Source: a bacterium
Lineage (GTDB): Bacteria; JAJVIF01
Assembly: GCA_022072165.1 (NCBI GenBank)
Contig: JAJVIF010000002.1
Span: forward strand, 616,063-680,062
DNA: 64,000 bases
Direction: 5' to 3'
The position numbers and the translations under genes were made by a program. The first letter of the stretch is position 1. Each line of letters starts with the position of its first letter. Shown piece after piece: positions 1-64,000 of this stretch. The notes beneath the pieces are model-generated. The model was given only the letters and a program-made list of their open reading frames with translations. It was not told the origin of the DNA and ran no database searches.

Positions 1-83
1 TGTCGAGTGGCAGGAGCGGAGCTTTCCGCTTCAGCTGCCTTCTTTTTGTCTTTGAAGCCGAAGCGTGGGACGCCGAAACGCAC
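1..83 (-). CDS. Unknown protein, N-terminal part only (runs off left edge)
   Basis: A leftward gene begins here with GTG at 81-83 and continues past the window edge. The start is supported by a strong Shine-Dalgarno, GGAGG at 90-94 on the minus strand, six bases before the GTG. The first residues read MRFGVPRFGFKDKKKAAEAE, then SSAPATR: a short Phe/Arg/Gly-rich start followed by a basic and then an Ala/Glu-rich stretch. Only 27 codons are visible, so no family can be named. It is divergent from the gene at 252. Confidence 0.55.
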   Translation of the reverse strand, partial: MRFGVPRFGFKDKKKAAEAESSAPATR

Positions 84-251
84 GGCGGACCTCCCCGAAG
101 GAGAGTCGGTGACTCCCTAATATCGATAGTGGTCCGCCTTTTGCGACATCCCGGCATTTGAGGCATCGGCCGGGTGATTCTCGCTGTGGTCTTGACCCCG
201 ATACATCCCGATTAACAGCGGGGTCCCGGCCCGCGCGACGTTAGCAATGTC

Positions 252-734
252 ATGTCTACACCTACCCACGCGGTCCTCGGACCGGCCACCACCATCCCTG
301 CCATTGTTGACCGCGCCCAGGATGCCACCCGGCACGCCCACATGGGTGCAGCTGTCCTCGACTTCATTGCGACCGTCTCCCTTGAGTACGGCCGCTTTGA
401 TGCGCGGCTGTTTAACGCCATTGTCGACTGGCTGGGACCTGTCGCCAGTGAGTTGAAGGTCACCGCGATCCTGGTGCCCAACGATGTCACCGATCCTGGC
501 CTCCCCAACCATGAAGTGGTGGTCCTGGATACGGGCGAAGAGTTCTATCTCTTCACGACTGCCTGGAATGCCAACATCGGGCAGCCAGTCATCGTGTGCG
601 CCCGTCCGCCGTTTGAAGGCTCAGGGCACCATGTCCTGCTGCACGCCACCGAGACCATCTTCAAAGTCTCCCTGAGCACTCCCGGCAGTCCCTTCCTGCC
701 TGAAGTGCCCCACTGGATCCGCCGCGCCTCTTAA
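252..734 (+). CDS. Hypothetical protein, 160 aa
   Basis: A soluble 160-residue protein with no signal peptide or membrane segment, which I do not recognise. It has an N-terminal helical half (roughly residues 15-70) followed by alternating short hydrophobic strands, which suggests a small alpha/beta domain. The ATG at 252 has no Shine-Dalgarno. An antisense reading frame covers 117-512, but its composition (many Arg, Gly and Asp, no hydrophobic pattern) is that of a shadow. The gene converges on the LRR lipoprotein gene with a GC-rich hairpin between them. A real gene is likely; its function is unknown. Confidence 0.6.
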   Translation: MSTPTHAVLGPATTIPAIVDRAQDATRHAHMGAAVLDFIATVSLEYGRFDARLFNAIVDWLGPVASELKVTAILVPNDVTDPGLPNHEVVVLDTGEEFYLFTTAWNANIGQPVIVCARPPFEGSGHHVLLHATETIFKVSLSTPGSPFLPEVPHWIRRAS

Positions 735-756
735 GCAGCGGCTACGACTCTCAGCG

Positions 757-788
757 GCACCCGTCGCGTCCTAGGGCGCGGCGGGTGC
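757..788. terminator. Hairpin between convergent genes
   Basis: A 12-bp stem (GCACCCGTCGCG pairing with CGCGGCGGGTGC, one G-T pair) with an 8-base loop lies between the stop of the 252 gene and the end of the LRR gene, overlapping the latter's stop codon. No clear U-tract follows, so it may be a weak two-way terminator. Confidence 0.45.
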
Positions 789-1568
789 TGTGTTGTCGAT
801 GACCACGATCATGACGCCCTTTGTTTTCAGCGCCTGGATGTCCTTTTCCAGCGTTTCAGCCTGCGTGGAGTCGAGCACCAGACGGTCGTTGAGCGTAAAG
901 CCGGGATTGTCGATGAGTGGTTTGAGTGAAGTCAGGGGATTCCCACCGAGCAGCACCTGTTTCAGCTCTTTGAGTTGCCCCAACCCTTCAAGACTCGTGA
1001 GCTGATTGTTCCGGAGATTGAGATCTGCCAGGGCGGAGCAGCCCGCCAGGGGCACGACACTGGCGATGGCGTTGTTTTGCAAATTCAGGAGTTCCAGCGA
1101 TGTCATCTCCCCCAACGGGGCAATGTCTGCGATCTCGTTGCGTCCCAGATGGAGCCAGACCAGGCCGGTACAGCTCCCCAGGGGATCGATGTCGGCGATA
1201 CCGTTGCCCTCAAGGTTCAGCCCCGTGAGACTGGGGAGACTCCGCAAGGGTGCCAGATCACGGACCGCCTGCTCCTGCAGGATGAGGGTCCGCAGGGTGG
1301 TACAGCCTTCCAGTCCTTTGAGCGCATTGACTTTGGGCTCCGCTTGCGGAGGGACAGTCAGCGTTTCGATGCTGGCGAGATGAGTGGCGGTCACTTCGAC
1401 GGCGGGGAGACCGACCAGCCGGCTGACTACCTCGGCCAGGGTCGGATCCGGGATCGGCCCCGCAGCCCGGGGCGTCGTTCCGGAGCGCTGACATCCCATC
1501 AGGAGCAGGAGACCGACGACGAGGCAGCGGGCAACGAGCCAGAGTGTGATGCGGGTCATAGGGGGCAT
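771..1568 (-). CDS. Leucine-rich-repeat lipoprotein
   Basis: A 265-residue exported protein. The N-terminus has Arg, a hydrophobic run and a lipobox ending LLMGC, so lipidation at about Cys26 is predicted. From about residue 70 to 235 it is built of internalin-like leucine-rich repeats of 21-22 residues, such as LVWLHLGRNEIADIAPLGEM and LELLNLQNNAIASVVPL, with the usual LxxLxLxxN core. Such domains bind proteins; the partner is unknown. A second in-frame ATG at 1559 gives a more compact signal peptide and has a possible -10 (TACGAT) seven bases upstream, so the true start may be 1559. It is divergent from the feo operon, 106 bp away. Confidence 0.85.
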   Translation of the reverse strand: MPPMTRITLWLVARCLVVGLLLLMGCQRSGTTPRAAGPIPDPTLAEVVSRLVGLPAVEVTATHLASIETLTVPPQAEPKVNALKGLEGCTTLRTLILQEQAVRDLAPLRSLPSLTGLNLEGNGIADIDPLGSCTGLVWLHLGRNEIADIAPLGEMTSLELLNLQNNAIASVVPLAGCSALADLNLRNNQLTSLEGLGQLKELKQVLLGGNPLTSLKPLIDNPGFTLNDRLVLDSTQAETLEKDIQALKTKGVMIVVIDNTAPAAP

Positions 1569-1587
1569 CGTAGGGGAAGTCTGGCGG

Positions 1588-1616
1588 TTGTGAGGGCGGA
1601 TGATGGGCGGTATACT
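1588..1616 (+). promoter_or_regulatory. Sigma70-like promoter of the feo operon
   Basis: TTGTGA at 1588-1593 and TATACT at 1611-1616 are separated by exactly 17 bases, the best -35/-10 pair I found in the window. It points at the feo genes, with a transcription start expected near 1623, and lies between them and the divergent LRR gene. Confidence 0.65.
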
Positions 1617-1630
1617 GCGTCGGCATCGTG

Positions 1631-1649
1631 ATTGCGATTCATTCGCAAT
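1631..1649. promoter_or_regulatory. 19-bp palindrome, probable metal-regulator operator
   Basis: ATTGCGATTCATTCGCAAT: 7-bp perfect arms around a 5-bp centre, just downstream of the predicted transcription start and 25 bp before the feoB-N ATG. Length and symmetry match sites of dimeric iron regulators such as Fur or DtxR/IdeR, but the sequence is not a textbook Fur box. The position would block transcription. The regulator is inferred only from the iron-uptake context. Confidence 0.6.
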
Positions 1650-1674
1650 TACGAACTACCGGACCGGAGTCGCC

Positions 1675-2292
1675 ATGTCGACCGCAACTACGCCCGCCCC
1701 GTCTCCCCCTTCGCCGCGTGGCGAAGATGCCAGGCGGCAGGCTGCCCTCGGGACTGCTCCCGAGGGGAGCGCTACCCAGCCCCTCATCGCGATTGTGGGC
1801 AATCCCAACGTGGGCAAGAGTGTCGTCTTTCATCTCCTCACCGGTCAGTATGTGGTCGTCTCAAACTATCCGGGAACCACCATTGAGATTTCCAGAGGCA
1901 AAGCGACCCTGGGCGTACATCAGGTCCGGGTCTATGACACGCCGGGGATGTACTCCCTGTTGCCGGTCACCGAGGAAGAGCGGATTGCACGTCGCATTCT
2001 CCTGGAAGAGCATCCGGCGGTAGTCGTGCATGTCGTGGACGCCAAGAATCTCAGCCGGATGCTCCCCTTCACGTTGCAGTTGCTGGAAGCGGGACTCCCG
2101 GTGATCCTGGTAGTGAACCTTCTCGATGAAGCGACCCAGGCGGGCTACACCATCGAGCTGGAGCCGCTGCGGCAGCGACTCGGCATCCCCGTGCTGGGAA
2201 TGACAGCCATTCGGGGCACCGGCCTTGCGGCGCTCCAGGCTGAACTCATCCGGCAACTCGATGCCCAGGTCGGGCAGCGGGGTGGCGCGTAA
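1675..2292 (+). CDS. feoB: FeoB GTPase domain (split FeoB, N part)
   Basis: A 205-residue cytosolic G protein, the N-terminal part of the ferrous iron transporter FeoB as a separate gene. Visible GTPase motifs are G1 GNPNVGKS (residues 42-49), G2 around SNYPGTT, G3 DTPG (88-91) and G4 NLLD (148-151), with GMTAIRGTG in the G5 region. The first 35 residues are a Pro/Ala-rich tail not typical of FeoB. ATG at 1675 is chosen because an upstream extension would run through the operator and promoter. Its stop overlaps the ATG of the permease part (TAATG), so the halves are probably translationally coupled and act as one transporter. Confidence 0.92.
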   Translation: MSTATTPAPSPPSPRGEDARRQAALGTAPEGSATQPLIAIVGNPNVGKSVVFHLLTGQYVVVSNYPGTTIEISRGKATLGVHQVRVYDTPGMYSLLPVTEEERIARRILLEEHPAVVVHVVDAKNLSRMLPFTLQLLEAGLPVILVVNLLDEATQAGYTIELEPLRQRLGIPVLGMTAIRGTGLAALQAELIRQLDAQVGQRGGA

Positions 2293-3869
2293 TGGCGACC
2301 GCCATCTCCCCCATGCCGTGTCAGTACCACCCGGCGATTGAGCAGGCCCTCTCGGAACTGACACCGCTCCTGCTGCCGGTGGGTCGCATGGCCCCCCGAT
2401 CAGTCGCGCTGCTGGTGCTGCAGGGTGATGCTGATCTGTTCAACGCTGCGGCGCCTCCATCGGTCCGGCATCAGGTCGAGCGGATCCTCCTCACCGCGCA
2501 GGCCGCCCTCACCCATCCATTGCCGGTGGAAGTCGCGCTGGCACGGCAGAATTCGGCAGCAGAGCTGCTGGAGGGAGTGCTCACGCAGGGGACCGCCCAG
2601 GCGCGTCATGGCTTCGCCGCAACTTTGGGGACACTGGCGATGCGTCCGCTTACCGGCCTGCCCATCGCGCTGGGGATCCTCTGGCTCTGCTTTCAGTTTG
2701 TCGGCATCTTTGGAGCAGGCACCCTCGTGGGACTGCTTGAGGAAGATCTGTTCGGGGGAATTGTCAATCCCTGGCTGGTGAACACAGCCGCCCATTTGTT
2801 CGGCCTCGGCGCGGTGGAAGTCGGAGCCAACGCCGTCATGACCGGAGCGCTGGGGCACGACATCCTCGCGGGGCTTTTCAATCTGCTGCTTGGCGAGAAC
2901 GGCGTCATTACGCTCGGCATCACCTACGCGGTCGCCATCATCCTGCCGATTGTCTTCACCTTCTTCCTCTTCTTCTCGATGCTGGAAGACACGGGGTACT
3001 TCCCGCGGCTGGCCCTGCTGGTGGACCGGCTCTTCAAGTTCATGGGGCTCAACGGACGGGCGGTGATTCCCATCGTGCTCGGGTTCGGCTGCGACACCAT
3101 GGCGACCATGGTGACGCGGATTCAGGAATCACAGCGGGAGCGGGTCATCACGACCTTCCTCCTGGCGCTGGCGATCCCCTGCTCTGCACAGATTGGGGTC
3201 ATTCTCGCGCTGCTCGGCGCGGCCGGCATCGAGGCGGGGGTCCCGGGACTCCTCTACTGGTGCTGGGTGGCCTTCATGGCCGTGGCGCTGCTGGTCTTTG
3301 GCTTTCTGGCGAGTCGGGTGTTGCCCGGCGATGCCGCCCACTTCTACATGGAAGTCCCGCCGCTGCGCTTCCCGGTGCTGAAGAACATCCTGGTGAAAAC
3401 GCTGAGCCGGATGCAGTGGTACACAATTGAGATCATTCCCCTTTTCATCTGGGCGAGTCTCATCATCTGGGCCCTGGACCTCACCGGCATGTTGCACTGG
3501 CTCCTGATCGCGCTGAAGCCTCTTGCGACCCTCATCGGACTCCCCGGTGGCGAGGATGGTTTCGGTGGTGCGAAAGTGATCCTGCAGGGATTTTTCCGTC
3601 GGGACTATGGAGCCGCCGGACTCTATGACTTCGCTGGCACCGGCGCGCTGACAGTCGCGCAAATCTTCACGGCCTGCATCGTCTTTACCCTCTTCATTCC
3701 CTGCATCGCGCAGTTCATGGTCATGAAAAAGGAACTGGGACTGCGACGCAGCGTGGTGATGGTGGGGATCATCCTGCTGATTGCTTTCGGGACCGGCGGG
3801 ATCCTCAACCAGGTGCTCCCCCGGATTCCGGGACTCGACCATACGGTGTCTCTGAAGGTGGAGGAGTAG
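2292..3869 (+). CDS. feoB: FeoB membrane permease (split FeoB, C part)
   Basis: A 525-residue polytopic inner-membrane protein forming the Fe2+ pathway. About 110 residues of helical linker domain come first, then several membrane helices with the two Cys-containing signatures of FeoB in divergent form: GFGCDTMATMVTR in place of the usual GFGCNVPA, and AIPCSAQIGV in place of PCSAR. The protein thus keeps both Cys but belongs to a variant branch. It overlaps the GTPase gene by one base and is followed two bases later by the Cys-rich mini-protein, whose Shine-Dalgarno GGAGG lies inside this gene's last codons. Confidence 0.92.
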   Translation: MATAISPMPCQYHPAIEQALSELTPLLLPVGRMAPRSVALLVLQGDADLFNAAAPPSVRHQVERILLTAQAALTHPLPVEVALARQNSAAELLEGVLTQGTAQARHGFAATLGTLAMRPLTGLPIALGILWLCFQFVGIFGAGTLVGLLEEDLFGGIVNPWLVNTAAHLFGLGAVEVGANAVMTGALGHDILAGLFNLLLGENGVITLGITYAVAIILPIVFTFFLFFSMLEDTGYFPRLALLVDRLFKFMGLNGRAVIPIVLGFGCDTMATMVTRIQESQRERVITTFLLALAIPCSAQIGVILALLGAAGIEAGVPGLLYWCWVAFMAVALLVFGFLASRVLPGDAAHFYMEVPPLRFPVLKNILVKTLSRMQWYTIEIIPLFIWASLIIWALDLTGMLHWLLIALKPLATLIGLPGGEDGFGGAKVILQGFFRRDYGAAGLYDFAGTGALTVAQIFTACIVFTLFIPCIAQFMVMKKELGLRRSVVMVGIILLIAFGTGGILNQVLPRIPGLDHTVSLKVEE

Positions 3870-3871
3870 CG

Positions 3872-4114
3872 ATGGCCCGTACCACGCCCCAGAGCGAGTA
3901 TCGCCACACCTGCGGATACTGCGCCCACGAGTACACCCTCGCGGAATCGGCAACCGTCTGCGGCAAGTGCGGCACCCATCAGGGATGCCGCAAGATCGTC
4001 TGTCCGCGATGCTCATACGAGGAGGCAGAGCCTCCTGGCTGGCTTATCAGCATGACCACGTTCTTGAGCAATCTGCGACCGGTTCGGGAACTCGCCAGGG
4101 GAGAACAGGAATGA
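3872..4114 (+). CDS. Small Cys-rich Feo-associated protein
   Basis: An 80-residue protein with seven Cys and nearby His: HTCGYCAHEY, TVCGKCGTHQGC and KIVCPRCSYEE. The spacing (three CxxC pairs plus one extra Cys) suggests a zinc ribbon or an iron- or cluster-binding module. The C-terminal third is mildly hydrophobic (GWLISMTTFLSNL). It lies between feoB-C and feoA and overlaps feoA by ATGA, so a role in iron transport is inferred. FeoC proteins and FeoB-associated Cys-rich proteins sit in similar places, but I cannot assign it to either. Confidence 0.8.
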   Translation: MARTTPQSEYRHTCGYCAHEYTLAESATVCGKCGTHQGCRKIVCPRCSYEEAEPPGWLISMTTFLSNLRPVRELARGEQE

Positions 4115-4338
4115 GCATCGTGCCGTTGCAGTCGTTGCAGGAAAAGGAGCGCGGGATCATCACGGGCTTTCTGACCCAGCCCTCAGAAACCGCGAAGCTC
4201 GCTGCGCTGGGGCTGCTCCCCGGACTCACCATCACGCTCCTGCAGCGCTATCCCTCGTATGTGGTTGCCGTAGGGGAAACCCAGTACGCGGTCGATACGG
4301 CCCTCGCCAGTCAGATTCAGGTGGAACGTCTCGACTAG
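4111..4338 (+). CDS. feoA: FeoA, ferrous iron transport accessory protein
   Basis: A 75-residue SH3-like cytosolic protein. The core LAALGLLPGLTITLLQRYP matches the FeoA pattern (aLGL.pGt.v.v....P), followed by the final strand pair ending in AVDTALASQIQVERL. FeoA supports FeoB activity. The start ATG at 4111 overlaps the TGA of the Cys-rich gene. The gene ends in ACTAGT, where its TAG stop overlaps the stop codon of the convergent oxidase gene. A feoA placed last, after a split feoB, differs from the common feoA-feoB order. Confidence 0.9.
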   Translation: MSIVPLQSLQEKERGIITGFLTQPSETAKLAALGLLPGLTITLLQRYPSYVVAVGETQYAVDTALASQIQVERLD

Positions 4339-5342
4339 TCCAGTGCTTTGGCTGCCATCCGTACGGCTTCTCCCGCACACCCCCAGGAGAGGCTGACCCC
4401 TCCACCGCCGTGGCCATAGTTGTGCACCACCGGGACCCGCAGTTGGTCGTTCCCCAGTGCCACCCGGACGCCCCCCTCCCGGACCGGGCGGAGCCCGACC
4501 GTGTACGCATACGTCGCAGCGCCGAGGTCGACCCCAAACATCTGTCGCAGTAAATGGGCGTTCCAGGCAAAGAGGTATTCGTACGAGTCGAGGGCATCGC
4601 AGTCCGGTGGGGAGTCGCCATCGACCTGGAGCTGCAGTTGCGAACCGCCGAGAATCAGCCGCTCCTGACGCGGGTACGCATAAAGCGTGCGATTGGTCCC
4701 TAATGGATGGCAGTGGTAGGAGTGTCCCAGGATAAGGCTACCCGGGACGACGGCGTCGTACTTCACCCGCAGCAGCTGACCGGCCACCGGCTGCAGGGCT
4801 GGGTCACTTGCCAGATGACGAGCAGCGAGTCCAGCGCAATTGAAGAGGAGATCATCCCCGGGAGCGAGGGCCCCATTGAGACTCTTGACGGAGCCCTCCA
4901 CGATGGCGACGTTGTTCTGCTGCAGTTGCGCCATCAGCCAGTGCAGATAGTGCGGGAGATCGGCAAGCAACCCCTGCTCTGCACGTCCGTACAGGGGAGC
5001 CCCGTCCGGGGTTGTCCAGGGAGTGGTGGTCAGGGTGTCGCTGAATGCGGGGTCTTCATAGAGTTCCCAGTGCGTGGTCGCCAGAATCCCGGCGTCCTGG
5101 GACTGCAACTGCTGAAAGCGACTCCAGGATTCTGCCCACCACCGGGGATCGAAGTCGCAGAGCAACGGCTTGAGAAAGGCGGCCGGATGGAGCGAGGGAA
5201 AGGTCGGGTCGTAGTCATGATCCAGTCGTCCCGCCAGCTGCTTCGCGGCCAGGACCCGGACCTGCCATCCGGCCTCGGCGGCGACGAGTGCGGTCGTCAG
5301 GCCGGAGATGCCGGCACCCAGTACGGTGGCTTGTCGGGACAT
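4335..5342 (-). CDS. FAD-dependent D-amino-acid oxidase family enzyme
   Basis: A 335-residue oxidoreductase. The N-terminus has the FAD-binding Rossmann motif VLGAGISGLTTALVAAEAG. Near residue 305 the sequence VVHNYGHGGGGVSLSWGCA fits the D-amino-acid oxidase signature exactly (hydrophobic pair, HNYG, glycines, G-x-A). Expected reaction: oxidation of a D-amino acid or glycine to the imino acid with H2O2. It is the last gene of an operon that contains thiE, so a glycine-oxidase (ThiO-like) role in thiazole synthesis is possible. Against that, the signature is closer to classical D-amino-acid oxidases and no thiG or thiS is in view. Shine-Dalgarno GGAG precedes the ATG. Confidence 0.88.
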   Translation of the reverse strand: MSRQATVLGAGISGLTTALVAAEAGWQVRVLAAKQLAGRLDHDYDPTFPSLHPAAFLKPLLCDFDPRWWAESWSRFQQLQSQDAGILATTHWELYEDPAFSDTLTTTPWTTPDGAPLYGRAEQGLLADLPHYLHWLMAQLQQNNVAIVEGSVKSLNGALAPGDDLLFNCAGLAARHLASDPALQPVAGQLLRVKYDAVVPGSLILGHSYHCHPLGTNRTLYAYPRQERLILGGSQLQLQVDGDSPPDCDALDSYEYLFAWNAHLLRQMFGVDLGAATYAYTVGLRPVREGGVRVALGNDQLRVPVVHNYGHGGGGVSLSWGCAGEAVRMAAKALD

Positions 5343-5390
5343 ACACTCCAGCTCCTGACGGTCCGCGTGTGGCTGCGCAATCAGGGCAGG

Positions 5391-6230
5391 TCAGATGGGT
5401 TCCATGGTGACCGTGGCTTTCGCGCCTTCGATTTCAACATGGGTGACATGATGCTTCAGCACGCCGAAGCCCCACTTTTTATAGAGCCAGCTCCCGGCAC
5501 CGGCGGTGATGACTCCGCTGGTCGGACCGAGCTGCATGGTGTCAAACAGATGGTTGTGCCCACAGAAGAGATGCTCCACCGTATGCTTCTTGAGCAGCGC
5601 GAGAAACTCGGTGGTGCCGGTGTAGAGTGCGTGGACTTTCCAGCGGTCGATCGAGGGGGGATAGTGTGTGAAGACCATGGTCGGCATGTTGTCATCGAGA
5701 ACCTGATCGAGCCACTCCTGCTGCTTTTTGGTTACATGCCCCAGGGCGGTGTCGATGGCCACAAAGTGCCAGCCGCCGACCGTGAAGTCCCATTCCCGGG
5801 GGCCGAACTCCAGTTCCCACAACCGGATGTCGAAGCCCTTGGGACCTGCCAGATAGCGGTCGTGGTTGCCGGGAGTCGCGATCATTGGGGCGGCGAAGGC
5901 CTGGAGACTCGGGGAGACCAGTTCCCACTGCTTCACGGTGCCGTCATCCACGATGTCGCCCAGGTGGATGGTGAAGGCGGGTCGCAGACCATTGGTGCGG
6001 GCCGCGATCTGGTCGAAGATTTTGGTATTGGGGCGGTTATCGCCCATGACACAGAAACTGAAACGGCTGGGGACCTGCGGCTGGACGCGAATCCAGTCCA
6101 GAAAGGCTGTACCCCTCGGGACCGCCGGTGGCGCCGCCAGGAGTTCGGCAGCTCCGGCAAAGCCCAGTCCGAGACCAGCTCCGGTGAGTCCGAGTCCCCG
6201 CAGGATCTCCCGTCGACTCCAGTGGATCAT
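5391..6230 (-). CDS. Tat-type secreted metallophosphoesterase
   Basis: A 279-residue calcineurin-like phosphoesterase. All metal-binding blocks are visible in order: MGDNRP, HLGDIVDDG, PGNHD, FTHYPP and CGHNH. The N-terminus SRREILRGLGLTGAG plus a hydrophobic stretch to AAPPAVP looks like a twin-arginine export signal, so it probably acts folded in the periplasm. The substrate is not deducible. Its ATG overlaps the thiE stop by four bases (ATGA), so the two are co-translated, an odd pairing for an exported enzyme and a thiamine enzyme. The oxidase gene follows 48 bp later. Confidence 0.9.
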   Translation of the reverse strand: MIHWSRREILRGLGLTGAGLGLGFAGAAELLAAPPAVPRGTAFLDWIRVQPQVPSRFSFCVMGDNRPNTKIFDQIAARTNGLRPAFTIHLGDIVDDGTVKQWELVSPSLQAFAAPMIATPGNHDRYLAGPKGFDIRLWELEFGPREWDFTVGGWHFVAIDTALGHVTKKQQEWLDQVLDDNMPTMVFTHYPPSIDRWKVHALYTGTTEFLALLKKHTVEHLFCGHNHLFDTMQLGPTSGVITAGAGSWLYKKWGFGVLKHHVTHVEIEGAKATVTMEPI

Positions 6231-7003
6231 TCGTTTTCGTCCTCCCGGGCGCGACGCCCCTCACTCAGGCCCACATCCCAGTCTTCGGTGTCGGCTGGAT
6301 CAAAAGTGTACCGGGCTTCGCCGGTGAATGGGACCGCCGGGTCCCATTCCGGGTGGAGCGCCCGGAGTGTTGCCTCAGTCGCGGCGCTGATATCCGGGGC
6401 CTCCGACAGGAGCGCGGTCACGGCCAGGTGCACCGGGTGTCGGGCATCACCGGCAGTGATGAGGTCCGGCAGATGCGACTCCCGGACTCCGCCCAGGGCA
6501 TAGACCGGCAGCGTGACATGCCGCAGCGCCTCGGCGTAACCCGCGATGCCCCAGGGTTCATCGGGACTCGCTTTGTGCGTCAGGGGGAACAGAGGCGAAA
6601 AGGTGACATAGTCCGCCCCCTCCTGCCCAGCCCGCCGCAGTTCCTTCAGGGCGTGGGCGCTGTACCCCAGCAGCTTGTCCGGTCCCAGCAAGGGACGCGC
6701 CACACGCAATGGCAGATCATTCGCCCCGAGGTGGACCCCCTGCGCGCCGACCGCATGGCAGATATCGATGCGGTCGTTGATGATCGCCAGTGCACCGAAA
6801 CTGTTCGCGATGTGGGTCAGCTGACGCGCCAGCAGATAAAACTCCCGGTCCGGGAGCCTGGGGGCCCGGACCTGCACCATCCGGCATCCGCCACGGCAGA
6901 CCCGCTCCACCACCTTGGCCAGCGGCCGTCCCCCGGTCCGCTCCGGATCCGTAATGAAGCAGAGGCGGGGGAGCGGGCCAGTCAGGTCAGTTGTCAGGGA
7001 CAT
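6227..7003 (-). CDS. thiE: Thiamine-phosphate synthase
   Basis: A 258-residue TIM-barrel enzyme joining the pyrimidine pyrophosphate and thiazole phosphate to give thiamine phosphate. Recognisable ThiE blocks are MVQVRAP, IINDRIDICHAVGAQGVHLG, GYSAHALKEL, GADYVTFSPLFPLTHK and the phosphate-binding VYALGGV. It is longer than usual (about 210) because of a C-terminal acidic tail of about 45 residues ending DENE that is outside the barrel. It sits eight bases after a secreted-protein gene and overlaps the phosphoesterase gene. I saw no TPP riboswitch upstream of the operon. Confidence 0.92.
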   Translation of the reverse strand: MSLTTDLTGPLPRLCFITDPERTGGRPLAKVVERVCRGGCRMVQVRAPRLPDREFYLLARQLTHIANSFGALAIINDRIDICHAVGAQGVHLGANDLPLRVARPLLGPDKLLGYSAHALKELRRAGQEGADYVTFSPLFPLTHKASPDEPWGIAGYAEALRHVTLPVYALGGVRESHLPDLITAGDARHPVHLAVTALLSEAPDISAATEATLRALHPEWDPAVPFTGEARYTFDPADTEDWDVGLSEGRRAREDENE

Positions 7004-7011
7004 CCCGCCAC

Positions 7012-7605
7012 CTACTCCGCCGCTTCAGGGAGTCGGTATGCCCGGAGATCTGGCGAGTCGACCAGGGGGAGGAGGAGCCCTGCGCCAACCACCCCGAGCA
7101 CGCTCGAGCCCAGCATCAGTGCCTGCCTGGTCTCCCCCCGGACAAAGCCGAAGTAGCCATCCTCCGCATCTTCGTTGGCAGCGATGCGGACCGTCGCAAC
7201 ATAGGATTCAACCGTGCTGTAGTCGCCATCTTCGTCCAGTGATCCTTCCACCACCACCAGGTATCCCGCATCCAGCAGTTGCTCCTCGTAGACCTGCCGC
7301 TCCACCACATAGGAGGTCGCGCTCAGGTGCTCGAACGCCGCCGTGACAGCATCGCCGGGGAAATAGAACCAGGGGAACTGATAGTTGCCGGAGAACAGGA
7401 CCACCCGGGGACTGCCCGGATTTGCGGCGGCATCCTGTGGTTCGAGGATCGCCATCATGTCATCGACAGTCACGTTCCATCCGTGGGGACACATCAACTG
7501 TTGCCCCTCGAAGGTAAAGAGCGTGGTATCTGCCACCGCAGGACTGCAGAGCAGGGTTCCCAACAGTGCGGCGGACCCGAAGGTTGTCAAACGGGCGAGG
7601 CTCAT
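7012..7605 (-). CDS. Secreted hypothetical protein with C-terminal hydrophobic segment
   Basis: A 197-residue protein with a cleavable signal peptide (LLGTLLCSPAVADTT). The mature part starts with a CPHGW motif, then strands and helices, and near residues 165-180 a hydrophobic stretch (LMLGSSVLGVVGAGLLLPL) could anchor the C-terminus in the membrane. I do not recognise it. The PxGW motif after the signal peptide also occurs in the preceding gene's product (VPDGW), so the two may be distant relatives in a PsbP/DUF1795-like fold; that is a guess. It overlaps the preceding gene by four bases. Confidence 0.7.
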   Translation of the reverse strand: MSLARLTTFGSAALLGTLLCSPAVADTTLFTFEGQQLMCPHGWNVTVDDMMAILEPQDAAANPGSPRVVLFSGNYQFPWFYFPGDAVTAAFEHLSATSYVVERQVYEEQLLDAGYLVVVEGSLDEDGDYSTVESYVATVRIAANEDAEDGYFGFVRGETRQALMLGSSVLGVVGAGLLLPLVDSPDLRAYRLPEAAE

Positions 7606-8207
7606 GAGTCGCCTCCCATCTCGGCGTCATGGGTAAAGCGGTAAGTCGTGAGGTCAATGTGGCGCTTCTCTTCGGGGGACATCCGCATACTCTGATAGAG
7701 CATTCCCACCAGGAACAGCAGGTCTTCCAGTTCGGTGTCGTCGCCTGCTTCCAGGAAGAAGACTTGCTCCGGAAGGTCCGGCGAGGTGATGAGGATCGCC
7801 AGGGTCGGGATTGACTTGTTTTCGTCGGCAATCTCACGCTTGCCCTGGGCGATGTAGTAGGTGTCCTGCGGCGCAGAAGGGGGCACAAAGCTCTCGACCG
7901 GCAACCGGTGTGTCAGGGGATAGCCAGCGGTGAGATAGCCCAGCACTACCGCCACTTGTCCGAGGGGATCACCGAGGGGGGGATTAAAGAGTGGGTTCGC
8001 CCGGAGCAAGTAAGCCCACTGGGAGTATCCCAGCGACTCGTCGGGCCAGAACTCATGACCATCCATCGCGTCGAGCATGCTCCAGCCATCCGGCACGACC
8101 ACCGAGTGTGTTTCATCGATGTCCGCGATGGTGGCATCGGCCCAGGCAAGCCCCGGCAGCAGGCCCGCCAGCAGGATCGATATGAGTAGCAGGGGGGCGA
8201 GGCGCAT
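7602..8207 (-). CDS. Secreted hypothetical protein, first gene of thiE operon
   Basis: A 201-residue exported protein with a clear signal peptide (LLLISILLAGLLPGLAWADAT). The start at 8207 is chosen over an upstream ATG at 8297 because it begins the signal peptide directly and has Shine-Dalgarno GGGAG eight bases upstream, and because the longer version would run into dxr. The mature protein has VPDGW early and a helical, acidic C-terminal half (SPDLPEQVFFLEAGDDTELE). The family is unknown. It overlaps the next secreted protein by ATGA and starts a five-gene leftward operon. Confidence 0.7.
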   Translation of the reverse strand: MRLAPLLLISILLAGLLPGLAWADATIADIDETHSVVVPDGWSMLDAMDGHEFWPDESLGYSQWAYLLRANPLFNPPLGDPLGQVAVVLGYLTAGYPLTHRLPVESFVPPSAPQDTYYIAQGKREIADENKSIPTLAILITSPDLPEQVFFLEAGDDTELEDLLFLVGMLYQSMRMSPEEKRHIDLTTYRFTHDAEMGGDS

Positions 8208-8278
8208 ACCGGTGGCTCCCGGAGGCTGGACGTGCGAAGGATGGTACACCTTCGCCGAAAGGGAGCAGGGTCTCCCGG

Positions 8279-8284
8279 TAGAAT
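8279..8284 (+). promoter_or_regulatory. -10 element of dxr, leaderless start
   Basis: TAGAAT lies exactly six bases before the dxr ATG, with no Shine-Dalgarno. Transcription would start at or next to the ATG, giving a leaderless message. No convincing -35 is seen. Confidence 0.5.
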
Positions 8285-8290
8285 GCTCCC

Positions 8291-9445
8291 ATGACACCTC
8301 GCCCTGTTAGCGTGCTGGGGCTCACAGGTTCCATCGGAACCACCGCTGCCGGGATTCTCCGGCGGTACCCCGACCGCTTTCGTGTGGTGGCCGCCTCCTG
8401 CGGCCAGCGGATCGAGGCCTTTGCTCCTCTGGTCCGGGAGTTCCAGCCGGAGTTGGTCGCGGTGGAAGATGACCAGGGAGCCTTACGTCTGGCGTCCCTC
8501 CTCAGCGATTTGCCACATCCGCCCCGGATCGAGATCGGAATGCCCGGCCAGGTCGCCTGCGCCACGCACCCCGATGCCGCCATTGTCCTCAACGCCCTGG
8601 TGGGGGGGCGGGGACTCTATGCCACCGCTGCTGCCCTGCGGTCCGGCAAGCAGGTCGCGCTGGCGAATAAGGAAAGCCTGGTGGTGGGGGGAACGGTTCT
8701 CCTGCGGGAGGGGTCGGCCGGTGGCGGCCATCTGATCCCCGTGGACTCGGAACATTCCGCCATCTTCCAGTGCCTGCAGGGACCGGAGGCGGGACGGCAA
8801 ATTCAGCGCCTTATCCTGACAGCTTCGGGCGGACCGATGCGGACCTGGTCCGCGGACCGGATTCAGCAGGCGACCATCGCCGAGGCCCTGAATCACCCCA
8901 CCTGGCAGATGGGGCCCAAGATCACCATCGACTCCGCAACCCTGATGAACAAAGGGCTGGAAGTGATCGAAGCGACCCTCCTCTTCGGGGTCCCGGTAGA
9001 TCAGGTCGAGGTGGTGATTCACCCCCAGAGCATCATCCATTCGCTGGTGGAGTTCACCGATGGCTCGGTCCTCGCGCAGCTGGGCTATCCGAGCATGGAA
9101 CTGCCGATTCAATATGCCCTGACCTGGCCGGAGCGACTTCCTTCGACCCTCCGTCCCCTGGACCTGGCTGATCTGGCGCAACTGACGTTCGAGGCTCCTG
9201 ACGAGGAGCGGTTCCCCTGCCTGCGCCTCGCCCGGGAAGCGGCAGCCCGGGGCGGATTCGCTCCTGCGGTCCTCAATGGCGCGAACGAAGCGGCCGTGGC
9301 GCAGTTCCTGGCCGGGGAGATTCCGTTTGGTCAGATCGCAGTCCGGATCGAGGCAGCGCTCCGCGACGCCCCGACTGCTGAACCAGGGTCCGTGGAAGCG
9401 CTCATCGCGGCCCACGAAGCGGCCATGGGACTGCCCGTGAGCTAG
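8291..9445 (+). CDS. dxr: 1-deoxy-D-xylulose 5-phosphate reductoisomerase
   Basis: A 384-residue enzyme (usual length) converting DXP to MEP with NADPH and a divalent metal, the first committed step of the MEP isoprenoid pathway. Visible blocks are the nucleotide-binding VLGLTGSIGT, ANKESLVVGG, the metal and substrate residues in PVDSEHSAIFQCLQG, LTASGGPMR, ITIDSATLMNKGLEVIEA and VIHPQSIIHSLVEF. It is followed by rseP in the same direction, an arrangement common in bacteria where the two share an operon, although a 209-bp gap here holds its own -10-like sequence. Confidence 0.96.
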   Translation: MTPRPVSVLGLTGSIGTTAAGILRRYPDRFRVVAASCGQRIEAFAPLVREFQPELVAVEDDQGALRLASLLSDLPHPPRIEIGMPGQVACATHPDAAIVLNALVGGRGLYATAAALRSGKQVALANKESLVVGGTVLLREGSAGGGHLIPVDSEHSAIFQCLQGPEAGRQIQRLILTASGGPMRTWSADRIQQATIAEALNHPTWQMGPKITIDSATLMNKGLEVIEATLLFGVPVDQVEVVIHPQSIIHSLVEFTDGSVLAQLGYPSMELPIQYALTWPERLPSTLRPLDLADLAQLTFEAPDEERFPCLRLAREAAARGGFAPAVLNGANEAAVAQFLAGEIPFGQIAVRIEAALRDAPTAEPGSVEALIAAHEAAMGLPVS

Positions 9446-9448
9446 CGC

Positions 9449-9471
9449 AATCGACACGACAGCTGTCGATT
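9449..9471 (+). repeat. Inverted repeat after dxr
   Basis: AATCGACA and TGTCGATT form an 8-bp stem with a 7-base loop, four bases after the dxr stop. No T-run follows, so it may be a weak terminator or an mRNA-stabilising hairpin rather than a full intrinsic terminator. Confidence 0.4.
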
Positions 9472-9535
9472 CAACCGCATTCAAAAGGGCTGCATCCTAC
9501 AAAGACCAGTAGGTCTTGCCGGCCGGTCCGGTGGG

Positions 9536-9541
9536 TATACT
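9536..9541 (+). promoter_or_regulatory. Possible -10 upstream of rseP
   Basis: TATACT at 9536-9541 in the 209-bp dxr-rseP gap, with a 6-bp inverted repeat (AAGACC/GGTCTT, 9502-9517) upstream. No good -35. It would give rseP a leader of about 105 bases. Confidence 0.35.
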
Positions 9542-9654
9542 AGGTTTGTGCAGCCGGACCCGCTGTGACGCCACTTCTGATGGGGTGGTGCCTGGGGGCT
9601 GGCATTCCCCGCGTCCGCTGGTTCTGCAGCGGCTGACGGGCCAAGGATGGCGGC

Positions 9655-11274
9655 ATGGAGCTTCTTCTCTCGCTCCTTTCCAACGCGGGGTACTGGATGC
9701 AGGTCATCCTCTCCTTCGCTTTGCTGGTGGTGGCCCACGAGTTCGGCCACTTTATCGTCGCCAAATGGACCGGCTGCCGGGTCGATGAGTTTGCGGTCGG
9801 TTTCGGTCCGGCCATCTGGCAGCACCAGCCGAAGAACTCCGAGACGCTTTACGCGATCCGCTGGATTCCCTTGGGGGGATACAACCGCATTTGGGGGTAT
9901 GAGGATGTCTCCAGCCCTGATTTCTTCGAGGGGATCAGCGAAGCGGAGCAGAAGCGGGCCTTCGTGAATCGCCCAATCTGGGCGCGGGCGCTGGTGCTGG
10001 TGGCTGGTTCCACCTTCAACTTCATGCTCGCGATCCTGCTTGTCGCCTGCTGGGGCCTCTTTGTCGGCTTCCCCTACACGGAAATCGGAGCGCTGGAGCC
10101 TAATTCGCCCGCCGCTGCTTCCGGAATGCAGCCCGGAGATGCTGTCCGGAACGTCGGCTTCTTCTCGAAACCCGGCGACATCAGCGTCATGATCACCCGG
10201 CAGTTGCAGGGTGCGGCCACCCGCGAGGCCGCCGAGGCCCAGGAAATCACGCTCGAAGTCACCACGCCGGGGCAGCCGCCGCGCAAAGTGACCATGAATC
10301 CGCAATGGAACGAGGCCGAAGGCCGCGCCATGATCGGCATCCACATGCAGGAAGCCCTGAGTGCGCGCCTTGCGACTGTGTGGGAGGACTCCCCCTATGC
10401 CAGGGCCGGGCTCAAAAAAGGCGACCTGATCACTAAAGTGAATGGGCAGCCGGTGACGTCCGGGTTCCAGCTCGTGAAAGCGCTGGAGGAGAGCCCGGGC
10501 GAGTCGGCGATCCTGGAGTTTCGCCGAGGGCGTGAGTTAGAGACCACCACACTGACCGATTTCCGCATCTGGAACCTCGGCGTGGAGTTGTATCCCCAGA
10601 TGGTGACCAAGGAACTCTTGGTCGCCGGGGTGGGTCGGGGTTCCGCTGCCGCCGCCGCCGGCCTGCGTCGGGATGACATCATCACCGCCATTAATGGCAA
10701 ACCAGTCACCCGCAAGACTTCCGACTGGGAAAAGCTCGTTAAGAGCCCCAGCCTGCCGGAACTCCGGCTGTCGGTGGTCCGAAAGGGCGACGAGGGTCGT
10801 CGGGAGTTGCTGATCACTCCTTCCATGGTCGACCGGATGGTGGAGCCCCTGGTCTTTCATGCGAAGTACCAGCGGGTGGACCCGCTGACCGCCTTGCGGG
10901 AAGGGGCGATCCAGACCGGGTACTACACGCTCTTCATCGCGCAGTCGCTGCAGTCCCTCTTTGCGGGAGAGCACGAAGTCAGCGACCTGTCCGGCCCCAT
11001 CGGGATTTTCAGTACCAGCTTCCAGGCCGCCAAGAATGGCGCGTTCGACCTGATGATCCTGATGGTCCTGCTCTCGATCAACCTGGGCATCTTCAATTTG
11101 CTCCCCTTCCCGGCACTTGATGGCGGACGGCTCATCTTCCTGGGACTGGAAGCGCTGTTCCGTCGGCCGGTGGTGAACATCCAGGTCGAGAACATGATCC
11201 ATGTCGGCGGGTTCCTGCTGCTGATCGGGCTGATGCTCTACGTCAGCTTCTTCGACGTCGTCCGGATGGCGTAA
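9655..11274 (+). CDS. rseP: RseP-type site-2 (intramembrane) metalloprotease, three PDZ-like domains
   Basis: A 539-residue inner-membrane zinc protease of the S2P family, which cuts transmembrane anti-sigma factors or signal-peptide remnants. The zinc motif HEFGH is at residues 28-32 in the first helix; the second active-site block NLLPFPALDGGR is near residue 480, with two more helices after it. Between them are three PDZ-like segments, each with the SPAAxxGxxxGD-type core: LEPNSPAAASGMQPGDAV, EDSPYARAGLKKGDLITKV and GRGSAAAAAGLRRDDIITAI. The well-studied E. coli protein has two. Shine-Dalgarno AAGGA precedes the ATG. No partner sigma/anti-sigma pair is in the window. Confidence 0.93.
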   Translation: MELLLSLLSNAGYWMQVILSFALLVVAHEFGHFIVAKWTGCRVDEFAVGFGPAIWQHQPKNSETLYAIRWIPLGGYNRIWGYEDVSSPDFFEGISEAEQKRAFVNRPIWARALVLVAGSTFNFMLAILLVACWGLFVGFPYTEIGALEPNSPAAASGMQPGDAVRNVGFFSKPGDISVMITRQLQGAATREAAEAQEITLEVTTPGQPPRKVTMNPQWNEAEGRAMIGIHMQEALSARLATVWEDSPYARAGLKKGDLITKVNGQPVTSGFQLVKALEESPGESAILEFRRGRELETTTLTDFRIWNLGVELYPQMVTKELLVAGVGRGSAAAAAGLRRDDIITAINGKPVTRKTSDWEKLVKSPSLPELRLSVVRKGDEGRRELLITPSMVDRMVEPLVFHAKYQRVDPLTALREGAIQTGYYTLFIAQSLQSLFAGEHEVSDLSGPIGIFSTSFQAAKNGAFDLMILMVLLSINLGIFNLLPFPALDGGRLIFLGLEALFRRPVVNIQVENMIHVGGFLLLIGLMLYVSFFDVVRMA

Positions 11275-11364
11275 CCCGGCCTGCCAGCTTCGTTTGATCA
11301 GCGTATGGCAGCGTTGCCGGAGGGGGCTCCTTGCGGCAAGGTGTTGTTCGGGTTGTGATGCTTC

Positions 11365-11370
11365 TACAAT
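11365..11370 (+). promoter_or_regulatory. -10 element of larA, leaderless start
   Basis: TACAAT (5 of 6 to consensus) sits six bases before the larA ATG with no Shine-Dalgarno between, so a leaderless transcript is predicted. Confidence 0.5.
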
Positions 11371-11376
11371 GCGGGC

Positions 11377-12696
11377 ATGGAAGTCCGTCTCCCCTATGGC
11401 CGCAGCGATGTGCTGGTCACGGGACTCCCTGAGACCGCCCAGCTGGTGCTCCCACCGGTGATGTCGGTCCCGGCCATTGCGCCGGAGCAGCTGCCGCAAG
11501 TCCTGGCTGAGAAGCTGGGGCATCCCATTGGTACTCCTAAACTCGCCTCGCTCCTGTCGGAGCACGATCAGATCACTATCGTGCTCCCAGACAAGACCCG
11601 CAAGGCGGGACAGGCCGCGTATCTCCCCGCACTGCTAGGGTGGCTGGCGGACCGCGGTGTGCTTCCGGAGCGCATCCGGCTCCTCATTGGCCTGGGAACC
11701 CATCCTCCTCATGCTCCAGAAGAGCTGGAACGCCTCCTCACACCTCCCATTTATCGGGAGTGGCAGGCGGGAGCACGGCTTGCGGAAAGCTCCGGGGAAA
11801 GGAGCGACGACTTTGTCCTGATTGGCCAGACTGGGAGAAGGACTGATGTGGCACTGCATCGCTGGCTGGTCGAGCCAGGACTCGTGATAGTCACCGGGAG
11901 CATCACCTATCACTACTATGCGGGGTATTCCGGGGGTCGGAAGGGAATCCTGCCCGGTTGCGCGGCGTCCGGGAGCATCAAACAGAGTCATCAGTTGGCA
12001 TTCAGGAGCACGGAGCATGGAGCGGTCATCCGGGAACCGCTAGCGGTAGCGGGAAAGCTCGAGGGGAATCCGATTGTTGAGGACCAGATCGAGGCGGCGC
12101 GGATGCTCCAGATTCCTGTTTTCCTTTTGAACACCATCACGAACCCTCACGATGAGATTATCGACCTGGTGGCAGGGGATCTGGTGGCTGCACACGCTTA
12201 CGGGAGCACGCTGGTGGATCAGTATTACCATGCAGAGATTCCGGAGCACGCTGACCTGGTGATCGCCAGCGCCGGAGGCTTCCCCAGCGATATCAATCTC
12301 ATCCAGAGCCACAAAGCGCTTGACAACGCGGTGCGAGCCGCGCGTCGTGGAGCACGAGTCCTGCTCCTCGCTGAGTGCTCCCAGGGGACTGGCAACGACG
12401 CTTCCTTAGCCTGGGCAGCCCTGGGAAGCGCAGATGCCGTGCTCCAGCATCTGGGAGCAGCCTACGAGATCGTTGGAGGCACGGTAGAGGGGCTGCTCAG
12501 AAAGGCAGAAGACTGGGATGTGCAGCTGCTGACCACTCTTCCACCTGATGCAGTGAGTCAGTTTGGAATGAACTATTTGGCTCATCAGGCTGGAGCACCG
12601 ATCGATGTCTCTGCCTGGGTATCGGAGCACGACAGGGTGGTGCTCCTGCCAGCAGCCGGGATTACGATGCCTTTTGTCCTCCCTTCGGGAGCATAG
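11377..12696 (+). CDS. larA: LarA-family nickel-pincer racemase/epimerase
   Basis: A 439-residue protein of the lactate racemase family, cytosolic 2-hydroxyacid racemases or epimerases using a nickel-pincer nucleotide. Family blocks are the N-terminal TIVLPDKTRKAGQ, GTHPPHAPEEL, the cofactor-lysine block HYYAGYSGGRKGILPGCA and SDINLIQSHKALDNAV. Substrate specificity (lactate, malate, sugar acids) cannot be read from the sequence. The cofactor-making genes larB, larC and larE are not in the window. The gene stands alone between rseP and a secreted protein. Its codon use is slightly less GC-biased than its neighbours', which hints weakly at a different history. Confidence 0.88.
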   Translation: MEVRLPYGRSDVLVTGLPETAQLVLPPVMSVPAIAPEQLPQVLAEKLGHPIGTPKLASLLSEHDQITIVLPDKTRKAGQAAYLPALLGWLADRGVLPERIRLLIGLGTHPPHAPEELERLLTPPIYREWQAGARLAESSGERSDDFVLIGQTGRRTDVALHRWLVEPGLVIVTGSITYHYYAGYSGGRKGILPGCAASGSIKQSHQLAFRSTEHGAVIREPLAVAGKLEGNPIVEDQIEAARMLQIPVFLLNTITNPHDEIIDLVAGDLVAAHAYGSTLVDQYYHAEIPEHADLVIASAGGFPSDINLIQSHKALDNAVRAARRGARVLLLAECSQGTGNDASLAWAALGSADAVLQHLGAAYEIVGGTVEGLLRKAEDWDVQLLTTLPPDAVSQFGMNYLAHQAGAPIDVSAWVSEHDRVVLLPAAGITMPFVLPSGA

Positions 12697-12768
12697 GGCC
12701 GATTTTGGCACCGGGAGTGTCCCTTCCACTGACAGTCACGTCATGCTCTGTCAGAAAGGGACCCACCC

Positions 12769-13371
12769 ATGAAAGTCCTCCTCACAACCTCGATGCTCGC
12801 CCTCCTCACCTTCGGCATGCTCTCGCCCTCCCAGGCGGCGGCCTACATCAAATTCGACGGTGTCGATGGTGAGTGCAGCGCGACCGCCGATGCCATGCTG
12901 GACCTCCGCGAGAAGCAGCCTGAACCGGTCGGGTTGCTGTTGCCCGCGGTCCAGAAAGTCCGGGAAGCCGCCGCCCGCATGACTGAAGCATGTGGTCAGC
13001 GCGATGGGTCCATCGATGCTGACTGTGCCGCCAAGACCCTGGCCGCCGCCATCGGCGAGTCGAAGATGGGTCGGGACAAGAGCCCCGGACTCACGAATCT
13101 GGTAGCCAAAGCGACCGGGGGCCAGATCAAGGAAGTGCCCGGCCTGTTGCGAAGCTGGAGCCAGATGGGAGCGACCGGGACCGAACAGCAGATCATCGCC
13201 ATCCTGATTGGCCTGCTGCAGGAAACCCGCAGTCAGGGGATCACCGAACCCGACGTCCTCGATCCGCTGGTGGCTGCCATTGTAAAGGCCGAGGAGATTG
13301 ACCCGGAGACCCAGAGTGCGAAGATTCCCAAAGGGCCCGGGTACGACATCAAGCTGGCGAAGAAGGTCTAA
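12769..13371 (+). CDS. Secreted protein with Hcp-like and pilin-like sequence echoes
   Basis: A 200-residue exported protein with a signal peptide ending in SPSQAAA. The mature start YIKFDGVDGECS resembles the opening strand of Hcp-type proteins, but the rest lacks the Hcp barrel pattern. Residues about 50-67 read VGLLLPAVQKVREAAARM and residues near 143 read QIIAILIGLL: both are phrases of the N-terminal helix of planctomycete DUF1559 pilin-like proteins, here split and out of order. The remainder is helical and neutral to charged. Function unknown. Shine-Dalgarno GAAAGGGA precedes the ATG and a strong terminator follows, so it is a single-gene unit. Confidence 0.8.
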   Translation: MKVLLTTSMLALLTFGMLSPSQAAAYIKFDGVDGECSATADAMLDLREKQPEPVGLLLPAVQKVREAAARMTEACGQRDGSIDADCAAKTLAAAIGESKMGRDKSPGLTNLVAKATGGQIKEVPGLLRSWSQMGATGTEQQIIAILIGLLQETRSQGITEPDVLDPLVAAIVKAEEIDPETQSAKIPKGPGYDIKLAKKV

Positions 13372-13405
13372 CGCCCTCGCACCACGGGTGCTCCTGTGAA
13401 CTGAG

Positions 13406-13445
13406 CCGTACGCACCTGGCATCGCCGGGTGCGTATGGTTTATTT
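13406..13445 (+). terminator. Intrinsic terminator
   Basis: A 15-bp stem (13406-13438, with G-T pairs) with a 3-base loop ATC, followed by TTTATTT. It closes the 12769 transcription unit. Confidence 0.8.
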
Positions 13446-13502
13446 GCCGGGAGCCGCTTAGGGATAATGAGTGGTACTGCTCATGATTACCGGAGGACTC
13501 CC

Positions 13503-13859
13503 ATGACCACCACCCATACCAGTCTCTGCACCTATCGTGTGAAGGCAGGCCAGGAGGCGGCCTTCGAAGCCCTCCTGGCGAAGCACTGGCCCACCCTGCA
13601 GCGGCTCGGACTGGCCACCGACACGCCATCGCTGGTGTACAAAGGACACGAGGTGATGGATCGCGAGCACAAAGTGCAGGGGCCGGTGTTTTACACCGAG
13701 GTCTTCACCTGGACCTCCCCGGAAGGGCCGATGAAGGCACACGAAGTCCCGGAAGTGATGGGGATCTGGGGGCCGATGGCGGAGCTGTGCGAAGACCGTG
13801 GTCCCGGCCGTCCCGCGATGGATTTCCCCGGTGTCACGCCCCTCAGCCTCTTCGGATAA
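13503..13859 (+). CDS. Small protein, likely dimeric alpha+beta-barrel fold
   Basis: A 118-residue cytosolic protein. The opening TSLCTYRVKAGQEAAFEALLAKHWPTL has the strand-turn-helix pattern (hydrophobic strand, KxGQExxFExLL, helix) of antibiotic-biosynthesis-monooxygenase and NIPSNAP-like dimeric alpha/beta barrels. A second strand set, VFYTEVFTWTSPEGPMKAHE, fits the same fold. No catalytic residue can be named. The ATG at 13503 is chosen for its Shine-Dalgarno GGAGG six bases upstream; a GATAAT sequence at 13463 may be the -10. Confidence 0.78.
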   Translation: MTTTHTSLCTYRVKAGQEAAFEALLAKHWPTLQRLGLATDTPSLVYKGHEVMDREHKVQGPVFYTEVFTWTSPEGPMKAHEVPEVMGIWGPMAELCEDRGPGRPAMDFPGVTPLSLFG

Positions 13860-13882
13860 CCGGCGCCGGGATCCCGGACGCG

Positions 13883-16780
13883 CTACTGCCAGTTGTCCGG
13901 TGGAATCCAGACTTCGAGCCAGGACTCGCACCAGTCATCGGTGCTGAGTGATTCGGTGGTGACGGTGAGATTCTCAGCGTAGAGGAAGCTGGTGCGTCCT
14001 GCCCCATCTTCTCCGATGGCGACGGTGCTCTTTTGCATCCGGGCGGTGAGCGTCATGATGAGTCCATCATCGTTGTTCAGCACTTCCCGGTAGCCGTTGT
14101 CGCCAGTAATCACAATCTGGGCATCCTGGGGTCCGGCGAGCAGACTCATGTTGGGGCCGTAGTTGTCGATCACGATGTCCCCCCGGTCGACCGTTTCGCC
14201 AGGGAAGAGATTCATCGCGGGATTCGGATTCCCCTGAATCGACGACTGATAGGTCCCATCGCACTCGAAGCGCCAGGCGTTGTACTGGCCGCCGGCTCCC
14301 CGGACCAGGACAAAGAAAGCCTCGTTGTAGAAGTTGATGTCGAAGTCCTCCACGACCGCGCCGGCAATGACGCCGCCCGAGGCGGTCCCCAGGCTGAAGG
14401 TGGCAGAGGTGTCTTCAGTGTAGGTGGTGCCCCCGGCGGGTCCGGAGTACTTTCGCATGGTGTTGGTGCTGTCCAGCGCCCAGAGGTTGTTGTAGCGGTC
14501 GATAGCCATCGCCACCACCCGCTGCCCGACATTGATATTCCCCCGGTCGGCAGTGGCCGGCGCACCGGTGGTATCGAAGAAGTGAATCACCTGCCCGGCG
14601 TTGGCGTAGATCTCGGTCGTTTCCAGCCCGGGATTGGTCTCACTTTGAGTGATATTGGAGGCGACCCAGAAGACCCGGCCGTTGCCATCGACCTCCATGT
14701 GGTGCGCCCGATTGGCGAAGCCGGGACCGGGATAGGATGTGGTGGTGAGGGCGATCGCCTCATCGGTGAAGTAGTTCCAGCGCCAGAACTGCTGATTGAC
14801 ATTCCCCTGGACCAGCAGATCACCGCTGGTGTCCCGGAAGCCCGCCAGATCGTTCTGGCCGATGCCAGACGCGGTATCCATGTCCTCGTCGAGTGCGAAG
14901 GCAATCGAGACGAAGTCCGGATTGAAACCATCTTCATAGATAAAGGGGCCCAGGCTTGGGGCAGTGCTGGTCACGGTCGGGCATTCTCCGGGGATCCCGA
15001 CAATGAAAGGATAGGGTCCGCAGTCGACCTGGTTCACGCCATCGCTGAGCTGGACCGTGAGCTGATAGGTCCCCAGTATCGTGGGAGCGGTCAGCTTCTG
15101 GGTGAGGCGGCTGTCGGTGAAGGGATTGAACGCGGTCTCGCTGCCGATGCCGCTGTAGGGAATGATCACCTCACTGGTCTGAGAGCTTGATGGTCCGGAG
15201 TAGTTCATCCGGACCCGCAAATTCGCAGAATCATCGACGATCTGTGACAGATTCACGGTGAAGGTGCCCCCGGGCTCGATGAAGCCAGTCGAGGGGACCA
15301 CGCCATCGCAGGTCGGCGGCAGGTTGGGTCCACTGGACACCACCAGCACCGTGCTCATGTAGGAGACCGGCGCGACCTGCAGCCCCGGGTCGGTGATCGG
15401 CACCAGCCCCGGTCCCAGGTCGGTGGTGTAGTCCCGACGGGTCGGACTCGCTCCTTCAGGATCGGTGACTCGTACCAGCGCTGGATAGAGACCATCCTGG
15501 GGAGCGCTGGTGGACGTGACAGTCAGGGTGTACTCGATTTCATCCCCCGGCAGGCCAGTCTTCGCGCCGGGATTCAGTTCGGTCCCGACCGGCACGATGG
15601 CACTGACCCGGGGGGTCGAGATTTCGACCACCGGCGCACCGGGTTCGCCCTGCGCGACGGTATTGACCTGCGGGTCGAGACTCAGGTCGGACTCGAGGGT
15701 CACCGCCGCCCGGGCATCCCAGTCGCGGACCTGGACCGTCAGATCGGTAGTGCCTGTGGGGTCTTCTCCAGGCAGGGCATCGCCAGCGACAACCGTCACC
15801 TGCTCCACATCGAGGGCACCATGCGGCATCCGGTAGGCGAAAGTGAAGGGGTCCGGGTTGAGGGCGGGCAGACGCTTCGCCCGCGGATTCGGCAGCCCCC
15901 GGGGGTCCTGGTACTTTGCGATCACCGCGAGCTCGACTGCCACCGGGCCAGCGCTCATCGCATTCCGACTCAGCACGAAAGTGCCCCGGGTGGCCTGTCC
16001 CTGATGCAGGACCCCATAGCCGGTCCAGCTTGCCCGGTCAAAGCCAGCGTTGCTCCGCTGCCAGCCGCCGATCCCGTTGTCGAAGTTGCCGGTCGGTTGA
16101 TTCCCCGGATTCGGTTTGCCGATGCGCGTGCCAGCGCCGCCGTTGGCGCCGTCATCCACCACGAGCTGATACGGGAAGCAGTTCGTTTCTGTTGCGAGTG
16201 GGGGCAGGAGTCCCTTGGGCTGCGTATATCCCGCCGGATTCAGCAGCAGGCTGGTGTTGGCGACCACATCGCCGAAGAAGGTCTGATTAGGCCGCTCGGT
16301 GACGGGGATGTCGGCGAGGAGGAGCAATTGCGCGGCGATCCCCAGGTCCGCACGATTGCTCGCACTGGGGGGGGCAAGGAAGTCGACCGGCGCGCTAAAA
16401 GGATGGGTGAAGCGCCAGTCGAGTTCGAGGGTTGAGCCGGTCCGCCGAATGCCTGTGATGCGGAGGTTGTCCGGCTTCAGGAAAGCATCGATGCCCAGGA
16501 AGTAGAGGTCGTCATTGGCGAGAGCCGTGCGCCAGGGGGTGAGGGTCGCGGTGGCCTGGGCGGCATCCAAGGTCAGGGTGTACCCCCCCAGGGTCCCCTG
16601 TGAGAGGTCCGCCTGTCGTGCCCAGGGCGGCAGTGCGCCCTGCGTCGGCTGATGCGGAATGTCCGGGGTCTGAACAGGAGTTGTCAAGGATTGTCGCTGG
16701 GCGCATCCCGCCAGCGTCAAAATGCTGGCTGCCAGAGGCAAAGCGCAGGCAACGACTGCTAAGCGCGTCATTGGACGCAT
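13883..16780 (-). CDS. Large secreted lipoprotein (paralog family member)
   Basis: A 965-residue lipoprotein: signal peptide with lipobox LTLAGC at about residue 25, then an entirely beta-rich mature part. Residues about 60-330 match the 23110 gene product block by block (a TRY/ALAND...F.L.I...DNL segment, HPF.AP, NRADLG, LLLNPAG, GGWQ, WTGYGVLHQGQ, FAYRMPHGA.D.E.VT), so the two are paralogs. The middle resembles Ig/cadherin-like repeats (EIEYTLTVTS, TYQLTVQLSDG) and the last 350 residues look like a beta-propeller or SMP/NHL-type region. Role unknown, probably surface-attached. Shine-Dalgarno GAGGGAGA precedes the ATG. It is divergent from 16980. Confidence 0.85.
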   Translation of the reverse strand: MRPMTRLAVVACALPLAASILTLAGCAQRQSLTTPVQTPDIPHQPTQGALPPWARQADLSQGTLGGYTLTLDAAQATATLTPWRTALANDDLYFLGIDAFLKPDNLRITGIRRTGSTLELDWRFTHPFSAPVDFLAPPSASNRADLGIAAQLLLLADIPVTERPNQTFFGDVVANTSLLLNPAGYTQPKGLLPPLATETNCFPYQLVVDDGANGGAGTRIGKPNPGNQPTGNFDNGIGGWQRSNAGFDRASWTGYGVLHQGQATRGTFVLSRNAMSAGPVAVELAVIAKYQDPRGLPNPRAKRLPALNPDPFTFAYRMPHGALDVEQVTVVAGDALPGEDPTGTTDLTVQVRDWDARAAVTLESDLSLDPQVNTVAQGEPGAPVVEISTPRVSAIVPVGTELNPGAKTGLPGDEIEYTLTVTSTSAPQDGLYPALVRVTDPEGASPTRRDYTTDLGPGLVPITDPGLQVAPVSYMSTVLVVSSGPNLPPTCDGVVPSTGFIEPGGTFTVNLSQIVDDSANLRVRMNYSGPSSSQTSEVIIPYSGIGSETAFNPFTDSRLTQKLTAPTILGTYQLTVQLSDGVNQVDCGPYPFIVGIPGECPTVTSTAPSLGPFIYEDGFNPDFVSIAFALDEDMDTASGIGQNDLAGFRDTSGDLLVQGNVNQQFWRWNYFTDEAIALTTTSYPGPGFANRAHHMEVDGNGRVFWVASNITQSETNPGLETTEIYANAGQVIHFFDTTGAPATADRGNINVGQRVVAMAIDRYNNLWALDSTNTMRKYSGPAGGTTYTEDTSATFSLGTASGGVIAGAVVEDFDINFYNEAFFVLVRGAGGQYNAWRFECDGTYQSSIQGNPNPAMNLFPGETVDRGDIVIDNYGPNMSLLAGPQDAQIVITGDNGYREVLNNDDGLIMTLTARMQKSTVAIGEDGAGRTSFLYAENLTVTTESLSTDDWCESWLEVWIPPDNWQ

Positions 16781-16979
16781 AAGAGTCTCCCTCTGGCAGA
16801 CGCCCTGCGCACGCAGGCGTCTACCAGTACCGTGAGATGTCAGACCGCACCGTGGAATACCAAGTATACGTCGCGGTCGGGGAGTCTACGGCGGGGAGTC
16901 TGTAGAATGGCGACGTACAAAGTTCAACGCGACTCGTCCGTCACGCACGATTCGACGCAGGAAAAAAGGAAGGGACTCC

Positions 16980-17936
16980 ATGCTCCATCGATTGCACCAG
17001 CTTGGGCTGGTCCTGGCCCTGGTCTTCGCGGCTGTGGGCTGCGGAGGCGGCTCCAGTCTCCTCACCAACTTCACTTTTGACTACAAACCCGAGTTCTCGT
17101 CGTACACCGGCGGCGTGGGGGTCACCAGCCCGCTGGCAGGTGTCTGGAAGATCAACTTCTCCCGGGCGGTCGGCGCAGGGGGCGTCGGGGAAATTCGGCA
17201 GGCGACGAACTACGAGTTTGTCGCGCAGGCGACTGGCGCGGGCAAAGCGCTCGGCTTCACGCTGCATCCGGAGAACCGGGCGGCGACCTACTTCGTGCTC
17301 TTCCTCACTGGCAGCGCGATCGATGTCCGGGTGTATGAGTACAACCCCCGGGATGACCGGGTCACCCGGATCATCGCGAAGGGGACCTTCGACCTCGGAT
17401 TGCGGGAAGTCAGCACCACCAGCTACTCGGTCGAAATCTTCGATTCCGGTGGCAAGCGGGATGGAACGGGGACCTGGACTGGCTTCGGGGTGAACGCTTC
17501 GGCTCCGGGCTTCAATCCGCTGGCTGATGGCGCTCTCAACGGCGTCAAGTTTGTCCTCACCGACGAAGAAGGTCAGGGCGATCTGGAAGCTCATGGCTCT
17601 ATGAACCTCACCATTGCCGGGACGACCCTGACGGGCACCGCCACGGTCGAAATCGTGAACAACGAAGGAGTCTCCATCACCGATGGCACGCTCCAGGTCT
17701 CGGGTTCACGGGTCGGCGGAGCATCGGGAGGCGTCTTCAACCTCGCGATCAGCGGCTCCGTGGGAGGAGTGCCCTTCGCCGGGAGCGGCGTCCTGACCGG
17801 CATCGAGCGGGATGAAGAAACCCGGTTTGGCCCGGATGTCCTCTGCGGGAAAGTGCAGCTGCAATCCGAAAACGTGGGGGGCTCCATCATCCGGGCCCGG
17901 AAGTACTCCGGCCCGCTGGGACGCTCCAGCTACTAG
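16980..17936 (+). CDS. Secreted lipoprotein, beta-rich, unknown
   Basis: A 318-residue protein with a signal peptide and lipobox VFAAVGC followed by Gly-Gly-Gly-Ser. The mature part is strand-rich with many Gly, Thr and Ser, ending GGSIIRARKYSGPLG. From about residue 200 there are repeated strand patterns (MNLTIAGTTLTGTATVEIV, FNLAISGSVGGVPFAGSGVL) as in outer-surface beta-sandwich proteins. I do not recognise a family. The ATG is preceded by GGAAGGGA. An intrinsic terminator follows at 17966. Confidence 0.8.
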   Translation: MLHRLHQLGLVLALVFAAVGCGGGSSLLTNFTFDYKPEFSSYTGGVGVTSPLAGVWKINFSRAVGAGGVGEIRQATNYEFVAQATGAGKALGFTLHPENRAATYFVLFLTGSAIDVRVYEYNPRDDRVTRIIAKGTFDLGLREVSTTSYSVEIFDSGGKRDGTGTWTGFGVNASAPGFNPLADGALNGVKFVLTDEEGQGDLEAHGSMNLTIAGTTLTGTATVEIVNNEGVSITDGTLQVSGSRVGGASGGVFNLAISGSVGGVPFAGSGVLTGIERDEETRFGPDVLCGKVQLQSENVGGSIIRARKYSGPLGRSSY

Positions 17937-17965
17937 TCAGCACAGGCGATCCTGATCAACACCCA

Positions 17966-18001
17966 CACGGCTCCTCTGACGGGGAGCCGTGATTGCTTTT
18001 T
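17966..18001 (+). terminator. Intrinsic terminator
   Basis: An 11-bp stem (CACGGCTCCTC with GGGGAGCCGTG, one G-T pair) with a 4-base loop, then ATTGCTTTTT. It ends the 16980 lipoprotein unit. Confidence 0.85.
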
Positions 18002-18050
18002 GTCAGACCCGCGATCACCTCAGCATAGGCACTCAGGGCAGGAGGCGTGG

Positions 18051-18056
18051 TGTAAT
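18051..18056 (+). promoter_or_regulatory. -10 element, leaderless start of the 18064 gene
   Basis: TGTAAT (5 of 6) lies seven bases before the ATG at 18064; the nearest purine-rich stretch is too far upstream to act as a Shine-Dalgarno. Confidence 0.45.
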
Positions 18057-18063
18057 CGCCGTT

Positions 18064-18990
18064 ATGGCCCTGCCCGACCTCACCTCGCTCCTGATGCTCT
18101 GCGCGGAAGAGGAGCGCTGTCGCGGACTCATCGCCTTTGGCCCGGCCCTGCGGGACCACGCACCGCCAGCAGCCGAACTCGGGCTGCTACTCATTGCTGA
18201 TGATGCCGAGCTGAACGCGTCAGAGCTCCCCCTGCAGGATCAGATCGCGAGTCCGGATCCCGATCAGCCGCCGATTCGGCTGATCAGCTGTGGGCTGGCG
18301 CAGTTCGCGTCGGCCGCCCAGGACCCGGCCGAAACCGCCTGGTTCCTGCACCTGAGTGAAGGAGTGGTGCTGTTCGATGCCGACTCCAGCATCACGCCCC
18401 TCTGGGAGGCTGCCAGGGCCTGGACCCCGGCGCGTCTGGCGCGTGCCCGGTTGCTGCGGACTGGGGAACTGACCCGCTTTCTGGATGCGGCGGATCGGGC
18501 CATGGAAGAGCAGGACTGGGAGACCGCCCTCCGGGCACTGGCCGATGGGCTGATCACACAACGTCGGCTGGAGTTCCTGCGGGCCCAGGCCCATCCGGGG
18601 TCGAGCTTTTGGGGCATGGAACTGCCGGAAGGGATCGCGGCGGGGCACTTTCATGCGCTGGGTACTGATGTCACGACTCCGGAAGCGCTGGAGGGGCTGG
18701 CAGAAGTCCTCGCACTGGCGCTGGATGTCGCGCTGGAGGAGAGCTTCCCGACTTTCGCCCGACTCCTGGCACCCCATCCCATGGGGGTCGCTGTCGATAC
18801 GCTTCATTTTGATCCGCTGCTGGAAGACTTGCCGCACTGGGACCTGGTGCTCTGGCGACATCATCGACGGGGGGCGGTGGAGATCCGGGCGGAGCGTCGG
18901 GAACTCCCCGATCTGCCGGGTCACTGGACGACCAGCCTGATGGTGCAGCTTGCGGACGCTACTTCGCCGGGTGATTCCGAATCCAGCTAA
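18064..18990 (+). CDS. Nucleotidyltransferase-like protein, catalytic residues not evident
   Basis: A 308-residue cytosolic protein. The start FGPALRDHAPPAAELGLLLIADD aligns in style with the GSxxxG...DxDLLV core of minimal nucleotidyltransferases, and LHLSEGVVLFDAD with their later strand, but the acidic pair is replaced (ELGLLL). Residues about 120-175 form an amphipathic helical block like a HEPN or kanamycin-nucleotidyltransferase C-domain. This is a fold-level suggestion only. An in-frame extension to 17989 is rejected because a -10 hexamer precedes the ATG at 18064. Its last 32 bases overlap the 3' end of the convergent kinase gene. Confidence 0.65.
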   Translation: MALPDLTSLLMLCAEEERCRGLIAFGPALRDHAPPAAELGLLLIADDAELNASELPLQDQIASPDPDQPPIRLISCGLAQFASAAQDPAETAWFLHLSEGVVLFDADSSITPLWEAARAWTPARLARARLLRTGELTRFLDAADRAMEEQDWETALRALADGLITQRRLEFLRAQAHPGSSFWGMELPEGIAAGHFHALGTDVTTPEALEGLAEVLALALDVALEESFPTFARLLAPHPMGVAVDTLHFDPLLEDLPHWDLVLWRHHRRGAVEIRAERRELPDLPGHWTTSLMVQLADATSPGDSESS

Positions 18991-21103
18991 CCCACTCAGT
19001 CCCCCTGAACTGACCATGATTGCGGAATAGATGGATGTACCAGCGCCGCTCCAGGTCCATACAGAGGCGTGTGATTTCGAGTCCGGTGGGGGCTTCGCGA
19101 TATTGCCGGGGGGTCGGAGCGCGGAAGAACTCCCCCTGCTCCGCCATGATGGTAAGGGTGCGCTGCTGCAACGGCGAGAGGAAGGCCCAGCGAGCCGCCT
19201 GCAGCTGATCCACAGACCCCTGGAGGAGGGGATCCCGCATGGCGGTGAGGTCTCCGGGAGTCAGGGACGCCCGGCCATGCTGTTGCTTGCGATGGTGCAG
19301 CGCCTCCATCCAGTAAGCAGTCCAGGTGAAAAACTCGCGGTAGCTGGCGAACTGATGCGACCGGGAAGTTTGAATCAGATGCTTCAGAACGGCGGGGTCG
19401 CCGATGAAGTAGCCGAGCAGCCGCTGTAACTGCGCGGTTTCCAGCGGAGCCGGGGTGAATGGCTCGTAGCGCTGCGACTGTCGCTCCAGGCTCCGGACCA
19501 GGGCAGCCCAGGCGGGGTAGGCCGCCGCGACCCCGGCGATCCCGACCGGCAGTCCGGCGCAGATGTTGAGCACCGGCGCTGCTTCCAGCTTCGGCAGGAC
19601 CTTCATGAGCAGGCTAATGCAGCGCTGCTGAAAATCTTCGCAGTGGTCCCAAAGGAGTACCAGGGGCAGGTCTTCGGCGAGCTTACTGAGCACCAGGACC
19701 ACTTCGTTCGCCAGGCGCAGATCCCGCTCCGGTCCGAAGTGCGACTCATACCCTGCCGGGTCTTTGAGAAGGATGCGGAGTGTGGCATAGGCGTCCGGCG
19801 GTTCTTTGGTGAGATGCCGGAATTGCTCCTCCCATGCAAATTTGGGGTGCTGATGATGCGGGAAGAGTGCGTGGAAGACGCTGACCAGCGGTGTCAGCGC
19901 TGGTTCCCCCGGGAGGGGTGTCCAGGTCCGGACCAGCTGCAGCTCTTTGTTACCAACAAACGCCTCGTAGACCGCCCGACTGGTCCCCTGCCCCCGTCGC
20001 GCAAGAACCGGCACCTGACAGCCTTTGCCCATCCGGAAATGCCGGGTCTGCTCCCGCAGATGGAGGGCCAGGGGAGGTAGCGGATCCGCAGGACACCGGG
20101 GCGCGGGGAATCGCGGGAAGATCATGTTGGACCAGAACGCCGGACTGTCAGAGCGTCGGTGCGATTCCGGGAAAAGGCTGTAGTAGAAGTTCGACTGCTC
20201 CCGGGATTGCAGGAGCATGGCGATGTCCTGGAGCTGGGCGAAGCGTTCAGCTTTCCGCTTGCTCATCAGGCGATTGCAGAGGGCTGATGCGAAGCTCGTC
20301 ACCTGGGGATTGCGACGCCGGGCAGGGAGCGGCTGATCATGCTGATGCGCCGATGACTGCGCTTCCAGTGAATGCGCTTCGGGGAATGGAGGCACTCCTG
20401 TCAGCATGTAGTAGAGCAGACAGCCCAGGGAGTACTGATCCGCCTTGCTGTCGACCTGTGAAGAATCGATGAACTGCTCAGGGGCGGCAAAGGGGGCGGT
20501 CCCGACAAAAGACCCATGACGGGTCAGATTGTCAAACTCCAGCAGCGTCGAGTGTCCGAAGTCCATGACTTTGACGCGGCCATCATTGGTCAGATAGACA
20601 TTGGAGGGCTTGAGGTCGCCATGGACGATGCGGTGGGCTTCCACCGCCAGGAGGGCCTGTACGACCTGGCTGGCGATCCAGAGGGCCTGCCCCTCGGGCA
20701 GTCGCCCTCGCTCGGTGACCTCCTGCTCAAGGGTTTTGCCTTCCAGGAGTTCCAATGCCAGATAGAAGATGGAAGTCCCCAGCACCTCGGCCCGCCCGGT
20801 GCCGAAGAGCTGCACAACATTCGGATGGGTCACGCGCATCAGCGCTATCCCCTCGCGCTGGAAGCGTTCCAGCCGCTTGGGGTTGACTGCATTCGGCTTC
20901 AGGATTTTGAGTGCCGCGACATCACCGCTTTTGAAGTGGGATGCGCGATGCACGACGCCAAAGGCGCCTTCGTCGATGTACTCCCCGACTTGCCATTCAT
21001 CCAGCCGCTTCCCTTCGAGCTTGAGGGCTAACCCTTCAGGCTCGCGGGTCGCAGGCCGGGCTTGGGGAGGGGCTGGACCTCCTTCCCACCGATTGACGAC
21101 CAT
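18959..21103 (-). CDS. Ser/Thr protein kinase fused to an AAA_16-like ATPase domain
   Basis: A 714-residue protein. Residues about 38-300 are a complete Hanks-type kinase: Gly loop DEGAFGVV, ATP lysine K66 in AALKIL, catalytic loop HGDLKPSN (161-168), DFG (181-183) and APE. No transmembrane segment follows. Residues about 355-600 resemble the signalling ATPase part of PknK-like proteins, with a Walker-B-like LPLVLLWDHCED, but the P-loop position reads GQGTSRA, without the usual Lys. The C-terminal 110 residues are helical with a wHTH-like end. It is probably a cytosolic regulator. The start is uncertain: no Shine-Dalgarno is seen at 21103. Confidence 0.87.
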   Translation of the reverse strand: MVVNRWEGGPAPPQARPATREPEGLALKLEGKRLDEWQVGEYIDEGAFGVVHRASHFKSGDVAALKILKPNAVNPKRLERFQREGIALMRVTHPNVVQLFGTGRAEVLGTSIFYLALELLEGKTLEQEVTERGRLPEGQALWIASQVVQALLAVEAHRIVHGDLKPSNVYLTNDGRVKVMDFGHSTLLEFDNLTRHGSFVGTAPFAAPEQFIDSSQVDSKADQYSLGCLLYYMLTGVPPFPEAHSLEAQSSAHQHDQPLPARRRNPQVTSFASALCNRLMSKRKAERFAQLQDIAMLLQSREQSNFYYSLFPESHRRSDSPAFWSNMIFPRFPAPRCPADPLPPLALHLREQTRHFRMGKGCQVPVLARRGQGTSRAVYEAFVGNKELQLVRTWTPLPGEPALTPLVSVFHALFPHHQHPKFAWEEQFRHLTKEPPDAYATLRILLKDPAGYESHFGPERDLRLANEVVLVLSKLAEDLPLVLLWDHCEDFQQRCISLLMKVLPKLEAAPVLNICAGLPVGIAGVAAAYPAWAALVRSLERQSQRYEPFTPAPLETAQLQRLLGYFIGDPAVLKHLIQTSRSHQFASYREFFTWTAYWMEALHHRKQQHGRASLTPGDLTAMRDPLLQGSVDQLQAARWAFLSPLQQRTLTIMAEQGEFFRAPTPRQYREAPTGLEITRLCMDLERRWYIHLFRNHGQFRGTEWVSWIRNHPAK

Positions 21104-21375
21104 ACGAATCCATCACGACTGCCTGGTCGGGCCAGGCGTACGTCGCCAGGGAGTGCCGGCAATTCGCCGGGAAGTGTGCGCTGCGTCTGCAGGCGGTGGG
21201 AGGCGGCATCCGCACCCACAACAACAGTGCTCCGCTGGCTGGCCACACCTGTGCCCTGTCGCCTGCCCCGAAGACTGAACGTTCCGCCCTGTGGCAAGTA
21301 GATACTGCTATCCTACTGTCTGCGCGAGGATTCGACAAGTTGCCCTGTCATCCTGCTTGCATCATATAGCTGATT

Positions 21376-22236
21376 TCACTTGCGCGGCAAACTACGCAAA
21401 TTTCCGTGATACAGATCAAGTGGGGCGTAAGGTGGAAACAGCCCACTCCCTGCGGGGTAGTACAGGATGTCCAGTGGTAATCCGGGAGGGGCCTGGGTCG
21501 CGATGACACCCCAGCCATCGAGGGGGATGTGAAAGTGGAGCGCCTCACCTGCTGCCAGGGAAGCCGGTACGGGCCGCTCGCCGGTGAGCTCGGGAGTCGC
21601 GACGATATCGAAACGGACCTGTGCCCGTCCCAGTAAGTACGGACCGCTCGGGGACTCAATGACCAGGGTCCCCAGACGCTGCTCCTCATGAATGGCGATT
21701 TCGAAATCCATCGGATTAAACAGCCGCAGATGCAGGAGTCCCTGCTGCTCGGTCGGGAGGAGTTCGACCCCAAAAGCGGAGAGATCGGGTCGCAGGTAGG
21801 CCGCAGGGCTGTTGATCAGGACTTCGGCGAGAGCCTTGGGTCCCAGCAGGCCGAAGTAGAACCAGGCGTGCGTGAACCAGAGGACCCAGAGGACCCAGAA
21901 CCCGCGGCGACGTCGCTCCTCCCGCGCCGGGCCGTACCAGCGGGGACGAGTCACAGGCGGCAACCGGTCGCGCCAGCGGGTGTACAGGACCAGGCTCACC
22001 AGCAGAAAAGTGGCATTGAAGACGATGCCGAGGAACAGGGATCGCCGAAACAGACCGGCCGCCGGAGGTGCGGGGGTGAAGCCCGCCGAGAGGAGCCAGT
22101 GCGGCAGGACCAGCATCACAATGGCGGCAAACCACCAGGTCTGCCCCAACTGTGAGTAGTCCCAACCGTAGCGTGACGCTGCCGGTGCTGGGGCAGCATC
22201 GACAGCTGGCTCAGGAGGCGGGACGACCGTGTCCAT
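21376..22236 (-). CDS. Membrane protein with extracytoplasmic beta domain
   Basis: A 286-residue protein with three hydrophobic segments (around residues 35-55, 70-95 and 115-140: WWFAAIVMLVLPHWLL, SLFLGIVFNATFLLVSLVLY, FWVLWVLWFTHAWFYFGLLG), separated by an Arg-rich cytoplasmic loop. The C-terminal 140 residues are soluble and strand-rich. I know no family. The start at 22236 is chosen because a TACACT -10-like hexamer lies seven bases upstream; a longer frame to 22380 would cross the divergent lipoprotein gene. Its partner across the 46-bp divergent gap is that lipoprotein. Confidence 0.72.
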   Translation of the reverse strand: MDTVVPPPEPAVDAAPAPAASRYGWDYSQLGQTWWFAAIVMLVLPHWLLSAGFTPAPPAAGLFRRSLFLGIVFNATFLLVSLVLYTRWRDRLPPVTRPRWYGPAREERRRRGFWVLWVLWFTHAWFYFGLLGPKALAEVLINSPAAYLRPDLSAFGVELLPTEQQGLLHLRLFNPMDFEIAIHEEQRLGTLVIESPSGPYLLGRAQVRFDIVATPELTGERPVPASLAAGEALHFHIPLDGWGVIATQAPPGLPLDILYYPAGSGLFPPYAPLDLYHGNLRSLPRK

Positions 22237-22282
22237 AGGGGGGAGTGTACCGGGCCTTGCATCAGGTACGATGCCAAGGTCT

Positions 22283-23002
22283 ATGAGTCGTACGTCGCGG
22301 TGCCTGTCCTGGTGCGGTCTCCTCCTTTGCCTCCTGCTCGTGGTGGGATGCGATGCGCCATTGCAGCACGATGCCCTCATCCACCGGCTGGGGACGGGAG
22401 GCTACGCCAGCTTCCAGGTGACGTACTACCGTTTCAGCCCCGCGCAAATGCAGCAGTTTGTCGCAGGTGTCAGTCCCGAGCAGTACCTCTTCGATGCCAT
22501 CGTCGAATCAGGTCCCATCGAGCGCTTGCAATTTGTCTATACCCCCCGGTCGCACCGGGTGACGGTGATGCGGACCGGCAACGAGATCGATGTCTCGTAT
22601 CAGCTGACGAGTCAGCGGAAGAGCGGCGGACGGGGTCCGGTGGAGCAGGTGATCCGGGCGCTGAAAGAGGATCCTGGCCGTGCGAAGTCCTGGTTCGAGC
22701 GGGATATGTACAAAGCAGTGCCAGCGTCAGATCCCGACTACTTCATGGGCTTTGACCGGATTTTGCGACAACGACTGTCGCGTCAGAGTGGCACCACTTC
22801 CGACTGGCAGTTTGTCGAGCTTGCCCTGACCTATCCCCTCCCGCAGGCAGGGGCGCCGGTCTACACGGCGGAGGCGGCGCTGATCCCGCTCACGTCGGCG
22901 GGGAGCGATGGCGCCCTGGTGAGTGCGTTGTTGTCGTTGGCAGATCGGGAGTTCGCCGCGCTGCCGGATCCCCTCCTCGAGCGTCAGGCTGTCGGCTACT
23001 AG
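22283..23002 (+). CDS. Lipoprotein, unknown
   Basis: A 239-residue protein with a signal peptide and lipobox LLLVVGC, Cys at about 23. The mature part is mixed alpha/beta with a basic centre (QRKSGGRGPVEQVIRALKEDPGRAKSW) and a long amphipathic C-terminal helix. I do not recognise it. The ATG at 22283 starts the signal peptide directly; upstream ATGs at 22229 and 22271 are in frame but add only polar residues. A TACGAT sequence ten bases upstream may be the -10. Divergent from the membrane protein gene at 22236. Confidence 0.72.
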   Translation: MSRTSRCLSWCGLLLCLLLVVGCDAPLQHDALIHRLGTGGYASFQVTYYRFSPAQMQQFVAGVSPEQYLFDAIVESGPIERLQFVYTPRSHRVTVMRTGNEIDVSYQLTSQRKSGGRGPVEQVIRALKEDPGRAKSWFERDMYKAVPASDPDYFMGFDRILRQRLSRQSGTTSDWQFVELALTYPLPQAGAPVYTAEAALIPLTSAGSDGALVSALLSLADREFAALPDPLLERQAVGY

Positions 23003-23044
23003 GCTGATGTTGTGTGCGGCAGGATGGCCAGGGACCCGGTCCCT

Positions 23045-23050
23045 TACAAT
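23045..23050 (+). promoter_or_regulatory. -10 element upstream of the 23110 lipoprotein
   Basis: TACAAT at 23045-23050 predicts a leader of about 50 bases that ends in a Shine-Dalgarno (GAAAGGGG) before the ATG at 23110. No clear -35. Confidence 0.4.
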
Positions 23051-23109
23051 GTAGTGAAGCCTTCCCGTACACACTCTGACTCCCGCTGTACCCACGAAAG
23101 GGGCTCCCC

Positions 23110-24573
23110 ATGCGACTGGCCCTCTCTGGTCTCTGCCTGACAACTGCGGCGCTACTGATCAGTTGCTCCGGTGCTTCTGCTCCGCTGCTCACACCGGACA
23201 ACGATACGCTGGCTTCCACGTCTGCGCTGCCGATGCCCTGGGAAACCGTGAACGGAGTTCACACTTTCAATCCAGGCATTCAGACGCTTAGCATCGATGC
23301 CGATGCGCTCACCGCGGCCATCACGCCCAAGACTCGGTACGCTGCCTTCAACGGCGACCTCTTCTACCTCAACATCAACCAGTTCGCCGGCGGATTCCCG
23401 GCGCAGGTGGTGGGGATTCTCATCAACGGTGATGGCGACCTGGAACTGACCTGGGAAGTGAAGCACCCTTTCCCGGCACCGACACAGCTGACGACTGCCT
23501 CGGCGGGCAACCGGGCGGACCTCGGCGTTTCCGGACGGGTCGTGTTCCTGCTGGGGGTCGACACCACGACCCTGAGCGTGTCGAATGCAGACCCGGATTA
23601 TGTCGGGAACTACGCCTTCAGCTTCGACACTCAAAACGTGCGGATGCAGACCGGGTTGCTGCTGAATCCGGCAGGGTTCTATGACCCGGCCGGGATGGTG
23701 CCGCTGGCGGATCGTCCTGCAGGCAACGCGACTCACTACCCGTTCCAGCAACTGGTGGATGAGATGGCCACCGATGGCGTGAATGTCGTGGGGAGCCGGG
23801 TGGGCATCTCCAACGGGGGCCTGAGCACCGGGAACTACGACTCCAACAACGGGGGCTGGCAGAACGGCAATATGGGTCCGTCGTTTAACGGCTGGACCGG
23901 CTACGGGGTCCTGCACCAGGGACAGCGCTCCCGGGGCGTGGCGATCTTTGACCTCGATGCCCTGAGCGGCACCCTTGACCTCGACATCGCCGTCATTGCC
24001 ACCTATGTCGATCCCCGCGATGGGGGCGGTCCTGCGGTCCTGCGATCGAACCGGATCCCGAAGAATGATCCTTCCAAGTTCGCCTATCGGATGCCACACG
24101 GCGCGGTGGACATCGAGCGCGTGACCCAGGTAACACCTTCCCCATTCACCCCCTCCACGACTGGTGCGCTGGTCTATGCCCAGATCATCGACCAGGACAA
24201 TCAGGCGCTGATTGATCCGGAGTTTCCGGGACAGGGGGGCATCCGCCTTGATGAGATCCCCACCGCTTCCGGGATCGAAGCCGCCTTCGCCAGTAGCGAT
24301 GAGTTCGGCTTTAATAACGTCGCGGGCCTCAATCAGCTTGGTGCCGGGAGTGGCGAAGCCCCCGTGGACTTCCTCTTCTCCTTCGACAACATCAATGGGA
24401 CTGACGGGGGCTACGATGCCGCCGCCTATGTCTGCTACAAGGTCGTGGATGTCCAGCGGCAGGCCGATGAGGGTTTTACGCTGAACAACAACAATCCGCC
24501 GACCCCGGTCGCCAGCGGCCAGGAACAGACGCCCATCGTGTTCCAGGTGGCGAAGATCGACATCACGCCGTAA
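23110..24573 (+). CDS. Secreted lipoprotein (paralog of the 13883 protein)
   Basis: A 487-residue lipoprotein (lipobox LLISC, Cys at 18). The whole mature part corresponds to the first half of the 965-residue protein at 13883: NGDLFYLNINQF, ELTWEVKHPFPAP, AGNRADLG, GLLLNPAGFYDP, NNGGWQNGN, WTGYGVLHQGQRSRG, KFAYRMPHGAVDIERVT. These shared blocks define a domain of about 280 residues, probably a beta-sandwich or jelly-roll. The C-terminal 130 residues differ. Function unknown; a surface or matrix role is inferred. A strong hairpin terminator follows. Confidence 0.85.
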   Translation: MRLALSGLCLTTAALLISCSGASAPLLTPDNDTLASTSALPMPWETVNGVHTFNPGIQTLSIDADALTAAITPKTRYAAFNGDLFYLNINQFAGGFPAQVVGILINGDGDLELTWEVKHPFPAPTQLTTASAGNRADLGVSGRVVFLLGVDTTTLSVSNADPDYVGNYAFSFDTQNVRMQTGLLLNPAGFYDPAGMVPLADRPAGNATHYPFQQLVDEMATDGVNVVGSRVGISNGGLSTGNYDSNNGGWQNGNMGPSFNGWTGYGVLHQGQRSRGVAIFDLDALSGTLDLDIAVIATYVDPRDGGGPAVLRSNRIPKNDPSKFAYRMPHGAVDIERVTQVTPSPFTPSTTGALVYAQIIDQDNQALIDPEFPGQGGIRLDEIPTASGIEAAFASSDEFGFNNVAGLNQLGAGSGEAPVDFLFSFDNINGTDGGYDAAAYVCYKVVDVQRQADEGFTLNNNNPPTPVASGQEQTPIVFQVAKIDITP

Positions 24574-24615
24574 GGGCAACCGCTGCTTCATGCGGCTATC
24601 GCGAAGTCTTGCCAT

Positions 24616-24648
24616 GCGACCCGGGGGTTCCCCCGGGTCGCTCCGTTT
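24616..24648 (+). terminator. Hairpin terminator
   Basis: A perfect 12-bp GC-rich stem (GCGACCCGGGGG with CCCCCGGGTCGC) with a 2-base apex, followed by TCCGTTTG. The U-tract is weak but the stem is very stable. Confidence 0.7.
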
Positions 24649-24673
24649 GCAGAGCATCGGGACTCGCCCGTAT

Positions 24674-24702
24674 TTGACTAATCTTTTTGTCCATTGTACG
24701 GT
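24674..24702 (+). promoter_or_regulatory. Promoter of the ArsR-type operon, leaderless start
   Basis: TTGACT at 24674-24679, a 17-base spacer, TACGGT at 24697-24702, then six bases to the ATG at 24709. It is the best -35/-10 pair among the leaderless starts. A repressor site overlapping it is likely but not clearly visible. Confidence 0.6.
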
Positions 24703-24708
24703 AGCGTC

Positions 24709-25365
24709 ATGCCGACGGAGACACCGCCTGTGGAAGTCGTACGGGAGTCCGGACGCGCCACCACTCTCCTTCAGCATCCCCTCCGGCTGCGGATGCTCCG
24801 GGCGCTGAAGGATCCCGACTCGGCAACGGGGCTCGCGCGTCGGCTGGGTCAGCGACGGCAGGTGGTGAATTACCACTTGCGGGAACTGGAAGCCGCGGGG
24901 TTCGTGACGCTGCAGGAGGTCCGGCAGCGACGGGGAGTCCAGGAGCGGATCATGCGTCCATCGGCCAGCAGTCTGGTGATTTCGCCAGAAGCGCTGGACG
25001 AGATGGGGACCGATCCCGGTGGGATGCAGGATCGCTTTTCCTGGGCGTATCTCGTGGCGAGCGCTGCCCGGGTGATCCGGGACCTGGGGATCCTGCGGGA
25101 GCGGGCCGATGCGGTCGGGAGGCGTTTGCCCACCCTTACGATCGAAGCGGAGATCAGCTTCGCGACGGCTACAACGCGGCAGGCCTTTACGGCAGAGCTA
25201 CAGGCTGAGGTACAGCGCCTGGTGCGGCGGTACCACTATCCGCAGGCAGCAGGGGCGCGACACTTTCGCCTGGTCGTGGGGGCGTATCCGAAGATCACGA
25301 AAACCGACGAGGATGCCGACGCCGAGGCGGCAGCCGCGTCGGAGAGCATCCGCGAACTGTCTTAA
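24709..25365 (+). CDS. ArsR-type winged-helix transcriptional regulator
   Basis: A 218-residue DNA-binding protein. The N-terminal half is a clear ArsR/HTH_20 domain: LLQHPLRLRMLRALKDPDSATGLARRLGQRRQVVNYHLRELEAAGFV, the fingerprint of metal-independent ArsR proteins that often sit next to SRPBCC genes. No metal-binding Cys is present. The C-terminal half (residues about 100-205) is a helix plus strands that could bind a ligand. The ATG at 24709 is six bases after a -10 hexamer. It probably autoregulates and controls the two genes downstream (57- and 66-bp gaps). Confidence 0.87.
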   Translation: MPTETPPVEVVRESGRATTLLQHPLRLRMLRALKDPDSATGLARRLGQRRQVVNYHLRELEAAGFVTLQEVRQRRGVQERIMRPSASSLVISPEALDEMGTDPGGMQDRFSWAYLVASAARVIRDLGILRERADAVGRRLPTLTIEAEISFATATTRQAFTAELQAEVQRLVRRYHYPQAAGARHFRLVVGAYPKITKTDEDADAEAAAASESIRELS

Positions 25366-25422
25366 ACGGCCGTCAGGCCGAACGTTCTGTGCCTGAGGCT
25401 GCTCAGGGACTGGAGTCAGACG

Positions 25423-26304
25423 ATGAGTCAGGAAGAGGGGCGTCCGCAGGGACGGAGTTATGAAAAGACCTTCGTGGTGCGCGCACCACTGGAGGCTGTC
25501 TGGCGGGCGATTACCGAGGGGGAAGAACTGGCGAAGTGGTTCTGCCAGAATGCGGAGTGCACCCCCGGAGTTGGCGGCTATCAGACGGTCGACTGGGGTG
25601 GCGGGATGGTCGGCACCCAGGACATCACGGCCTGGGATGCCCCGCATTACTTCCGGGCCGAGGCGCGTCGAGAAGAACAGGCGGCCCGGGGGATGGAGCT
25701 GCCGGAAGGAGTGGCCTACGCGACCGAGTGGTACCTCGAGTCGGATGGTGACATCACCCGGGTCCGGATGGTGCAGTCCGGCTTCGGTGAAGGCCCCGCC
25801 TGGGATGGCGAGTATGACGGGACCTACAAGGGCTGGGATCTCTTTCATCAGAACCTGGTGTTCTATCTGGAAAACTACGCGGGGCAGTCTGCCCGGAGCA
25901 TCGTGCTGATGGGGAGTTCACCGGATGGCGCGGAAGCCGCCTGGAGTACGTTCTTCGGTCCGCAGGGACTCTGCGCGAGTGGCAGTGTGGCCGGGCTCAG
26001 CGCTGGCGATCTGCTCGACATCACCGCCAGCACGGGCGACCGTCTGGTGGGAAAGGTCCGGATTGCCGATCCGGCGCATCGCTCGTTCCATGCGGTCATC
26101 GACTCGCATTCGGGAGTATTCAACGTGGAGTTCCCGGAGTGGAATGGTGCAGCGTTCGTCTGGGCTTCGCTCCTCTGCTTCGGGCAGGACGAGGCGGCCA
26201 TGATTGCCCTGGAAGGCCGGTTGCAGGAGATGATGGCGGGCCTCTTCCCGATGCCGGTTGATCCGGCGGCCATACCATGTGGACCGGAGGAGGCGTCCGG
26301 CTAG
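25423..26304 (+). CDS. SRPBCC (AHSA1-like) domain protein with extra C-terminal domain
   Basis: A 293-residue cytosolic protein. Residues 10-155 fit the AHSA1/SRPBCC ligand-binding fold: YEKTFVVRAPLEAVWRAITEGEELAKWFC, GGMVGTQDITAWDAPHYF, EWYLESDGDITRVRMVQSGFGEG, then the long helix GWDLFHQNLVFYLENYAG. Residues about 160-290 form a second segment, possibly a shorter SRPBCC-like half. Pairing with an ArsR-type regulator is a common arrangement in bacteria. The bound ligand is unknown. Shine-Dalgarno GGAG precedes the ATG. Confidence 0.87.
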   Translation: MSQEEGRPQGRSYEKTFVVRAPLEAVWRAITEGEELAKWFCQNAECTPGVGGYQTVDWGGGMVGTQDITAWDAPHYFRAEARREEQAARGMELPEGVAYATEWYLESDGDITRVRMVQSGFGEGPAWDGEYDGTYKGWDLFHQNLVFYLENYAGQSARSIVLMGSSPDGAEAAWSTFFGPQGLCASGSVAGLSAGDLLDITASTGDRLVGKVRIADPAHRSFHAVIDSHSGVFNVEFPEWNGAAFVWASLLCFGQDEAAMIALEGRLQEMMAGLFPMPVDPAAIPCGPEEASG

Positions 26305-26370
26305 CCGTGGCATCATTCGCACGCCTGGTACTTTCACCGTCATCTTTCTCAAGTCGCAAGGTCTCACCTC

Positions 26371-27567
26371 ATGGCCCGGAAGTCTGCCCCTCCCGCATAT
26401 CCCTCCATCGGAGGGGTCCACTCCGACAGCACCCTGCTGGCGCGAGCGCTGGCCGCGAAGGGGCTCATTAATCCCCTCACGAGGCAGCCCTTCAGTGAAG
26501 CCCTGATCTTCGGCATCGCCGGCGGTCTGGGCGGGATGTACTTTGTGTGGGAAATGTGCGGCATGGTGATCCTGACTGTCGGCGGTCGGTGGTGGTGCCA
26601 TGACAACGTGAAGTTTCTGCAGGGGGGCGCAGACCGGCTGGGGGTGGGGCTGCACCTGTCGCAGCCGGGAGGTCGCAAAGCGGCCCAGGCGGCTCTGGAT
26701 CAGGGGCTCGCTACAGGTGGACCGGTCTTCTGCTGGACCGATCAGGCCTCGTTGCCGTATCACCACCTCCCGGAGACCTATCGCAAGTTCCTCATTCACA
26801 CGATCGCCGTCACAGACCAGGATTCCGACGGGTCGTATCTGGTGGATGACCGGGGCGAGGGGCTGTACCGCATCAGCGCGGATGACCTGGCCGCAGCGCG
26901 TCAGACGCAGCCGTACATGAAGGCCCGCCTCGGTACGCTGAGCCTGCCGGACCAGCCGGTGGACGTGCGGGACGCGGTGTACGCGGGGATGCGGGCGATG
27001 GCGAAGGAGGGGCTGCATCCGGAGATTCGGAACTTCGGTGTCCCCGCCTTTGAAAAGTGGGCCGAGCTCATCATTCATCCCAAGGACAAAAAGGGTTGGC
27101 CGACGGTAATGGCCACGGACATCGCCCTCTGGAGCGCGCTCTGCTGGACCTACGCCAGCATCGCGACCGACACCGGCGGCGGGCTGATGCGTCCGCTCTA
27201 CGCCACGTTCCTCACAGAAGCGGGGAAACAACTCAAGGACAAAGCGCTGGTGTCGTGCGCCGACGAAGCGCTGGCGCTGGGGGCACGCTGGGATCGCATC
27301 GCAGATCTTGCATTGCCGGCGGGGAAAGCCCCGTTTAAGCAGGCCCGGTCGCTCCTCGACAAGCGGGAAGCGGCGCGCCACCAGGGGCCTGCAGGAGAGA
27401 AAGCGCTGGCGAAGGCCGAAGCCGATCTCACGACTTTGCAGCAGCAGGCTCCGTCGTTTCCTGCGGGCTACCGGGAGACTCTGTTCCCCGCGATGCACGC
27501 AGAACTCGCCGTCGTGGCGGCAGCGGAACGGGCATTCATGGAACGGATGGCGGATCTGGCAGGCTAA
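26371..27567 (+). CDS. BtrH-N/DUF4872-like protein with altered catalytic position
   Basis: A 398-residue cytosolic protein. Residues 12-60 (GGVHSDSTLLARALAAKG, FSEALIFGIAGGLGGMYFVWE) resemble the N-terminal domain of BtrH, the butirosin acyltransferase, and the middle (HTIAVTDQDSDGSYLVDDRG, then YRISADDLAAAR) the DUF4872 part that follows it. In BtrH-type proteins the first motif carries His-Cys; here it reads His-Ser, so Cys-based acyl transfer is doubtful. The C-terminal 130 residues are helical. Third gene after the ArsR regulator, so probably co-regulated. The family call rests on two motifs only. Confidence 0.65.
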   Translation: MARKSAPPAYPSIGGVHSDSTLLARALAAKGLINPLTRQPFSEALIFGIAGGLGGMYFVWEMCGMVILTVGGRWWCHDNVKFLQGGADRLGVGLHLSQPGGRKAAQAALDQGLATGGPVFCWTDQASLPYHHLPETYRKFLIHTIAVTDQDSDGSYLVDDRGEGLYRISADDLAAARQTQPYMKARLGTLSLPDQPVDVRDAVYAGMRAMAKEGLHPEIRNFGVPAFEKWAELIIHPKDKKGWPTVMATDIALWSALCWTYASIATDTGGGLMRPLYATFLTEAGKQLKDKALVSCADEALALGARWDRIADLALPAGKAPFKQARSLLDKREAARHQGPAGEKALAKAEADLTTLQQQAPSFPAGYRETLFPAMHAELAVVAAAERAFMERMADLAG

Positions 27568-27588
27568 CGCGGATGCTCGAGGACGGGA

Positions 27589-28824
27589 TTACTGGTACTT
27601 CGTCAGAATCACGTCGGCGTAGATCGTATGCCCTTTCAGATGGGCGGCTCGCTCGTGGGGCTGCAGGATGGCGCAGTAGAAGCCCAGCACCTTGGGGACA
27701 TACGCCTGCGTCTCCGCGTATGGAGGAATGCCATTGTGCTTTTTGACAGCCCCTGGGCCGGCGTTGTACGAGGCGAGCACCCGGTCCAGGACATCGGGAT
27801 AGCCCGCCCAGCGCTCAAACTCCCGCTTGAGATACGCGTAGGTGCCACGAATGTTCTGATTGATGTCGAAGGGGTCAGCAACATTGAGCCCCTCAGCGGT
27901 ATAGGGCATCAGCTGCCCGAGTCCCTGCGCTCCAGCACGGGAGACCGCTGACGGATTGAAACTTGATTCTGCTGCCACCAGGGCCATGACGAGGCGGGCA
28001 TCCACGATGCCCTCGTACTCCCGGGCGTACTGGGCGACGCTGATGTAGATATCCCGGGCGGTCTGCTCGCTGATCCGCTTGTTGAAGTAGCGCATAACGG
28101 CGATGTAGGCCTGCTCGGCTTCCGCCTCAGTGGCATTGCCTGTGCGATAGCTCTGGGAGACGGCATCGGTGTAGGAGTTGGCCTGCAGCGCTGGCCGGGA
28201 GACGCCACCACGATGAGGCAGCGCGCCCCGTGGTGTGTCGGCGGCGGGTCCTTTGCCCGCGCTCCCCTTCGCTTCTTCTTTGATCGGACCCTGATAGGTC
28301 GCCACCATCGCCCAGACGTTGCTCAGGAGCTCTTTAACTTCAACCGGGTAATTCCCCTTCCATTCATCGACCTGGGTGGGACCGACGAAGTAGGCGGCGA
28401 TGACGGCGTTGTGATCGCTCCCGAAGCGATCTTTTTGCAGTCGCAGGCCATAGGCGCAGGTGTCAAGATCAAAGAACGGCGCAGGGAGCGTGGCCGATCC
28501 GGTGAAGTTCTGCATGTTGTTTTTGAGGTTATAGGCGAACTCATGCCCCTTGGCCGCATAGGGCCATTGGGTCTCCCGCTCGCAGATGGCGGCCAGCAGA
28601 AACGGATCGATATCGTACTTCTTGGCGACAAAGCGGAGATCTCTGACAGTCGCGCTCAGGCGACTGTTCGGCACCAGATTGAGCTGATGCAGCATGGAAA
28701 CCAGCTGATTGGTGGTTTTGTCGTTGCCGCTGGCAACAGTCTCGGCCCAGGTCGGCACCGGGGCAAAAGCGCCCCAGGTGAGAAGGAGACAGGCGAGGAG
28801 GCTGGCGAATCGGGTCCGGATCAT
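27589..28824 (-). CDS. Secreted lytic transglycosylase (SLT family)
   Basis: A 411-residue periplasmic muramidase-like enzyme that cuts peptidoglycan glycan strands. Signal peptide LLACLLLTWGAFAPVPTWAE. The catalytic SLT domain is at about residues 255-395, with the Glu in VAAESSFNPSAVSRAGAQGLGQLMP and the later LASYNAGPGAV. An earlier segment (residues about 65-160: YDIDPFLLAAICERETQW...NLKNNMQNFTGS) has the same helix-Glu-helix layout and may be a degenerate SLT copy. The start at 28824 begins the signal peptide; an in-frame extension to 28923 is unneeded. Confidence 0.9.
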   Translation of the reverse strand: MIRTRFASLLACLLLTWGAFAPVPTWAETVASGNDKTTNQLVSMLHQLNLVPNSRLSATVRDLRFVAKKYDIDPFLLAAICERETQWPYAAKGHEFAYNLKNNMQNFTGSATLPAPFFDLDTCAYGLRLQKDRFGSDHNAVIAAYFVGPTQVDEWKGNYPVEVKELLSNVWAMVATYQGPIKEEAKGSAGKGPAADTPRGALPHRGGVSRPALQANSYTDAVSQSYRTGNATEAEAEQAYIAVMRYFNKRISEQTARDIYISVAQYAREYEGIVDARLVMALVAAESSFNPSAVSRAGAQGLGQLMPYTAEGLNVADPFDINQNIRGTYAYLKREFERWAGYPDVLDRVLASYNAGPGAVKKHNGIPPYAETQAYVPKVLGFYCAILQPHERAAHLKGHTIYADVILTKYQ

Positions 28825-28922
28825 GATGGGCGGCAATGCTCCCTTGGCGCAGGATCCCCGGTCAGCGTGGAGGCCGGACGTATTAAGAATCCTTAAGAGA
28901 CGTCCGACTGTGACCTCCGGCA

Positions 28923-29351
28923 TTACGCCGGCTCCCCGTCAGCAAGCAAGCGGGAGGCCAGATCACTGTAGAGCCGGGCCGCTGACTTGAAATGTGGTCG
29001 CAATTCCAGGAGGGCTTCGGTGGCCCCGGAGGCTTTGATGCGCTGGCTGATGAAGGCCATGATGACGTCGAGGTCATCTTTCCAGAAATCGTGGGCGGTT
29101 TCCCAGGCCATTTCGATCTGGATGTCGCTGGCCGCCGCCGGAGTCCCGGTGGTATCGATGTAGGCAGGGGAGTCCCCACGCAGATCGAGCAGAAAAACGA
29201 TCTCCGGGTCGCTGTACCGCATTTCCACGACCTTGTTGACACCCGCAAACCCCTGACGCAGGGCCGGGTCCGCGAACAATTCCGCGAAAAAGGACGCGAA
29301 GAGCGCACGTATGCGTTCCGGATCACGAGTCAGGGTCATAAGAGCGGTCAT
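28923..29351 (-). CDS. SCP2-like lipid-binding domain protein
   Basis: A 142-residue cytosolic protein. The order fits an SCP2 sterol-carrier-like domain: an N-terminal helix (IRALFASFFAELFADPALRQGF), then the strands VVEMRYSDPEIVFLLDLRG and ASDIQIEMAWETAHDFWKDDLDVIMAFISQRIKASG, where a helix and the GxL-like end follow the sheet. These proteins bind hydrophobic ligands. The start at 29351 has Shine-Dalgarno GAGG; a longer frame would run into the tRNA gene. It sits 98 bp upstream of the transglycosylase gene, same strand. Confidence 0.68.
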   Translation of the reverse strand: MTALMTLTRDPERIRALFASFFAELFADPALRQGFAGVNKVVEMRYSDPEIVFLLDLRGDSPAYIDTTGTPAAASDIQIEMAWETAHDFWKDDLDVIMAFISQRIKASGATEALLELRPHFKSAARLYSDLASRLLADGEPA

Positions 29352-29402
29352 GGATACCTCGGGTTCCCTGCACCCTTCCGGCAGGAACATAAGACAGGGA
29401 GG

Positions 29403-29478
29403 TGGTGGAGCGTATCGGACTCGAACCGACAACCACCGGCTTGCAAAGCCGGTGCTCTACCAATTGAGCTAACGCCCC
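29403..29478 (-). tRNA. tRNA-Ala (anticodon TGC)
   Basis: A complete 76-base cloverleaf read on the minus strand. Acceptor stem GGGGCGT/ACGCTCC (one G-T), D-arm GCTC...GAGC, anticodon stem CCGGC/GCCGG with 7-base loop TTTGCAA (anticodon TGC, alanine), T-arm GTCGG-TTCGAGT-CCGAT, discriminator A and an encoded CCA. It lies between the SCP2-like gene and the lipoprotein pair. Confidence 0.96.
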
Positions 29479-29557
29479 CTACCCTGCCGGATGGGCACCC
29501 GCCGATTGTACCGAAGGTGACCGGCCTGCTGGGACCGGTGTCCTATTTTGACACAGC

Positions 29558-31312
29558 CTAGTTGGTCCGGATGCTCAACAGGCGGCTGTTCCGGTTCAGA
29601 TCGACTCCCAGTTCCTGCCAGATTCCATAGGTTCCGGCGGACGTGGCGATGAGCACTCCCACTCCGTTATCCAGGGTCGGCAAGAACGAGGCCGGCACGG
29701 GCTCAGTCAGCGTCGATGCCAGCGTGTTATCCAGTTCGAGATACCGCTGCTGCCCGATGAGGCTGTCGAAAATGCTCCCCTCGGTGTCGAGGGCCAGGAC
29801 CCCAACGCCGCCATCAGCGCGTGGAGCCAGCGACAGGTAGAAGATGCTGTTCCCCTCGACCGGCGGGAGGGTGACAGTCGTGCCGGGCGGGCCAAAGAGG
29901 TTGGCCCGGCGGATGGTCCCGACTCCTTTATCGACATACCCCACCAGGGCGGTCTCTTCAGATTCCAGCAGCAGACTCGGCGGGAGGCTTTGCTCGATAT
30001 TAGAAGCCAGAGTGCGGCTGGTGGTGAGACTGCTGCCAGTGACCACGCTGAAGGTCACATTGATGCCCGGATCAAATGGTCCCCCGTTTTCGAGCGCGGC
30101 CACCACGAGTCGGCCATCGGCGGTCCGACGGGCATCATGGCCGACGATCCGCGAGCCATCGCTGGAGGAGCGGGTGATGTCGACGCCGGAGCGGACCGGC
30201 GACGACCCGCCGACCTGCCAGAGGATCAGACTCTCCAGCGACACTACGGAGCCGCTGGTGATGACCAGCGTTGCCTGGCCAGGGGTCTCCTGATGGGCGA
30301 CCGGCATGACGCGGTAGCTGATGTTGGTTTCCAGTTCCTGACGGGGTCCCCAGTTGAGGGTGACTGCGGTGGGTGACACCGCCAGCGTCCCCTGGCGATA
30401 GACCAGCGCTTTGGCAGCGTCCTGATAAGCCCAATGCAGCGTGCGTCCGGCAGCCGACACTCCATACAACTGGAGCAGCGTGCCGCTGGTGTCCTGGAGC
30501 TTTTCCGAGGAGCCAATCGCAGCGGTCACAACATCACCAGCGTCGGTACTGATGAGCTGCGGCGGGGTCCAGAGGTCCGTGGCGGGATGTCCGAGGGACT
30601 GATACCAACCGGTTGTGACGCGGTCATCTTCATCGGGTTGGGCTTGTCCCCGGTAGAGAACCACCAGGTATTCCCCATCCGGTCCGGCGGAGACAGTGGC
30701 ACCGGCAGTACCGAGCATCACCCCTCGCATGACATTGGCCTGAGACAGTCCGGGGTAGCCCGTGACTTCGGTGGCCTGCGGACGAAGTGCTGTGGTGCGG
30801 GTGGTCGCATCCGCGACCTGGAAGCTTTGCTGACGGAGGATGGGGTCGTAGTCCGGACCCCGATCAACGCCGGTGAGGGTGTAGTTCCCCGGCAGAGTGA
30901 GGCGAAAGCGCGGCGCACGCAGGGTCCCGGGGTCGATGGCCTGGGCGGGCCAGATGTCGCCTGCTTCGCCAAAGGGGATCGCAGGGGGCAGGAGATCGAG
31001 GAGACTCGCCTCGGGAGTGAGGGTGAGAGTGACGGCATCAGCGGCTCCCAGGGGGTCGCCGCTCAGCAGGACCTCGAGCATGGTACCGACCGGCAGCGGA
31101 TCAGTCGCGGGCTGCCGCTCCAGTTGTCGCGCTGGTGGCACGGGGTCCGGGTCAGGGTCGGGGTCGGGGTCGGGATCAGGGCCCGGGTCGGGATCAGGGC
31201 CCGGGTCGGTCGGCTGATGGCGGGAACTATTGAACTGCTCACAGCCGGTGAGTGACCCGGTCGTGGCGACAAGTCCGGCCAGCAAGAGGAGGATCAGCAC
31301 CTGGTAGCGCAT
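29558..31312 (-). CDS. Lipoprotein with Asp-Pro linker, second of a tandem pair (584 aa)
   Basis: A 584-residue lipoprotein: lipobox SLTGC then CEQFN, a low-complexity Asp-Pro/Gly-Pro linker at about residues 35-60, then a beta-rich body. It is the same length as its upstream neighbour and shares the CEQFN start, the DP linker, LRPxATEVTG near residue 180 and a C-terminal end of the form DNGxGxL...AG....WQExGxxLNRNxRLL. The repeated strand pattern suggests a beta-propeller carried on a stalk above the outer membrane. Function unknown. The linker is encoded by a tandem DNA repeat (31141-31212). Confidence 0.85.
   Translation of the reverse strand: MRYQVLILLLLAGLVATTGSLTGCEQFNSSRHQPTDPGPDPDPGPDPDPDPDPDPDPVPPARQLERQPATDPLPVGTMLEVLLSGDPLGAADAVTLTLTPEASLLDLLPPAIPFGEAGDIWPAQAIDPGTLRAPRFRLTLPGNYTLTGVDRGPDYDPILRQQSFQVADATTRTTALRPQATEVTGYPGLSQANVMRGVMLGTAGATVSAGPDGEYLVVLYRGQAQPDEDDRVTTGWYQSLGHPATDLWTPPQLISTDAGDVVTAAIGSSEKLQDTSGTLLQLYGVSAAGRTLHWAYQDAAKALVYRQGTLAVSPTAVTLNWGPRQELETNISYRVMPVAHQETPGQATLVITSGSVVSLESLILWQVGGSSPVRSGVDITRSSSDGSRIVGHDARRTADGRLVVAALENGGPFDPGINVTFSVVTGSSLTTSRTLASNIEQSLPPSLLLESEETALVGYVDKGVGTIRRANLFGPPGTTVTLPPVEGNSIFYLSLAPRADGGVGVLALDTEGSIFDSLIGQQRYLELDNTLASTLTEPVPASFLPTLDNGVGVLIATSAGTYGIWQELGVDLNRNSRLLSIRTN
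31141..31212. repeat. Tandem repeat encoding Asp-Pro linker
   Basis: GGGTC/GGGATC-type hexamer units, including two near-identical 18-bp units (GGGTCGGGATCAGGGCCC). Read on the minus strand they give alternating Asp-Pro and Gly-Pro. Repeat number could change by slippage in multiples of six bases, altering linker length without a frameshift. Confidence 0.75.
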
Positions 31313-31321
31313 GGGTGCCCC

Positions 31322-33076
31322 CTAGCCCGACCGGGCTTCCAGGAGTCGGGTGTTCCGGTTGAGGCCGGGACCATTCTCCTGCCAGAGGATGTGAAATCCG
31401 GCGGTGGATCCGACGAGGCATCCGGGACCGTTGTCGGTGGTGGGCATCAACCCCTGGGAGAGGGGGAAGCCGGTGGTGTCGAATGCGCCATCGGCAGCGA
31501 GGGATGCCCGATGGAGAATGAGGGTTCCCTGCAAATTCTCGAGGATGCTGCCGGTCCCGTATTGCGTCAGGACCAGCACACCATCCGCCGCGCCGGGATC
31601 AGCGGCGATACGGATCAGTCGGGCATTGCCTTCGGCCCGGACCGGAAGTTCTATGAACTCATAGTTGCCGGGTGAACGCCGTCGCGCGTACTGCGCTTTC
31701 GTGTCGCTGGCCGCCGCGATGTGAATGACATCCCCGGTGCCGACAAAAATCGATGGCGCTTCCACGACTTTGTCATCGATGCCCAGGGACTCGAATGTCG
31801 CTGCACCAGTCAGCGTATTCGGCAACTGGACATAGTTCAGACGAGCGGTGACTGATGACGAAGAATTACGCAGGAAAGTCGCCAGCGCGAGGGTCCCATC
31901 GCTCCGGAAGGCGGCATCGTGGGCCACGAGCCGGGCCGTGTCTTCGGTGGAGTTGATGATGTCGGCCTGTCGGAGTTCGACAGTTCCAGCGGCACGATTA
32001 GCGATGAAACTCTGGAGACTCTGTTCCTGGATGGGGGTCCCGGACGTGCAGGTCAGTACGGGAGTGCTGGCAGGATTGAGTGTGGGGACGAGTCGCAGGC
32101 CGGTTTGCGCGGTCACCTGCCGACGGGGGCTCAGGGTCAGGTCGAGAGCGCCTCCGGTAGCTTTTAGAGTCGCGGTGACCCAGGCGATTTTTCCGGTGTT
32201 GTCGGTCCAGAAACAATCGATCAACCTTCCAGAAGTTACCTGCCCGAAGCTCTGTTGCGTGGAGACACCGTACTCACGCAGCGGGAAGTTGGGCAACGCG
32301 ACCGGGCGGTCCTCCGCCAGCGTCGAGAGGGTGATCGGCGCGGACCACATACCCGACTCAACATCTCCCAGATAGAGCGCAAACTCATGGCGGACTTCAT
32401 CGCTGACGGAATCCCGGCGTGTCTGCCGGACCATGAGGGTCAGGACTTCCCCCAGGCCATCGCTTCCATTGGAACTGAGTCCAAGGGACTCCTGAGCGAC
32501 CAGTACACCTTCAATGATGGGGTCCGACCCTGGCAGGGTGATGCCGGTCACCTCGGTCGCTTCCGGGCGGAGGCTGGCGAGGGGCGCGGCACTGGCGGAG
32601 AGCGTGAAGGGGCGAACGATAGGGGTGTAGCCGACTCCGCGTTCTGTTACCTGGACGGTGTAACTGCCGGGCGTCGTGAGGGTCCAGCGGGCTGGGATGG
32701 CACTCACGGAGTCGGTGGTGATGGTCGCGCCCAGCTGGGCGATGGCCGGGAAGACCACCGGTCCCGCGCCTTTGGCGAACGCGGCGGCAGTCGCAGCTTC
32801 AGGCGTCAGTTTCCACTCGATGACATCCCCATCCGCCCAGGGGTCGCCGGTGAAGCTCCCCTCCCAGGTCGTTCCGGCCGTGCCGGCGAGACCTGGCGAG
32901 AAGACGATGCTCCGCACGGGTCCCACCGGGTCAGGATCCGGATCGGGGTCGGGGTCGGGATCAGGGTCCGGCCTCGGTCCGGGACCGGGGGCAGGGGCCG
33001 GGATGTGTCCGTTGAACTGCTCGCAGGCAAGGCCTGAGAGGAGCAGCAGAGGGAGGAGCCACAGCAGAGTCCGCAT
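31322..33076 (-). CDS. Lipoprotein with Asp-Pro linker, first of a tandem pair (584 aa)
   Basis: A 584-residue lipoprotein with lipobox LSGLACEQFN, a linker of Pro, Gly and repeated Asp-Pro (residues about 30-52), and a beta-rich body. Paralog of the next gene (see there for shared motifs); they are separated by nine bases. The start at 33076 begins the signal peptide and has TATACT eight bases upstream with no Shine-Dalgarno, so it may have its own leaderless promoter inside the 3' end of the M16 peptidase gene. Close spacing suggests the pair is also read through from the peptidase. Confidence 0.85.
   Translation of the reverse strand: MRTLLWLLPLLLLSGLACEQFNGHIPAPAPGPGPRPDPDPDPDPDPDPDPVGPVRSIVFSPGLAGTAGTTWEGSFTGDPWADGDVIEWKLTPEAATAAAFAKGAGPVVFPAIAQLGATITTDSVSAIPARWTLTTPGSYTVQVTERGVGYTPIVRPFTLSASAAPLASLRPEATEVTGITLPGSDPIIEGVLVAQESLGLSSNGSDGLGEVLTLMVRQTRRDSVSDEVRHEFALYLGDVESGMWSAPITLSTLAEDRPVALPNFPLREYGVSTQQSFGQVTSGRLIDCFWTDNTGKIAWVTATLKATGGALDLTLSPRRQVTAQTGLRLVPTLNPASTPVLTCTSGTPIQEQSLQSFIANRAAGTVELRQADIINSTEDTARLVAHDAAFRSDGTLALATFLRNSSSSVTARLNYVQLPNTLTGAATFESLGIDDKVVEAPSIFVGTGDVIHIAAASDTKAQYARRRSPGNYEFIELPVRAEGNARLIRIAADPGAADGVLVLTQYGTGSILENLQGTLILHRASLAADGAFDTTGFPLSQGLMPTTDNGPGCLVGSTAGFHILWQENGPGLNRNTRLLEARSG
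32930..32990. repeat. Tandem repeat encoding Asp-Pro linker
   Basis: Repeated GGGTC(A/G)GG(A/G)TC(C/A)-type hexamers encoding Asp-Pro on the minus strand, the counterpart of the repeat at 31141 in the paralogous gene. Confidence 0.7.
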
Positions 33077-33084
33077 AAAGAGCG

Positions 33085-33090
33085 AGTATA
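33085..33090 (-). promoter_or_regulatory. -10 element, leaderless start of the 33076 lipoprotein
   Basis: TATACT (minus strand) eight bases before the ATG at 33076, within the short gap after the M16 peptidase stop. No Shine-Dalgarno lies between. Confidence 0.45.
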
Positions 33091-33101
33091 GCCTCCAGCC
33101 C

Positions 33102-35840
33102 TTACTCGAGGGGCCGGGCCGCCTCATAGAGCGGACCACTCACCGCCAGCCAGTGCTGGTCGAGTTGCAGATACTTCGCCGCCGCCTCCTGAACCGCTTC
33201 CAGGGTCACCAGCCGCACCGCCTCCAGCTGACGCCACTGGAAGTCCACCGGGAGCCCCTTCGCAAGATTGGACGCCGCGAAGTTGGCCAGGGCCGCATGG
33301 CCCTGATGCGCCTGGGCGGTCTGACTCGCCAGATAGTTGATGGCGTCCTCAACCTCTTCCGGGGTCGGTCCCTCGGTGGCGAGGAGGCGGAACTCGCGAC
33401 GCAAGCCGGTCACTGCCTGCTCGTACATGGCAGGACGGGTCGCGATGTGGGCCATGAGACTGCCGGTGCCCTGTCCCGCGAATAGGGCAGTGTTCGTGGT
33501 GTACGCGAGTCCCTCCTGGCCCCGGAGTCGACGGTGCAGGCGGGCCTGCCCCGAAGATCCCAGGATGGTGTGGAGGACCTGCATCTGTGCGAAATCGGGA
33601 TCGGTCACCCCCACGCCGGGAACTCCCAGGACGATGACTGACTGCGCCTTGTCTTTGAGCGTCAGGAGCCGTTTGGTCCCCTCAGGCAGGGTGGGAGCGG
33701 CCAGCTGCTGCCAGTTCTCCGGCAACTTGCGCGACTGCGGCGCTGCGGTGAGGGTGCCGAAGGTCGCTTCCAGTTCCTGCTTCATCTGTGCAGGGTCAAA
33801 CAGTCCGACCACTGACAGCACCAGGTGCCCCGGCTGCATTAGCGTCGCATGGAAGCGCGCGCAGTCGGCATGGGTGAGGTTGCGGACCACCGACTCGCGC
33901 CCGAGGTCGGGGCGTCCATAGGGGGAGTCCGGACCGAACATCGCAAAGCGGACCTGGTCCATGGTAGAGCGGAGCATGTCATCCCGGCTGGCGGCGATGG
34001 CCTGTAACTGGCGGGCCTGACTCTGCCGGACTTCTTCATCGGGGAAGGTCGGGCTGGTGGCCACTTCATGGAGGAATCGGAGGCCTGTCTGCCAGTCGCT
34101 GGCGAGGAGGGTCGTCCGGATGCCGAGATCATCGCGCCCCGCGCTCGTGGAAAAGCGCCCTCCCAGCAGATCGAGTTCCTTCGCGAGCTGCGCCTTGGAA
34201 CGCCGGGCAGTCCCGTCGGTAAGCGTATCGAGGGTAAGCGTCGCCAGGCCGTTGGTGTTCCAGTCTTCCCAGAGGAGGCCGCCCCGGACACCGAGACTCA
34301 GCGCTACCGTGGCATTGGCGGTCGACGGGCGCAGGTGGATCGTCATGCCATTGGCGAGGTGATAGGTCTCTGCCGCAGCCGACGCATTCAGCGAATGGGC
34401 CAGTTGCTGCAGCTGCGAGAGGGGCGACTGCCCGCGACGTCCCAGGTCCCGGGGCGCCACCAGGGGCGTGACTGGCACATCGAGGAGCGCCCAGTTAGGA
34501 GACGGAGCAGCGGTGCCGGTCGGTCCGATGATGCCGAGGGTCGCTTTGCTGCTGGTGAAGAATTGCTGGGCGACCCACTGGACATCCTGCACGGTAGCCC
34601 CGTAGATCCGGTCCAGATACGTTTCGTAGCCCTCGATGCCCAGCGCAAGGACTGTACTCCCCACACTCCGGGCAGCGGTCAGGAGATTTTCGCCTTCCAT
34701 GACGCGGTCGACGGCGATCTGCTTTTTCGCGATCTGCAGTTCCTCGGCGGTGGGACCTTCCATCCGGAAGCGGGCCAGGACTTCGAGCACCGCATCAGCA
34801 GCGGCCGACGCCTGCGCCGGGTCCAGGAGCTGCCAGGTGACATACCAGGTGGATCCATCGATCTTGCTGTAGTTGCTCGCGCTAATGCTCGCGACCAGCC
34901 CCAGTTCATCGCGCAGTCGCCGGGTCAGGCGGCTCGACTCCCCCTGGCCGAGGATGGTCATGGCGAGGTCCGCTGCATAGGTCTCGTCGGCGGCAAAAGG
35001 CGGAGCCTTAAAAGTCAGCATCTGGGTGGTGGTCTCGAAGGCACCATCGAGGACCACCTGGCGTGGCGCGGTTTGCGGGTCTTTACCTACCGGAGGGACC
35101 AGTGGCAGGGTGCGACGGGGCCAGTCGGCGAAAGCCCGCATCAGATCCTCCAGCACGGCATTGGCATCGAAGTCACCGATCGCGACCGTGATGGCGTTGT
35201 TGGGGCCGTAGTACTTCGCGAAGTAGTCCCGCATCTGCTGATTGGACTGACCGTTGAGAGACTCCATGGTGCCGAGCACCTGATGGTCGTAGTTGGCATG
35301 GGACCAGGTCGCGTTGAGCATCTGCCTAAAGAGCCAGGAGGAGGGATTGTCCTGGGCACGTCGCAGTTCCTCTTTCACCACTTCCCGCTCGCGAGTGAAC
35401 TGCTCATCGAGTAGAGAGGGACCTTTGAGCATCTCGGCATGGATGGCGATCATGGCCGCCAGCCGGTCGGCGGGACCCTGCAGGTAGTAGTTCGTCCAGT
35501 CGTAACTGGTGGAAGCGTTGCGCTGGAGGGCATTTTTGAAGATGTAGGTATCGAACTCGTCCTTGGAGCGGACGGTGGTGCCATCGAAGAGCATGTGCTC
35601 CAGGAAATGACTGATCCCCTCATCGGCGGGGAGTTCGTTGCGCGCCCCGACCTGAAACCAGGTGTTGACGATCGCCAGGGGGGCGGCCCGGTTTTCCTTC
35701 ACGAGGAAAATCTGCCCATTCGGAGCAGTGGCCATGAGAAAGCCCCCGGGAGTGCGGGAGGTCACCGGCGCACTCTGAGCACGCGTGGGAGTGATCGCCA
35801 GGAGCGAGAGAGTGAAAATGAGCATGAGCCAGGAGCGCAC
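33102..35840 (-). CDS. Secreted M16-family zinc metallopeptidase, two-lobed
   Basis: A 912-residue exported peptidase of the insulinase/pitrilysin type. The inverted zinc motif HFLEH is at residues 78-82, with the distal Glu in the EVVKEELRRAQ helix. The protein holds two M16 halves: the first is catalytic; the second (from about residue 495, TYHLANGMTIHLRPS) keeps the fold without HxxEH, as in two-domain M16B enzymes. The GTG at 35840 is chosen for its Shine-Dalgarno GGAGG six bases upstream and because a signal peptide (LMLIFTLSLLAITPTRAQS) follows at once. It heads a probable operon with two lipoproteins. Confidence 0.93.
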   Translation of the reverse strand: MRSWLMLIFTLSLLAITPTRAQSAPVTSRTPGGFLMATAPNGQIFLVKENRAAPLAIVNTWFQVGARNELPADEGISHFLEHMLFDGTTVRSKDEFDTYIFKNALQRNASTSYDWTNYYLQGPADRLAAMIAIHAEMLKGPSLLDEQFTREREVVKEELRRAQDNPSSWLFRQMLNATWSHANYDHQVLGTMESLNGQSNQQMRDYFAKYYGPNNAITVAIGDFDANAVLEDLMRAFADWPRRTLPLVPPVGKDPQTAPRQVVLDGAFETTTQMLTFKAPPFAADETYAADLAMTILGQGESSRLTRRLRDELGLVASISASNYSKIDGSTWYVTWQLLDPAQASAAADAVLEVLARFRMEGPTAEELQIAKKQIAVDRVMEGENLLTAARSVGSTVLALGIEGYETYLDRIYGATVQDVQWVAQQFFTSSKATLGIIGPTGTAAPSPNWALLDVPVTPLVAPRDLGRRGQSPLSQLQQLAHSLNASAAAETYHLANGMTIHLRPSTANATVALSLGVRGGLLWEDWNTNGLATLTLDTLTDGTARRSKAQLAKELDLLGGRFSTSAGRDDLGIRTTLLASDWQTGLRFLHEVATSPTFPDEEVRQSQARQLQAIAASRDDMLRSTMDQVRFAMFGPDSPYGRPDLGRESVVRNLTHADCARFHATLMQPGHLVLSVVGLFDPAQMKQELEATFGTLTAAPQSRKLPENWQQLAAPTLPEGTKRLLTLKDKAQSVIVLGVPGVGVTDPDFAQMQVLHTILGSSGQARLHRRLRGQEGLAYTTNTALFAGQGTGSLMAHIATRPAMYEQAVTGLRREFRLLATEGPTPEEVEDAINYLASQTAQAHQGHAALANFAASNLAKGLPVDFQWRQLEAVRLVTLEAVQEAAAKYLQLDQHWLAVSGPLYEAARPLE

Positions 35841-35899
35841 CGCGCACCTCCAGGGATCGTGGGGAACTGGAACACCGGTCAGGTGACGCCTCTTCGGGG

Positions 35900-35905
35900 A
35901 GTATA
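35900..35905 (-). promoter_or_regulatory. -10 element of the M16 peptidase operon
   Basis: TATACT on the minus strand, giving a leader of about 50 bases that ends in the GGAGG Shine-Dalgarno before the GTG start at 35840. No clear -35. Confidence 0.4.
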
Positions 35906-35982
35906 GAAGCACTCACCGGACCGGCAGGTGGGGTACGCTTGCTCCCAGTGCCGAGCCCCCTTCGTTGCAGGAGTGCCGCTTC

Positions 35983-36480
35983 ATGACTCAGCGCCTTTCG
36001 TTTCGCGACCTGCTGCTGGCGATCTGCTGTGTCGCTATCACCATCATTGGCTGCACCCTGGGCGGGAGCGCACCGGCCCCGGACCCGCTGGCCGGGGAGC
36101 TGCAGGCGATCAACGCGCTGATTGACACATTCCAGACGTCGTACTCCCAGAAGAACTACGCCGCCCTGCGGGGGACCTTCCATCCCAAGGCAAACGTTGG
36201 CATTGACTACGCCGGCTCGACTGTCCAGAGCACCTACCGCATCGATGAATGGATCACGGCCACCGAGCAACTCCTGAAAGACAAGCGGAGCGTCTCAGAC
36301 ATCCTCTCGAACCGGGAGATCACGGTTTACCGAAACCTCGCGACCGTCGTGGCCGATTACAACTACCGCGCGGATGGCGAGCATCAGGCGGGGCAGGACA
36401 TCATGATTCTCGTAAAAATGGGGGGTCAGTGGAAGATCTTCAGCCTGGTCTTCTACGGGGATCCTGTACGCAAGTCGTAG
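35983..36480 (+). CDS. Lipoprotein with NTF2/SnoaL-like domain
   Basis: A 165-residue lipoprotein (lipobox ITIIGC at about residue 24). The mature part has the alpha+beta cone layout of NTF2/SnoaL-like proteins: helix INALIDTFQTSYSQKNYAALRGTFH, helix IDEWITATEQLLKDKRSV, then strands ITVYRNLATVVADYNYRADGEHQAGQDIMILVKMGGQWKIFSLVFYG. No catalytic residue can be named. The start at 35983 has AGGAG upstream. It converges, 13 bp apart, on the phytase-like gene. Confidence 0.8.
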   Translation: MTQRLSFRDLLLAICCVAITIIGCTLGGSAPAPDPLAGELQAINALIDTFQTSYSQKNYAALRGTFHPKANVGIDYAGSTVQSTYRIDEWITATEQLLKDKRSVSDILSNREITVYRNLATVVADYNYRADGEHQAGQDIMILVKMGGQWKIFSLVFYGDPVRKS

Positions 36481-36493
36481 CGGTCACTTTCAG

Positions 36494-37771
36494 CTACTTC
36501 GGCCAGGGCTCATAGCGATAGAGGAGCGGCACCAGCTGCTGATAGCGCTGGACTTCTTCGGGAGGCAGGACCAGATCGTCACCGGGGAGCGGCGTGTACT
36601 TCCAGGGGTCCACCACGGTCCAGAGCGCGCCGGCATCATCGACCGTCAACGACTCCAGCGATGGCGTGAAATAGGGTTCGCCCGATGGCCCCGGCAGCGA
36701 GAGTTGCGCTGTATCCACCGCGCTGAAGGTGCCATCGGCAGCGAGGCGAACACGGTGAATCCGTTGCAGATTGCGATCGAGCACAAACAGCGCTGAGCCA
36801 TCGGGGAGCAGATACAGGCCGCACAGACTCATAGGCGTACAGGCGGGTGGCAGGAACTGGACCCGCAGGGTCGGCTCCGCTGCGCCTTCCAGCTGCACCC
36901 GATGAAAGATCGGCAGACGTCCCTGCCAGGCTGATGGCACCAGCGGACTCGCGGGCCAGGGCTCCTCGGGACCAAACCAGAGCTCCGCCTGAATTGCAGG
37001 CTGTCCCTGACGCGCCCTCGCCCCGCCAATAGCCACACCCTCGAATCCCCGATTCGGCTTCATCCCCGCGAGGGGGATCGCTGGTCGCGCAGCATGACCC
37101 TCCCAGGGGGACTCCCATCCTGCATCCCAGACGGGCTGGACCATTGTCCGCAGGAAGGGCTCCACTGAGGTGAGTCGGGTGGCGGTGGCGAAGGGGGCAT
37201 CGAACTCGACCCACACCAGTTCGTTGCGGACCTCGTGCGCCCGGGGGTCCTTGGCCAGTTCCGCTGCGGACGCATTGCCTTCCACAGAGAGGAGCGCAGT
37301 CGGCATGCCACCCGGTGTTGCGGGAGCAGCCCAGGCAGTTTCCTCGAGGTCGAGCTTGGCTGTGCCGACGCCAAAGCGGTCGCGCAACGTGTCGGGAATC
37401 GCGATGGGCGCGAGAGTGATCCAGCCATCGCCGGTCGTGCCGGTGTCGGGACGCTGCGACTCGCGGATTTCGATCCGGTGGAGCGCCCCGATGTCATCAC
37501 AACTAAAGAAAAGAAGGGCGTCATCGGCGGATCGTTCGACGAAGGTGAAGCCCGAGGTCTGCTCGGTCCGACGGCCATCCGCCAGGAGCCAGACCGGGTA
37601 CCGGGGCGACAGCGGGAGGGTGACCTGACGCACCGGGATCGCGGTCGACTCCCCCGGGGGGGCTGCCGGGAGAGTCCGGACGGGCGCGGCCTGGGCGGCA
37701 GGCGGACGCGCACAGCCGGCCAGCAGCAGGCTGGCGACGCATCCGGTTCCGATCAGGAGGAGTCCGCGCAT
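36494..37771 (-). CDS. Lipoprotein, esterase/phytase-like beta-propeller
   Basis: A 425-residue lipoprotein (lipobox LLLAGC). The mature part has repeated four-strand patterns and phrases such as NRGFEGVAIGG, LYLLPDGSALFVLDRN and ESLTVDDAGALWTVVDPW, which resemble the FEG(V/L)A and DxxGxLWxxxD elements of proteins annotated esterase-like activity of phytase. The substrate is unknown. The start at 37771 begins the signal peptide; TACCCT seven bases upstream with no Shine-Dalgarno suggests a leaderless message. A long in-frame extension to 38062 is rejected because it crosses the divergent gene. Confidence 0.72.
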   Translation of the reverse strand: MRGLLLIGTGCVASLLLAGCARPPAAQAAPVRTLPAAPPGESTAIPVRQVTLPLSPRYPVWLLADGRRTEQTSGFTFVERSADDALLFFSCDDIGALHRIEIRESQRPDTGTTGDGWITLAPIAIPDTLRDRFGVGTAKLDLEETAWAAPATPGGMPTALLSVEGNASAAELAKDPRAHEVRNELVWVEFDAPFATATRLTSVEPFLRTMVQPVWDAGWESPWEGHAARPAIPLAGMKPNRGFEGVAIGGARARQGQPAIQAELWFGPEEPWPASPLVPSAWQGRLPIFHRVQLEGAAEPTLRVQFLPPACTPMSLCGLYLLPDGSALFVLDRNLQRIHRVRLAADGTFSAVDTAQLSLPGPSGEPYFTPSLESLTVDDAGALWTVVDPWKYTPLPGDDLVLPPEEVQRYQQLVPLLYRYEPWPK

Positions 37772-37929
37772 GGGACTAAGGGTACGTCGAACAGCGCTTC
37801 CGCGGGAATCACCGGTGGGTAAAGGGGGATTGCGAATGATGTAGGGGCACTTTCCGACGGTATAGCGGTTCACCCTACCCGGCCCTGGCGCCGGGCGGGA
37901 GCGTGTCGCACAGCGGTGGAGGTGCCCCC

Positions 37930-40650
37930 ATGACCAACAACCGACCCTACGGGTGGTATCAGGCAGGATGCGTCCTGCTGCTGCTCGGGCTCCTGGGGCT
38001 GGCAGCGAGTTGTCAGGGGGCAGGACCATCGACCCCGACCCATCCCGGGCAGGGGCCAGCACCGTCGGAGATCCCGGCAGGTCTGGTGGTGGACTATGCC
38101 GATGCCACTGGCAATGTCGCGGGGCAGGGGGTCCTGGGACTCTTCCGCTTCACTCTGGATCCGGCGAGCCTGAGCGCGACTCTCGAGCCGGTCCAGCGCT
38201 CCACCGCCGCACTGGGTGACCCTTACACCGCCGACATCACCGGGTACCTGGCGGGGAGTCCCTGCTCCGACTGCTTCAAAGTGAGTGGGGTCGGGCTGAC
38301 TCCTGAAAAGTATGTCTATGCCGACTACACCCTGCGACATCCCTTTCCGCTGCCGGCTTCCAATCCGCCGCAGTTTGGGGATCGCCTCGATTTGCATGTG
38401 TATGACGTCCGGGGCATTTTCCTGAAGCCCGACCCGAAGGATCCCCGGGGGATGCACAGCTTTGTCGACCTCGCCTCCGCCGGCGGCACCCCCGAAACGT
38501 TGCTGATCGACAACTCCGGTTTCCTGGCGGGCATCACCATCGATGGCATCACCACGGCGTTCGATGCCTACACCGACACGTTCTACCCGACGGAAGCGAC
38601 CGCGCATCCCTACGTCATGATGCGGGCCGATACCCGGCAGACGAATTTCGATCCGGGTCATCAGAACGGCTGGAGCGACCTGCGGAACCCCATTGGGTAC
38701 AACGTCTTCCCGCAGGGGGGTGGCCCCTACACCCAGCGGGTGATCTTTACCGCCGAACCGGGAGAGTCGGTGGAGTACCTGGTGGTCCTGGCCGCGAACT
38801 TCGCCGCCGCGTCCCAGGGACCAGGCCTGGCGCTGGGCAAGCGGGGCAATCCGGTCTACTACCTGCCCTGGGCCAACATGAAATCCCCCTGGCGGGTGAA
38901 AGTGGAAGAGACATCCAACACCCTGGAGGCGGGCAACAGCGCGACCGATGTCCGCCTGCAGGTGACGGTGTACGACTGGCAGCATCACCTGGGGGTCATG
39001 ACGCTGGTCGATGAATTCCGGACCGAGAATCAGTCCCGGAGCTCCCTGCGCCGCCCCAGCCAGGTGCTGGATGTCGAGGGCTCGATTCCGGGGGTGACCC
39101 CAATGTCCGAAGTCAATTCCGGCTTCCTCGCCGGTGTCGGCACCCCGCAGGATCCCCTGATCTACGAAGTGATCTTCCCCAACACACTGGGGGCAGACGA
39201 GGGGACCTATCTTGGCGCGCTTGCGATCCGCGACAACTACGAAGCGAGCAGCAAGCCCGAAGGGGTCGGGCGCGGATTCACGCCCTTCACCATCGATGAC
39301 TACTCCACCTACTTCACCTTCGCTGTGCAGGTCGCGCCGGAAGCGAGTGGTGGCACGACCTTTGGCGACACTGCTACGGTGTACAACAACAACTCGACTC
39401 CGCCTTCGACGCTGGAGAGTGTGACGGTGGATCCGGGGACCAGCGGCAACCTGGGCATCTTCTCCAAGGTCGGGCTCCCCAACGAGTACCTCTTTGCGGT
39501 GAGCGAAGTCTCAGGCTTCCTGGATCAGGAGAAGACCACGCAGGTGGCCGTCTCAGCCTCCACCAATGGTGGGCTGAACTGGGGCCAGGCGCAGTTTGCT
39601 CCCGCGCTGAGCGGCAATGGTCCACAGATGCAGCCGGAGCTGATGGTCATCGAAGACTCCACCACCCCGGGGTTCGCCTGGGTCCACATGGTGGCAGCGG
39701 CAGAGGTGAACGGCGACTACAACGTCTATTACTCCAGGAGTGGCAACCTGGGGACCACCTGGTCGCCGCCGATACAGGTCCATAGCTCCGCTAACGGACA
39801 GCAGACCCAGCCGCAACTCGCGGTGAATCCGCTCAACTCCAAGGAAGTCCTGGTGAGCATGGAAGAGATTCGCGGCAACTCCCGCATCCGGGTCTGTCGC
39901 GACGAGAACGGCGATGGCATCTTTGAAGCCGAGTCGACCTTCGACCCCGCCTCCCTGCTCGATGCAACCAAGCGACGCCGCACTCCCTTTGTCGCCTTCC
40001 CGCCCGCCAGCGCCGGCGAGCCGAACCGGGTCGCCCTGATCTGGGTCCGCTCGAATCATCTGGGGCCGGATGTCATGGCCTCGATCTCCACCACCGGCTT
40101 CGCCGGACTCGGTGGGGCGATGCAGGCCGTGAGTGCCGAGGGACTGACCGATGTCGCTGTGATGCCGACCGCAGTCTGGGTGAACTCGGGGCTGGGCCTC
40201 GATCTGCTGGTGGCCTACAACCAGCAGGAGCTCCTCTCTGTCAACGGCACGGGCGGGACCACCATCCAGATCAACGCCAGCAAGGTGATGGTGGCGCGAC
40301 GTCGCGAAGGCCAGCCGATGTTTGATCAGCCGGTCCAGGTCTCCGATGTCACCGATGTCACCCAGGCGAGTATGCCGGTCCTGGCCCGGGTCCATGACGG
40401 CACCAACCCGCCGGTGGGGCTGGTCTGGCACGACAACCGGAATCGGTTCACGTCGGGGAACGACATCTTCTATACCGTCAGCACCGACCGGGGGGCGACC
40501 TGGGCTCCGGATCGCCTGGTGGTCGGGGCCACCGGACATCAGCGCTACCCCTCTCTGGCCTACAACCATCAGGGGCGGTTCCGGATCATGTATCGCGACG
40601 AGAATCGTGAACCGCGCAATATGATCCGCCTGCTGCGGGAGAGCAACTAA
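37930..40650 (+). CDS. Large secreted lipoprotein with sialidase-like (BNR/Asp-box) repeats
   Basis: A 906-residue lipoprotein (lipobox LAASC). Residues about 40-360 are a divergent member of the domain shared by the 13883 and 23110 products (ADYTLRHPFPLPAS, GDRLDLHVYDVRG). The last 430 residues form a sialidase-like beta-propeller with Asp-box motifs: SASTNGGLNWGQ, SRSGNLGTTWSPP, STDRGATWAPD. No sialidase catalytic Arg triad or Tyr-Glu pair can be assigned, so it is probably a binding propeller. Start: GGAGG seven bases before the ATG at 37930. A terminator lies just downstream, inside the end of nth. Confidence 0.87.
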   Translation: MTNNRPYGWYQAGCVLLLLGLLGLAASCQGAGPSTPTHPGQGPAPSEIPAGLVVDYADATGNVAGQGVLGLFRFTLDPASLSATLEPVQRSTAALGDPYTADITGYLAGSPCSDCFKVSGVGLTPEKYVYADYTLRHPFPLPASNPPQFGDRLDLHVYDVRGIFLKPDPKDPRGMHSFVDLASAGGTPETLLIDNSGFLAGITIDGITTAFDAYTDTFYPTEATAHPYVMMRADTRQTNFDPGHQNGWSDLRNPIGYNVFPQGGGPYTQRVIFTAEPGESVEYLVVLAANFAAASQGPGLALGKRGNPVYYLPWANMKSPWRVKVEETSNTLEAGNSATDVRLQVTVYDWQHHLGVMTLVDEFRTENQSRSSLRRPSQVLDVEGSIPGVTPMSEVNSGFLAGVGTPQDPLIYEVIFPNTLGADEGTYLGALAIRDNYEASSKPEGVGRGFTPFTIDDYSTYFTFAVQVAPEASGGTTFGDTATVYNNNSTPPSTLESVTVDPGTSGNLGIFSKVGLPNEYLFAVSEVSGFLDQEKTTQVAVSASTNGGLNWGQAQFAPALSGNGPQMQPELMVIEDSTTPGFAWVHMVAAAEVNGDYNVYYSRSGNLGTTWSPPIQVHSSANGQQTQPQLAVNPLNSKEVLVSMEEIRGNSRIRVCRDENGDGIFEAESTFDPASLLDATKRRRTPFVAFPPASAGEPNRVALIWVRSNHLGPDVMASISTTGFAGLGGAMQAVSAEGLTDVAVMPTAVWVNSGLGLDLLVAYNQQELLSVNGTGGTTIQINASKVMVARRREGQPMFDQPVQVSDVTDVTQASMPVLARVHDGTNPPVGLVWHDNRNRFTSGNDIFYTVSTDRGATWAPDRLVVGATGHQRYPSLAYNHQGRFRIMYRDENREPRNMIRLLRESN

Positions 40651-40659
40651 GCCCGCCAA

Positions 40660-41571
40660 CTAATCCGACGAAGTCTGGCGCTTTGTCCGACGCCGTCCCG
40701 GCTCCCGGGGCGGCGTCGCTTTTGCTGACGCCTTGTGCGGGACTGCGCCCGACGCAATCTGGTCGCGGTAAAAGATGCACGACCGGGTCAGGGCGCAGGC
40801 GTGGCAGTCGGGACGCTGGGCGTGGCAGACCTCGCGTCCGAACTGGATGATCCGGACATGAAGGGCGTAGCGCTCCACCGGCTGCGTCAGCTCGTACATC
40901 CTGTGATGCGCCTTCTCGGCAGAGATCCGCTCCGGCAGCACCCCGACCCGTCGCAACACCCGATGAATGTGGGTATCCACCGGGAAGCCCTCGCGATGGA
41001 AAGCGAAGGCCAGCACGCAGGCGGCGGTTTTCTCCCCGACCCCCGGCAGCGCCGTGAGAAAGCGCCGGGCTTCGTCGAGGGGATAGTCCCCCAGAAAGCG
41101 CAAGTCGAGGGTATGCCGGGGCAGCAGGATCGTGTATTCCGTCGGATCAAATTCCGGTGTCACGAAGGCCCGTGGCGGCGGAATGTGGCCTGTGGCATCC
41201 GGCCAGCGGAACTCCGCCCGGACCTGCGTCTCCAGTTGCTGCAGCACCCGCTGGATCCGCTCCGACTTGATCTTCCCCAGCCCACCGACCGCAATGGCGG
41301 CCTCGATCTCCCGGACATCGGCGGTGAGAAGCTCCCGGAAGTCTCGAAAGGCGCGGCAGAGGTTGGCGAAGGCGGCCAGGGAGTTCCGGTCGCTGGTGGC
41401 CTGTGACAGGATGGTGAGAATGAGCTCATCCAGCGGGTCGCGTTTGGGCTTGAATTCGATGACGGGATAGCGGTCGAGGAGGGCAGCCTCCAGCTGCCCC
41501 AGGGCGCGTCGCGCCTGGGACGCAGACGGAACATAACCAGCGAAGGGAACAGAACGGGTCGCCACGCGCAA
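40660..41571 (-). CDS. nth: Endonuclease III-family DNA glycosylase/lyase
   Basis: A base-excision repair enzyme of about 303 residues. HhH-GPD core: LPGVGEKTAACVL with catalytic Lys181 and FPVDTHIHRV with Asp199. The [4Fe-4S] cluster motif is perfect, C-x6-C-x2-C-x5-C at 249, 256, 259 and 265. It is longer than E. coli Nth (211): there are about 20 extra residues at the N-terminus, an insert at about 122-158 (PDATGHIPPPRAFVTPEFDP) before the HhH, and a basic tail. The start is TTG at 41571 or GTG at 41565. The tail beyond residue 275 is encoded across the terminator hairpin of the convergent gene. Confidence 0.9.
   Translation of the reverse strand: MRVATRSVPFAGYVPSASQARRALGQLEAALLDRYPVIEFKPKRDPLDELILTILSQATSDRNSLAAFANLCRAFRDFRELLTADVREIEAAIAVGGLGKIKSERIQRVLQQLETQVRAEFRWPDATGHIPPPRAFVTPEFDPTEYTILLPRHTLDLRFLGDYPLDEARRFLTALPGVGEKTAACVLAFAFHREGFPVDTHIHRVLRRVGVLPERISAEKAHHRMYELTQPVERYALHVRIIQFGREVCHAQRPDCHACALTRSCIFYRDQIASGAVPHKASAKATPPREPGRRRTKRQTSSD
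40688..40724 (+). terminator. Intrinsic terminator inside the nth 3' end
   Basis: A 13-14-bp stem (GACGCCGTCCCGG with CCGGGGCGGCGTC, one G-T) with loop CTC, followed by GCTTTTGC on the plus strand. It ends the 37930 lipoprotein unit while lying within the coding region of the convergent nth gene. Confidence 0.8.
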
Positions 41572-41585
41572 AACCCTAGCAAATG

Positions 41586-41614
41586 ACGCGGCCCCTCTGA
41601 GGGAGGGGCCGCGT
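41586..41614 (-). terminator. Hairpin terminator between the small membrane gene and nth
   Basis: A perfect 12-bp stem (ACGCGGCCCCTC with GAGGGGCCGCGT), 5-base loop. On the minus strand it follows the 41649 gene and is trailed by CATTTGC, a weak U-tract. Confidence 0.75.
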
Positions 41615-41648
41615 TAGGTACTCTGCTGTTGGGGGACATGAGCGCCCG

Positions 41649-41939
41649 CTAGTAGAGGAAGTCCTCGTCGCTGGCATCATTCCGGTCGCCGAAGTCGCGA
41701 CTGTACTTGTCCTTCACGACTTCAAACCCGCCGCCTGGTTCATACGCAACTGTCTGGCGGAACGTGGAGAGTTCACTGGAGAGATTGCCGGTCATGGCAT
41801 CGACAATTTTGCCGCTGGAGCCCCAGATAATGGCGGTGATGACCGGCGAAAAGAACCACGACGGGTCGCCGGTCGCCGCCCAGATCGTGATCCCGATGGT
41901 GAGGACCACGAAGATCATGAAGTTCATGAAGCCGGCCAT
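41649..41939 (-). CDS. Small membrane protein, unknown
   Basis: A 96-residue protein with two hydrophobic segments near the N-terminus (FMNFMIFVVLTIGITIWAA and WFFSPVITAIIWGS) joined by a short GDPS turn, then a 45-residue soluble acidic tail ending DRNDASDEDFLY. A single transcription unit: Shine-Dalgarno AAGGAG before the ATG and a hairpin terminator after the stop. No family recognised. The hairpin topology with an acidic cytoplasmic tail could serve as an anchor or interaction peptide, but that is speculation. Confidence 0.78.
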   Translation of the reverse strand: MAGFMNFMIFVVLTIGITIWAATGDPSWFFSPVITAIIWGSSGKIVDAMTGNLSSELSTFRQTVAYEPGGGFEVVKDKYSRDFGDRNDASDEDFLY

Positions 41940-42173
41940 AACTACTCCTTAGTGCCTGCTTCAGAGCCCTACAGAAGCCCTGCGAGTGATCCGGAAAGTG
42001 GTGGGCCCCCGCGACACCCCCGCATGTGGGGCATCCTGCGCTTATTGTGCCCTGTCCCGACAGGTCCCGCAATGGGCAGCCCATCGGTGCAATCGGGGGG
42101 ACTAGCACAGAGAGCACCAAAACTGTGCGACCAGTCGGATTAGCGGGTATGCCCGCCGGATAGTGGGGGGTGC

Positions 42174-43952
42174 TTAATACTCGTCGTTTGCGACGGCGAT
42201 ACCGATCTGGCCTTCGCTGGTCAGGCTATAGGCCACCGCCAGGCGACCGTCCAGATCGGTCAGGGCGGTCAGCCCAGTCCAGCGATCAGTTTGTCCGCCG
42301 TCGATGGTGACGATTTCCCAGTCGGCGGTTGCCATGTTGTTCACGCCAATCTGGCGGCCCAGAAGGGTGGTGCCAGCCTTCCGGTCCTGGAAGACCACCG
42401 CCAGCCGTCCTAAGGAGCGCGCCAGACTGACCGGTCCGATGTTGTCAGCGGTCTGACCGGTGAGTTGCAACACTTGCCAGTCTTCAGCATGACCGCGCTC
42501 CCTCGGTTCGGGCACGGTCGGCCGCAAAAGAAGCATGTTTCGGGGGAACGGAGTCAGCGCACTGCGGGGGAAGGCCAGGAACGGAACGCCGCCATCATCG
42601 ATCAGGTCAAACCCCCGGGAGACTTGGGAGCCATCGGCCGAGGCGGACACGATGCGCCAGTCCTCAGGCCCCGCCGGGTCCAGACTGGAGGCCTGGAGCA
42701 GCGGCACGATTCCGCCTCCCACTTCGGTAGGGCGCTTGAACAAGGCCTGTACCGTATCCCCGATTTGCGCCACTTTTAAGGTTTCGATAATCCCGTTAAA
42801 GTCATCCGTGGCAATTGTCTCACTCCAGTCGGAGGCCGAGGTCGGAAGCTCAACCGTGGCGGTCTGACATATGATCGTCATCGCGATGAGAGGATCCAGA
42901 AGGACATTTCTGCAATGAAAAACGCGCAACCGCTCTCCGACTGTAATCATTGCATAAGGTACTCTGGCTTCGGATTCGGTCAGCTTGTACCGGATCCAAT
43001 CGTCGCTGCTGGTCGGCTCTTCAGTAGTGGCGATGGCCACCCAGAGATACGCAGCTCCACTCTCGGGTGCCGTCCCATAGAGCAGCGCCAGCCGCCCATT
43101 GATGGAGACGAGCGATTGAGAAGAGAGGATTCCGCCGACTGGAACCACGGGATACTGTTCCCAGTCACAGCAGCCGGAGGGGACCGTTGTCTTGGCCCGA
43201 GCCATCATTAATCCACCCGTTGGGGGGTTGTAAACCATGGCTAACCGCCCCCAATGGTTCACCATGCTGATTACAGGTGATCGACCCGGCGCACCCGATG
43301 ATGCCGGGCCGACGCGGGTCAGGCTGAAGGTCGGGGCGGTGGCGACCTCCACCTCGTACTCAAAGGGGACCGCCTGGATCGCCGCGCCGTTGGCAAAGAC
43401 GGTCAGGCTCCCGGTGTAGGTCCCCGGAGCCTGGATCGCAACTTCCGGGGTCGCGTCGGTGCTGCTGTTGGGCAGGGCACCGCCGCCGAAATCCCAGGCA
43501 TAGGCCGCGACATAGCCGGTGGTGTCGGCCGCGAAGGTCACCCGCTGCAGGGGGCGTCCGACCGGGCCGTCGGGGGTGATCCCCTGGATAGTCGGCAGGG
43601 GCTGGACCTCAAAGACAAACGGCGCCATCGTGCTTTCGGAGAGGGCGTCGGTGACCGTCAGGGTGCCGGTGTAGGTCCCGACCTCCCCCAGATCGACCGT
43701 GGGACTCTCGGCTGTACTGGTGGCGGGGTCGGTGCCGCCGCCAAAGGTCCAGGCGTAGGTGAAGGGCCCCGCACCGGTCACCTGGGCGGAAAAAGTCACC
43801 GGCTGGTCCGGGACCCCGAGAACTCCAGTGGGGGCGATGGATGTAATCACCGGCGGCATCGGGGTGCGTCCTTTCTGGCAGCCCCCGGTCAGGAGCGCCA
43901 GAAGCATTAGTGAGAGCAGAGTCAACCAGCTCAGCCAGGTAGTGGAGCGCAT
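42174..43952 (-). CDS. Lipoprotein with two PKD domains and a repeat-rich body
   Basis: A 592-residue lipoprotein (lipobox LLTGGC). Residues about 40-115 and 120-205 are PKD-type domains with the variant core YAWTFGGG / YAWDFGGG instead of the usual FGDG, each ending GTYTG(T/S)LTV. The following 370 residues contain repeats of the type xNGRLALLYG, LGRLAVVFQDRKA and LDGRLAVAYS about 50 residues apart, probably propeller blades. Function unknown; PKD domains commonly act in surface adhesion. The start at 43952 has Shine-Dalgarno GAAAGGA. A frame extending to 44240 would overlap the divergent marR-like gene and is rejected. Confidence 0.85.
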   Translation of the reverse strand: MRSTTWLSWLTLLSLMLLALLTGGCQKGRTPMPPVITSIAPTGVLGVPDQPVTFSAQVTGAGPFTYAWTFGGGTDPATSTAESPTVDLGEVGTYTGTLTVTDALSESTMAPFVFEVQPLPTIQGITPDGPVGRPLQRVTFAADTTGYVAAYAWDFGGGALPNSSTDATPEVAIQAPGTYTGSLTVFANGAAIQAVPFEYEVEVATAPTFSLTRVGPASSGAPGRSPVISMVNHWGRLAMVYNPPTGGLMMARAKTTVPSGCCDWEQYPVVPVGGILSSQSLVSINGRLALLYGTAPESGAAYLWVAIATTEEPTSSDDWIRYKLTESEARVPYAMITVGERLRVFHCRNVLLDPLIAMTIICQTATVELPTSASDWSETIATDDFNGIIETLKVAQIGDTVQALFKRPTEVGGGIVPLLQASSLDPAGPEDWRIVSASADGSQVSRGFDLIDDGGVPFLAFPRSALTPFPRNMLLLRPTVPEPRERGHAEDWQVLQLTGQTADNIGPVSLARSLGRLAVVFQDRKAGTTLLGRQIGVNNMATADWEIVTIDGGQTDRWTGLTALTDLDGRLAVAYSLTSEGQIGIAVANDEY

Positions 43953-43982
43953 GGGTTGGCGTCCTTTCGCTGCGTTCAGATG

Positions 43983-43988
43983 AGTATA
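43983..43988 (-). promoter_or_regulatory. -10 element of the PKD lipoprotein gene
   Basis: TATACT on the minus strand, about 30 bases before the ATG at 43952; upstream it is AT-rich, unusual for this window, but no -35 is clear. Confidence 0.45.
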
Positions 43989-44071
43989 AAGAGGGTACCG
44001 AAAAAAACTAAACAAATGTTTTTTCTGGGCGATTCCGGGGGGACTCTTGACGACAGGCGGGGGGGATGTAG

Positions 44072-44104
44072 GATTCGTTTCGTGGCAAACGATTCGCATG
44101 CGAA
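44072..44104. promoter_or_regulatory. Palindromes upstream of marR-like gene, probable operator
   Basis: TTCGCATGCGAA at 44093-44104 is a perfect 12-bp palindrome; just upstream TCGTTT-N6-AAACGA forms a second inverted repeat. Both lie in the divergent region between the PKD lipoprotein and the MarR-type gene, where a MarR dimer would bind to control its own efflux operon. If translation began at GTG 44082 these would be coding, so the start matters. Confidence 0.5.
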
Positions 44105-44129
44105 CAAACTCCGCTGCAGAGCCGACCTC

Positions 44130-44663
44130 ATGCAGCATCCCGGCTTCCTGCTGGCCAAAGGCTGGCAGCTGGCCTGGAACATCGTCTCCGACCATTACCA
44201 GGACATCGACCTCACCCCCCAGCAGATCGCGCTCCTGCATTGCCTCGGCTGCGCCGGGGAAATCTCGCAGCGGGACCTGGCGGAAGCCATGGTGATCGAT
44301 GCCGCCACCATGACCGGGCTGGTGACACGTCTGGAAAAGATGGCGCTGATCTGCAGGACCCGGGACGCCGCGGACCGTCGGCTGGTCAAGCTGACGCTCA
44401 CGGGGTCGGGGGAGGAGCTGCTCCAGATTTTCCAGGAGCGGGGACCGCTGGTGGAAGCCCGCTTCCAGGAGCGTCTGGGGGATACGGGGGTCGCGGAGCT
44501 TTGCCGCCTCCTGCGGGAGTTTCTGGGGTGGACGCTGGCGGAAGACGAGCCGTCGCCCCGGATGACCCTGCCCGACACCATCAGGCCGCCAGCCGCAGAG
44601 ACCGCGAGTCCTGCTGGCGAGGTCGTGCCATCAACAATAGTCACAGGGGGGCGCAAGGGGTGA
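44130..44663 (+). CDS. MarR-family transcriptional regulator
   Basis: A 177-residue DNA-binding regulator. The winged helix reads LTPQQIALLHCLGCAGEISQRDLAEAMVIDAATMTGLVTRLEKMALICRTRDAADRRLVKLTLT, including the DxRxxxxxLT wing typical of MarR. Flanking helices for dimerisation are present; the last 35 residues (after residue 140) are Pro/Thr-rich and not typical. Start: ATG at 44130 gives a normal-length MarR; GTG at 44082 is the alternative. It directly precedes the adaptor and RND pump genes, so it probably represses them and responds to a pump substrate. Confidence 0.88.
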   Translation: MQHPGFLLAKGWQLAWNIVSDHYQDIDLTPQQIALLHCLGCAGEISQRDLAEAMVIDAATMTGLVTRLEKMALICRTRDAADRRLVKLTLTGSGEELLQIFQERGPLVEARFQERLGDTGVAELCRLLREFLGWTLAEDEPSPRMTLPDTIRPPAAETASPAGEVVPSTIVTGGRKG

Positions 44664-44701
44664 GGCCATCAGCGCGGTTGGGGGAAGGTACTGACAGCAG
44701 A

Positions 44702-45985
44702 ATGCGGCTGGTCCTGCTGGTCGGGGTCGGCCTGCTGACGATCGGTCTGGCGGGCTGCGGCGGCCAGAGCGATGCCGCACCCGCCGAGAAAGGTCCAGCG
44801 GCGGCGGAGTCGCTGCAGGTCCGGACCGTCGCGGTGGCGCGACAGGACCTGGCGCAGCGGATTGCGGTCACCGGGAGTCTGCAGGGGCAGAGCGATGTGC
44901 TGCTGCCGGCGCAGGGGACCGGGGTCATCGCCGCACGGCTGGTGCCCGAGGGGACGATGGTGCAGGCGGGGGACCTGCTCCTGCGTCAGGACAGCGCGCT
45001 GCTGGGGCGTCAGCTCGCGGCGGCCCAGGCGGACCTGCGGTCGGCGGAGGCGCAGCTGGCGAAGGTCCGGAACGGCGCACGGTCGGAAGAGCGTCAGCTT
45101 TCCGCACAGGAAGTCGCGCGGGCTGAGGCGCAGTATGAAAAGGCGCGAGCCGATGCCGACCGGGCGCGGGGACTGTATGCGGAGGGCGTGATCTCACAGA
45201 GCGAGCTGGAGAGCTGGCTCACGGCGGAGCGGGTGGCGCAGGCAGCGCTCCAGGCGGCCCAGGCGAGCCGTCAGCTGGTGGATACGGGAGCCCGGGCGGA
45301 GGACCTCGCGCTGGCCCAGGCGCAGCGCGACAGCGCAGCCGCCAGGGTGGGGCTCTATCAGACCCAGGTGGCGCAGTGCCAGGTCACGGCCCCCATCGCT
45401 GGCTGGCTGGTGGAATACCTGATTGATGTCGGGGAGATGGCGCATCCGGGGACGCCGGTGGCGCGTCTGACTGCGCTGGGGGACCTGGAGCTGCGGCTGT
45501 CGCTCCCCGACTCCCAGATCCTGGGACTGCATCAGGGCCTGACGGTGCCGGTGCAGCTGGCCGCGACGCCGGATGCTCCGCCGGTCACCGGGACCATCAC
45601 GTATCTCGCCCCGGCGGCTGATGGCGCAACACGTCTGTTTGAACTCCGCCTGCGGATCCCGAATGCGGATCAGCGGCTGAAGGCGGGGCAGGTCGCGACC
45701 GCTTCGCTGCCGCTGGCCGAGTCGCCGAATGCGCTGGTGATCCCGGGCGCGGCGCTCCTGTCGCCGGGGTCCGACCCGCATGTGTATGTGGTCGCCCAGG
45801 GCGTGGCGAGTCGGCGGTCGGTGACTGTGGGGCTGATGACCGAGGGACTGGTGGAAATCCGCGCGGGGCTGCAGGCCGGTGAGCGGGTCATTGTGGAGGG
45901 TCAGCTGATGGTGCGCGATGGCGCGCCGGTGCGTGATGACACGTCCTCCTCCACGACGCCGGATGCGGCGTCGGTTGCCGAGTAA
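44702..45985 (+). CDS. RND efflux periplasmic adaptor (membrane fusion protein)
   Basis: A 427-residue lipoprotein adaptor (lipobox IGLAGC). Layout of the HlyD/AcrA type: biotinyl-lipoyl half QSDVLLPAQGTGVIAARLVPEGTMVQAGDLLLRQD, a long coiled coil (about residues 105-225, rich in Ala, Gln, Glu and Arg), the second lipoyl half TAPIAGWLVEYLIDVGEMAHPGTPVARLT, a beta-barrel and the membrane-proximal domain (VIPGAALLSPGSDPHVYVV). It links the RND pump to an outer-membrane channel, which is not encoded here. ATG 44702 is chosen; a frame open to 44240 would overlap the regulator. Confidence 0.92.
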   Translation: MRLVLLVGVGLLTIGLAGCGGQSDAAPAEKGPAAAESLQVRTVAVARQDLAQRIAVTGSLQGQSDVLLPAQGTGVIAARLVPEGTMVQAGDLLLRQDSALLGRQLAAAQADLRSAEAQLAKVRNGARSEERQLSAQEVARAEAQYEKARADADRARGLYAEGVISQSELESWLTAERVAQAALQAAQASRQLVDTGARAEDLALAQAQRDSAAARVGLYQTQVAQCQVTAPIAGWLVEYLIDVGEMAHPGTPVARLTALGDLELRLSLPDSQILGLHQGLTVPVQLAATPDAPPVTGTITYLAPAADGATRLFELRLRIPNADQRLKAGQVATASLPLAESPNALVIPGAALLSPGSDPHVYVVAQGVASRRSVTVGLMTEGLVEIRAGLQAGERVIVEGQLMVRDGAPVRDDTSSSTTPDAASVAE

Positions 45986-46015
45986 CACTCTCTTCGTCGG
46001 TGGGTCAACGCGCTC

Positions 46016-49000
46016 ATGTTCCTCTCGAACATTTCTGTCAACCGGCCGGTCTTCGCGGCCATGCTCATGCTGATGCTGGTGGTGCTCGGGCTCTTTTCCG
46101 CCCGGTCGGTGCCGGTGGATCAGTTCCCGAACGTGGAATGGGGGGTCGTGAGTGTTTCGACGGTCTACCCGGGAGCCTCGCCGGAAACGGTGGAGCGCCA
46201 GGTGAGCCGTCCGGTGGAGGAGGCCCTGAACGCGATTCAGGGGGTGCGGACACTGACCTCCACCTCGTCGCCTGGCTTCTCGCAGGTGATCACACAGTTC
46301 GAGCTGGAAGAGGATGCCGCGGCCCGGACCCAGGATGTCCGGGACAAGATTTCGCAACTGCGGGGGGCGCTCCCCCGGGACATCGAAGAGCCGGTGATCC
46401 AGTCCTTTGGGGAAGCAGATGAGCCGATTTTGTCGGTGGCGCTGTCGAGTACGAGCCTCGACTTCGTGCAGCTGACGGCGTTCGCGGAGGAAGTCCTGAA
46501 GCGCCGCCTGGAGTCGGCACCGGGGGTTGGGAATGTCCGGGTGCTGGGGGGCCAGGAGCGGGTGGTCCGGATCACCCTCGACCCGGCACGACTGGCGGCG
46601 TATGGCCTCGGGGCGGACCAGGTGGCGTTCGCGATCCGGTCGTCGAATCTCGAGATTGGTGCCGGGATCGCGGACAACAGCGCGCTGGAGCGGGACCTGA
46701 CGATCACGGGACGTCTGCGGACACCGGAGGACTTCGGCCAGATCATCGTGGGGCGTCCGGAGGGACAGCCGGTATTCCTGCAACAGGTCGCCACGATCGA
46801 GGAGGGGGGGAAGCGGCAGCGGAGTGCAGCGTTCCTCTCAGGGGTGCCGACGGTCTCGCTGGACATCCAGAAGGTCACCGGCGCAAACACGGTGGAGGTG
46901 GCAGAGGAGAGTCTGGCGCGCATCGAGAAACTGCGTCCGATGCTCCCGGCGGGGACCACGATTGAGGTGGTCCGGAACAATTCAGAAATCATCCGCGATT
47001 CACTGCACGAGCTGCAGGAAGCCCTGTTGCTGGCGGCGTTGCTGACCATTTTCGTGGTCTATCTCTTCCTCGGGTCCTGGCGCTCGACCATCATTACGGG
47101 TCTCACCCTCCCCATCGCGATTGTGTCGACGTTCATCATTTTCGATGTCCTGAACTTTACCTTCAATGTCATCTCCACCATGGGGCTGGTGATTTCCATC
47201 GGGCTGCTGATCGACGATGCCATTGTGGTGCGGGAAAACATCGTGCGTCACCTGGCGATGGGGAAGAGTCCGATGGCGGCAGCGAAGGATGGGACAGCAG
47301 AAATCGGCCTGGCGGTGCTGGCGGCGACCCTGACGCTGGTGTCGGTGTTCGTGCCGGTGGCGTTCATGGGGGGGATTGTCGGGAAGTACTTCTACGAGTT
47401 CGGCCTCGTGGTGGCATTTGCGGTCCTGGTGTCGCTGCTGGTGTCGTTCACCCTCGACCCGATGCTCTCGAGCATCTGGCATGACCCGGCGATTGAGCGG
47501 GAGGTCAAGCTGCTGCGTGGCGAACGGGTGGCGCGTCGTACGGGCTTTGGGGTGATCCTCGACTGGCTGCATCTGGCGGTGGATGCGCTCTCGCAGCGAT
47601 ACGAGAAGGCCATCGCGTGGTCCCTGCGCCATCCCTGGATCGTGGTGGGGATCGCGGTGCTGTCGCTGTTCGGCGCGTTCAGTCTGGTCCGCTTTGTGGG
47701 GGTGAGTTTTGTCCCGGAGATCGATGGCGGCGAGTTCATCGTGGATGTGGAAGCGCCGGAGTCCTCGAGTCTGGCGTACACGACCTCCAAGGTGATGGAG
47801 GTCGATGCCCTGCTGGCATCGATCCCCGAGGTGACCTATCGCTACGCCACCATCGGCGGGAGTTCAGTGGAGGGTCCATCGAAGGCGACGGTGTTCGTGA
47901 AGATGGTGCCGCTGTCCGAACGCAAGCGGGGTCATCGGGAAGTCATGACCGAGGTCCGGCCGCTGTTGTCGGAGGTCGCCGGAGTCCGGACCGGTGTCCG
48001 GGTCCTCAGCGGCGGCGGACCGGGCGCGGACATCCAGGTGTCGATTGTCGGACCCAACAGCACCGATCTGGAAGCGGCATCGCAGCAAATCCAGGAAGTC
48101 CTGGCGACTGTCCCTGGCGCGGTAGATATCAGGACAAGCTACAAGGTCGCGCGGCGTTCGCTGGACATTGATATCGATCGTCAGCGGGCGGCGTGGTACA
48201 GCCTGGACATCGCGCAGACCGGCGGGCTGCTCCGGACCTTTCTCGGCGAGGACGCCATCACGCAGTGGGAGGATCCGAACGGCGAGGCCCACGATGTCAT
48301 CCTGACGCTGCCGGAATCGTGGCGGCAGTCGCCGGCACAACTGGCGCAATTGCCGCTGACCGGCGATGTCAATGGCCGGACCATCCTGATTCCGCTGGCC
48401 CAGGTGGCGACTGTCCAGGAGAGTCTGGGCGCGAGCCGGATCGAGCATCGCAATCTGCAGCGGGTGATCGCGGTAAGCGCGAATGTGGAGGGTCGGGACA
48501 CCGGCGGGGCGAACCGGGAGTTCCAGCAAAAGATGGCGTCGTTGCGGCTGCCGGATTCGGTTTCGACCGAGGATTCCGGGGAGGGGCAGCAGATCGCGGA
48601 GACCGGGATGTATGCCATCCAGGCGCTGCTCCTGGCGATCATTTTCATCTACCTGATTCTGGCGAGCCAGTTCAACAGTGTGCTGCAACCCTTCGCGATC
48701 ATGGCGTCGTTGCCGCTGTCGCTGATCGGGCTGATTCTGGGGCTCCTGCTGTTTGGGTCGACCCTCAACATCATGTCGATGATCGGGCTGATCATGCTGA
48801 TGGGGCTGGTGACGAAGAACGCGATTCTGCTGGTGGAGTTCGCGAATCAGGCCCGGGCGCGGGGGGTCGACCGGATGCGAGCGCTGGAGCTGGCGGGTCG
48901 CACGCGGTTGCGTCCGATCCTGATGACGACCTTCTCGACGCTGGCGGGGATGGCGCCCCTGGCATTCGTCCTGGGCTCCGCCTCGGAGTTCCGCGCCCCG

Positions 49001-49198
49001 ATGGCGCAGGCCATCATGGGCGGGGTCGCGACTTCCACGCTCCTGACGCTGTTTGTGGTGCCGGTGGCCTACATCTTCTGGGACAACGCCGGGGCGTTTT
49101 TCCGGCGGCTCTTTAGGGTCCCTACGGCGGAGGACATTGCGGTGGAGGGGCAATACGGTGTCGGTCGCGGCACCCTGCTGGAGACGCCGGCGGAGTAG
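46016..49198 (+). CDS. RND-family efflux pump, inner-membrane permease
   Basis: A 1060-residue proton-driven exporter of the AcrB/HAE-1 superfamily. The duplicated layout of six-helix bundles and porter loops is complete. Proton-relay residues are visible: the Asp pair in ISIGLLIDDAIVVREN (TM4) and the Lys in MGLVTKNAILLVEFANQ (TM10). The start FLSNISVNRPVFAAMLMLMLVVLGLFSARSVPVDQFPNVEWG is typical of the MdtB/MexF-like side rather than heavy-metal CusA pumps. The substrate is unknown, probably organic compounds or lipids. It follows the adaptor by 30 bp; no TolC-type gene is in the window. Confidence 0.94.
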   Translation: MFLSNISVNRPVFAAMLMLMLVVLGLFSARSVPVDQFPNVEWGVVSVSTVYPGASPETVERQVSRPVEEALNAIQGVRTLTSTSSPGFSQVITQFELEEDAAARTQDVRDKISQLRGALPRDIEEPVIQSFGEADEPILSVALSSTSLDFVQLTAFAEEVLKRRLESAPGVGNVRVLGGQERVVRITLDPARLAAYGLGADQVAFAIRSSNLEIGAGIADNSALERDLTITGRLRTPEDFGQIIVGRPEGQPVFLQQVATIEEGGKRQRSAAFLSGVPTVSLDIQKVTGANTVEVAEESLARIEKLRPMLPAGTTIEVVRNNSEIIRDSLHELQEALLLAALLTIFVVYLFLGSWRSTIITGLTLPIAIVSTFIIFDVLNFTFNVISTMGLVISIGLLIDDAIVVRENIVRHLAMGKSPMAAAKDGTAEIGLAVLAATLTLVSVFVPVAFMGGIVGKYFYEFGLVVAFAVLVSLLVSFTLDPMLSSIWHDPAIEREVKLLRGERVARRTGFGVILDWLHLAVDALSQRYEKAIAWSLRHPWIVVGIAVLSLFGAFSLVRFVGVSFVPEIDGGEFIVDVEAPESSSLAYTTSKVMEVDALLASIPEVTYRYATIGGSSVEGPSKATVFVKMVPLSERKRGHREVMTEVRPLLSEVAGVRTGVRVLSGGGPGADIQVSIVGPNSTDLEAASQQIQEVLATVPGAVDIRTSYKVARRSLDIDIDRQRAAWYSLDIAQTGGLLRTFLGEDAITQWEDPNGEAHDVILTLPESWRQSPAQLAQLPLTGDVNGRTILIPLAQVATVQESLGASRIEHRNLQRVIAVSANVEGRDTGGANREFQQKMASLRLPDSVSTEDSGEGQQIAETGMYAIQALLLAIIFIYLILASQFNSVLQPFAIMASLPLSLIGLILGLLLFGSTLNIMSMIGLIMLMGLVTKNAILLVEFANQARARGVDRMRALELAGRTRLRPILMTTFSTLAGMAPLAFVLGSASEFRAPMAQAIMGGVATSTLLTLFVVPVAYIFWDNAGAFFRRLFRVPTAEDIAVEGQYGVGRGTLLETPAE

Positions 49199-49312
49199 TC
49201 GGTCCGGGATGTCTGCTTAAGGCTGGAACTTCCCTGCGGGGCAGGGCGTCTAAGAGACCAACGCGCTGCCGGAATCTCGGGTGCGCGTCGTCGCAGTATT
49301 CCACCCGCCCCG

Positions 49313-49318
49313 TACAAT
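49313..49318 (+). promoter_or_regulatory. -10 element upstream of the 1275-residue kinase-like gene
   Basis: TACAAT (5 of 6) at 49313-49318 predicts a leader of about 85 bases before the ATG at 49411, which has Shine-Dalgarno GAGGAG. No clear -35. Confidence 0.4.
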
Positions 49319-49410
49319 GCACCCGGGGATTCGCCCATTGTCGGCGTGTCTGTCAGCGGTTCCCGGCAGACCCCGACCCATCCTCAGTCTGGCTTCAGAG
49401 GAGCAACACC

Positions 49411-52400
49411 ATGGGGTTTGAACCACGCGAGCGGATGCGGTCGTCGCAGGCCGCACTGATTTACAAAGGCATCGATGAGATGCAGGGTGGCGAAGCGACC
49501 CTCAAGATTTTCAAGGACCCCTATGGCAGCGACAAGGCGTTCGCCCATGCCATTGATCAGATTGCGACGCCCCTGAAGTACATCCATAACGAGCACATTG
49601 TCCGGGTGCTGGAGATCGGGATGAAGTCGGACCGTCTGGCGGTCGCGACCGAGATCATGCCCCTGAGTCTGGGGGATGTCCTCCATGCCAAGGAGCCGCT
49701 GGAGCTGCAGCGAGCGCTGGGGGTCATGCTGAAAGTGCTCGATGGCCTGGAGGCTGGCTATGCCGAAGGGCTGCCGCAGCATCTGGACCTGAAGCCCAAC
49801 AACATTCTGGTGGACCAGACCCTTGAGCAGGTGAAAGTCGGCGACTGGTATCTCGCATCCGGGATGGCAGCGGTGAGCGGCGATCTGAGGAAGAGCTGGG
49901 AGGATCCGCGGTATCTTGCGCCGGAGCAGATTCACGGCATCGGGGAGGTCTCGGAAGCGACCGACCTCTACCAGTGCGGCCTGTTGCTCTATCACGTCCT
50001 GACCGGTTTCCCGCTGTTCCAGCATTCTGATGAAGAACAGATTCGCTATCAGCAGGTCTACACCGACCCGCAAAAGCTGATCGACTACTACACCCAGATT
50101 CCGCAGGTCGTGCGGGAGATTCTGCTCACCGCCCTCGCGAAGGATCCCGGGAAGCGCTTTCAGTCGGTGACACAGATGCGGGAAGCACTGGCCTATGCAC
50201 TGGCGGCGTCATCGTTCAAGAAGGTCCTGCCGGCCGACTCACTGGTGGGGCAGATCATTGGAGATCGCTGGCAGCTGGTGGAAGAGCTGGGACCCGGTCC
50301 CTTCGCCCGGACCTACAAAGGCCTGGAAGTCGGTCGGGACACGCCAGTCACAGTCAAAGTCTGGGACAAGGGGATCTCGGCGGAGGAAGGCTTTGTCCGG
50401 GCGATCAACAAGGACCTCTATTCCCAGACCACCCTGCAGCATCCTCACATCCCGGGGCTCAATGGGTCGGGCTGGCATCAGAGTCAGTTTTATACGGTGA
50501 AACCATTTTTGCCCCTGAGCCTGCGCGAGGTTCTGACCCAGGAAGGACGGCTGGCACCGGAGCAGGCCCTCCGGGTGGTCCGGAAGGTCCTGGGCATCCT
50601 CGAGTACCTGGTCCGCAAGGGGGGCTTCACGGCGCATCAGCAACTCGCGCCGGAGCATATTCTGGTCCATGCCTCGGGGGATGATTTCTGGCTGACCGAC
50701 TTCCGGCTGGAAGAGACCTCCCGCTTTATCCGGGAGCGCTACGGCTTGCCACTGTCGACCTGGCGGTCGATGGCACCGGAGCTCTGGCAGGACGAAGTGT
50801 CGGCGATTGGGCCGGCGACGGACATCTATAGCCTCGGGTGTCTGCTGTTCGAACTGACGACTGGTGAGCCGCTATTCCCTGGCGAGGATGTGAAAGCGGT
50901 CGAGCAGTTGCATCTGACGGGAGATCCGCGACAGGCCATCGATGGCCATCAGGAAATCCCCCTCGTCTTCCACGACCTGCTGACCAAAATGCTGGCGCGG
51001 GACCCCCGGGAGCGCTACCAGACCTACCAGGAGTTGCTGGATCACATCGTGAGCCTGGTGGGCGAGAGCGAACGTGGCACCGGCCTGCAGCTCATCGATG
51101 CCGGCTCGACCGTCAAGGGCAAGTTCCTCCTCGAAGAGCGGCTCCCGCTCTACGATGACCCCCGGGGTGCTACGACCTATACCGGGGTCCACAATCAGAC
51201 CGAGACGCCGGTCATGCTCTGGTTTTACAAGCGCACCCGGACCACCGAACTGGAAAAGCGCTTTCAGAAGGTGATGGAAGAGGCGCAGACCTGCGACCAC
51301 CCCAGCATCCTGCGGGTGCTCGACTTCGGCCACGACAAGGGGGCGTTCTTCTATGTCTCCGAGTTGCGCGCCACGACCCTTGCCACGCATCTCGAAGCGC
51401 ACGGTCCTTTCTTCGTGGACCTCGCCTGCGAGCTCGCGAAACAGATCGCCGCGGCCTGCCAGGTCCTGGAGCAGCGCGGACGGGACTGCCACGGTTCCCT
51501 GTCGCCCCGCTTTTTGATGCTCCAGGAAAAGCCCGAGTTGCGGGTGAAGCTGGCGGGTCTCGAATGGCGGACCCTGAGCACCGGCGGGACCGACCAGAAC
51601 GAAGCCGCCTATCTCGCGCCGGAACAGATTACGGGTCTGGGGAAAATCGGCCCCGCGGTGGATCAGTACGCTCTCGGCCATCTCCTGGTGACCCTCTGCA
51701 CCGGGACGCCGCTCCTGAGTGGCGAGGCGGCGACCATTCATCAGCAACATGTGTTCGGCGATCTCGCGGGTCAACTGGCGACCCGGGAAGAGATCCCGGC
51801 GGGCCTGCGGCGCATTATCAGCAAGCTCATCGAACGTGATGCCACGGCCCGGTACTCCGACTGGCCCGAGTTCCTCGATGATCTTGATGACTTCCTCGCG
51901 GCATACACGGGCGCTGACACGCCGGCTGAAGCGCTGAACTTCCTGGTCGGATCGGAGACCTATCAGACTCTCATTGGACGGGAAGAGGACCGGGCGACCT
52001 ATGTCATGCGGATGCCCAACTCCTCCACCGGAATCCGGGGCATCTTCGCACTGGCGCAGGGAGTCGGCGATCCGGCGGATGCACTGGTGGCGCAGAACAA
52101 GGTCGTGGAAGAGCTGGAACGGACCTTCAGCCCATCGCGACTGCAGCAGCTCGACTTCATCGATAACCCCATGACCCTTATCGAGGAGGGAATCACCCGC
52201 TGCAACGGCGTGGTGAATCAGGAAGCGTTCCGGCTGAACCGCATCGGCAAGCTGGGCGCGGAACTGCTGCTGGGGATGGTGACCCGGGACCGGCTCTATC
52301 TCGGACGGGTCGGGGGGGCGTTTGCCTATGTCTTCCGGGCGCAGTCGATCCGGTCGTTCCTGCGGAAGCCTGTGGAGCAGAAAATCCTCGGACGGGAGAT

Positions 52401-53238
52401 GAGCATCAAGTTCGATTCCACCGAGCGGCACCTGCGTCCGGGCGACACCCTGGTCCTGGGGACCGGCAATCTCTCCCGGATGCTGGCGGACATCGAGATG
52501 CGGAACATCGCGGTCTCGACGGTGGATTCGCAGGAAGCGGCGGAGCGGATTGTCAGCCTCGCCTCTTCCCGGGCCAAGGGCCAGCCGCAGTATCAGGTGG
52601 GTATCGCAGTGCTGGTCGCGCAGTTCGGCGATGTCACCGCCGAGCATGTCTTCCGGGCACGACGGGGATTCCAGTCGGGTCCGGTGATTCATGTCTACAG
52701 CAACCGGGCGCAGTCGTTCCTGCAGGAAGGGAATCTGGAAGCGGCGGAGGCGGAGTTGCGGAAGGCGGCGGAAATCGCGCCGGAAAACTTCACGGTCAAC
52801 TTCAAGCTCGCCCAGATTCTGCTCCGCAAGGGGCAGGCGGATCAGGCCTGGGACTTCTGCCAGCGCGCCCTACAGCTGATGCCGAACTTCGTGGAAGGCC
52901 ACATCCTCCTGGGAGACATCCACTACTTCCGGCATCGACGTCGCGAGGCCCTGGACGAGTACATGTATGCGGTCCATCAGGGCGGGACCAATCCCCATTC
53001 CTGGATGGCGCTGGGGCGGTACTACTACCAGGAAGCGCTGTATGGCGATGCCGCCGGGGCGTTCGCCAAGGCGGTGAGCCTGGAGCCGGGCAACGACGAG
53101 GCGAAGGCGCAGCTGGACCTGGCCGAAAAGCGCAAACGGAGTCTGGGCGGGATGCTCTCAGAGCAGGGAGCGAAGACCCGACAACAGCTGTTGCAGCCGT
53201 TTAATCGTCCTGCGCCGAAGAAGAAGCCCCGACGTTAG
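49411..53238 (+). CDS. Triple kinase-like, PP2C-like and TPR multidomain protein
   Basis: A 1275-residue cytosolic protein with no membrane segment. Kinase-like domain 1 (about 9-265) keeps K32, HLDLKPNN (124-131) and APE but has DW at 145-146 instead of DFG and no Gly loop. Domain 2 (285-550) has a partial Gly loop, K316 and DFR at 430-432, but HQQL replaces HRD. Domain 3 (566-832) has HGS at 694-696, no DFG and no ATP lysine. Residues about 845-1075 follow the PP2C fold with its metal Asp positions replaced (AQGVGD, RVGGAF, GTGNLS). TPRs span about 1095-1235; the tail is Lys/Arg-rich. At most domain 1 is catalytic, so a scaffold role is likely. It overlaps the next convergent gene by 38 bp. 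Confidence 0.88.
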   Translation: MGFEPRERMRSSQAALIYKGIDEMQGGEATLKIFKDPYGSDKAFAHAIDQIATPLKYIHNEHIVRVLEIGMKSDRLAVATEIMPLSLGDVLHAKEPLELQRALGVMLKVLDGLEAGYAEGLPQHLDLKPNNILVDQTLEQVKVGDWYLASGMAAVSGDLRKSWEDPRYLAPEQIHGIGEVSEATDLYQCGLLLYHVLTGFPLFQHSDEEQIRYQQVYTDPQKLIDYYTQIPQVVREILLTALAKDPGKRFQSVTQMREALAYALAASSFKKVLPADSLVGQIIGDRWQLVEELGPGPFARTYKGLEVGRDTPVTVKVWDKGISAEEGFVRAINKDLYSQTTLQHPHIPGLNGSGWHQSQFYTVKPFLPLSLREVLTQEGRLAPEQALRVVRKVLGILEYLVRKGGFTAHQQLAPEHILVHASGDDFWLTDFRLEETSRFIRERYGLPLSTWRSMAPELWQDEVSAIGPATDIYSLGCLLFELTTGEPLFPGEDVKAVEQLHLTGDPRQAIDGHQEIPLVFHDLLTKMLARDPRERYQTYQELLDHIVSLVGESERGTGLQLIDAGSTVKGKFLLEERLPLYDDPRGATTYTGVHNQTETPVMLWFYKRTRTTELEKRFQKVMEEAQTCDHPSILRVLDFGHDKGAFFYVSELRATTLATHLEAHGPFFVDLACELAKQIAAACQVLEQRGRDCHGSLSPRFLMLQEKPELRVKLAGLEWRTLSTGGTDQNEAAYLAPEQITGLGKIGPAVDQYALGHLLVTLCTGTPLLSGEAATIHQQHVFGDLAGQLATREEIPAGLRRIISKLIERDATARYSDWPEFLDDLDDFLAAYTGADTPAEALNFLVGSETYQTLIGREEDRATYVMRMPNSSTGIRGIFALAQGVGDPADALVAQNKVVEELERTFSPSRLQQLDFIDNPMTLIEEGITRCNGVVNQEAFRLNRIGKLGAELLLGMVTRDRLYLGRVGGAFAYVFRAQSIRSFLRKPVEQKILGREMSIKFDSTERHLRPGDTLVLGTGNLSRMLADIEMRNIAVSTVDSQEAAERIVSLASSRAKGQPQYQVGIAVLVAQFGDVTAEHVFRARRGFQSGPVIHVYSNRAQSFLQEGNLEAAEAELRKAAEIAPENFTVNFKLAQILLRKGQADQAWDFCQRALQLMPNFVEGHILLGDIHYFRHRRREALDEYMYAVHQGGTNPHSWMALGRYYYQEALYGDAAGAFAKAVSLEPGNDEAKAQLDLAEKRKRSLGGMLSEQGAKTRQQLLQPFNRPAPKKKPRR

Positions 53239-53977
53239 GAATGGTCGCCGCGACAGGCTGGTGCGACCCCAGATGCGGCAGGTCATGCAGGATCCGCCCG
53301 GGATCACGCGGGGCGATGTCGAGCCCCAGCAGCCGGGCGAGGGTGGGGCGTGTCCCCTCGGTCCGGATGTAGCAACGTGCCGAGACCAGCAACAGCATCA
53401 CGAAAGCGGCGAGAGCGACCAGTCGCTCCGCGCCTGGAGTCCAGTCCGGGATCACCATCGGTCGCTGGTCCGGTGCCGCTGAGTACCCCCAGGCATCGAT
53501 GATGACCGCCACCAGCGCGCCATAGCCGAAGCGTCCGCCAGCGGTCCAGATCAGGTAGAGCCAGGGGGCGAGGGCCAGGGTCCAGCCGAGCCAGAGTTGT
53601 CCCACCGGACGTCCTGCGTCATGTTCTGCTGGTGTTGCAGCGGCGCGAGGCAGGAGGCGGTACCCGACCGCGCTGATGACCACCAGCAACACCAGAAATC
53701 GGATGACAAACTGCCGCGCCCAGGGGGAGGTCAGCAGGGATGCGTTTAGTGCTCCCCCCCCCCAGGTGGATTCCCGCAAGACCATGCTGTGCAAGCCGGG
53801 GCCGTAGGCTAAATCGAACATGCCCATGTGCTGGGATGCGAGGAAGGTCCCGTCGGAAGATGGTGGCGATCCGGCAGTGAGTTGCACCAGCGACGGGAAG
53901 CCGAACCAGAGCCCCAGGCAGACCAGCAGGACCCGCCACCAGACCAGGGTATGCACCGGGGGATCGACACGCGTCAC
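53201..53977 (-). CDS. Membrane protein, unknown, with a 10-base G tract
   Basis: A 258-residue protein with about four membrane segments (residues near 14-33, 88-105, 125-145 and 185-203: LVWWRVLLVCLGLWFGF, FVIRFLVLLVVISAVGYRLL, LWLGWTLALAPWLYLIW, LVALAAFVMLLLVSARCYI) and a soluble C-terminal tail of 55 residues. No family recognised. The start codon is GTG with TATCCT seven bases upstream, no Shine-Dalgarno: a leaderless candidate. Within the gene a run of ten identical bases (53754-53763) encodes a Gly run and could slip. Its 3' end overlaps the large kinase-like gene. Confidence 0.7.
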   Translation of the reverse strand: MTRVDPPVHTLVWWRVLLVCLGLWFGFPSLVQLTAGSPPSSDGTFLASQHMGMFDLAYGPGLHSMVLRESTWGGGALNASLLTSPWARQFVIRFLVLLVVISAVGYRLLPRAAATPAEHDAGRPVGQLWLGWTLALAPWLYLIWTAGGRFGYGALVAVIIDAWGYSAAPDQRPMVIPDWTPGAERLVALAAFVMLLLVSARCYIRTEGTRPTLARLLGLDIAPRDPGRILHDLPHLGSHQPVAATIPNVGASSSAQDD

Positions 53978-54006
53978 GCTCCACAGGATACCCGGCTTCC
54001 GTTCCC

Positions 54007-54012
54007 TATAAT
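54007..54012 (+). promoter_or_regulatory. Consensus -10 (TATAAT) of the ABC-lpxB operon
   Basis: A perfect TATAAT, 36 bases before the GTG start of the ABC ATPase gene, giving a short leader with a Shine-Dalgarno (GGGAGG). The -10 of the divergent membrane gene lies about 17 bp upstream on the other strand. Confidence 0.55.
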
Positions 54013-54048
54013 CGACAGCAGCCGGCAGCAGTCCGGCGGGAGGAACCG

Positions 54049-55002
54049 GTGCCCGGAGCTGCTCTGGTCCTGTCAGGCCTCACCAAGCGCTATGGTCCGC
54101 CGGGGTCGGTGCCCGCAGTCGCCGATCTCTCCCTCACCATCGAATCCGGTGAGATTTTTGCGTTCCTCGGACCCAACGGCGCCGGCAAGACCACCACACT
54201 CAAGATGGTACTCGGACTCATTCGTCCCACCGCCGGGAGCGCCACGCTGCTTGACGGGCGCATTACAGACCCCCGCATCCGTGGTCGCCTCGGGTACCTC
54301 CCCGAAGAGCCGGTCCTCCATACATTTCTCACGGTGTCGGATCTCCTCCGGTTCTATGCCGGACTCTTCGGCTTTAGCGGGGCTGAAGCGCAGCGACGGA
54401 TCGACCGGACGCTGGAGACAGTCGGCATGAGCGATCGGAAGACGCAGCGGCTGCAGGAGCTCTCCAAGGGGCTGCGACAGCGGGTCCTGCTGGGACAAGC
54501 GCTGATCAACGACCCCGACCTCATCCTGCTCGATGAGCCGCAGTCCGGCCTCGATCCGGTCGGGATCACCGACCTGCGTCGGTTGCTCCATGAGCTGAAG
54601 AGCGCGGGCAAAACCATCTTCCTCAACAGCCATCAGCTCACCGAGGTGGAGCAGGTGGCGGATCGCATCGGCATCATCCGCCAGGGGCACCTCATCCGGA
54701 CTGAGTCGACCAGCGCTATGTTGGGCGGCACTCAGGAATGGGTAGTGACCTTCGCCGGACTTACGCTGACCCAGGCGGATCAGGTCCTGCAGCTGGTTGC
54801 TGAGCGCACGCAGTCGCGCATTACGCTGCAGGGCGACCCCGGATCGCCCCAGCTGTTCCGCTGCCCATCGGAGGCCATCGCGCAGGAAGTCATTGCGGCG
54901 GGACAGGCAGCCGGTGGTCGCCTGACCGGCCTGCAGGAAGAACAGACCAGCCTGGAGCAGGTCTTCCTGCAGCTCATGGCGGAGGTGCCGGCCCATGGGT
55001 GA
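54049..55002 (+). CDS. ABC transporter ATP-binding protein
   Basis: A 317-residue ATPase of the CcmA/DrrA/Gld type. Walker A GPNGAGKT (about residue 42), Q-loop region, signature LSKGLRQRVLLGQAL (variant of LSGGQ), Walker B LILLDEPQSGLD and the H-loop NSHQL. The C-terminal 90 residues are the extra domain common in ABC-2 exporters. The GTG start has Shine-Dalgarno GGGAGG five bases upstream. It overlaps the permease gene by eight bases and heads an operon with lpxB, so a cell-envelope lipid or polysaccharide cargo is possible, but this is inferred only from context. Confidence 0.93.
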   Translation: MPGAALVLSGLTKRYGPPGSVPAVADLSLTIESGEIFAFLGPNGAGKTTTLKMVLGLIRPTAGSATLLDGRITDPRIRGRLGYLPEEPVLHTFLTVSDLLRFYAGLFGFSGAEAQRRIDRTLETVGMSDRKTQRLQELSKGLRQRVLLGQALINDPDLILLDEPQSGLDPVGITDLRRLLHELKSAGKTIFLNSHQLTEVEQVADRIGIIRQGHLIRTESTSAMLGGTQEWVVTFAGLTLTQADQVLQLVAERTQSRITLQGDPGSPQLFRCPSEAIAQEVIAAGQAAGGRLTGLQEEQTSLEQVFLQLMAEVPAHG

Positions 55003-55978
55003 CATGAGCCCGGAGCAGATCCTCGGTCCGTTGGGCTGGGTCGGGAGCATGGCGGCGGCCGGGACGCTGATCTGGCTCCTGCTGAATTCTCGGATTCGGG
55101 CGCTCGCCTGGCTCACGACCCTGGAGAGCATCCGGCGGATGGAGTTCCAGGCGATTCTGCTACTGGCGCTGACTCTCTTTGCGGGTATCGGCTATCTCCT
55201 CTTTGCACCAGGCATCAAGGAGTCCCCGTTGTGGGGCGTGGTCATCAGCCAGATCGGCAGCGATGGCCTGGGAGCGCCGGGGGTCAACACCGACCCGAAG
55301 CAGATTTTCTTCCTGCAGTTCGACTACTACATGCAGTCGGCGATGTCCTTCTTTGCGGAGCTCTTCGCCCTCTTCATGTTGCTGGCGCTGGGGCTCTTCC
55401 TGATCAGTAACGACATCCAGCAGGGGTTCCTGCTGACGCTCTTGCCGAAGCCACTTTCACGGGGGGAGTATCTCTGGGGACGGGGACTGGGACTCGCCAT
55501 CACCGTCGGTGCTGCCTGGATCATCATGGGCCTCCAGATCTTCCTCCTCTTTCTTATCAAGAATCCCGCCGTACTGACCCAGCCCACCGCTCCGGAGTGG
55601 AAGATCCTCTTCTGCACCGGTGTGCTGCTGATGAAGTGGGCGAGTCTGGCGGCAATCCTCTTTTTCCTGACCCTGCGGATGCCACCAGTCGCGGGGGGAC
55701 TCGTGGTGCTGCTCCTCTTTGTGGCAGGTCATATCTCGTCCAACGTTCACGACCTGGCGACCAATGTCGCACTCGACTGGCCCCTGCGTCTCCTCTTCTG
55801 GAGCGGCTATGTGGTGATGCCGCATTACGACCGCGCCTGGAGCGCCATCATCCTCGACCCCACCGCAAATCTCTTTCAGACCCATACCGATGTCGCCGGT
55901 TTTGTCGGCTGGGCCTTCACCTATGCCATGGTGATGGGCCTGGGGTCCTGGCTCTGCTTCCGGCACCGCGACCTGTGA
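54995..55978 (+). CDS. ABC-2 type permease
   Basis: A 327-residue inner-membrane protein with six or seven hydrophobic segments, starting AAAGTLIWLLLNS then FQAILLLALTLFAGIGYLLF, with the ABC-2 pattern GLFLISNDIQQGFLLTLLPKPLSRGEYLWGRGLGL, where LISND..QG...L.KPLSR.EYL.G fits the cytoplasmic coupling region. It pairs with the ATPase encoded just before it. Its last bases (GTGA) can also start the lpxB frame. The permease at the right edge of the window (62940) has the same coupling motif (LANELERRSIYTLISKPLDR), so it is a relative. Confidence 0.88.
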   Translation: MGDMSPEQILGPLGWVGSMAAAGTLIWLLLNSRIRALAWLTTLESIRRMEFQAILLLALTLFAGIGYLLFAPGIKESPLWGVVISQIGSDGLGAPGVNTDPKQIFFLQFDYYMQSAMSFFAELFALFMLLALGLFLISNDIQQGFLLTLLPKPLSRGEYLWGRGLGLAITVGAAWIIMGLQIFLLFLIKNPAVLTQPTAPEWKILFCTGVLLMKWASLAAILFFLTLRMPPVAGGLVVLLLFVAGHISSNVHDLATNVALDWPLRLLFWSGYVVMPHYDRAWSAIILDPTANLFQTHTDVAGFVGWAFTYAMVMGLGSWLCFRHRDL

Positions 55979-55998
55979 GTCCTGCACCTCCCCCTGCT

Positions 55999-57291
55999 AT
56001 GGGTCCCGTCCGTATCTTCCTCTCGACCGGCGAACTCTCCGGCGACTATCACGCCATGCACCTGGTGAAAGCTCTCCGGGCAGCCGCCGTGACGCAGGGG
56101 CTCACCCCTCAGATCGCTGCCAGCGGTTCGCATCATTTGCGGGAAGTGGTCGATGACCTCTGGGAGGAGACGGCGGACTGGGCGGGCATCGGGATCCTCG
56201 ACTCCCTGCGGGTCGGCCCGACAGTCGCGCTGGGATGCCGTCGGATCATGCAGCGGATGCAGCGCTGGCAGCCCCACCTGGTGATCGGCGTGGATTACAG
56301 GGTCGCGAATCTCCGGCTGCTGCAGGCGGCACACAAGCAGGGCGCGCGAACGGCGTATTACTTCCCACCAGTCCACTGGGGAAGCACGAGCAGCAAGGCG
56401 CGGAAAGCGCTGGTGCAGGTGTATGAAGGAAAGGGCGGGGAGCGACGCAAACCCGATCGCTTTGACCGGATCGCGGCCTGTACGGACCTGGTGCTCCTCA
56501 CCTATCCCATCAGCGAGGGGGAGTATCGCCGGGCGGGCGCGAACGTTCATTACATCGGGCATCCTCTCTGGAACGCGATCCAGTCCGAGCTGTCGATACC
56601 TGCTGATGAGGTCCGGGCCGGGTTCGGACTGCCGCCTGCCAGTGATGACCCCGCCGCGCCTTTACTCGTGGGCCTCTTTCCGGGGAGCCGTACCCAGGAA
56701 TTGCGCGACATCTGGCCGGTGATGCGGGACTGGTTGCGGCAGTACGGCCCCGACTGGCCACAGGTCACCTGGCTGGTGTCGGTGGCGCATCCCCGGTACC
56801 GGTCGCGACTGGTCGCTGACATCGACCGCTTTCCGCCAGCGCTGCGATCGCAGGTCCAGATCATTGAGGGGATGGCTCCGGATCAGCTTCGGGCGATGGA
56901 CCTGGTGCTGATGAAGTCCGGGACCGCGGCGCAGACCGCGTTGTTGCTGGGGCTGCCGATGGTGGCGTGCTATCGCATCGGGATGCCGCCGGTGCTCGGT
57001 CCATTGATTCTGGCGCTGTCGCGTCAGCTCTTTCTCAATATGCCGTACTACACGTTCCCCAATTTGCTGGCCGAACGTGCCATCGTGCCGGAACTGATTC
57101 AGGAAACCTGCACAGTCGCGGGCTTGCAGGCCGCAGTCGCGCCGCTGTTATCGGACCCCGCTGCCCGGGACGCGCAACGTGCAGCCCTGCTGGAGTTGCA
57201 TGACCGGCTGGTGCGTCCGGATGCCATCAGTCGGGCGGCGTCCATGCTGCTCGACCTGGTCGTGCCAGCTGTGGGTGGAGCCGACACATGA
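55999..57291 (+). CDS. lpxB: Lipid-A-disaccharide synthase
   Basis: A 430-residue family GT19 glycosyltransferase that joins UDP-diacylglucosamine and lipid X in lipid A synthesis, at the inner membrane. Visible blocks: N-terminal RIFLSTGELSGDYHAMHL, GSHHLRE, LFPGSRTQEL and the C-terminal MKSGTAAQTALLLGLPMVACYRIG. The middle (YYFPPVHWGSTSSKARKALVQV) diverges from the usual SPSVWAW segment and carries an insert, so substrate length preference may differ. The ATG at 55999 is used; GTG at 55975, overlapping the permease stop, is in frame and possible. It supports an LPS-bearing outer membrane. Confidence 0.9.
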   Translation: MGPVRIFLSTGELSGDYHAMHLVKALRAAAVTQGLTPQIAASGSHHLREVVDDLWEETADWAGIGILDSLRVGPTVALGCRRIMQRMQRWQPHLVIGVDYRVANLRLLQAAHKQGARTAYYFPPVHWGSTSSKARKALVQVYEGKGGERRKPDRFDRIAACTDLVLLTYPISEGEYRRAGANVHYIGHPLWNAIQSELSIPADEVRAGFGLPPASDDPAAPLLVGLFPGSRTQELRDIWPVMRDWLRQYGPDWPQVTWLVSVAHPRYRSRLVADIDRFPPALRSQVQIIEGMAPDQLRAMDLVLMKSGTAAQTALLLGLPMVACYRIGMPPVLGPLILALSRQLFLNMPYYTFPNLLAERAIVPELIQETCTVAGLQAAVAPLLSDPAARDAQRAALLELHDRLVRPDAISRAASMLLDLVVPAVGGADT

Positions 57292-58139
57292 CTGATCGGG
57301 TCCTGGAATGGTGGCCGGCTGCCCCGGCACCCGCGTTTGGTCCGGCTCCGCAGCAACGCCTCCATGTGCTGCGGAATCTGGCCGCCGATGAGGCCGCATT
57401 GTTACGGCTGGCCAGCGCCGACCGGGCGCTGTTGCGGGCGTACTGCAATCCGCCATCGGTCATCCTGGGCTTGTCGCGTCGACGGCACCAGGATGTCCAT
57501 GTTGCGGCGTGTGAGGCCCGGGGGATCCCGGTGCTGCGTCGTGCCAGCGGCGGGGGGACCGTCGTGCATGACCCGTTTGTCGTGAACTTCGCCTGGGTGC
57601 TCCCCTGGTCCTGGCTGCCGGGATGCCATCTGCGAAGTCTGGCCGACAACGCGACCGAGGAAATCCTGGCCTGTCTCATCGCGGCGCTGCGGTCGTATGG
57701 GCTGGGGGCGCAACAGACGCGCATCAGTGATGTCAGCATAGGACGTCCACCGCGTAAGGTGGCGGGGTCGGGGCAGATGCGGAAGGTCGAGGGACTGATG
57801 CACCACATCAGCCTGCTGGTCGACCTGAATCTCCCCCTGATGGAAGAAGTACTGCCGATTCCTCATGATCGTCCGGGCCTCCCGCATCGGCAGTTCGTGA
57901 CCTCGCTGAAAGCGGCAGGCGTTGGACGTCAGTACGCCTGGGGACATAATGCGAGTAACGGGTTGGGATGGGTGAAGGTGCTACTGGACCTGGAGGAGCG
58001 GGTGTTATCCGCTACCTGTCGTCAATTTGGGTCGACTTTCCGCCCGTTGAGTGCATCGGATATCGCGCTGCTGGGGGAGACCGGGGAAGCGCTGATAGCG
58101 TCTAAATATGGCGAACAGAGCTGGATCGAACGGCTGTAG
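57288..58139 (+). CDS. Lipoate/biotin-protein ligase family protein
   Basis: A 283-residue protein of the BPL/LplA/LipB fold. Core: PPSVILGLSRRRHQDVHVAACEARGIPVLRRASGGGTVVHDP, with the RRASGGG lipoate-binding loop, then a catalytic-type Lys in RKVAGSGQMRKVEGLMHHISLLVDL. It attaches or transfers lipoate or octanoate (or biotin) onto carrier domains; which one is not clear. The C-terminal accessory domain of LplA is reduced. It overlaps lpxB by ATGA, an unusual companion, so it may simply be co-transcribed. Confidence 0.87.
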   Translation: MTDRVLEWWPAAPAPAFGPAPQQRLHVLRNLAADEAALLRLASADRALLRAYCNPPSVILGLSRRRHQDVHVAACEARGIPVLRRASGGGTVVHDPFVVNFAWVLPWSWLPGCHLRSLADNATEEILACLIAALRSYGLGAQQTRISDVSIGRPPRKVAGSGQMRKVEGLMHHISLLVDLNLPLMEEVLPIPHDRPGLPHRQFVTSLKAAGVGRQYAWGHNASNGLGWVKVLLDLEERVLSATCRQFGSTFRPLSASDIALLGETGEALIASKYGEQSWIERL

Positions 58140-58232
58140 CGACCGCTAACGGGTCACCATTAAGACGTCAAAGTTGCACCGATTGGGGGAGAAGTTCTGG
58201 AGAAGGGGGGAATAGCCGGTTTACCATATTGC

Positions 58233-58262
58233 TTGACACCGCGCAGAGTGCTATTGTGTCAA
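58233..58262. promoter_or_regulatory. Inverted repeat TTGACAC-N16-GTGTCAA, probable operator/promoter
   Basis: TTGACAC at 58233-58239 and GTGTCAA at 58256-58262 are exact inverted copies with a 16-base spacer, 19 bases before the PRC-barrel gene. The left half is also a perfect -35 (TTGACA). The right half sits near where a -10 would be expected, though no good TATAAT is seen. A dimeric regulator could bind the two halves. Confidence 0.5.
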
Positions 58263-58281
58263 CCTCAAAGGAGCCCGCAGT

Positions 58282-59151
58282 ATGGCAACCGCCCCGCTCT
58301 TGGTCCGTGCCGGTACCCTGCCCGGTCGGTTGGTGGTCATCCTCCAGGATGGAGCTGTCCTTGGCATCTGTCGGAGGGCGGTGGAGGATCCCTTCACAGG
58401 CCGGGTCCTGGGCTTCGCGTTTGAAGATGACGAGTGGTATGAAGGTCCGAAGTTCGTCCCGCAACGCGCCATTGCTGGCTATGGCGAGAACGCCCTCCTG
58501 CTGGACGACCGCTCCCAGTTACTGCAACTGCATCAGGCGGCGGAGATCCGGCTGATTCTCAAGCAACGGGAAACCCTGCTCGAGAAGCATGTCATGACCG
58601 AAGGGGGTCGATACCTCGGGGAGATCTTCGATTACGACTTCGACCGCGATGGCACGACGGTCCATTACTACCTGCATCGCTATCTCGCCGGCGAGCCCGG
58701 GTGCGCCCTGGTCCCCGCCGAGCGGACCCGCCGGGTCGGCAAGAGCCTCGTACTGGTCGCCGAAGGGCAACTAATCCCCACCGAAGTCCAGCCTGGCGTC
58801 CGGGCCCCCTGGGAAGCGGTACGGGCTCCCCGGATTCCCCCGACCCTCAAGACCCTGGAGCAGCTCCGCCCACCCCGTCCGGCCGCCGAGATCACGACCC
58901 CGGAACCAGCGGCAGCAGACTCCCTCACCGAGCGCTTCCAGCAGCGGCAGTACGCCTATCTGATCGGGCGTCGCTGCGAGCGGGACATCCGGGGGGATGA
59001 TGGCACCCTGGTAATCAGCCAAGGTCAGTTCATCGATGAGCAGGTACTGGCGCTCGCCCAGGCGACAGGCAAATTCATGGAACTCGCAATTTCCAGCCGG
59101 TCCACGGGTGTCAATACGGCGCAGCCTGCCGAAAGCTCCCGGGTCGCGTAA
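58282..59151 (+). CDS. PRC-barrel domain protein
   Basis: A 289-residue cytosolic protein. Two PRC-barrel-like segments: LPGRLVVILQDGAVLGICRRAVEDPFTGRVLGFAFEDD (about 13-55), and a second near 105-140 (GRYLGEIFDYDFDRDGTTVHYYL), which has the same GxxLGxIxDxxxDxxG pattern. Residues about 175-215 are a Pro-rich linker, and the final part is helical with a Ser/Thr-rich tail. PRC barrels act in RNA metabolism, photosynthetic reaction centres and division; the role here is unknown. Its placement before the STAS-receiver genes and a shared intergenic terminator suggest a separate unit. Confidence 0.78.
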   Translation: MATAPLLVRAGTLPGRLVVILQDGAVLGICRRAVEDPFTGRVLGFAFEDDEWYEGPKFVPQRAIAGYGENALLLDDRSQLLQLHQAAEIRLILKQRETLLEKHVMTEGGRYLGEIFDYDFDRDGTTVHYYLHRYLAGEPGCALVPAERTRRVGKSLVLVAEGQLIPTEVQPGVRAPWEAVRAPRIPPTLKTLEQLRPPRPAAEITTPEPAAADSLTERFQQRQYAYLIGRRCERDIRGDDGTLVISQGQFIDEQVLALAQATGKFMELAISSRSTGVNTAQPAESSRVA

Positions 59152-59180
59152 CCCCCCAACGACATCAGGCTCGAGGTCCG

Positions 59181-59212
59181 CACCCCCGGATGGCAGTCCG
59201 GGGGTGTTTATT
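59181..59212 (+). terminator. Intrinsic terminator
   Basis: A perfect 10-bp stem (CACCCCCGGA with TCCGGGGGTG) with 6-base loop TGGCAG, followed by TTTATTG. It ends the PRC-barrel gene and lies just past the 3' end of the convergent STAS gene. Confidence 0.88.
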
Positions 59213-59270
59213 GAAGGTTCACATGTCGGCCAAGCAGCAAAGGAAGAAGAAAGAGGAAGAAGAAGAGCGC

Positions 59271-60077
59271 TTAGGCCGAACGGACGAGGTTACTCTCGAC
59301 CTGCTGGTGGGTGTCCAGGGCCTTGGCGGCCGAGATGATGGACCGCAGGCGGGTGGAGGTTTCATACGGGTTGAGGGGGAAGCGGAGCATCTCGTCGGCC
59401 CCGTAGCGGACCAGGTAGTCGGCATCGGGGAAGCGGGCTTCCGGCGCCACGACCAGAATGGGGAGGGTCTTGTTCTCCACGGAGGTGCGGCAGCCGAGGA
59501 TCATGTGCTCCAGGACCGGCCGGGGAAGCGACACATCGAGCAGCATGACGTGGAAGCGCTTTGTCCGCAGCCAGGTGGAGGCTTCGGCATGATCGTGCGC
59601 GGTGGTCAATTTGTAGTTGGGAGCATCGTGCAGTTTGTGGAGCGCTTCGCGGAGACTCTCGGCGATCTCCAGCGACTCCTCGATGATGAGGAGATTCTCC
59701 CGGGGCAGTGGCAGGGTGCCGCCATCGCTCCGTCCCTGGCCAACCCCAAAGAACTTCAGGGCCTGGGCTTCGGTGTCGAAGGTGGGAATGAAGATCTCGA
59801 CCCGGGCCAGCTTGAAGACTTTCAGCACCGGGGGCTGCAGCTCGCAGAACGCCAGCGAGACACCCCGTCGATGGGCTTCCCGGAACGTCGCGATGATGGC
59901 GGAAAGTCCGGCGGAGTTGATGTAGTGGACCCCGCGCATATTGATGACAATGCCCCGGGGATTCCGCTCCACATAGCGAAAGATCTCGGGCACCGGGCTG
60001 GTGAGGGCTTCGGTGGCGGTCCCGGCGAGATTCACAACGAGGACGTCCTGCTCGGGACGGAACGTGGCCTGCAACAT
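59271..60077 (-). CDS. STAS domain fused to degenerate receiver, copy 1
   Basis: A 268-residue cytosolic protein. Residues 1-113 are a STAS (anti-sigma-antagonist) domain with the phosphorylatable-type Ser55 in YINSAGLSAI. Residues about 126-255 are a receiver-like domain: phospho-acceptor-position Asp181 in VMLLDVSLPR, but the acidic pair reads EE (133-134), the Thr/Ser position is Ala (LVVAPE) and the conserved Lys is Arg (LRFPL). LKVFKLARVEIF (85-96) is identical in all three copies. It is expressed leftward from a two-way promoter shared with copy 2. No RsbW-type kinase is nearby. Confidence 0.85.
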   Translation of the reverse strand: MLQATFRPEQDVLVVNLAGTATEALTSPVPEIFRYVERNPRGIVINMRGVHYINSAGLSAIIATFREAHRRGVSLAFCELQPPVLKVFKLARVEIFIPTFDTEAQALKFFGVGQGRSDGGTLPLPRENLLIIEESLEIAESLREALHKLHDAPNYKLTTAHDHAEASTWLRTKRFHVMLLDVSLPRPVLEHMILGCRTSVENKTLPILVVAPEARFPDADYLVRYGADEMLRFPLNPYETSTRLRSIISAAKALDTHQQVESNLVRSA

Positions 60078-60146
60078 GGGTACTGCTCCAATCGAGGCCT
60101 GCGAGGATCCAGCGGGGCCAGCCGAACTGCCCCGGTACAGAAAATC

Positions 60147-60154
60147 ATTATACT
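60147..60154. promoter_or_regulatory. Overlapping two-way -10 elements between STAS-receiver genes
   Basis: The eight bases ATTATACT give TATAAT on the minus strand (60147-60152, for the 60077 gene) and TATACT on the plus strand (60149-60154, for the 60273 gene). Polymerase can serve only one direction at a time, so the paralogs may be expressed alternately. No -35 elements are clear. Confidence 0.5.
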
Positions 60155-60272
60155 GAGAGTCCAGCTCCCGCCAGTGGCGCCGGCGTCAGTTTGAGCCGGG
60201 GGGCCAGATACCTTCGGGGTCTGCCCCCATCGCTGCCATGCGGGTGGAATGCACTCCGAGGGACACCGAATC

Positions 60273-61115
60273 ATGCTGCAGGCGACCTATCGTAAAGAGG
60301 GCGACATCACTGTCGTGGACCTGAACGGGACCGCGACCGAAGCGCTGCAGGGGCCAATCCCGGAGGTGATGGCGGTCCTGCGGCGCGGCGACCGCAAGGT
60401 GGTCGTGAACATGGGCCAGGTGAGCTATGTGAACTCCGCCGGGCTCTCCTCTTTCATCGACACTTTTCGCCAGGCCCTCCGCCATGATGCCCAGATGGTC
60501 TTCTGCTGCCTGGTGCCGAATGTCCTGAAGGTCTTCAAGCTCGCCCGGGTGGAGATTTTCTTCGCGGTCTTCGAGACCGAACCCCAGGCGCTACAGCATT
60601 TCGGGGTCTCCGCCAAATCGACCACCCCTGGTCCGCCCCCCCGGGAAAACATCCTCGCCGTGGAAAAAGCGCTCCCGGTGGATGAGCAGCTGCGCAAGAT
60701 ATTCCAGGACAACAAGGAAAGCTCAAACTACAAGGTCACGCCGGTCTCCTCGACCGCCGAGGCCCTGAACTGGCTGCGGACCAAGCCGTTCCACCTGGTC
60801 CTGCTCGATGCCAGCTTCAGCTACGCGGAAGTCGAGGAGTTTCTCAAAGAGGTCCGGACCGACCCCTCACTGAACAAGATTCCGGTGCTGGTCGCTGCGG
60901 GGGAGACCAAGCTTGCCGATGCCGACTACTTCATCCGCAACGGGGCCGATGACATCCTGCGTCATCCCTTCAATCGCTACGAAGCGTCCGCCCGTATTCG
61001 CAACGCCATCACCCTGCTGTACGCCCTCCGCAAAGAAGATGCGCAGGTCGACCGGATGCGGACCCGTGCGGGAGTCACCAGCTCGACCGCGCCGAACTAC
61101 ACCAGTCTCCGGTAG
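60273..61115 (+). CDS. STAS domain fused to degenerate receiver, copy 2
   Basis: A 280-residue paralog. STAS at 1-113 with Ser55 in YVNSAGLSS; receiver-like at 125-255 with Asp179 in LVLLDASFSY, but EK replaces the acidic pair and the Thr/Ser and Lys positions are Ala and Arg. The start at 60273 aligns exactly with the other copies (MLQATYRKEG); an extension to 60249 is not needed. Followed after 18 bp by copy 3 with the same length and direction, so the two are co-transcribed. Confidence 0.85.
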   Translation: MLQATYRKEGDITVVDLNGTATEALQGPIPEVMAVLRRGDRKVVVNMGQVSYVNSAGLSSFIDTFRQALRHDAQMVFCCLVPNVLKVFKLARVEIFFAVFETEPQALQHFGVSAKSTTPGPPPRENILAVEKALPVDEQLRKIFQDNKESSNYKVTPVSSTAEALNWLRTKPFHLVLLDASFSYAEVEEFLKEVRTDPSLNKIPVLVAAGETKLADADYFIRNGADDILRHPFNRYEASARIRNAITLLYALRKEDAQVDRMRTRAGVTSSTAPNYTSLR

Positions 61116-61133
61116 CCCACGGGGAGAGTTGCC

Positions 61134-61976
61134 ATGCTCCGTGCGACCCTGAAGCATGAGCAGGACATCGCCATCCTTCAGTACAGCGGCGACCTGACGG
61201 AAGAAACCGGCGGGATGTTGCCCGGATTGCAGGATGCCCTGGCCCGGGGCGAACGGAAGATCATCCTGGACCTCGCGGAAGTCCGGTATGTGAACTCCGC
61301 GGGCCTCTCAACGTTCGTCGACAGCTATAAGGCCGGCCTGCGGGCCGACGCCAAAATGGCTTTATGCCAGTTACAGCCTGCGGTGCTGAAGGTCTTCAAG
61401 CTCGCCCGCGTGGAAATCTTCATCCCCATCTATGACACCCTCGGGCAGGCGTTCAAGCACTTTGGCGTGATGCAGGCCGCCGCCGCCGAGGGGCCGCCCC
61501 GGGAGCAGCTCCTGGTCATCGAACCGGGGCTCACCATCGGTGATGAAATCCAGCGCCTCCTCGCCGCCCAGAAGGAGCAACTCAACTACCGGCTATCGCG
61601 GGTCCCCAATGTGGTGGAGGCGGTGCGCTTTCTGGAAGTCCGGACCACTCACGTCATCCTGCTCGACATCGAGATTCCCCGGGCCGATGCTGAGCGCTTT
61701 ATCGGCCAGGTGAAGTCGAATACGCAGCAGCGACATATCCCCATCATCATCGTGACCCGGGATCCCCAGATTCCCGATGCGGACTTCCTGGTCCGGAACG
61801 GTGCGGATGACATGCTCCGGGTGCCGCTGGTGGCCTATGAGGTCAGCGCCCGGCTGCGGGTCGCCCTCGCCCTGCACTATGCGATGCAGAAGGATGATTC
61901 CAACGTCTCCCGCCTGTTTGAAACACGGCTGACAGCGGGGAAGTACGAAGGCCCCAAGTACCCCACGCTGCGCTAA
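61134..61976 (+). CDS. STAS domain fused to degenerate receiver, copy 3
   Basis: A 280-residue paralog, the closest to a working receiver: Asp178 in VILLDIEIPR and Thr in IIIVTRD are kept, but the acidic pair is EP and the Lys position Arg. STAS Ser55 in YVNSAGLST. Shared LKVFKLARVEIF at 85-96. The ends (YEGPKYPTLR here, APNYTSLR in copy 2) suggest a common C-terminal tag on the two co-oriented copies. Its stop overlaps the convergent DUF2344 gene by four bases. Confidence 0.85.
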   Translation: MLRATLKHEQDIAILQYSGDLTEETGGMLPGLQDALARGERKIILDLAEVRYVNSAGLSTFVDSYKAGLRADAKMALCQLQPAVLKVFKLARVEIFIPIYDTLGQAFKHFGVMQAAAAEGPPREQLLVIEPGLTIGDEIQRLLAAQKEQLNYRLSRVPNVVEAVRFLEVRTTHVILLDIEIPRADAERFIGQVKSNTQQRHIPIIIVTRDPQIPDADFLVRNGADDMLRVPLVAYEVSARLRVALALHYAMQKDDSNVSRLFETRLTAGKYEGPKYPTLR

Positions 61977-62902
61977 ACGGGATAGACCGCGCAGCCGTCG
62001 CTATCCAGCAACTCTTCCTTGGTCATCAGTGGCGGTGCCGGCAGGCCGACTTCCTGCCAGAGGGTCAGACTCAGCCGCATGGGATGCAGGGTCATGCTGG
62101 GGGACATCGGACCAGTGATCCAGAGCGACTGGCTTCCCCCTGCCAGGAACGACTCCACGCCGGCCACCTGGTGGACCCGCCCCTGATGCTCGATGGGATT
62201 GATGAGGTCGCTGATCGATTGCGCCACGGACTGACTGGCGCGCTCCAGCTCCCGCGGATCCCCCGCTTCCTCAAAGAGTGCCCGGGCTGCCGGGACCACT
62301 GCGCCCCCTCCGCCCCCCCCCATGAGGTCTTCATCGCCGCCGAAGGTCGCACCACCCCGGGCTTTTCTGGCAGCACGACGCTGAGCCAGCGGCGGGAGCT
62401 TCACCGGCTCTGTCGCCATGCAGTGCTCCAGGTAGGCGAGGACCTCGCCGCGCATCGCGGGAGTGATGCCATCGCCTTCGAGGTCGGTTCGATAGCGGGC
62501 CGCGATCACTGCTTTCCACGGATTCTTCGGCACTGGTGAGGCAAGGGGAAAGACTTTGAGCAGCACGAAGTCGGTCGCGAATTTGTCGTGCAGGGCGTCG
62601 AAGACCGCCTCAGCCGCGAGGGGCTCATGCAGCCAGAGCTGGACAAACTCGCACTCGCTGGCGACCCCAGTCGGCAGCGGGGGGGCGTACTTCGCCTTGA
62701 GCTTCTTGTTGTACCCCTCCGTAAGCACGACCGGGAGTCGCGAGCGGAATGCCGCCTGCTGCAGCAACACAATCCAGTCGAGGTGACTGATGAACCGCGT
62801 GAGACCCCGACGGGCGATCCGGAGTAAGTAGGTCGGCGTGTCGATGCCGGAAACGGCATCGGGGTCACGGGGCGTGTTCGGTGGCAGACGGGTCGGATTC
62901 AC
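61973..62902 (-). CDS. DUF2344-type radical-SAM-associated protein
   Basis: A 309-residue cytosolic protein. The start LLRIARRGLTRFISHLDWIVLLQQAAFRSRLPVVLTEGYNKKLKAKYAPPLPTGVASECEFV is the DUF2344 fingerprint (radical SAM-linked protein, TIGR03936-like), usually fused to or encoded beside a B12-binding radical SAM enzyme; none is in the window. The middle contains a Gly/Asp-rich run (GGDEDLMGGGGGGA) and a second domain near the C-terminus. The start codon is GTG. It overlaps copy 3 of the STAS genes by four bases at the 3' ends. Confidence 0.82.
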   Translation of the reverse strand: MNPTRLPPNTPRDPDAVSGIDTPTYLLRIARRGLTRFISHLDWIVLLQQAAFRSRLPVVLTEGYNKKLKAKYAPPLPTGVASECEFVQLWLHEPLAAEAVFDALHDKFATDFVLLKVFPLASPVPKNPWKAVIAARYRTDLEGDGITPAMRGEVLAYLEHCMATEPVKLPPLAQRRAARKARGGATFGGDEDLMGGGGGGAVVPAARALFEEAGDPRELERASQSVAQSISDLINPIEHQGRVHQVAGVESFLAGGSQSLWITGPMSPSMTLHPMRLSLTLWQEVGLPAPPLMTKEELLDSDGCAVYPV

Positions 62903-62939
62903 CGAAGGGCATCATCCCAGATTCCGGAGCATGGCCGAG

Positions 62940-63989
62940 CTAGTTGAATTCCTGCTTACGGAAGGTCAGGTACGCACAGAGCAGAATGACACTGAGGTAG
63001 ACCACCGGCAGCGCCAGAATCGCCGGGTCCGCGGTAATCGGAAATGCCCGACTCACAAAGAAGCGGGTGAGGGGATCCTCGATGAGGAAGTTCACGGAGT
63101 AGAGTCCCACCGGACGCTGGGGTGGGAGGAGGAGGAAGACCCAGTCCACCTCATCCCCCGGACGGCGCATGACACTGGTGAGGATGAATTTCAGCGTCCC
63201 GGTCCCGGCATTGTTCGAGGCGAACATCAGCACGATCGACAGAAAGCCAGCCACCAGCGCCCAGGTCCGGGTCGAGAGGAAGAGGGTGAGGGTCGCGAGA
63301 ATCATCGGCACCAGTGCACCGACGAGGAACGCCGGCAGGATGTTGAGGCGGACTCCGAGTCCGAAGTAGGCCAGCAGCGCGGCATCGACTGCCCACACGA
63401 CAAAGGCGTAGCAGGCCAGCGCGGCGTAGCAGCCCCCCAGCTTCCCGAAGAAGATCATCATGCGGTCGAGGGGCTTGCTGATGAGGGTGTAGATAGAGCG
63501 ACGTTCCAGTTCATTGGCGAGGAGGCCCATGCCCGTGAAGATGGCGAGGAGGCTCCCAAAGAAGACAAAGAGCGCCTGGAGGAAAATCGATGTCAGCAGC
63601 GTGACACCTTCCTTCAGGTCTCGGGCGGCGGCAGCGGCATCGCCGGGGGAGGGGACATTCTGGGGGGTGTCGCTGAAGAGATAGAGCCCCGCCACCAGCT
63701 CGACGCCACTCACTCCCTCCTGCTGCATATCCGGGTAGGCCTTGAGGAACATCAGCAGCACGGTCCCGATACTCCCCAGAATCGCGCAGATCGTGATGAT
63801 CCAGTAGAGCCGGGTCCGGAGGATGTCGAGGCAGGTATGCCGGGTGAGGTACCACCCGGCGCGACCATTACGCAGCAGGGTCGTGACCCACAGGAGCAGG
63901 ACGATCGTGCCGAGGATCAGGGCGATCCACTGCAGACGCTCGGTCCCGATGAGATAGGTGGGATCAACGGCGAAGTCCCGGGGTTTCAT
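62940..63989 (-). CDS. ABC-2 type permease
   Basis: A 349-residue inner-membrane protein with about six membrane segments. The cytoplasmic coupling motif GLLANELERRSIYTLISKPLDRMMIFFGKLGG matches that of the 54995 permease (LISNDIQQGFLLTLLPKPLSRGEYLWG), so both belong to the same exporter type. A periplasmic loop near residues 85-120 is longer here. The ATPase partner is not visible and would lie beyond the right edge, since the gene starts 11 bases from the end. Confidence 0.85.
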   Translation of the reverse strand: MKPRDFAVDPTYLIGTERLQWIALILGTIVLLLWVTTLLRNGRAGWYLTRHTCLDILRTRLYWIITICAILGSIGTVLLMFLKAYPDMQQEGVSGVELVAGLYLFSDTPQNVPSPGDAAAAARDLKEGVTLLTSIFLQALFVFFGSLLAIFTGMGLLANELERRSIYTLISKPLDRMMIFFGKLGGCYAALACYAFVVWAVDAALLAYFGLGVRLNILPAFLVGALVPMILATLTLFLSTRTWALVAGFLSIVLMFASNNAGTGTLKFILTSVMRRPGDEVDWVFLLLPPQRPVGLYSVNFLIEDPLTRFFVSRAFPITADPAILALPVVYLSVILLCAYLTFRKQEFN

Positions 63990-64000
63990 GCCGCCACCTC

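Follow-up and report, generated by a model that had tools for sequence, protein, structure and literature searches.

The window analysed here, a 64,000-nucleotide stretch of a bacterial contig, contains a single open reading frame of 1275 codons (49411-53238, + strand), whose 1275-aa product joins three kinase-like domains, a PP2C-like domain and TPRs in one chain. This protein is probably a scaffold or switch without catalytic activity, in which no more than one pseudokinase would bind ATP and the TPRs would dock clients.

Three kinase-like domains, a PP2C-like domain and TPRs form one protein

The start of the frame agrees with the starts of two independent orthologues and lies 212 nt beyond the end of an AcrB-type gene. 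The features assigned within and next to the frame are as follows:

49400 to 49403, + strand: GGAG, a likely ribosome-binding site 8 nt before the ATG (read from the sequence)
49411 to 53238, + strand: whole frame, K1-K2-K3-pseudoPP2C-TPR (reading of the frame; orthologues 43-48% identical)
49411 to 50205, + strand: kinase-like domain 1, aa 1-265 (Pfam, profile, residue alignment)
50233 to 51075, + strand: kinase-like domain 2, aa 275-555 (Pfam, profile, structure model, residue alignment)
51094 to 51915, + strand: kinase-like domain 3, aa 562-835 (Pfam, profile, structure model, residue alignment)
51934 to 52644, + strand: predicted pseudo-PP2C domain, aa 842-1078 (family profile, structure model, motif alignment)
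52690 to 53145, + strand: TPR region, aa 1094-1245 (Pfam, boundaries approximate)

When the domains were scanned apart against the Pfam cut-off of 31.7 bits, three separate Pkinase matches were obtained, at 99, 93 and 57 bits for domains 1, 2 and 3 respectively. Profile searches against the PDB placed PknB/Stk1/StkP-type kinases at the top for the same three domains (1e-30, 4e-30 and 2e-28), the domain 1 match at 1e-30 being to Stk1 and identifying this domain as a kinase fold. No transmembrane segment was detected at the usual hydropathy, the best 19-residue window averaging 1.3. The original prediction had proposed this five-part layout, and it stands: profile searches support every domain, and structure predictions back domain 2, domain 3 and the PP2C domain as folds. 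That prediction depended on domains 2 and 3 being kinase folds and on residues 845-1075 being PP2C-like. A joint structure model of domains 2 and 3 had PknB as its best match (TM 0.85 on target), and the predicted structure of the PP2C-like region matched bacterial PP2Cs.

The family is single-copy in the genomes that carry it

Within the window's phylum, one copy per genome was found in all four genomes examined, namely those of the window, AUK107, LacPavin_0920_SED3_MAG_49_9 and CSMAG_1386. These proteins are 43-48% identical and have the five-part layout in common; the LacPavin and CSMAG copies are cut by a contig end, while the others are full-length. A second phylum, little known like the first, carries one copy in 7 of 10 genomes examined, and these relatives consist of two kinase-like domains, the pseudo-PP2C domain and TPRs, amounting to about 1010-1110 aa where complete. 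TPRs are present in every family member. When 385 sampled genomes were searched, every family member scored at least as well as 1e-78, and the matches that came next, ordinary PP2Cs, reached no better than 1e-23. In a tree of the kinase-like domains, K1, K2, K3, KA and KB each formed one clade; the deep order was unresolved, and a tree-based pairing of the three domains of one phylum with the two of the other was dropped for this reason.

Catalytic residues are missing from each kinase-like domain

The motifs read in the original prediction (HLD and DW in domain 1, HQQ in domain 2, HGS and no DFG in domain 3, and the lost metal motifs of the PP2C domain) were all recovered, and comparison with the orthologues shows how far each substitution extends. 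Domain 1 of the window protein retains K32, D126, N131 and D145, with HLD replacing HRD and DWY or DWF replacing DFG, so that the DFG Gly is Tyr or Phe. It has neither a Gly-rich loop (RSSQAA stands there) nor the alphaC Glu, which is Ile or Val. The catalytic Asp126 is present, as HLD, in the window and AUK107 proteins, and is Ala in two of the four orthologues, LacPavin (HLAIKPNN) and CSMAG (HLAIKPTN). Across the window's phylum, domain 2 shows no variation at the GxG of the G-loop, K316, D430 or D335, the last of which occupies the alphaC Glu position, and the DFG Asp is kept as DFR; the catalytic Asp is Gln or Ala (HQQ/HGA) and the Mg-binding Asn of HRDxxxxN is His. Domain 3 has Trp604 at the ATP Lys site, again invariant in the window's phylum, HGS, YGS or YGR in place of HRD, and no DFG Asp.

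Over the whole family, the catalytic Asp occurs in 2 of 26 kinase-domain copies, both of them domain 1. If a pseudokinase is taken as a domain from which at least one of the ATP Lys, HRD Asp and DFG Asp is gone, domains 2 and 3 qualify in all four orthologues and domain 1 in two of them. Judged by what an active kinase should have, domain 1 falls short in its catalytic Asp family-wide, its Gly-rich loop and its alphaC Glu, and domains 2 and 3 fall short in the HRD Asp. The progressive loss of catalytic residues from domain 1 to domain 3 that had been proposed is not what we see, because domain 2 has the DFG Asp (as DFR) and a good nucleotide pocket, the best of the three.

These residues bear directly on a reading in which domain 1 is a working kinase held back by the pseudokinase and pseudophosphatase domains of the same chain, while the TPRs bring substrates. 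Such an arrangement is conceivable for the window and AUK107 proteins only, in which Lys32, Asp126, Asn131 and Asp145 are all present, and the Pkinase score of 99 bits is in its favour. The original prediction is to be amended here, in that the Gly-rich loop and alphaC Glu are missing from domain 1 as well. Given also the Ala at position 126 in LacPavin and CSMAG, the Tyr or Phe at the DFG Gly and the lack of a catalytic Asp in all kinase domains of the second phylum, we consider a working, self-restrained kinase unlikely. Some residual activity of domain 1 in the window and AUK107 proteins, which have the Lys, catalytic Asp, Asn and DFG Asp, is possible.

The PP2C-like region is a predicted pseudophosphatase

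Searched by itself, the PP2C region falls under the Pfam cut-offs (SpoIIE, E=0.018). A profile built from five relatives finds solved PP2Cs, the best being the cyanobacterial tPphA (E=7e-7), and an AlphaFold2 model built from five sequences (pLDDT 79, pTM 0.81) matches PppA, PstP and tPphA at E values of about 1e-14 and TM of about 0.73. In the window protein the metal-binding motifs are replaced (ADGMGG by AQGVG, GDSR by GGAF, SDGL by TGNL) or, in the case of DNxT, lost. By alignment and motif scan, none of the 11 family members shows any recognisable PP2C metal motif among these four. The same scan of ordinary PP2Cs drawn from the same profile found at least two of the four motifs in 23 of 24 proteins and one motif in the remaining protein. 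All 11 pseudo-PP2Cs form one clade (support 95/96; 97% of bootstraps). A chance or over-called PP2C assignment is ruled out by the profile match, the structure match and the tree, and we conclude from the residues and the predicted fold that aa 842-1078 constitute a pseudophosphatase fold.

TAB1 is a PP2C pseudophosphatase, and a TAB1 chain is a weak match of the PP2C-region profile (E=0.021). By analogy, the pseudo-PP2C might bind and activate a separate, active kinase in trans, with the pseudokinase domains and TPRs acting as docking sites. TAB1 is described as a regulatory subunit of the kinase TAK1 (PMC3245275), and the window's genome does encode active kinases. On the other hand, the similarity to TAB1 is no closer than that to other PP2Cs, and no kinase gene was seen adjoining any family member, such that activation in trans of this kind appears improbable.

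The pocket-bearing domain differs between the phyla, and every domain is conserved

In the second phylum, no kinase domain has the catalytic Asp; the last kinase domain has the ATP Lys and DFG Asp, and the first has lost both. As judged by alignment, the domain that bears the ATP-pocket residues is a different one in the window's phylum and in the second phylum. This observation is relevant to another reading, in which domain 2, or in second-phylum proteins the final kinase domain, runs a different transfer reaction, as SelO does in AMPylation and SidJ in glutamylation. The invariance of the G-loop, K316, D335 and D430 despite the loss of the HRD Asp would fit such a reaction, and a review of bacterial pseudokinases (PMC12599244) provides precedent, noting that pseudokinases called by sequence may have other activities, with SelO and SidJ as examples. 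The likeness to SelO and SidJ is one of precedent; the pocket-bearing domain is not the same in both phyla and domain 2 has His for the Asn of HRDxxxxN. We therefore hold repurposed chemistry to be quite improbable.

Selection was assessed domain by domain in two pairs of close relatives. For G063 and G064, dN/dS was 0.05-0.10 in each domain at a dS of about 1.2, while for LacPavin and CSMAG it was about 0.03-0.06, values that are rough since dS is saturated. Every domain tested is under strong purifying selection, and the degenerate domains are thus being kept rather than decaying, since dN/dS is about 0.03-0.10. A functionless, decaying remnant of a kinase/phosphatase fusion, which the loss of nearly all catalytic motifs might suggest, is rejected as extremely improbable in view of these values in all domains and the distribution of the family as long intact frames, one copy each, in 11 genomes of two phyla.

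A nucleotide-responsive scaffold is the proposed function

We propose that the protein is a cytosolic signalling scaffold or switch, probably descended from a combination of a kinase and a PP2C phosphatase in which both chemistries were lost. Domain 2 would bind nucleotide without phosphate transfer, a role that the last kinase domain, having the ATP Lys and DFG Asp, may take in the second phylum. The nucleotide state of this pseudokinase could then set the shape of the domain array. Binding of proteins or phosphopeptides may fall to the pseudo-PP2C and to domain 3 with its Trp, and clients may be held by the TPRs; as partners, the ordinary active kinases of the genome, together with their substrates, are probable. 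The original prediction of a signalling scaffold whose domain 1 is regulated by its own pseudodomains survives in its first half, given the purifying selection on inactive folds and the TPRs in every member. Its second half, an active domain 1, finds no support as the function of the family: two of the four orthologues carry Ala for D126, neither the Gly-rich loop nor the alphaC Glu is present, and the kinase domains of the second phylum are devoid of a catalytic Asp.

More tentatively, the family may be a core protein at phylum level whose entire kinase-phosphatase module has become a nucleotide-gated, chemistry-free switch: one pseudokinase would read ATP, the pseudo-PP2C would read phosphoproteins or kinases, and the TPRs would hold clients. 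In the window's phylum domain 2 is the candidate ATP reader, and in the other phylum it is the final kinase domain, in genomes that have active kinases and in which a canonical PP2C Ser/Thr phosphatase was not detected. With several kinase domains and their partner phosphatase domain degenerate in one conserved, single-copy protein, the family would provide an uncluttered natural example of signalling that works through fold and not through catalysis. It makes testable the idea that kinase and PP2C folds, once both have lost their activity, can persist side by side as a binding module.

Relation to known kinases, phosphatases and pseudoenzymes

All three kinase-like domains resemble the PknB/StkP-type Hanks Ser/Thr kinases in fold (sequence searches rank PknB, Stk1 and StkP highest, and the structure search with domains 2-3 returns PknB first). 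Unlike those proteins, each domain here misses some of the catalytic Asp, DFG Gly, alphaC Glu and ATP Lys, and the chain has no transmembrane segment. Residues 842-1078 likewise share the fold of the PPM/PP2C phosphatases PstP, tPphA and PppA, whereas all recognisable metal-binding Asp motifs are lost in 11 of 11 members. The eukaryotic PP2C pseudophosphatases TAB1 and PHLPP2 offer an analogy, as they have a PP2C fold without activity and TAB1 regulates a kinase, but they have no close sequence relation to the present family. To our knowledge, neither is fused to kinase domains.

Bacterial pseudokinases are described as experimentally largely unexplored (PMC12599244). Among those covered in that review, MviN/ActPs3 and GLW have degraded motifs in common with the present domains, a likeness by description. 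Bulky residues occupy the nucleotide pocket in both, aromatics in MviN and Leu/Trp in GLW (PMC12599244), and W604 of domain 3 is a comparable bulky aromatic in this pocket. The review's main text makes no mention of PP2C, TPR or tandem domains. In the literature searched, nothing relevant was found on bacterial PP2C pseudophosphatases or on kinase-PP2C-TPR fusions. A limited literature search also did not return the same domain combination, its single-copy conservation in two phyla, or a single chain that has lost both its kinase and its phosphatase residues. The architecture appears to be new and is assembled from known folds; its absence from a limited set of papers is itself no proof of novelty.

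Genome context

The genome from which the window derives (G000) encodes other kinases with canonical HRD/DFG motifs and six SpoIIE-type phosphatases, while the Pfam PP2C_2 and PP2C models had no match in the whole genome, nor in G001 and G002. Upstream of the gene in the window are RND export genes, and upstream of the G062 and G063 members are genes that appear, by eye, to be of membrane-fusion and FtsX-like permease type. We give the neighbourhood little weight as a functional clue because no neighbour is kept in one arrangement; neighbours vary between members and name no pathway.

Several features of these neighbourhoods are recorded here. A lipoate-protein ligase-like (LplA) gene lies close to the family's gene in the window (57288-58139), in SJ870 (L041:5215-5904, about 140 bp upstream) and in G062 (L053:13996-14667, called by eye and not by Pfam). 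An ABC ATPase and permease (ABC-2-type) pair lies less than 1 kb from the gene in the window (54049-55978) and in AUK107 (L038:3022-4922) in differing arrangements, the two ATPases being 33% identical. On the opposite strand of the window, a frame without a Pfam match (53201-53977, - strand) covers the gene's final 38 nt.

Other kinase-containing frames were also noted. One of 714 aa, with HGDLKPSN and DFG, is located in the window at 18959-21103 (- strand). It is counted among the canonical kinases of the genome, as are the frames at G000:C1:256968-259406, C1:1170543-1172861 and C1:1003951-1004760. Elsewhere in the same genome (L110:1044-6177, on G000:C1), a kinase-FHA protein of 772 aa (HRDLNPNN) is followed by a 963-aa frame that combines WD40 repeats with a degenerate kinase-like portion, in which APE has become PPEV and HRD is missing; the locus is possibly a second kinase/pseudokinase pair. 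Finally, three genomes of the phylum each encode one protein of about 1200 aa with an N-terminal kinase-like domain (HGDLH/HDDLH; L112:972-4631, L114:547-4101 and L115:643-4158), and those at L112 and L114 contain AAA_16 and TPRs by Pfam.
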